Below, one piece after another: positions 1 to 27,517 of a DNA stretch of 27,517 nucleotides. The stretch is from Irineochytrium annulatum (lineage: Eukaryota; Chytridiomycota; Chytridiomycetes; Chytridiales; Chytridiaceae). Each line of letters opens with the position of its first letter. Within the stretch, counting starts at the first letter, position 1. The translations under genes were made by a program, and so were the position numbers. The notes under the pieces were generated by a model that was not told the DNA's origin, did not search any database, and worked only from the letters and a program-made list of their open reading frames with translations. The DNA is taken from positions 1-27,517 of the forward strand of contig JADGJL010000272.1 of assembly GCA_027600665.1 (NCBI GenBank). The letters run 5' to 3'.

Positions 1-459
1 GGGCAACGGGAATGGGACGGCGGAGACCGGGAGTTTGGCGGCGACAGTGGCGGCAGCGGCGTTGTTGCCGATCTTCAAGATTTCGATCTCGTCGCTGTAC
101 TTCGCGCTGGTCGTCAACGGGTTCATGGCATTCTTATTGAACTTCGTCTCATTCTCGGCAAATAGGAGGGTTGGGGCGTTGAGCATGACCGTGGCGGGGA
201 ATGTTAAGCAGGCCATGACGATCGTCCTGTCGGTGTGGATCTTTGGCTTCGTTATTACGCTTGTCAATGGAGTTGGTGCGTATTGGTTATCAACTTCCTT
301 ATTAGCATTTGTTTCTAACTCCACATGTTCAGGGATTTTGTTAACGTTATTAGGCGGTGCGTGGTATAGGTGTGTACTTTGCTGGCAGTCATCATCGAAT
401 TTCAAGCTAATGATCCTTTATCTTTTAGCGCCATTGGGCTGCGACGTAGGATACCATGA
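1..459 (+). CDS. TPT/SLC35-family transporter, C-terminal part (5' end outside window)
   Basis: Exons <1-275, 333-369 and 429-459, frame starting at base 2. The introns are 276-332 (GTGCGT...TTCAG, branch-like CTAAC near 316) and 370-428 (GTGTGT...TTTTAG). Joining them continues the protein through LLTLLGGAWYSAIGLRRRIP to a TGA at 457-459. The visible part has several hydrophobic helices and the block AGNVKQAMTIVLSV, then VNGVG-ILLTLLGGAWYS, which matches the end of drug/metabolite-superfamily triose-phosphate/nucleotide-sugar transporters (TPT, SLC35-like), where a conserved Lys lies in the penultimate helix. Such proteins are usually 10-helix antiporters of Golgi, ER or plastid membranes; the substrate cannot be read from this fragment. 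The short basic tail (LRRRIP) is cytosolic in this family. An initiation codon is not in view: the ATG at base 125 is internal. Reading straight through the first intron gives a poor hydrophilic end, so splicing is preferred. Confidence 0.8.
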
Positions 460-667
460 TGGATCGGTTTGTTTTTGGACGGGTGGACGATGACGGCCGT
501 TGGGGGCTTTTTGATTTAACGATTTCAAATGAATAGACTCACGAGTAACTATTTAAATAAATCTGCTTGTACATTGGGCGTTGGCGAGGTTGGCGGGGTT
601 CCGAAATCTAACAGAATTGACTATCCGCTTAAACACAACCACCCGCTCGCCGCCCGCCCGCATCAGC

Positions 668-1486
668 ATGTCGTCCATGGTCGATTCCCTGTTCTCGATC
701 CTCCGCCGACTCCGCAAGACGGCGGATCGTGAGCTTCGCTTTCTCCTCCTCGGCCTCGACAATGCGGGGAAGACATCAATCTTGAAGCGCCTCGCGCTCG
801 AGGACATTACGGAGGTGAAGCCGACGCAGGGGTTTAATATCAAGAGCGTGCAGCAGGATGGGTTCAAGATGAACGTTTGGGATATTGGGGGTTCGTTCAT
901 TGCTTGCTTCTTGAGTTGAGGTGGATGGCTGACATCTTCTGCAGGTCAAAAGTCCATCAGGCCCTATTGGAGAAATTACTTTGATAGCACCGATGTTTTG
1001 GTAAGAATGCCTCCGTTCGTTCATTTGCATATTTTTTGGCGCTTGTTAAGTTATGTGCAGATCTACGTCATCGACAGCTCCGACAAGAGGAGGCTGGAGG
1101 AGACGTGAGTTCACGCGATCTTTGCTTCTCTGATAGTCCAAATCTCACATTTTTGTTCGTTTTACAGCGGCATGGAGCTGAATCAGCTTCTTGAGGAAGC
1201 AAAGCTCGCCAATGTCCCCGTTCTCGTTTTCGCGAATAAGCAGGACCTGCAATCAGCTCTGCCCGGTGATGAGGTCGGATTTCCAACGAATACTCTATTT
1301 GTTTTTGGGCACTAATTTGCACAAATAATTTGATACCACATTACTATGCAGATCGCCATCGGGCTAAATCTGAACTCGATTCGGGACCGAAAGTGGCATA
1401 TTAGGCCTTGCTCGGCCGTTTCTGGGGAGGGCGTCTCGGAGGGGATGGAGTGGGTGAGTTCGCTTGTCGATCTTCGTAATTTCTAG
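668..1486 (+). CDS. ARL3: ARL3-like small GTPase (ARF family)
   Basis: Exons 668-890, 945-1000, 1061-1104, 1168-1273 and 1352-1486; 187 residues (human ARL3 is 182). Motifs in order: P-loop GLDNAGKT (29-36), switch I Thr in [11 protein letters not shown] (51-61), switch II WDIGGQ (71-76), NKQD (131-134) and the guanine-contacting SAV (164-166). [16 protein letters not shown] and [14 protein letters not shown] are much closer to ARL3 than to ARF1 or ARL1. ARL3 acts with GDI-like carriers (UNC119, PDE6D families) to release lipidated cargo in cilia, so it hints at a flagellated organism (inference). Start at 668 is used; MVDSL at 677 is possible. There is no Gly2 for myristoylation. The 3' end is ambiguous: a good donor (GTGAGT) follows Trp177 at 1454. 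Reading through gives [10 protein letters not shown] and a TAG at 1484-1486, which resembles the ARF-family C-terminal helix. Splicing 1454-1516 would end in SSPPSKR at 1558 and looks less likely. Confidence 0.9.
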
Positions 1487-2792
1487 TTATCGCCAACAAA
1501 GCTATGTCCAATTTAGGCAATATCTGTCTGCACGAGCAGCCCACCCTCCAAGCGATGAAACAACCCCTTTGTGGTGCTTGACTACGGTTACCTCGTCGGC
1601 GTTGCATAGACTTTCCTCTATTTATATGTACTAAATTAAAATATGATCTGATCGCATTTGAAGGCTGTGAACGCTACTCAGTTGCTCCACTTGCACCGCT
1701 GTGAGCTCAAACTACGTTTTAGCTGGAGATGAATGACAACTTGGAGGGTCGTCGCAACGGAACACGATTAAAAGTAGGAAAGACCACCTATGCTCCCATC
1801 GCGAACGCGGAAACGACAGGAGTCGTCGCCACGGTAGCCTCAACGCCGAACAGCCTAAAACACTGCAGTGATTACTAATACTTGAGCCGTTCCTGGCTCT
1901 TGACGGCCGGTAAGATATTGATCGCATCCACAAGTGGACCGGCATCGTTACCATGTCGTTATTTTTCCCTTCTGCTTTCTATGTCTCTGTGCGTTGTGCG
2001 TGTGTGTTTTGTTCTTCAACAGACGTTTGTTGGGTTTACGTGCCAACATAAATTAGGTTAATCACTAAAGAACAGCGAATGCCTTGTTGATTACAATACT
2101 TAGGGGATGCAACTGTACAATGAAGTAAATAGACGAGCAAATAAACAGCAGTCACACGAAACTATCTCAGCAATAAAGGATGTTTACTTGCTAGAGTAAC
2201 AACTAAAGACTTGCTATTACCATTAAAGCCGCCGTCTCGGAGAGCAAGTTCCGCTAGATTCCCAACACGGACCATATTGTCGCAAAGTTAACAATCATAT
2301 CGTATAAATATGCCGCCTGTACAAAGTTCGCCGACAGCAGCGATGTGAGCTTAATAGAACCGTATAGTCGACATTGAATGCTGCTCGATTCGCAAACGCA
2401 GCAATTACTCCTTGCTCAATGCCCCACCACCATGAAATAACTGCAGAAACTTCCATTCCACAACGTAGTACAACGTAATCTTTAAACCCACTCGCTCTTA
2501 TACTCTATGTCCTTCAACTCTGAACGATAAGCACTGTAATTAGCTCCAGAGTCTCGAGATATTCGGTAGGAATGTCCACTGGAATGCGACGGATTGCACG
2601 GAGAAGGGAAAAGCAATGACCTAGATTTCAGTAGTTGCCCATTAACATGCAGCTGCGGAGTTCACATAGCAGAACACCAGTTACCTAGACCAAATCTGAT
2701 ATCGGCACCATATTCGTACTCGACACTGCAAGCTTGCATTGCATCGGTAGAGTAGACATCTTTCGGATTGCGGCTCGCGACCAAAATATAGT
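1487..2792. other. Intergenic, convergent 3' flanks
   Basis: This 1.3 kb lies between the 3' ends of the ARL3-like gene and the PPR gene. It is AT-richer than its flanks, holds only short open frames without protein-like composition, and shows no tRNA box A/B pair, rRNA, or repeat that I recognise. It presumably contains both transcripts' 3' UTRs; AT-rich tracts with AATAAA-like words occur, for example CAAATAAAC near 2138-2146. Confidence 0.5.
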
Positions 2793-5315
2793 TTATCTCA
2801 ACAACTGCTCAATCAAGCGCCACTTGTCCTGTTGGTTCGTTTCTAAGTACATGTTTCCAATTAATTCCAAATTCTCCCGGCGCAACGCTACACCCTCCCC
2901 TAGTGCCCTTTGGAATAGCAATTCGGCAATCTCGTAATCCTTTTCCATCACATACTGTCGAATCAATGCGCCGTAGGCGAGCGACATGATCGCAGGCCCT
3001 GTATCTGATGCCGCAGAATTTTTGGAGAGAAGTTCCATATCCTGGAAAAAGCGCATCGTCGGTGCCGATCCGAGCTCGCGCAAAGTGTCATCGCGCACGC
3101 GTTGCAGGGCCAGACCGGCGCTAGCAGTCAAGCGTGCTTTCGGCGGCGTCAACTCGCGCCCGCGGACGTAAAGTTCATCGGAGTTGCCGCAGTTAGTTAT
3201 GTTCGCGATGTTCTCCATCAATGCCACGAGTCGATATCCCTTAAACACGATCGCCAGCGTGCCACCATCCAACGGAAGCTGCCGCTGCTCGGCAGAAGTA
3301 GATTTTGCGGAGAAACTCCTAAGCGCTCTGTCTAGCAATTCGGTCATACCACCAATATCCCCTGAAGCTGAAAGGCTTTCCATGACTGACTTCAGTGTGT
3401 TTGGTGTTAAGCCGACGCCGATGGCCGCTGTGGCCTCGACGACTTTCCATGCCGCGCTAGCAAGGCCTCGGGAACACAAGGCGACGATGATGACATTTAC
3501 CAGAAGCTCTGCAGGAGGACGACGGCTCCGCGTTTTAATCGCGGAATCAGCAATTCTAGTTTGTAACTGCGCATTTTCACGAAGCAACGTTTCCTTTCCA
3601 TCAGAGGAACATCCAATTTTCTTTCTTCTGTAACCACGATCGTCAGACATTTTCAAGGGCTTTGAAACGGTGAAGAAGTCCCGCGGATGGATTGACATTG
3701 CTTCCGAATTCTGAATCACTTCGGCAAAAAACGATATGGACTCGCCAATGCGACCGCGATTAACCAAAGATTGCAGCATCGTTATCGTCCAGATGACATC
3801 CTCGATTTTTGAAAGAACGACTCGGTCGTGAATTCGTTGAAATCCTTCCCAGTTATGTATTCGCAAACAATAGTTGGCCATAATCGTCGCCACGATAATT
3901 GAATCTCGATGCGCATAATACAGTTCCCAAGCCTCTTCACTGCGGCCCTCACGCAGAAAGATTTGCAGCATAACGGGCGCGCTGTGTCCATCAAATTCAT
4001 CAATGTTGTTTAACATGTCGCGGGCGCTGCGAAGGTCCCCTCCCTTCAGATACCCATTCGCCATAGATGTCCAAATCGGCTTCGTAACAGGCAAGCCGTC
4101 GTCCTGCATACTCGTGAAGACACTTTCGGCCTTCTCCACCGCGCCGTTTTCGAAATGCGCCGCAATCAAGGTTCGGTAACCCCAATGATCCAACTCAAGA
4201 CCATCCTTCACCATCTCGCGGTGCCACATCGTTGCGGATACCAAGTCCCCGTAGCGAGCAAAGCCTTCGACCAGGCTTTGAAGCGCTTTGCCGCGGACTG
4301 AAGTGGTGAGTGCCGGAAAGAGGTGCTTGCTATCAGAAAGAATATTATCCGCAAAGTCGACCGCCATCTTCATGTCACCAACTCGAATGAAGCCAATCAA
4401 GAGCGTCTGCTTAACCTCAGCCGTTAACTCCTCCTTCGACTCCTCCGCAAATTTTAGCGCCGCGGCCGCGTCTCCCTTTAATCCGAATGCAATGCATATC
4501 TGCTTCAACGCGTCATTGATGCTTTGCCGCTCTACATCGCTCGCTTTATGACCGAAAAAGCCGCGTTGAAAGCTACGAAACGAGCTCGTCGCGTCGTCAA
4601 TTTTCCCATTCAGGCAGTCGACGATCACATCTACCATTGCAAGACTAACGTCTGAAATTGCCAGATGCTTAACGAGGGATTGCCATGAAGTTTCCGTCTG
4701 TTTCGGTTTGGTAGAAAAATCTAGAGTCGATAATCTACGTAACAGGATCCACGACGGCAGCGTGAGAGCAAATTTCGGCCGCCGGGGGTTCAAAGTATGT
4801 TCATAGAGTTCTGCGAAAGTCGGAAGGTGCAACCCCGCTCTGTCCACACTTTGATTTGGCGAGAGCGACTGTGACAGCAAGTACAGTGAGAAAGCAGCGA
4901 TGATGTCGTTATGGCCATCGGATCTCAACAAGATATCGGATGCTTGAAACTTGGCGTAGATGTCTGCCGCGAGGATCCAATCACGACCTCGTGTGAACTT
5001 CCGCGTAGTCGCAAGCTTCATCAGACGAGAATACCGGTCATTCGCCGCGTACGGGGCTGCAAAAATCAATAAACTTTCAATCATGTAAGTCTACATACAT
5101 ATGTCGCGCGGTCCCAACAGGAAGAGGAGGCCAACAGACCGCATGAGGTTTGGGCCGACGCCATGGACGTAGTTCGAACTTGTTCGAAGTCTTCGCCATT
5201 CTCTTTCAGCCCCGGCCAAGTCCTCTCTGTCGACCGCTAGCTGCAGTCTGGATGGGCTGCATGTCGCAAGGCCCCGCCGATGTTGCTGGTGGCAGCACCG
5301 AATGAGACGCAACAT
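2793..5315 (-). CDS. Mitochondrial pentatricopeptide-repeat (PPR) protein
   Basis: Exons complement(5099-5315) and complement(2793-5056), 826 residues, joined over a 42-nt intron (5057-5098) with donor GTATGT and acceptor TTTTTGCAG; the split codon T|CC restores the frame. The first exon starts with an Arg-rich, acid-free presequence (MLRLIRCCHQQHRRGLATCS), with RGLA-TCS resembling a matrix-peptidase cleavage region, so mitochondrial import is likely. Most of the chain is alpha-helical. At about residues 325-425 there are successive degenerate 35-residue units of PPR type (WGYRTLIAAHFENGAVEKAE, then WTSMANGYLKGGDLRSARDM). More divergent helical repeats probably occur before and after. PPR proteins bind organellar RNA and act in maturation, stability or translation; the target cannot be deduced. 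A basic, Ser-rich linker (around residues 510-550) interrupts the helical array and might be an unspliced insert or a disordered loop. The downstream in-frame ATG at 5084 lies within the intron and was not chosen because it would lose the presequence. Confidence 0.8.
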
Positions 5316-5966
5316 TCAACGCGTCTCATTACTTCGCACTTCAGATTCGCAAGAACTCACCATCAAACTTACACCAAGATCTCGATATCGCTTTAATTAA
5401 AATCAATACTCGAACGCCATGTGGCAGATACGATGCTATAAAAAAGCCGATGGCACGTAGCACCCAAAAGGCATAAGGCCCAATACGCACGGCAAGATAA
5501 TTTCGATTGCCAGCCTTAATTTAATAAGCGACAAAGGTCCGACAGATGGGACACGAATTCAGATACTAGCCACAAACTCACGCCTGATGCAAAACGAAGC
5601 TTGAACGTGTCCATTTCCAGCATGCTGAAGTCCACATAACTCCATTTCCAGCAGCTGCTGGAATAAGTCTCCAAAAGCCTTCAATGCCCCGACATCACAT
5701 ATGCAGCTCGCAACCAATATCTCAGTCAGCAAACTCCAGAAAAACCACGCAATCCACCCGCTCTATGTATCAGCATAGCTCTTGCTCAACAGTCATCGAT
5801 ACGTGACGAATCAGCCAGCAACGCAAATTGTGTGCGTTGCGCAGCTCGAAATCGGGCTCGAAATCCCACGCAGAAAAGTTCTCTCATCCCTCAACGTTGA
5901 CGCCCTGATTGACGACCACCGTGAGTCAAAAGACCGGAGTGGGAACGCCATTATCGAGACGTTGCC
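5316..5966. other. Intergenic, divergent promoter region
   Basis: The region separates the start codons of the PPR gene (-) and the zinc-repeat gene (+), so it should hold both promoters. No coding frame or RNA gene is convincing. It contains a short direct repeat whose two copies run into palindromes (5610-5661, listed separately). Confidence 0.5.
5610..5661. repeat. Direct repeat of 13 nt with embedded palindromes
   Basis: TCCATTTCCAGCA occurs at 5610-5622 and again at 5641-5653, 31 nt apart. Each copy runs into a palindrome: CAGCATGCTG (5618-5627) and CCAGCAGCTGCTGG (5648-5661). Position between two divergent genes makes a dimeric transcription-factor site possible; that role is inference. 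Confidence 0.45.
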
Positions 5967-8900
5967 ATGATTGGGAGTATGCAGCAGCAGCCCGTCCTGA
6001 CCGAGATGCAAGTGGGGCAAGGTGGCGGGAGTGCTGGGGCGGACCTTGACCCGGACCTTTTCCAGACGCAGAAGTCGCAGGCCGGCGGCCAGAGTGGGGA
6101 GCATGGCATGTCGCCAGACGGGCACGGCACCGCGACGGATGCGCCCGCAGGCGATGTGGCTGACCACGGCGGCGAGGAAGAGGACGGCGGGGACGGCGAC
6201 GATGGGCCCAAGAAGAAACGCAGGAAGAAGGGAACCTCCTCGACCAAGAAGAAGTCGGGCTCGCGTTCGAAGGGCTCCAAGGCCAAGAGCGATACGGATG
6301 CCGCGTTATCCGCCATTGCCAAAACCCTCCTCCTTCCGACGCAAACCCCCACTGACGACCATCAGACCGAGGATGAGGACGGGAACGCAACCACAGCCAA
6401 CGTCAACGGCGAAGCAAGCGCGGCGAGCCCGGCCACCGATTCCGCAGCCTCTGCCGCTGCAGTACTCGCCGTCAGCGAGGCTAACCAACATCAACAACCC
6501 AACTTCCATCAACTCGCCCTCCAACAAGGTGATCCGCAAGGGCTCGTACTCCACTACCCCATGGCCAACGTCAACATGACCCCGGCCGATATCCTCGCCG
6601 CGTACCAGCTCCACGCCCAGCAAAACGCGCAATTCGGATATGGCCAGCAGTTTTTTCACCCGGGATTCCAGCAAGACGGCAACTCAACGCTGGATTCGCT
6701 GGCGGCCGCCGCGATCGCTGCGAGTCTCGGGAACGGCGGCGCTCCCCCGGACGCGCAACAACAAGCCATGTCGATGACACCTTTCCAAATGATGCACATG
6801 CAATGTGAGTTCTTTTATTTACTACCATGAGGCGTGTAGTATTCGTCTATTCGATCTGAGAGTACATACCAACGACACGCGTTTAGCTGCTGAGCAACAA
6901 CAGCAACTTCAACAACACTACCAGCAGCAACTTGTGCAGCTTCAGCAGCAAGCCGCCGGAGCCCCAACCGGTGCGGTGCAAGCCGTCGCAAAGGCTACTG
7001 ACGACAACGGCGATTCTACCGCGGCCGGAGGCACCAAGAAGCCGAGGCTTAGGACTTTTAAGTACACCGCTCCGCACGGTACGCTTTCAATAATTCGAGT
7101 ACGCCTAATTTACGGCACTGACGCTTGCATCTTATAGGTGAGGGCGAAACCTTCCATATGGGACCCCGTGACACGACGTGCTGCGTTCAGTGCAAGCATC
7201 TCGGTATCGGAGGCGAGAAGATTTGCGATCACGATATGAAGCGAGTTTTCTGCAAGCAGTGCAAGGCTCTCGGCATTGGCGGCCAGCATATTTGCGAGCA
7301 CGACAAGAAGAGGGACGAATGCAGGACCTGCAAGGCGCTCGGTACAGCCATGTTTTTGAAAATGCGACTGTTGTTTTGCCGCTATTTGCGTACTAATCTC
7401 CTTGTTCATTTAAGGCGTGGGAGGAGGAAAAATTTGCGATCACGATAAATGGAAGGACAAGTGCCGCGAGTGCCGCGCCCTTGGTATTGGCGGGAATTCC
7501 TTCTGCCAGCACGAGAAACGCCGTGACGATTGCAAGGAATGCAAGTCCCTCGGCATAGGTGGTGGAAACATCTGCGATCACGGCAAGATGAGGTATGTTT
7601 TACCAGGGCGGGTCATTTGAACGGTCCTGTTTTAAAGGTTTATATCTTAGGTATAAGTGCCAGACTTGCAAGTCACTCGGTGTCGGCGGACGCGGCCTCT
7701 GCCCGCACAACCTTAAGCGGACAGCGTGCTTTCAGTGCATCGCGATGGGTTTCGGATCCGGCTACCCGATGTGCGAGCACAACGCTAAACGCGCCAAATG
7801 CCGCCAGTGCAAGGCTATGGGGACTGGTGGTGAGGCTATCTGCGACCACAACAAAGTCCGGGCCCTTTGCAAGGAGTGCAAGAAGGCTGGCGACGTGGAG
7901 GATGAGGCCGGCTCCTCGGGCGTGACCATGAATGTTGACCTTGCTTCTGTCTGCGAGCACGGTTTGATAAGTAAGTTGATTGTAGTTGCGAGATTGCTCC
8001 GCCCACGGACTAAGCAATTTCTTTTGTAGAGGGGAATTGCCCGACGTGTCTCACTACTTTCGCTAACCAGGGCGGCGAGGAGACGGAGGACGAGCCCGAG
8101 GTCGATGTCACCTTGTTCCTTCGCCCGACAGCGAAGCGCAAGCACAAGCTCCTCCGCACTGAGACCCACCCGATCAAGCGCACGCGCGTCTGCCCCCACG
8201 GCTACCTCAAGCGTGACTGCTCGGACTGCAACGCCACCAACCTCGCCACCGGCGCCACGCACGTGTGCGAGCACGGCATGATCCGCGGCGTCTGCCCGAC
8301 CTGCCAGTCGAACCCAACTGCCTACCAGCCTCCTCCTCCGCCGCCGCCTTCATTCGACATGAAGGCTCTAAGTAACCGCGGGTACCGCCACGGCGACGAC
8401 GAGGAAGACGACGAGGGTCATGACGACGCCGAGTCTGCCGCCCACGACGCGACCCACCACCACATGAACGCCCCCGGCGCCCGTTGCGAGCACGACCGTC
8501 AGCGCAACTTTTGTACCGATTGCCTCCAGACCGGCCGGGGCGGTATTCATGTGTGCTCGCACGGAATTGCGCGGTATCAGGTAAGACTTCTATGGCTTTT
8601 GATATTGGCATCGAATCATTTCTAATCGTCGTTATTAAGTGCGCAGAATGTCGCTCCCACCTCGGCTGGGGCTCCGGAGGTAAGGCGGGCGGCGGCATCG
8701 ACGGGTCGGACGGCAACAGGCTCATGGACGCCGCTAGGGAGATGGTCGAGGCCATCAACGGTGCCGCGTCCGTCGGCGGCGGCCACGTCCTCGTCACGAG
8801 CGAGGGGACCAACGGGGGCGGCGTGTGTGTGCACGGGAAGGTGGCCGAGTGCGAGGAGTGCGCGTCGGCCGTCCTGGGGATGTACCTGAACATTGCAGGC

Positions 8901-9065
8901 AGTGGGGTCGCGAGCCCAGTGGAGCATGGCTCCCCGAAGGCCCCAGCCATTAGCTCGTCGAAGGGGAAGAAGAAGGAGAAGGAGTCAAAGGAGGCCTTAT
9001 GCCCTCACGGGAAAGGGCCTGGGAAGAGGTGCAGGGATTGCGTCATGTCGAGGAGGTCGAAGTGA
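5967..9065 (+). CDS. Nuclear-type protein with about 15 CxHx6CxxC zinc repeats
   Basis: Seven exons: 5967-6804, 6887-7078, 7138-7341, 7415-7592, 7651-7970, 8030-8580, 8640-9065; 902 residues, every junction in frame. Residues 1-80 are acidic and Gly/Asp-rich. Residues 81-110 are strongly basic (PKKKRRKKG, then KKKSGSRSKGSKAKS), a likely nuclear localisation signal. Residues 150-310 are Ala/Gln-rich, with a near poly-Gln run spanning exons 1-2. From residue 359 to the end there are about 15 overlapping units of form C-x2-C-x-x-L/M-G-x-G-G-x3-C-x-H-x6-C, so each CxH is followed six residues later by CxxC (for example CDHDMKRVFCKQC). Four ligands per unit fit one zinc ion. Units 1-8 are regular with the LGIGG spacer; later units are separated by longer linkers, including an acidic stretch and PPPPPPP. 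I do not recognise a named family; a DNA- or RNA-binding or transcriptional role is inferred from the basic, Gln-rich and zinc composition. The intron before exon 7 uses AAG at 8639, since the CAG 6 nt later would lose a CxxC. Confidence 0.85.
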
Positions 9066-9670
9066 GGGGTACGGTTCACTTTCGTGTGGGGCGGAATATT
9101 GATTATACGTGTTTTTTTGATGGTTTCTATCACTTCCTCATTTGCAGACTGTGTTCATTCCCTTGATTCCTTTTAATAGCGTAGTGTCGCAATCGCGATT
9201 TTGAGTATGGTTTCACCTATACCGCACGTGGTGGTCTTCGGATAGTTTGTTTGGATTCTCGCTTTTGTTTTCGTGCTACCTTTTGTCGAGACGGTATTTT
9301 CTATCATATTTGCTTCTTCGTGCGTCGAACCGGTTGAGAACATTTAGCGATCAGGGCCCTGGGTCTTGGATTGCACTTTTGAAAGATCGATTTGTTCATG
9401 GGTTGTGTGCAGTGGTCGGTTTTTTCGCAACCCTAGCTGGCACTTCGGGCTCCTCTGTAGTCTCTACGCGGGATTGTCAATAGTGTAAAAGCGTAATTTA
9501 CTAATGAGTGGAAAAGCATCCTTCTATCAAGGCCGTATTTGACGACTTTAAGTGTCGCTAAATATGACCGCCAAGAATGCTCGCTGGTGGACGCCGGCTC
9601 GTCTCCTGGCGAGAATCATCCTCCTTGATTTACGCGGATCTCTCCGACTTCAATCGTAACATTCGGCCAC
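9066..9670. other. Intergenic; 5' region of the first TIR-ankyrin gene
   Basis: This holds the 3' flank of the zinc-repeat gene and the upstream region of the TIR-ankyrin gene. T-rich stretches follow the stop at 9065. No gene is apparent. Near the right end are two out-of-frame upstream ATGs (9564 and 9577) and a 10-mer, ATTTGACGAC (9537-9546), which also lies upstream of the paralogue at 13327-16634. Confidence 0.5.
9537..9546 (+). promoter_or_regulatory. Shared upstream 10-mer, copy 1
   Basis: ATTTGACGAC lies 125-134 nt before the start codon at 9671. The identical word stands at 16781-16790 on the other strand, 147-156 nt before the start of the paralogue. It may be a retained promoter element; two copies are weak evidence. 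Confidence 0.25.
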
Positions 9671-12600
9671 ATGTTCTGCAAGCGGGTAGCGCCGATGGAC
9701 GCGGAGGATGTCCTTCTCCAAAAGATCCTCAGCATCGAGCAGGGCCGCGGGGAGGCGCATGAGAGGCTCGTGAAGGAGCTGCTTCTCCATCATCAGCGGT
9801 CACTCGCGGAGGTGCTAGCCTCTAAGGAGCGGGTCGCGCTGCAGGGGACCGGCCGCGATGTTAACGATAAGGCGATGATGGAGTGGCTCACCCGACGATT
9901 CGAGCAGCTGGAAGGGAAGATGGAGAAGATGGAGAGGGAAGTGGGTGCGCTGGCGAGGAATGTCGAGGTTATGGCCGAGGAGTTGCGGGGACGCCGTGTC
10001 GGTGGTGCGCGAGATTCAGGCGTTGAGGTCGGAACCGACCCTTCAGCTCAGCAGCCGCCGCAGTTCAAAAGGCAGGCAACCATGTCGTCCGCCGCGAGTG
10101 ACCCCGCGGCGATGCCGCGGCTGTCGACAGCCAGGGAGATAGCGAAGAAGGCCAGAACCGGCAGCGTTGCCACCTCAGGCGCTGGTACGGAGATCGCAGG
10201 ACATGATAAGGCATCGTTTGCATTCTATAGTATTATGCTGATGCAAAGTTAGGTATTTATCAGCTATTGCTGGCAAAACTCCAAGTGAGGATCGCGCTTT
10301 TTAAATTTTGCTCGTCGTCTGTCACTCTAATGTCGTTCAGGTCAGAGATGGAGAAGCAGATAGCCGCAAAAACTGCGGCGCCCTGGGCCGCTGCGACGGC
10401 TGGAACGTAAGTGTCAAGGCGTGACTTAGCTTTAGGGGCGCTGACAATCTTTGCAGCCATGACCCTCGAACCCTTGCGGCCCGACTTCGTGAGGCGCAGC
10501 TGATGCCGTGGCTGGATGTCGAGCAGCTTGGATATGGCCACCCCTTGCTCGACAGCCTCGCGGACGCGATCCGCGATGAGGCCGGCGTCGTCGTGGCGTA
10601 CATTAGTGACGAATACGCTGCGAGCGCTAACTGCATTAAAGAATTTCGCTTTGCAAAGAAGATGGGGTTGAGGATCGTTCCTGTGATTGGTATGTTGTGA
10701 AGGTCTTTAGAGTTTTCCTACATCAGCCTTCCTGACAGTCTCGTACAGTGGGATATTCCCATGCTCACCGGGAAGCTATCGCTGCCGACTTTAAGGCGGA
10801 AGGGATGTTCGCAAACAGAGTAGCGCCTCGACCATGGGAAGCAACGTGGCTAGGGATTGAAATTGCCGAAGAGCTGTGAGGAATGGTCATTATAAGCCTA
10901 CTTAACGTGGTATTTTAGCTGCATCGATGCACGCCATACGGACGATTTTGATAGGGTCTACGACAAAGTCCTGAAGGCGGTAAAAGCGGAGCTCGACCGG
11001 CGACAGTATATAGAGCAAATTGCAAAGGGTCCAAGCAGCGCCATTAATGACATTGTTGACGCTGTCTCGTCAAACAACCTCGAAGCCGTAAAACGTCTAC
11101 TTCAGAACCCGCTTGTGTTGGCAGCGCAGTACGGCAACGACCAGTCTATTCTGCATATCGCCGTTAAGCGCTCCAGCCTTGCGATTATAAAGGAGCTTGT
11201 TGCGGCAGCACCGTCGCTTATTTTGGCGGTAGACGCAAAGAAGAACACACCGCTCATTGACGCCGTTGAATTGGAAAAGAACCATGTCGTTCAGTTTCTC
11301 CTCGCCGAAGGATCAGACGTGAGAGCGCGAAATGCATACAATCAAACGCCGTTGCACTTCGCAGCAAGTAGGCATCTCAAAATTCCTTTGTCTATGTTGT
11401 ATCATTGTCCCTAACCCGGCCCCTCCTTGAAGACTTCGAGTCAACTTCTATCGCTTCCATTTTGCTCGATATGAAGCCGGATATCAACGCCACTGACCTC
11501 CGTAACGAGACGCCGCTCATTATTGCGGCGCGGCAGGACCGTCATCGGGTCGTCACTGAGCTGCTAAAGCGCGGGGCCGCCGTAAATACCGCAGACGATG
11601 CCGGGAACACGCCTCTGATTTTAGCGTGCCGGAAGGGTGATGTCGAGATGATCGCTATGCTTCTGGAATACAAGGCCTCTTTGACGCAAGCAAATGGCGA
11701 TGGCATGACTCCGTTGATTGCATGTTGCGCGTCGTATAGGTGCTCAAGAGCAATGGTGCAGAAGATACTAGAGCTATCTCCTGATTCGGTCGATATCGCC
11801 GACAAAACCGGCAGAACCGCTTTATTCCATTCGGTGCAAGTCTCAAACGCGGAGATCTTCGACCTGCTGCGCGGAAAGGCCCGCGTAGATGTCCTGACAA
11901 AGGAAAAGTGGAACCTTTTGCACGAAGCCGCCCGGCAAACTGACCCCGCGCTAGCTGCGGCGATCTATAACCTCCTAAAGCAGACGCCGTCATTCAGCAT
12001 CAACGCTATGACTCGTCGTCAGAGTACCGCCCTCCGCATAGCTGCTCACTACGACCGCAGCGAGACGGTTAAGTTTCTCCTCGATAACGGGGCGGACCCC
12101 TTTCTCCCGGACGCACACAACGTTAACCCCTTTATGGCCGCCGTCAATACCGATAGCACCGGTGTCGTCGGCCTCCTCCTAGACGTGATCGCCGGCCGAC
12201 CGGGGTCACAGCAGCACGACTTATTTCTGGTCGGCGAGGAGGCCCGTCGTGCGCTTCTCCTCTACGCCAGCGCGCGCGGGAGCACCACGACCGCACGATA
12301 TCTTGCCGAACGCTTCGGTTTCTCGGCACTCGATGCTTCGGCACCCATCCCGCGTCCCAGCGACCCCGCGTGCGCACGCATGTCGACCCTAAATCCATTG
12401 CTTGCCGCAGCTAGGTCCGGAAACCTCCCAATGATCTCTCGACTCCTGGCGGCCGGGTACGACGTGAACGCTGTCGACGACCACGGTGACTCTGCACTGT
12501 GCAATGCCATCTTTGGCGATCACGTGGATGCCGTGAAGATGTTGTTGGAATCTGGAGCCGACGTCGGAAATAGGAACCTCGCTGGCGACACTGCCGTGAA

Positions 12601-13102
12601 CCACGCTGCCGAGGTCGGGGACCACGACGGGGCCGTGAAAATTATGGAGATGCTTGCGGGGCGAGGCGCGGACCTCGGCGTCTGCGGGAGGAGTAACTGG
12701 ACGGCGCTTCATGCCGCGTGCAAGGGCGGGAACTTGGTGCTTGTGAAGTTTCTAATGGAGAGGAAGGTAGAAGTTGGCGTGAGGAATAAGGCGGGAAAGC
12801 TTCCTGTGGATTTGGTTAACCAGCAGTCGAGCGCCGGGAAGGCTATCAAGGCTTGGATAAACGGTCAAGCGATTGAAAACGGGGTGGTAGATGACAAGAG
12901 ACCGGCTAGGAGAGCGAGCCGGTCAAGGATGAGCAGGGCGCAACGAAGGATGTCTTCGTTGAGAGGGATCGCCGAATCACGAATCACGCCTGAACCTGCC
13001 AATATCGCGCCGTCCGTCGACGACACGGTCACCGCCTGCTCCCGTGACGATACCGCGTCTGAATTCAGTACATTAAAACGCCTTTCGAGTGTTTGCGACT
13101 AA
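9671..13102 (+). CDS. Coiled-coil/TIR/ankyrin-repeat protein, copy A
   Basis: Exons 9671-10210, 10253-10284, 10341-10406, 10457-10689, 10749-10875, 10919-11367, 11433-13102; 1038 residues. Residues 1-110 are helical and charged with coiled-coil character (RFEQLEGKMEKMEREVGAL), followed by a Ser/Ala-rich linker. The TIR domain covers about 178-330: first strand HDKVFISYCWQNSK, BB-loop region MPWLDVEQLG, VVVAYISDEYAAS, then S-A-N-C-I-K-E (Glu275 aligns with the catalytic Glu of TIR NADases) and GLRIVPVIG. From about 350 to 960 there are roughly 15 ankyrin repeats (NTPLILACRKGDVEMIAMLL is typical). The last 75 residues form a Ser/Arg-rich basic tail absent from copy B. No NB-ARC or NACHT P-loop is present. 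The start is supported by alignment with copy B (MFCKRVAP against MLRKRPAP). Intron 1 needs a GC donor (10211-10252). Likely role: NAD+-cleaving or scaffold signalling receptor, with ankyrin repeats sensing a ligand; inferred from domains only. Confidence 0.85.
10211..10252 (+). other. Predicted GC-AG intron within the TIR start
   Basis: The frame must pass from HDK (ending at 10210) to VFISYCW (starting at 10253), as in copy B, where the same junction uses AAG|GTGCGT. Here the donor reads AAG|GCATCG, one T-to-C change from GT, and the acceptor is GTTAG. If the intron is not removed the frame stops at 10250-10252 after 193 residues, before the TIR domain. Confidence 0.6.
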
Positions 13103-13326
13103 TTATGCGATAATTCTGCTTTTCTCTTCGGCGCCGTTCATTGGCATAGGTGGTCAACTTTGTAGAGCATTCATTAATCTTCTTCCCTTTCCGCCTGTGT
13201 ATTGGTAATGTAACGTCTTCTTAACCAACGTTCCTACGTAATGTAGTACGTCCCCTTCTATTGCAAATATACAATGAGTTTTATTATCCTGCCGAATAGC
13301 ACAAACGGTCTGTAGTAGTTCTGAAG

Positions 13327-16300
13327 TTACACCTCACGGCCGATTAACCAAGCCTTTAAGGTCTTCCCCACACTCGATAGCTCATTGACTAAATCCACCG
13401 CCAGCTTCCCCTCATCGTCCCTCGAACCGACGTCTGCCTTCTTGTCCACCAAAGCCTTGACGAGCTCTACATTCCCGCTGACGCACGCCTCATGAAGCGG
13501 CGTCCTACCCAGCTTTCCCCTAACACCCACATCCGCGCCGCCCGCGATCAGCACCTGCACGATCCCAACGGCCGCCTCGTGGTCCCTGACCCTAGCCGCG
13601 TGCAGCGCGGCTGTATCGCCATTTTGGTTTCGTAGCGCCACATCCGCTCCGGCTTCCAGCAGCGCCGACACGGCGTCCGCTTGTGCGCCGAAGACCGCCT
13701 TACAAAGCGCCGTGTTGCCGTGGTCGTCCAAAGCGTCGACGAAGTACCCGGCAGCCAGGAGCCGGGAGATCATTGGGAGGTTGCCGGCATAGGAGGCGGC
13801 GTGTAAAGGGTTCAGGGTCCGACGGCGCGCGCATGTCGCGTCGGCGGGCCGCGGGATCGGCACGGAGGCATCGCGTGTTGGGATATTGAAGCGGTGCGCG
13901 AGGTAGGCGGCGGTCTGGTCGCTCTCGCGCGCGCTGGCGTATAGGAGCAAGGCGTGCCTAGCCTCGTTGTCTGCGAGGTAGAAGGCATGTTGGGCCGTCC
14001 CAGGCCGGGAGGCGATGACGTCCAAAAGGAGCTTAACGACGTCGACGCTATCGGAGTTGATGGCGGACACGACCGGTTCGACGTTATACACATCCGGCAG
14101 GAAGGGGTCAGCGCCGTTGTCGAGCAGGAATTTGACCGTGTGGATGCGGCCGTGGAAAGCACCGATTGCAAGAGCGGTCCGTTTGCGGTGAGTAACGGCG
14201 TTTATGGAGAAGGGGCTTGTTCGCTTCAACTGTTCGAACACCTTTTCAGCAAGCGCAGTGTCGCTCTGCTTTGCGGCGTGGTGAAGGAGGTTCCACTTAT
14301 TCTTCGTCACGACTTCGATCTTGGCCTTCCCGAGCAGCAGTTCGAATATCTCGTTATTCGACATCTGCACCGAGTATGCGATCGCCGTCATGCCCGCGTT
14401 ATCGGCGGCGTCGATGGTCTGAGAGCACCAATCTAAGATCTTCTGCACGATCGACGTAGTGCTCCTCAACGAAGCACAGCATGCCATTAACGGCGTTTCG
14501 CCAGTTTTGTTCGTTTGCATCAACGAGGCATTGCTTTTCAGGAGCATGTTAAACATCTCGGCGTCACCTTTCCGAGAAGCGAGAATTAAAGGCGTGTTCC
14601 CGTCGTCATCTGTTGTAGAAACGTCGGCCCCATGCTTTAACAGCTCAACCATGACCTGAAGACGGTCCTGCTTTGCGGCGATAATGAGCGGCGTCTCATG
14701 ACGAAGGTCCAATGCGTTGACGTCCGGTTTTGCATCGAGTAACTTCGAAGCAACAGAAATCGCCTCGAAGTCTGTTTTCGCATTAATTCGCCTTAAGGCT
14801 CGTTGCACCATAAAACGAGATTACGTACTTGCTGCTAAGTGCAACGGTGTTTGGCCATAGGAATTCTGGGCCCTGACGTCTGCTCCCTCTGCGAGTAAAA
14901 ACTCCACGACGTCTGTCTTTTCAAAATCCACCGCATCAAAGAGCGGTGTGTCTCCCCTGGCATCTATCGCCTCAATCAGCGAAGGGTCCGCCGCGACGAG
15001 CTCCTTGACAATCACCAAAGCAGACCGCTGGACGGCGATATGGAGAATCGACTGGCCTTCGTCATATTTCATTGACAACACTTGCTGATTCTGAAGCAGG
15101 CGCTTGACAGCCATGAGGTCGTTTGATGAAACGGCGTCAACGATGTTATTTGTAACGTTGCTTGGACTCGTTGCGATCGGCTCCATATGTCGGCGATCGA
15201 GCTCCGCCCTGACAGTTTTAATGATGGCTCCGTAGAGCTCCTCTATGTTGTCGGTAGAGCGTGCATCAATGTAACTGTCAATACATTACTAAATGAGCAG
15301 CACGGGGAAAAATGTCCTACAGCTCTTCGGAAATTTCCATGCCCAGCCACGTCTGCTCCCATGGTCGATGGGGTTTCCTGCTCCCGAACAAGCCCCCTAT
15401 TTTCTGCAACCATTCCTGGTGGCTAATGATCGATCGCATCCGTCGTAGCCATGAAGGAAGCCGCCCTGCCGCGCCATCGTGATCCGCCCGACTGTAATTG
15501 GCGGCGATTGCTTCCCGCTCCTCAACGGAATACCCAACTGTAAAATTTTTTAAGAATAATATCCGACACCGCACGAGAGAATTGCACACGTACCGATAAC
15601 GGGTACGATCTTTAAACCCAGCTTCTTTGCAAACTGAAATTCTTTCCTGCAGTTAGTGCTCGCGGCGTACTCGTCGCTGATGTGCGCGACGACGACGCCA
15701 GCTTCATCCCGTAGGGCGTCCGCTAGGCTATCGAGCAACGGGTGGCCGAAGCCAAGCTGGTCGACGTCCAGCCATGGCATTAGTTGCTCCTCGCGAAGTC
15801 TACTAGCGAGAGCTCGGGGGTCGTGCCTGTAGAAGCCTTGTTAAATGACAAAAGAATCCACTATAGCTTACTTTCCGGCCGTCTCCGCAGCCCAGGGAGG
15901 AGCTGCTTTTGCGGCCACTTGTTTTTCCATCTCCGATCTGGCGGTCCATTACAAATAAGATTGCTGTCGCAACACAAGTACGTGCGCAGGCACCCACCTG
16001 GAGTTTAGCCAGCAATAACTGATGAACACCTTGTTATCCATAAGCATGACGTTTGCAGTCCGCACCAACTGAGACGCACCTTGTCATGTCCCGCTGTCCC
16101 CGGATCAGCTTCTAAAGTTGTCGCGCTGCCCGTGTGAGCCTTCTTGGAAACCTTCCGTTGTGCATTTTCCCAACCCGTCGCCAGTTTCGGCACAACCGAT
16201 AGCTCGGCCACGTCTGAAATCGTTGCAACCGTCGCCTTCCTCTTAAATTGCGGCCACCGCTGAACTGAAGCATCTGCAGCCGCAATCGCAACACCGGAAT

Positions 16301-16634
16301 CCCTCACATCACCACCGCGGTCGACCCGTAACTCCTCAGCCAATGCTTCGACCTTCCTCGCCAGCGCACCCATATCCTTCTCCATCCTCCCCTCAAGCTG
16401 TTCGAACCGTTTCTCGAGCCACTCAATAACGGTAGCGCTGTCGTTCACGCCCGGAGCCGCCTCTTGCAGTCCGACCCGCTCTTGGAACGCCAGCACCTCC
16501 ACAAGCGACCGCTGCTGATGGAGAAGCAGCTCCTTCACGAACCGCTCCTGCGCCTCCTCGCGACCTTTCTCGATGACGAGTATCTTTTGGATGATGGCGT
16601 TCCGCTCCCCAGGTGCTGGCCGCTTGCGGAGCAT
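13327..16634 (-). CDS. Coiled-coil/TIR/ankyrin-repeat protein, copy B
   Basis: Exons (minus) 16634-16080, 16029-15998, 15937-15872, 15826-15594, 15537-15321, 15274-14829, 14771-13327; 997 residues, all introns GT-AG. It has the same order as copy A: N-terminal coiled coil (RFEQLEGRMEKDMGALARKV), linker, TIR domain and about 15 ankyrin repeats. TIR motifs are HDKVFISYCWLNSR, MPWLDVDQLG, VVVAHISDEYAAS, S-T-N-C-R-K-E (Glu280 is the putative catalytic residue) and GLKIVPVIG. Exon 5, which follows the fourth TIR strand, is 90 nt longer than in copy A and inserts about 30 basic/aromatic residues near 312-345. The protein ends just after the last ankyrin repeat (KAWLIGREV) without copy A's basic tail. 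The ankyrin part keeps consensus TPLIIAA/LLKHGADV helices but differs at many surface-loop positions. Convergent orientation means overlapping 3' UTRs, hence antisense pairing, are possible. Function is inferred as for copy A. Confidence 0.88.
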
Positions 16635-16677
16635 GGAGCCGGATGTGACGGTCGACGTAGAAGAAATTCCTGCAAAT

Positions 16678-16716
16678 CTAAATCTTTGGATTTACGGAGA
16701 GTAGACAGCCGAGCAT
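16678..16716 (-). promoter_or_regulatory. Possible 12-codon uORF before TIR-ankyrin copy B
   Basis: An ATG at 16716 opens a 12-codon frame that stops with TAG at 16680-16678, 43 nt before the main start codon. Copy A has an ATG in the same seven-base context (ATGCTCG) at 9577, 94 nt upstream of its start. If transcripts extend this far the uORFs would lower translation; the transcription start is unknown. Confidence 0.25.
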
Positions 16717-16780
16717 CGCGCTCTTTGGATGCGTATGACGGATCTCGAGGTAGGGGATGGCTAAGGGACGTTGGTGGAAG

Positions 16781-16790
16781 GTCGTCAAAT
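16781..16790 (-). promoter_or_regulatory. Shared upstream 10-mer, copy 2
   Basis: The minus strand reads ATTTGACGAC, matching 9537-9546 upstream of copy A. It sits 147-156 nt before the start codon at 16634. Confidence 0.25.
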
Positions 16791-17521
16791 TCGCTTTAAA
16801 GTCATGTCATCATCAGAGCTACCATTGACGATGACATTCGCCAAGCCAGCGCGCGCCACTGCTGTACCCACAACTTGAGAAGGGCCAGCTATTTTGTGGC
16901 AAGTGTCCAGTCGGAGACGAAAGCTCTTGCCACCATTCCATCGAACCGAAACGCTCTCGGTTGCCGAGCTAGGGAAATCACAAGAGTTGCTGTGCGCCGT
17001 CGATTCCGCATGTGAGCGGACGCCAACTTCTTTTAGTCCTCCTTCAGATCATCAGCTCAAGTATCTAACCGTTCCTTAGAGAAAAGCGCCAACCTGCTTC
17101 AAGTACCGCCTTGACCTGACCGTCTTGACCTGCGCGGTCCCAGACGGTTTTGGTGCAAATTACATACATCAAATTTCTGCAATATGCATATGCCTTGCAC
17201 GTTGTTGGTCGACGCTCGTAATGTGGTAGCGAGTAAGGTCGGTGGTAAGAAGTACGGCAATATGCGAAGTGTGTATCGCCTGCGAGAGTTAGCTGTGTGA
17301 GGTACAAACCGGCCCCCCTTTGTTTTGCCCAACATTTTGCGTGTATTTAAATATGTTCTTATTCGTAAACAGAGCAGACTATATGAACAAAAAGAGCTGT
17401 AAGCTGGGTTAACTAATGCAAAAATGAACGACCTTTTCGGCATGGAAACCGTGTCAAGATCTGATTTAACTGTTAACAATGTCGGACAGGCATGTCAATC
17501 TTGCCAACAGCGTGAACCCCT

Positions 17522-18423
17522 TCAACCGGATATGAGGTGGACGGTGTCATTTTTAAACAACGTCACGTTGGCCAAGATGCCCTTGCGAAAGTGGTGTACT
17601 GGCCGATACCCTCCAACGACCATGCCATTTGCCCAGACGAACCTGGCAAAGAGTAAGTTTTTGTCAGCATTGTTTGTTGAAAACAAAGAAAGAAAAAAAC
17701 TCACCCTTGGGGCTCGACTGTCAAATTGGCATATGGTGGTTGGTCGTCCGCCGTCAGGTTAGTGCCAAGCAGCGGCCTCTCCAGCACGGCAACGAGGCTG
17801 TGGTTGCTCCACGAATAGTCTGTGAAGCAAGGTGAATAGGATTTAGCAATCGAGCTTAAGATAATCGACAGGATGCTTGTTGAACTCACGGGACAGGTCT
17901 TGATTCAAATACACCTCCCCTTGGCTCATCGTCACGTTTCCAAAGCTAGGCTCCTGCCCCGCGCCGCCCTTTCCCAAACCGGTATTCAGCAATACGCCTC
18001 CCACATCGCCCGCTGGTCCTTTCGCCGGATTCCGCCCCGCCGGATCCGGGAAAACAAGGATTAGCTCGCTATTCGGCATCTATAAATCAATGTAAGCCCA
18101 TAATTCTCGATGTAAAACCAGATCATCACCATCGGGTCCGAAGGATCACGCGAAATGCCGAGCCCAACCCACTGGTCTGGCGGAATCGTTGCCGATATGG
18201 TGATCTGCGCAAATGGGACTGAGAGGGTGGCATTGGGCAGAGTGTACTGGACGAGCGTGGCGGAGTAGGAGATGCCGGCGTTTAGGCTGTCTAGATGGCA
18301 TGGCAACGTTAAAGAGTCGATCACCAGGATAGAGCGGGTACCTTTGAAATCTGCGCTCGCGTGTATGGCCAGGAGGAGGACGGCGAGGAGGCCGCCACAG
18401 CGGGGATTCACCCAGGACCTCAT
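17522..18423 (-). CDS. Small secreted DOMON-domain (cytochrome b-type) protein
   Basis: Exons (minus) 18423-18130, 18079-17890, 17819-17705, 17642-17522; 239 residues. The introns are 50, 70 and 62 nt with GTGATG, GTGAGT and GTGAGT donors. Residues 1-24 form a signal peptide (hydrophobic core LLAVLLLAIHASA). The remainder is a single DOMON sandwich: WVGLGISRDPSDPM-MPNSELILVF, then SFGNVTMSQGEVYLNQ, YSWSNHSLVAVLERPL and FVWANGM...HHFRKG. In fungal cellobiose-dehydrogenase cytochrome domains the haem ligands are a Met in the GM-x-N-S turn and a late His. Met98/99 and His216/217 occupy these places, so haem b binding and extracellular electron transfer are plausible. No dehydrogenase, cytochrome b561 or cellulose-binding module follows, and no GPI signal is seen. 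Several N-glycosylation sequons occur (NAT, NVT, NHS, NLT). The frame also extends upstream to an ATG at 18453, but the signal peptide favours 18423. Confidence 0.8.
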
Positions 18424-18594
18424 TGAGATTGTCAAAGTTGTCGGACTCACCACACAAGTTCATGATTATCAGTCAGTAGGAGTAGTTAACATTTATCGCA
18501 TATCATTTCAATGAAGCAATTTAAATCTGCCTTTGCTCGAACAACAGAAAATGTTGGACAGTCTCTAGCCTGATGCTACGGCAATCCTACATTA

Positions 18595-20522
18595 TCACGC
18601 CCAAATCTTCATCAACCCGTCATGCACATCCATCGCCGCCGCAACCTCCACCGACGCGGTTCTAACGAGCGATGGCTCCGGGAAAAGCTCCACGTCGGCC
18701 TTGCAAACGGTCCCAACCTCAGGAACGACGCCGTCGACAAACAGGTCACGGACGGCCGCGATGGTGCAGGCGGACGGCTGCGCTAGCGAGCAGTGGCCGA
18801 CCCCGATCTGCTTTAGGAGCACAGCATTCGCGGATGTTAGCTCGCGATATACGACCTGCGCGCTGTCGATAGGCGTCACGTTGTCAAGGGTATTGGTCAA
18901 AATGAGGATCTATTTAAACATTAGAACGACCGCGCCTTTCGGAGCGAAAATCGATAAATACCTTGTTCTTCATATTCTTTCCCCAAGGGCCCGTGTACCT
19001 CTCAGCGGGCCGAATGTTCCAGTGCCTGCATATAAGACCGAGGTATGTCCAACCTCGCCCCGCAACGGGGTTCATCCCCGACATAACGCCAGCTACCTCG
19101 TCCCATTCCGCCAGCGAGATGTTCCTGACGTCGTCACCGTCGTTGCACTTGACGACGTTGAAGCCGTTCTCGCCCGAATTGTCCGTGAGCGGGCAGTAGT
19201 CGTCTGGCTTGGCGCCTGTCAGATCCTTCAGCTCGGTCGGATCGCCCTTCACGGCAGCGGCGATGGCGGACGCGACTGTCGGCCACGAGGATGGGCTGTA
19301 GCCCATCCCAAACAGGACCGCCTGCAGATTTGCGGCAGTTAGAACGCCGGGAAGCTTGGCGTTGGGAGCGGGCATTGGTTGCTTCTCGAGCTGCTTGCGG
19401 AGGGAGGTGATGAGGTCCATGACGGTGCCGTTGCCACGGAGCGATGCCAACGCGCATCGAGAGCTGCCGGCGAGCTCGCACGAGGAGCCGAAGAGGTTGT
19501 TGACTTCATTGTTGTACACAAGGGAGGTGAGGGACCAGTCGAGATATACTCCGCTAAACGTAAACGGGTCCGTCACCCCGTCGATGATGAAGCGGCCGAC
19601 ATGGTTCGGGAACATGTTGGCATACGTAATACCAAGGAAACTTTTTCGGGTCGACAACTTTAGTCAGCCTCTGCCATGCATCGAGTGAATTGTACTCACG
19701 TGCCATACGAGAACCCCCAGTAGTTCATCTCCTTCATGCCGAGCATCTCCCTGATCAGATCCATGTCCCTGGCCGTGTACGCCGTCGAAACATACTGAAT
19801 GAAATCGCCATCATTCTTCTCGCAACCGGCCGCCCGTACTTTGACCCACGCGTCATACGCCTCCGATCTCGTGTCATATGTCATCGTGAAGGCGTCCAAG
19901 CTTGGAGCGGTGGCGTAGTGCTCGTGCACGCTGGCGCTACATCGAACGGAACGCGATCGGGCGATGCCGCGGGGGTCGAACCCGACGATGTCGTGTTGAC
20001 CGCCCGTGACGATGGAGAGCTTAGGGCCGTAGTGCTTGACCATGTCGACACCAGAGCCACCGGGACCGCCGCTGTTCTCGAGATGTTAAAATCGCCAGAG
20101 GACCGTAGATGAGACTTACGGGTTGATAAGGATTGAGCCGAGATGCGGCTCCTTCGTAGCCGGGAACCGGATGAGAGCTATAGCGATCGTCCGCGTGTCG
20201 TTCGTGCTGAAGGAACGGAGATAAGCAACGGACACCGTTGAGGCAGTCCCGACCTGAGATGGTCCAGGGGCACATCAATCGACCCGCAATGCATGCCCTC
20301 CATGTCACCACAGGGCTTCCATAGCGTCTCGGCCTCGGGAGCCGGCTCGCGACTGCGTACCAGGCCGATCGGGGACACGATCAGGGCGACGACCACGGCG
20401 AGGGTCAAGGCGACGGCCGTGAACTGTAGACAGCGACGGTTGCCGTGACGAGTGGCAGCATCCGGGTCAGCCGCGGCGACCCGTGGAAGGAGCGGCTGGC
20501 GGTCCTCAACAGTTGACGGCAT
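18595..20522 (-). CDS. Membrane-anchored S33/TAP-like alpha/beta hydrolase
   Basis: Exons (minus) 20522-20254, 20206-20120, 20071-19700, 19640-18962, 18909-18595; 573 residues. The N-terminus is cytosolic with an acidic dileucine motif (D-R-Q-P-L-L, 7-12), then one transmembrane segment (about 32-54), so it is a type II protein; the dileucine suggests endosomal/vacuolar sorting (inference). The ectodomain follows the tripeptidyl-aminopeptidase/TAP-like pattern: GSIDVPLDH, LINPGGPGGSG (oxyanion region), DIVGFDPRGIARS, nucleophile elbow GFSYGT (Ser240), an inserted helical cap, and a C-terminal TAP-like block with Asp478 (NTLDNVTP) and His508 (VGHCSL). The full catalytic triad is therefore present, consistent with release of short peptides or cleavage of small ester/amide substrates. 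The cap carries several Cys residues probably in disulfides. The stop lies 172 nt upstream of the DOMON gene start on the same strand. A decayed tandem copy lies immediately upstream. Confidence 0.88.
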
Positions 20523-20715
20523 CAGGAGAGTAACTTTCGTGGAGACGTTATCAGAGTACCTCGCCGGTTTCCCAACTCAACCACACTGGAAGGCCCACTG
20601 GCTTAATTTCATCAGCTAGTTCGTCAATGCGTAGATCGTGCATTAAAATAGCGCATTAAGGCCCATAAAGAAAGGAGAAAGGATGAGGCTAACAGAAGAG
20701 CAAATACAGTCGAGG

Positions 20716-22656
20716 TTATGACCTCAACGATCCCATATTCAGCCTAACCCCCCAATTCTTCGCCAAGCCCTGATGTGCTTCCAACGCTGCTGTAATCGAT
20801 GCCGACGCGGACCGGACCAGCGACGGCTCCGGGAATAACTCGACGTCGGCCTTGCATACAGTTCCGACCTCCGGCGTCACACCGTTGACGAACAGGTCCC
20901 GAACGGCTTCGAGCGTGCACTCGGACGGCTGTGCAAGCGAACAATGGCCGGTTCCGACGTGCGTCAAGAGCGCTGCGTTGGCCGACGTGAGCTCACCGTA
21001 TACGATTCGCGCGCTGTCGATAGGTGACACATTGTCTAGCGTGTTGGCTAAAATGAGAATCTGATCGGAAGAAAGCATGCGGTGTTAGGATGGAGACGAA
21101 CGTGGACCAATACTCTACTTTGTTTTTCATGTTGTTCCCCCAAGGACCAGTATATCTCTAAACGGGCCTGATGTTCCAATGCCTGCAAGTGAGCCCCATA
21201 TAAGTCCACCCTCTCTCCGCCCATGGGGCTAAGCTCCTGCATCTCGCCGGCGACCTCAGCCCACTCTGACAGCGAGACGCTCCTAACGTTGTCCCCGTCG
21301 TTGCACTTGTAGACCAGAAAACCGTTCTCGCCCGAAGTGTCCGCGAGCGGGCAAAAGGCGTCCGGCTCGGCGCCCGTTAGGTCTCTAAGCGCGGTGGCGT
21401 CACCATTCACGGCTGTGGCGACAGCCGAGGCGACGTCTGGCCACGACGACGGGTTATATCCCATCTCGAACAGAATTGCCTGCAGATTTGAGGCAGTTAG
21501 GATGCGTGGCAGCCTGGCGTTGGGAGCGGGCATCGGTTGTTTGTCGAGCTGCTCAATGAGAGAGGCGATTAGCTCCGCTACAGTACCGTTGCCGCGAAGC
21601 GATGCCAGCGCGCATCGGAAGCCACCGGCGAGCTCGCACGCAGAGCCGAAGAGACGGTAGACGTCGTCGTTATAAGTAAGGGAGCTTCGAGACCAGGCGA
21701 GAGATGATCCGCTGAATGTGAAAGGATTTGTAGCCCCGTCAATGACGAAACGATCGACGCGCCCCGGGAACATGTTAGCATACGTTAAACCCAGGAACCT
21801 GTTCACATTCGTCAAACTGACATCGACGCTTCGAATCTTGTAAAATCCGGGAAGCACTCACGTGCCGTAAGAAAAACCCCAGTAGTTCAACTCCTCCATT
21901 CCGAGCTTCTCCCTGATGAAATCCATGTCCCTGGCCGTGTACGCCGTCGAGATGTATTTGATGAAGTCTGAGTCATTCTTCTCGCACCCGGTCGCCCTGA
22001 CGTTAACCCACGCGTCTAACGCCTCCGGCGCTGTCTTGTAGGTCATCGCGTGAGGGTCCAAGTTCTGGGCCGTAGCAGAGTGCTCGCGAGCGCTAGCGCT
22101 GCACCGCACGGACCGTGACCGAGCGATTCCTCGAGGGTCGAACCCGACGACATCATGCTGGCCCCCAGTGATGGTGGAAAAATGGCGGCCGATGCTCTCC
22201 ACCTTGTCGACGCCCGAGCCGCCGGGACCGCCCCTGTTAGTAAACGAGATGTTCACTCGCGTCAACAGAAAGTACGTCCTCACGGGTTGATTAATATTGA
22301 GCCCAGATACGGCTCTTTGGTGGCGGGGAACCGGATCAACGCGTCCGCGTGTCGTTTGCGCTAAAGGAACTAAATTAGCATCGGACTACCCTTGAGGCGG
22401 TTCTTCACCTGAGATGGTCCAGTGGCACATCAATCGACCCGCAATCCATGCCCTCAACGCCGACGCAAGGCCTCCACAACGTCTCGGGCTCGGCGACCGG
22501 CTCACGGCCACGGCCGATGGGAGATACGAACAGCGCGACCACGGCGCCCAATGTCAGGGCGACGGCCGTGAACTGTAAGCATCGGCGGTTGCGGCGAAGG
22601 GCGTCGGCACCCCTGTAGGCCCGAGGGAGGAGGGGCTCGCGTTCGTCCACCTGCAT
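20716..22656 (-). pseudogene. Decayed tandem copy of the S33/TAP-like hydrolase
   Basis: Exon-equivalents (minus) 22656-22409, 22360-22284, 22233-21862, 21798-21119, 21060-20716, all with usable splice sites. It retains the dileucine motif (E-R-E-P-L-L), the membrane segment, GGPGGSG, GFSYGT and the Asp/His block (NTLDNVSP, GTGHCSL). Three lesions appear against the intact neighbour. In exon 2, ten bases are missing between CCGGAT and CGTCCGCG (+ strand, about 22336-22340), so the frame meets TGA at once. In exon 4, one extra base near 21215-21230 shifts the frame before the WTY motif. Downstream in that exon GAG has become TAG (about 21159-21161). Uncorrected, the exon 4 frame ends at 21048 without the Asp and His of the triad. 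Skipping exon 2 would not repair exon 4. Codons elsewhere remain well conserved, so inactivation may be recent. Sequencing error is unlikely to explain all three. Confidence 0.8.
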
Positions 22657-22944
22657 GAAGATCGTGGAGGTGATAAAATGTGGCCCTGGTAAAAGATTTT
22701 GTCCCACATTTACAGTGGATTTGAAACAATGGAAAGACACCGTCTCTGCTTGACAACTTCGACCAAGCAACCAGCAACCAGCACTGTTCGCTCCCAGCAC
22801 TCCGGCGCACGCGCTTGCCGGCCCTTGCGGCTCCGCACCCCGCTCCTATAACTACCCCGGCCTTTTTACCGCGCCCTTCTTCATTACCCTTTCCAACCAA
22901 CGCCTGCGCCGCACACCTCGCACACTGCCCGACCTACGCCGACG

Positions 22945-24264
22945 ATGTTCCATCGCCCTCGCAACCCGCCCGAGCACCCCCTCATCCCCTCTAACCTCTT
23001 CCTTCGCCTCCTCGGCGACCACCCGACCACCCCGCTCCCGCAACGTCTCCTCGCCCACCAGCGGGCCCGAACAGCCCTCACCTTCTCGCGAGTGCTTCTC
23101 CTACTCGCGTCCGTCTCGCTCTTGGCATGGCGCTGGTGGAACTCCACCACGGGCGGGGATGTGATGATGGAGGTGGTCGGTGCTGGTGCCGCGGTTGCAA
23201 TGGCTGGGTACTTCTCGCTGCTGCTGTGCCATGACGCGTGCCAGAGAGCGGATTCGGAGCATATGTGGGCTATTGGGTGGATTGGGAGGGGTATGTTGGG
23301 CTTGTTGAGGACCATGGTGGCTTCTGCCTTGGCTGCGTAAGTACTTCTAAGATGTACTTCATGGGTGTACTTCTATTGGGTGTTATTCATGGAGTGCGAT
23401 CGCGTAGCGGTGAAGCGGAGTGTACGGCAGCGCCGGACAGCCAGACGAGTGCATTTCTCTACTACAGATTCTGTTGCGCTCTACCCGCACGACCTACTTC
23501 TGAGCTAACCCTTTTACCTCAATAGCGTCGTCCTCGTCACTACCACCGCCCGCATCCTCTCCCCCGCGCACCCCGTCCGCCCACTGGAAGCCGTCCTCTC
23601 CCTTCTCGCCTTCCAATCCGAGCTCCTCCTCGCCTCCTGGCGCTCCGACGCCGTCCACATTCTCGCCGGCGCCCCCGTGGCCGCCTTTATCCGCTTCGCG
23701 TCGCTGTGGTACACCGGCGGCGGCCTGCTTGCGGTCGGTAAAAGCGTGGAGGGGGCCCTCCTGACGCACTGCGCTGCGCTGGCCGGCTTCCTGATCGCGT
23801 TCGCGGTGGAGGAGATGAGGGAGTGGGGCGCCGAATATGTGTTGGGTGACGTTGAGGAGGAAGAGATGTTGATTGAGGAGGCGGAGAGCCGCCACGGGGT
23901 CGAAAAGTGCGACGTGGTATATCGCTGCCAGCAGCTCGCGGGCGCGGCCGGGCGTGCAAAGTACGAAACGGACTGGATGCCCGCGGCCACCGTTGCGGTC
24001 TCAATGCTTATGTCGTCCGTGACGCTCTTCGCTGCCAACGCGGCCGCGAGATGTATGGCGGGTGCCGGGGTATACGAGGAAGGCGGGGGTCTCAAAGTTC
24101 AGGTCGGGCTGGCGGGCGTCATGCTCGTGGGGATGGCGATGGGTTTGATGGTGTGGGTTGCTTATATGGTGAGGAGAGGTCAAGCAAGCGAAGGAGCTGT
24201 TAGGGAGGAAGAGGAAGGGGATGAAGAGGAGGGGTGGAGTGAGATGGAGGTCAGGCTGCTGTGA
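22945..24264 (+). CDS. Multi-pass membrane protein of unknown function
   Basis: Exons 22945-23336 and 23526-24264; 376 residues. The 189-nt intron (GTAAGT...CAATAG) is the longest in the window, so a missed mini-exon is possible. The N-terminus is Pro/Arg-rich and hydrophilic (1-45). Hydrophobic segments are at about 46-62, 76-95, 118-137, 150-168, 208-226, 282-304 and 322-345, giving six to eight membrane helices. A charged Glu-rich loop (about 227-280) and an acidic C-terminal tail (EEEEGDEEEGWSE) face the aqueous phase. There are no recognisable transporter signatures and I do not assign a family. The start codon is 288 nt from the start of the hydrolase pseudogene on the other strand, so the two share an upstream region. 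GC-rich codon use in exon 2 is typical of the window's coding regions. Confidence 0.7.
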
Positions 24265-24812
24265 ATGCGAGGGAAGTGCGTCTGTTATATCACAGGTGGC
24301 TTCGTTTGGCCTTTAATTTCCTGCGGCTGTTGAATCTAGGGCATTGCGAAGATTCTGTTTGGTATCGTTCGGCCATACTTTACTCCATAATTCTTATTTA
24401 TTTATTTTGCTTTATTTTCTGCGGAGCATTTCGGATTTTCGGGCTTGATGTCAATATTTGTTCTTAATGCGCTCGGTCATCGTCAGTCGACTGGTTTATT
24501 ATTTATTTGCGTTTTTACTTGTTTATTTCCACCGATCGATTCGTAAATCGTTCTACTTCCTGCTTTAGCACAGCTTTTGCAATCAGTCGAGTGAAATTAA
24601 CATTTCTATCTCTGCGTGGACGCAAATATTTTTGCGATGTATCCTCTCCACTTGTGTTGCACTTCGTATAAACTTCGGGTAGCATTGGGAATTTGCAAAA
24701 TCGAAATAGTATTCAACAGGATAAACAACTACAGAGGCAAGCTCGCCCATCAAGCACCCAAAGTCTCCCATTATTTATGAGAGATAGTGCCGCATTATTC
24801 CAACCTCACAGC
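24265..24812. other. Intergenic, convergent 3' flanks
   Basis: AT-rich sequence between the membrane-protein gene (+) and the proteasome gene (-). Repeated TTTATTT words (24400-24530) probably belong to polyadenylation regions. No coding frame or RNA gene is supported. Confidence 0.5.
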
Positions 24813-25943
24813 TCAGCTCTCGGTTTCCATAGGGGCGGCCCCATCCGCCGGAGCGTCCGCGGCAGTAGTGCCGGCGCCTCCGCTCGACGGGTCCGATCCT
24901 ATCATGTCCAGGTACCTAACCGAAGCAAGCGAAGGTATTTACCATCATACGTTGGCGACAAATACCCGCACACGAAAATAATCTTACCTCTGGACGGCTT
25001 CCCCCTCCACAACCGTGTACTTCAAACCCTCCCCAACGAACGCGATCGAGCAGTTGGTCGTACTCAGCTCCTTGTCCTGCTGCAGCGTGTCCCTCAGCGC
25101 CCTCAAGCCATGAGCGATCAAACCCTCCAAGCTCTCCCCCTCAAAAGTCTCAAAGTGCTTCTCCAGGTACGTCTTGGCGCTCTGGGACCTCGCGCCGATC
25201 GAGATAGCCACGTAGTCGTAGCAGTTGCCAGAAGGGTTGCACTCGTACAGGTGCGGACCCGTCTCGTCGTAACCGACAACGAGGAGGCCGACGCCGTAAG
25301 GTCGGCGGCCGTAGCGCTGGGTGTTTACCTGGGCTTTGTCGGCGATAGCAGAAGCGATGCGCGCGACGGGGAGGGGGCGGCCGAGAAGCATGCGGGATCG
25401 CATGGCTTCCGTCCGCATGAAGGTGCTTTCAAAACGTTAGCATAATGGCCCTGAGGGTAAGCTAATGGACGTGAGGGTGATATGCATACCTTAGCACCCT
25501 GGCGTCGGACGTCAAGCCCGCGATGGCAATACCCATATGGTCGTCGATCCGGATCAACTTCTTCTGGTACGACGCCAGCTCATGCGATGACCGCTTTAAA
25601 CAATCACCGAGTCAGTAAATAATGGCCGCGCGGTTTCCCTCAGCCCAAACTCACGTTCAATGCCACAAGGACGGCGTGCTTCTTCGAGCGCAGACCGAGG
25701 GCCGCCGACCCCTGCTTGACGGCCTCCATCGCATACTCGACTTGGTGGATCCGCCCCTGCAAATGGTACGGATGAGCATTATGAAGTCGCGACGGGTTGG
25801 ACGCCAATGCACACGAAGCGAACGGGCACGAACCTGCGGGGACCAGACGGTGATATCGGAATCGTAGGAGTTCCTGGACGGAGAACGCGCGGCCGGTCAG
25901 TACGGCGCGACGGATATTGATGGGCGGGAGCTCACCTGTTCAT
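24813..25943 (-). CDS. PRE5: 20S proteasome subunit alpha-6
   Basis: Exons (minus) 25943-25936, 25873-25834, 25756-25655, 25593-25490, 25425-24988, 24915-24813; 264 residues (human PSMA1 263). The first exon encodes only M-N-R', eight bases, spliced to the alpha-type signature [20 protein letters not shown] (6-25). Further conserved blocks are [65 protein letters not shown] and [18 protein letters not shown] and [12 protein letters not shown] identify alpha-6 (PSMA1 in animals, Pre5 in yeast) rather than other alpha subunits. Alpha subunits form the outer rings and gate of the 20S core and lack the catalytic N-terminal Thr; this one has no processed propeptide. The C-terminal tail after residue 240 is Gly/Ala/Ser-rich and ends PMETES, like the variable acidic tails in this subunit. 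Six exons with a microexon make automated start prediction here error-prone. Confidence 0.95.
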
Positions 25944-27517
25944 CGCAAGTTCAATTTTCTAATGATCACGGCCGCGCGGACTTCACCCTTAAGCGTTCTG
26001 CGTTGGCGTTAGCGCCTTGTCACTCCCAAGACAAGCGCAGTCCGTTGACGGAGATCGTTGGCGGGAAAGGAGAGAGGCGCTGTTGGATCTGGAATCGCCC
26101 CTTTTAGATGAACGGGCGCCCTACCCCGACTGCCTGACTGTACGGACACGGGAACCTGAAGGTAAGGCTTGCATACTTCGGGATCACTCAACGGACCTGG
26201 CTGACATGTACATCGTCCTATGGGTTTCTTAGTGATTCGGAGAGTATTTTACCTTCCCGGATCGGTGGTGCGCGTTTGGCCGAATAAGCGCGCAGCTTAC
26301 GTACTGCGATGAGGGGTTTTTTTCGTTGATACAAGGAGTACGTAGGTCCGATTAGGGCCGCGCGACGTCAAGGCCGTGCTGAGAACGGGGATGTGCTGCG
26401 CGTTGCAGTTGAGCCTTGCATGCCTTGCAGAGCTCGGATCTAAATTCCCGGCTGCATGGTAGCATGGCAACGTGTGGGACCCTTCGAGGGTTGTGGAGCT
26501 GGTATGCGCACAGCCACATACGGGCAACATCGGCGATCAGATACTTAAATACGAGCACAGAATAGTGATCAGCACGCACGGTTGCGTGCTCCTGGAAAAG
26601 AATGGAAGGAACTTGCGGATGGTGGTTTGCGTCACCGGGGTCTCTTGTTGCTTATGTGAGCACCGACGCCTGTCTCATGCGGCCGTTGCTGACTTTTTTG
26701 ACTGCGGTTACAATATCAACGTTGAGAATTGACTTGGCTTTAGGACACAAATAAATACATACGTCATCTTCAATTGTACTCCCTTACTGCCTTCCTCTCA
26801 CGAAGACTTAACATGACATTAGCGTAATAAGGGAACTAAATGGATCTCAGAAGTAGTGGCGTCGACACAAGCCAGGCGTTCCACAAAGCTACAAGCCGAG
26901 GCGAGGTAGTTGCTCGCCCTCTCCTCCGCCAAGGACGGATATAAAGATCTTTACAAGCAAAGGCAGGGCAAGGAGAAGGCGTTTGAGAAGCGAAGCTCGT
27001 CAGGATAAAAGAGAAGCGACAACAACGCAGGCGACCAACGCATAGTGTAGAGCAGGTGGAATCAAGTACAAACTCATCGGGAAGTACGAGGAAGACGGTC
27101 CAGCTCAAGTGTGAATCTTCATATTTGCATAAGGACAGAGAGCAGAAAGCTACAACACAATAGAATAGAGGAGCGAGTATGAATAGACACAATACAAGGG
27201 AATGAGGATTGAATTTTGGTGCGTGGAAAGCGATAATAGGAAGAGGAACTAATCAACGAACTACAAAGCAGGCTCATAAAATACAATAATTCCTGCCTCT
27301 GCCCAGCGCACACTAGCTAAAACGGCAATACCAAAGCCATCCAACTTAAACGCAAACTTTTAAATCTCACAGGAACGTTGCATCATCTCTTAAAGATCCC
27401 CCCACTTCCAACCAAAGCATGGCGCATCCAACGCTCGGTCGGCAACCTCCAAGACAGCCCAAATCCGACAGCCGCGTCTCCTCAGCCTCCCCATCAACCC
27501 TTTAACCCTCGCCATCC
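25944..27517. other. Upstream of proteasome gene; no gene recognised
   Basis: Nearly 1.6 kb with only short frames lacking protein-like composition. The part next to 25943 must hold the alpha-6 promoter. From about 26740 the sequence becomes AT- and purine-rich; a TATA-like GGATATAAAG lies at 26936-26945. The last 128 bases are open on the minus strand (stop at 27392-27390), which could be the 3' end of a gene entering from the right, but this is too short to support. No tRNA, rRNA or repeat was found by eye. Confidence 0.4.

Follow-up and report, generated by a model that had tools for sequence, protein, structure and literature searches.

The TIR domain is an immune-signalling module of animals, plants and bacteria. 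In plant TIRs, SARM1 and bacterial TIRs, clustering of the domain leads to NAD+ cleavage or the synthesis of second messengers; in MyD88 and the Toll-like receptors, the domain is a non-enzymatic scaffold. Intracellular recognition in fungi is described mainly via HET and NACHT or NB-ARC proteins; for fungi, a review from 2022 names the TIR-like HET domain (PMC9153377). The extracts of the literature drawn on here describe fungal NLR-like proteins in which a TIR-clan or TIR-like domain is coupled to repeats (PMC9815663, PMC4986451), record TIR_2 in some fungal proteomes (PMC4102429) and state that TIR is reported for the NLRs of Chytridiomycota (PMC9815663). They also contain a survey of chytrids and other early branches with no NLRs found among those examined (PMC4986451), and one in which PF01582 is found in none of the fungi surveyed (PMC2939053). 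Elsewhere, Ank is given among the TIR-associated domains of several choanoflagellates (PMC6040629), and Lapin et al. 2022 (PMC9153377) class the ankyrin-TIR proteins of oomycetes, named there as uncharacterised, as "TIR plus repeat". We found no report of a fungal TIR-ankyrin protein in the portions of the literature searched, which include PMC7075850 and PMC4102429 and few subscription journals. An earlier note on this DNA had called TIR domains sparse in fungi, a rarity that is weaker than claimed in light of the choanoflagellate and oomycete proteins and the fungal TIR_2 records.

The window, positions 1-27,517 of Irineochytrium annulatum contig JADGJL010000272.1, carries two seven-exon genes, A on the forward and B on the reverse strand, tail to tail with 224 bp between their stops (Table 1). 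As the earlier note had proposed, both genes are full length; the coordinates are base-exact, and the spliced frames are open across all seven exons of each. In both encoded proteins, an N-terminal helical region is followed by a TIR domain and then by a long ankyrin array; the two are 60.6% identical (blastp). The splice sites are GT-AG in 11 of the 12 introns. The exception is the GC-AG intron 1 of A (AAG, then GCATCG across the boundary), and its retention introduces an in-frame stop that ends the protein ahead of the TIR.

Table 1. Features of the A/B gene pair, in window positions
Feature	Position	Strand	Details	Basis
Gene A	9671..13102	+	1038 aa; ATG at 9671, stop ends 13102	spliced model, Pfam
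Gene A exons	9671-10210, 10253-10284, 10341-10406, 10457-10689, 10749-10875, 10919-11367, 11433-13102	+	540/32/66/233/127/449/1670 nt	spliced model
Exon 1 of A	9671..10210	+	N-terminal region, possible coiled coil	genome search, heptad score
Intron 1 of A	10211..10252	+	42 nt, GC-AG	spliced model, ORF list
Mini-exon 2 of A	10253..10284	+	32 nt, VFISYCWQNSK, first TIR strand	in-frame splice
Exon 4 of A	10457..10689	+	TIR core, candidate catalytic motif C272-x-x-E275	TIR_2 match, alignment
Exons 6-7 of A	10919..13102	+	ankyrin array, ~residues 374-960, and tail, 964-1038	Pfam, AlphaFold2, Foldseek
Gene B	16634..13327	-	997 aa; start 16634, stop ends 13327	spliced model, Pfam
Gene B exons	16634-16080, 16029-15998, 15937-15872, 15826-15594, 15537-15321, 15274-14829, 14771-13327	-	555/32/66/233/217/446/1445 nt	spliced model
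Exon 1 of B	16080..16634	-	N-terminal region, possible coiled coil	genome search, heptad score
Mini-exon 2 of B	15998..16029	-	32 nt, VFISYCWLNSR, first TIR strand	spliced model, genome motif search
Exon 4 of B	15594..15826	-	TIR core, C277-x-x-E280	TIR_2 match, alignment
Exons 6-7 of B	13327..15274	-	ankyrin array	Pfam

The Pfam models listed for spliced A and B at E ≤ 0.001 are TIR_2 and ankyrin-type models only. TIR_2 matches A with 42.4 bits (E 1.2e-10; TIR at ~residues 177-361) and B with 38.7 bits (E 1.7e-9), both above the curated cut-off of 28 bits, in agreement with the TIR domain read earlier from the letters. No STAND ATPase (NB-ARC, NACHT) is found in either protein at this Pfam threshold, and the direct coupling of TIR to ankyrin repeats that the note described holds in a genome with fungal markers. 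Judged by these predicted domains, A and B belong under the "TIR plus repeat" (ankyrin-TIR) definition and not under that of the NLR/STAND proteins. Fungal NLR-like proteins (HET or TIR-like), as described in the extracts cited above, resemble A and B in being fungal and in joining a TIR-clan or TIR-like domain to repeats. A and B, however, are without NACHT or NB-ARC, and a better fit to those proteins is an ORF on C388 that matches TIR_2 and NPHP3_N/NACHT.

Six family members could be aligned; all six match TIR_2 at E ≤ 0.01 (best E 1.7e-14), and four match PF01582. The Cys and Glu of the C-x-x-E motif are invariant in all six, and the Glu is that of NADase-type TIRs in helix alpha-C, present as E275 in A and E280 in B; a relative on C69 is without it. 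A profile of the six TIRs searched against solved structures matches 26 sequences at E ≤ 10. Those at E ≤ 0.001 are Cat1, Roq1 (two), AT1G72930 and RPS4 (two), with a best value of 1.6e-5; active enzymes are among these. In the Roq1 alignment, the invariant Glu lies opposite the second E of CLEEL, counted as residue 86, which is presumably the catalytic residue of Roq1. The role of the equivalent Glu88 of RPS4 and of the neighbouring Cys is described in the extract of PMC9153377. PADLOC gives TIR effectors as its best models (SAVED-TIR and the TIR of short-Argonaute type; 6/6 members match, best 1.2e-6), and hhalign against three other TIRs gives a weak match. A and B thus share the TIR profile and the conserved Glu with SARM1 and with plant TIR-NB-LRR receptors such as Roq1 and RPS4, and the neighbouring Cys is as in plant TIRs. 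Unlike these proteins, they have no NB-ARC, LRR, SAM or ARM match, carry an ankyrin arm, and do not have the TIR at the N-terminus.

The ankyrin array is matched by Pfam Ank_2 (A 1.7e-65, B 2.9e-68). A crude consensus scan of A returns 11 repeats; with a top score of 30 in 200 shuffles of residues 1-360 as the control, two of the 11 fall under the shuffle maximum (17, 26) and one equals it. The AlphaFold2 model of exon 7 of A contains 13-14 helix pairs by our count, and 3-4 further repeats are encoded upstream, so the earlier count of about 15 repeats is fair. Foldseek matches this model to ankyrins (best E 1.8e-21). The tail of A (residues 964-1038) is modelled with low confidence (pLDDT < 50) and is absent from B. 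Across the array, core positions are kept while loop-tip and exposed positions vary. The ankyrin surfaces have diverged in this sense, as was noted earlier; positive selection is not found, and none is claimed because omega over the whole array is 0.20-0.24.

At the N-terminus, a genome search with exon 1 yields three matches at E ≤ 0.01, namely gene A itself, gene B and a third copy that lies on another contig, C118. A home-made heptad score is reached by 0/500 shuffles for A and 7/500 for B. For the paralogs, the figures are 146/500 (C118), 165/500 (C572), 25/500 (C524), 48/500 (C8) and 54/500 (C1039). The coiled coil suggested by the earlier reading is plausible in A and B, but weak across the family since shuffles often reach the score in paralogs.

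The exact VFISYCW strand motif occurs at seven places on six contigs of the genome, and all seven run into ankyrin repeats. One locus, C572, is broken, with a part of the TIR missing. The distances within the trio of A, B and C118 are much alike, at 62-64% identity over aligned codons, and give no support to a recent tandem duplication as the origin of a partner pair. Nor is the idea that the tail-to-tail layout signals two partners or two specificities supported by these distances and by the single VFISYCW place found on C118. The A/B pair is not special in itself; it is one part of a family of at least seven loci. Which two of the three are closest is left unsettled by the data: TIR identity is 82% for B and C118 and 73-74% for the other pairs, but a small TIR-core tree joins A with C118 at weak support (0.731). 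dS among the three is 1.13-1.33 over the whole protein. Omega between A and B is 0.13 for the TIR, 0.07 for the exon-4 TIR core and 0.22 for the ankyrins; all three copies are under purifying selection, which is stronger on the TIR than on the ankyrins.

In addition to C388, the genome holds an ORF with TIR_2 and Sel1 on C478. PF01582 finds two places in the genome, one above cut-off. NPHP3_N finds 12, of which 11 are above cut-off; this search says little beyond C388 because the stretches are mostly short and 9 of 14 prokaryote controls also match. HET gives no match in the genome search, but its controls are equally without match, and absence does not follow from this; flagellar IFT57 gives none in an exon-by-exon search in which controls matched only below cut-off. 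Scans for a source in viruses or bacteria, made with the profile of the six TIRs, confirmed 0 of 77 pattern-matching stretches in viral contigs and 0 of 76 in genome contigs; they reach only relatives close enough to carry the short patterns.

Our preferred reading, to which we give somewhat less than an even chance, is that A and B, as members of this family of at least seven loci, are soluble intracellular TIR-ankyrin sensors and clustering-driven TIR enzymes. The ankyrin arm would hold or detect a ligand or partner protein, and the N-terminal helical region may assist clustering. Clustering would bring the TIR domains together for NAD+ cleavage or production of a nucleotide second messenger. 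The TIR is probably enzymatic, and the proteins may have an immune role, in defence or in self/non-self recognition. We read A and B as enzymatic sensors because of their Pfam domains, the Cys and Glu kept in 6/6 members, the structure-profile and PADLOC TIR-effector matches, the low omega, and the TIR ORFs on C388 and C478.

The TIR could instead be a non-enzymatic scaffold that recruits TIR proteins of the same cell, with the ankyrin arm setting location. The genome's other TIR genes, of different architecture, are possible pairing partners, and some assembling TIRs are not enzymes according to the extract of PMC9153377. Against this, C-x-x-E is invariant in the aligned members and the six structure sequences at E ≤ 0.001 do not include Toll-like receptors, and we regard a scaffold as rather unlikely. 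Less probable still, A and B may serve development, stress or cell-fusion signalling with no part in defence. The ORFs around the pair match an Arf-family GTPase, PPR repeats, alpha/beta-hydrolases and a proteasome subunit, with no defence pointer among them, and the three close copies, by their whole-protein dS, are old and constrained, not fast-evolving. Family size and a variable ankyrin surface, however, fit recognition equally well, and neither is decisive. It is very improbable that one or both genes are decaying copies, or that the contig stems from contamination by some eukaryote outside the fungi. The GC donor of A, the partial TIR loss at C572, the oomycete ankyrin-TIR proteins reported in the extract of PMC9153377 and an assembly split over 1082 contigs would suit such an origin, but the open frames and low omega of both genes, and the spread of the family over six contigs of an assembly in which fungal marker families occur, argue otherwise.

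A multi-copy TIR-ankyrin family with a catalytic-type motif, together with a TIR-NACHT ORF, would make fungal TIR enzyme signalling testable, and would also allow gating of TIR by a repeat arm alone to be tested. We consider it possible, though doubtful, that this fungal lineage has its own expanded TIR-ankyrin receptors, with ankyrin sensing, TIR enzymatic output and no STAND switch, alongside TIR-NACHT genes in a plant-like TIR immune repertoire. The oomycete and choanoflagellate proteins, as described in print, likewise join TIR to ankyrin repeats; the A/B family, for its part, is fungal, has at least seven loci, and places the TIR before the ankyrins. Two smaller features are seen here: A, B and the C118 copy all carry the first TIR strand on a 32-nt exon of its own, which the earlier note does not mention, and in the six-member alignment 24 residues separate NS from (D/E)PR past that strand.

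The window is a single contig (C295, 27,517 bases). The spliced models of genes A and B (Table) share exons 2, 3 and 4 of equal length (32, 66 and 233 nt), and the length differences in exons 1, 5, 6 and 7 are all multiples of three. Their introns measure 42–65 nt, with GT-AG borders in 11 of the 12, the exception being a GC-AG pair at intron 1 of A. The encoded proteins are 60.6% identical by blastp, and 224 bp lie between the two stops.

Table. Location of the genes and loci discussed; L-numbers are handles for loci on the contigs named.
Feature	Location	Strand	Description
Gene A	window, ATG 9671 to stop ending 13102	+	spliced model, seven exons, 1038 aa; exact VFISYCW locus
Gene B	window, 16634 to 13327	-	spliced model, seven exons, 997 aa; exact VFISYCW locus
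C118, C524, C8, C1039			exact VFISYCW loci
C572	L021:3952-7902		exact VFISYCW locus
C69	L013:3300-5445		distant TIR-ankyrin locus
C388	L019:1627-6271		TIR_2 ORF and the next ORF
C478	L015:3943-5220		TIR locus
C118	L016:4035-7237		TIR locus
Cys/His ORFs	window, 7122-9065	+	several ORFs
Hydrolase ORF sets	window, 18595-22385	-	two consecutive sets

A and B are part of a family rather than a lone pair. Searching the genome (26.9 Mb, 1082 contigs) with the VFISYCW codon pattern, up to two mismatches allowed, gives 12 places, seven of them exact, while the reversed pattern used as a control gives one. Ankyrin repeats lie downstream at all seven exact loci, as shown by Pfam on spliced A and B and on ORFs for the other five. 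The C572 member is a broken copy: the middle of its TIR is lost and the TIR is out of frame, with downstream ankyrin reading frames persisting. The more distant C69 locus carries Ala at the family's candidate catalytic Glu and is possibly an inactive relative; its TIR match is sub-threshold (22.7 against the Pfam cut-off of 28 bits). A tree of nine TIR cores places A, B and the C118 copy together (0.885), and likewise C524, C8 and C1039 (0.902). Exon 1 of A matches only itself, B and the C118 copy in the genome at E up to 0.01, and the N-terminal sequence is therefore particular to this group.

The earlier note had read the tail-to-tail layout, together with other features, as a sign of two partners or of two specificities. 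That reading of the layout finds no support, as A, B and the C118 copy are about equally distant from one another, and for the same reason the pair is not a fresh duplication. Nei-Gojobori counts over 958 (A/B), 943 (A/C118) and 943 (B/C118) codons give dN of 0.255, 0.263 and 0.244, and dS of 1.18, 1.33 and 1.13, the latter being rough, since values above 1 are near saturation. Rough A/B omega values are 0.29 for the N-terminal region, 0.13 for the TIR, 0.07 for the exon-4 core and 0.22 for the ankyrin region.

TIR_2 exceeds the Pfam cut-off in both proteins, the match beginning at profile position 15; the start of the domain outside it, VFISYCW(Q/L)NS, is encoded by the 32-nt exon 2. From NS to (D/E)PR the spacing is 24 residues in six aligned members; another TIR of this genome, on C258, has a far shorter stretch between its first strand and first helix. 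A profile of these six members retrieves from the PDB, at E up to 0.001, Cat1 (best, 1.6e-5), Roq1, AT1G72930 and RPS4; at E up to 10, 25 of 26 rows are taken to be TIR proteins. Residues 1–361 of A alone retrieve no TIR protein at E up to 1, so the case for the TIR assignment rests on profiles. The structural check is weak, a model of exon 4 alone giving uninformative matches.

The ankyrin arm matches Pfam Ank_2 at 1.7e-65 (A) and 2.9e-68 (B). AlphaFold2 models exon 7 of A as a helical repeat (pLDDT 77.1, with residues 481–555 under 50), and Foldseek returns designed and human ankyrins as its top matches (best E 1.8e-21). Comparing A, B and the C118 copy, repeat positions 4, 6, 9, 21 and 22 are identical in 9–10 of 11 repeats, and positions 1, 2, 3, 16 and 29 in just 1–3.

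By analogy with plant, SARM1 and bacterial TIRs, these proteins probably work by sensing, clustering and enzymatic action: the ankyrin arm would serve as sensor or anchor, the N-terminal helices would help clustering, and the TIR would be an enzyme turned on by that clustering. The main rival is that the TIR is a scaffold without activity. All six aligned members keep both the Cys and the Glu of the alpha-C motif; according to a plant TIR review, NAD+ hydrolysis requires the Glu (Glu88 of RPS4), and the adjacent Cys has an important part in 2',3'-cNMP synthesis (PMC9153377). A defence role is plausible from the company that TIR and ankyrin keep elsewhere, and the window, including the ORF matches around the pair, gives no sign of one.

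The same review recognises TIR plus repeat as an architecture group and mentions uncharacterised ankyrin-TIR proteins for some oomycetes, which A and B resemble in combining the two domains (PMC9153377); they likewise resemble the combination of TIR with Ank described for several choanoflagellates (PMC6040629). For fungi, published work states TIR to be present in Chytridiomycota NLRs (PMC9815663), gives it a one-line mention (PMC7075850) and records TIR_2 in some proteomes (PMC4102429). No fungal TIR-ankyrin family turned up in the literature searched.

TIR_2 itself occurs at 11 places in the genome (E up to 0.001), with 10 exceeding the cut-off, and its domain company varies. On C388, the ORF continues after TIR_2 with an NPHP3_N match (6.6e-28) and a NACHT match below threshold, and the next ORF has WD40-type and ankyrin model matches; judged by these matches, this is an NLR-like TIR locus. 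The C478 TIR ORF has a Sel1 match, and the ORFs scanned around TIR on C258 and C184 have TIR only. The C478 and C118 TIR loci (L015 and L016) are related, being 73% identical over one stretch.

Chitin_synth_1 and Fungal_trans are known as fungus-specific families. The genome has 6 matches to the former (best 2.0e-60) and 27 to the latter (best 7.5e-32), each with none in 14 prokaryote controls, and 23 to Chitin_synth_2 (best 7.1e-232; 4 of 14 controls also match); from these matches the genome is fungal. A search for IFT57 in the genome gave no match. For the window's proteasome alpha-1 exon, the score is 166.6 bits against the top-listed PSMA1-type chains, which we take to be mammalian, versus 122 bits against yeast PRE5. 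Other ORFs flanking A and B have matches to an Arf-family GTPase, PPR repeats and alpha/beta-hydrolases. Upstream of A, several ORFs contain a recurring Cys/His motif of the type C-x-H followed by C-x-x-C, and a Pfam scan of two pieces from them gave no match. Each of the two hydrolase ORF sets matches Abhydrolase_1 and the TAP-like Abhydrolase_4, and they are predicted to be tandem related hydrolase genes.
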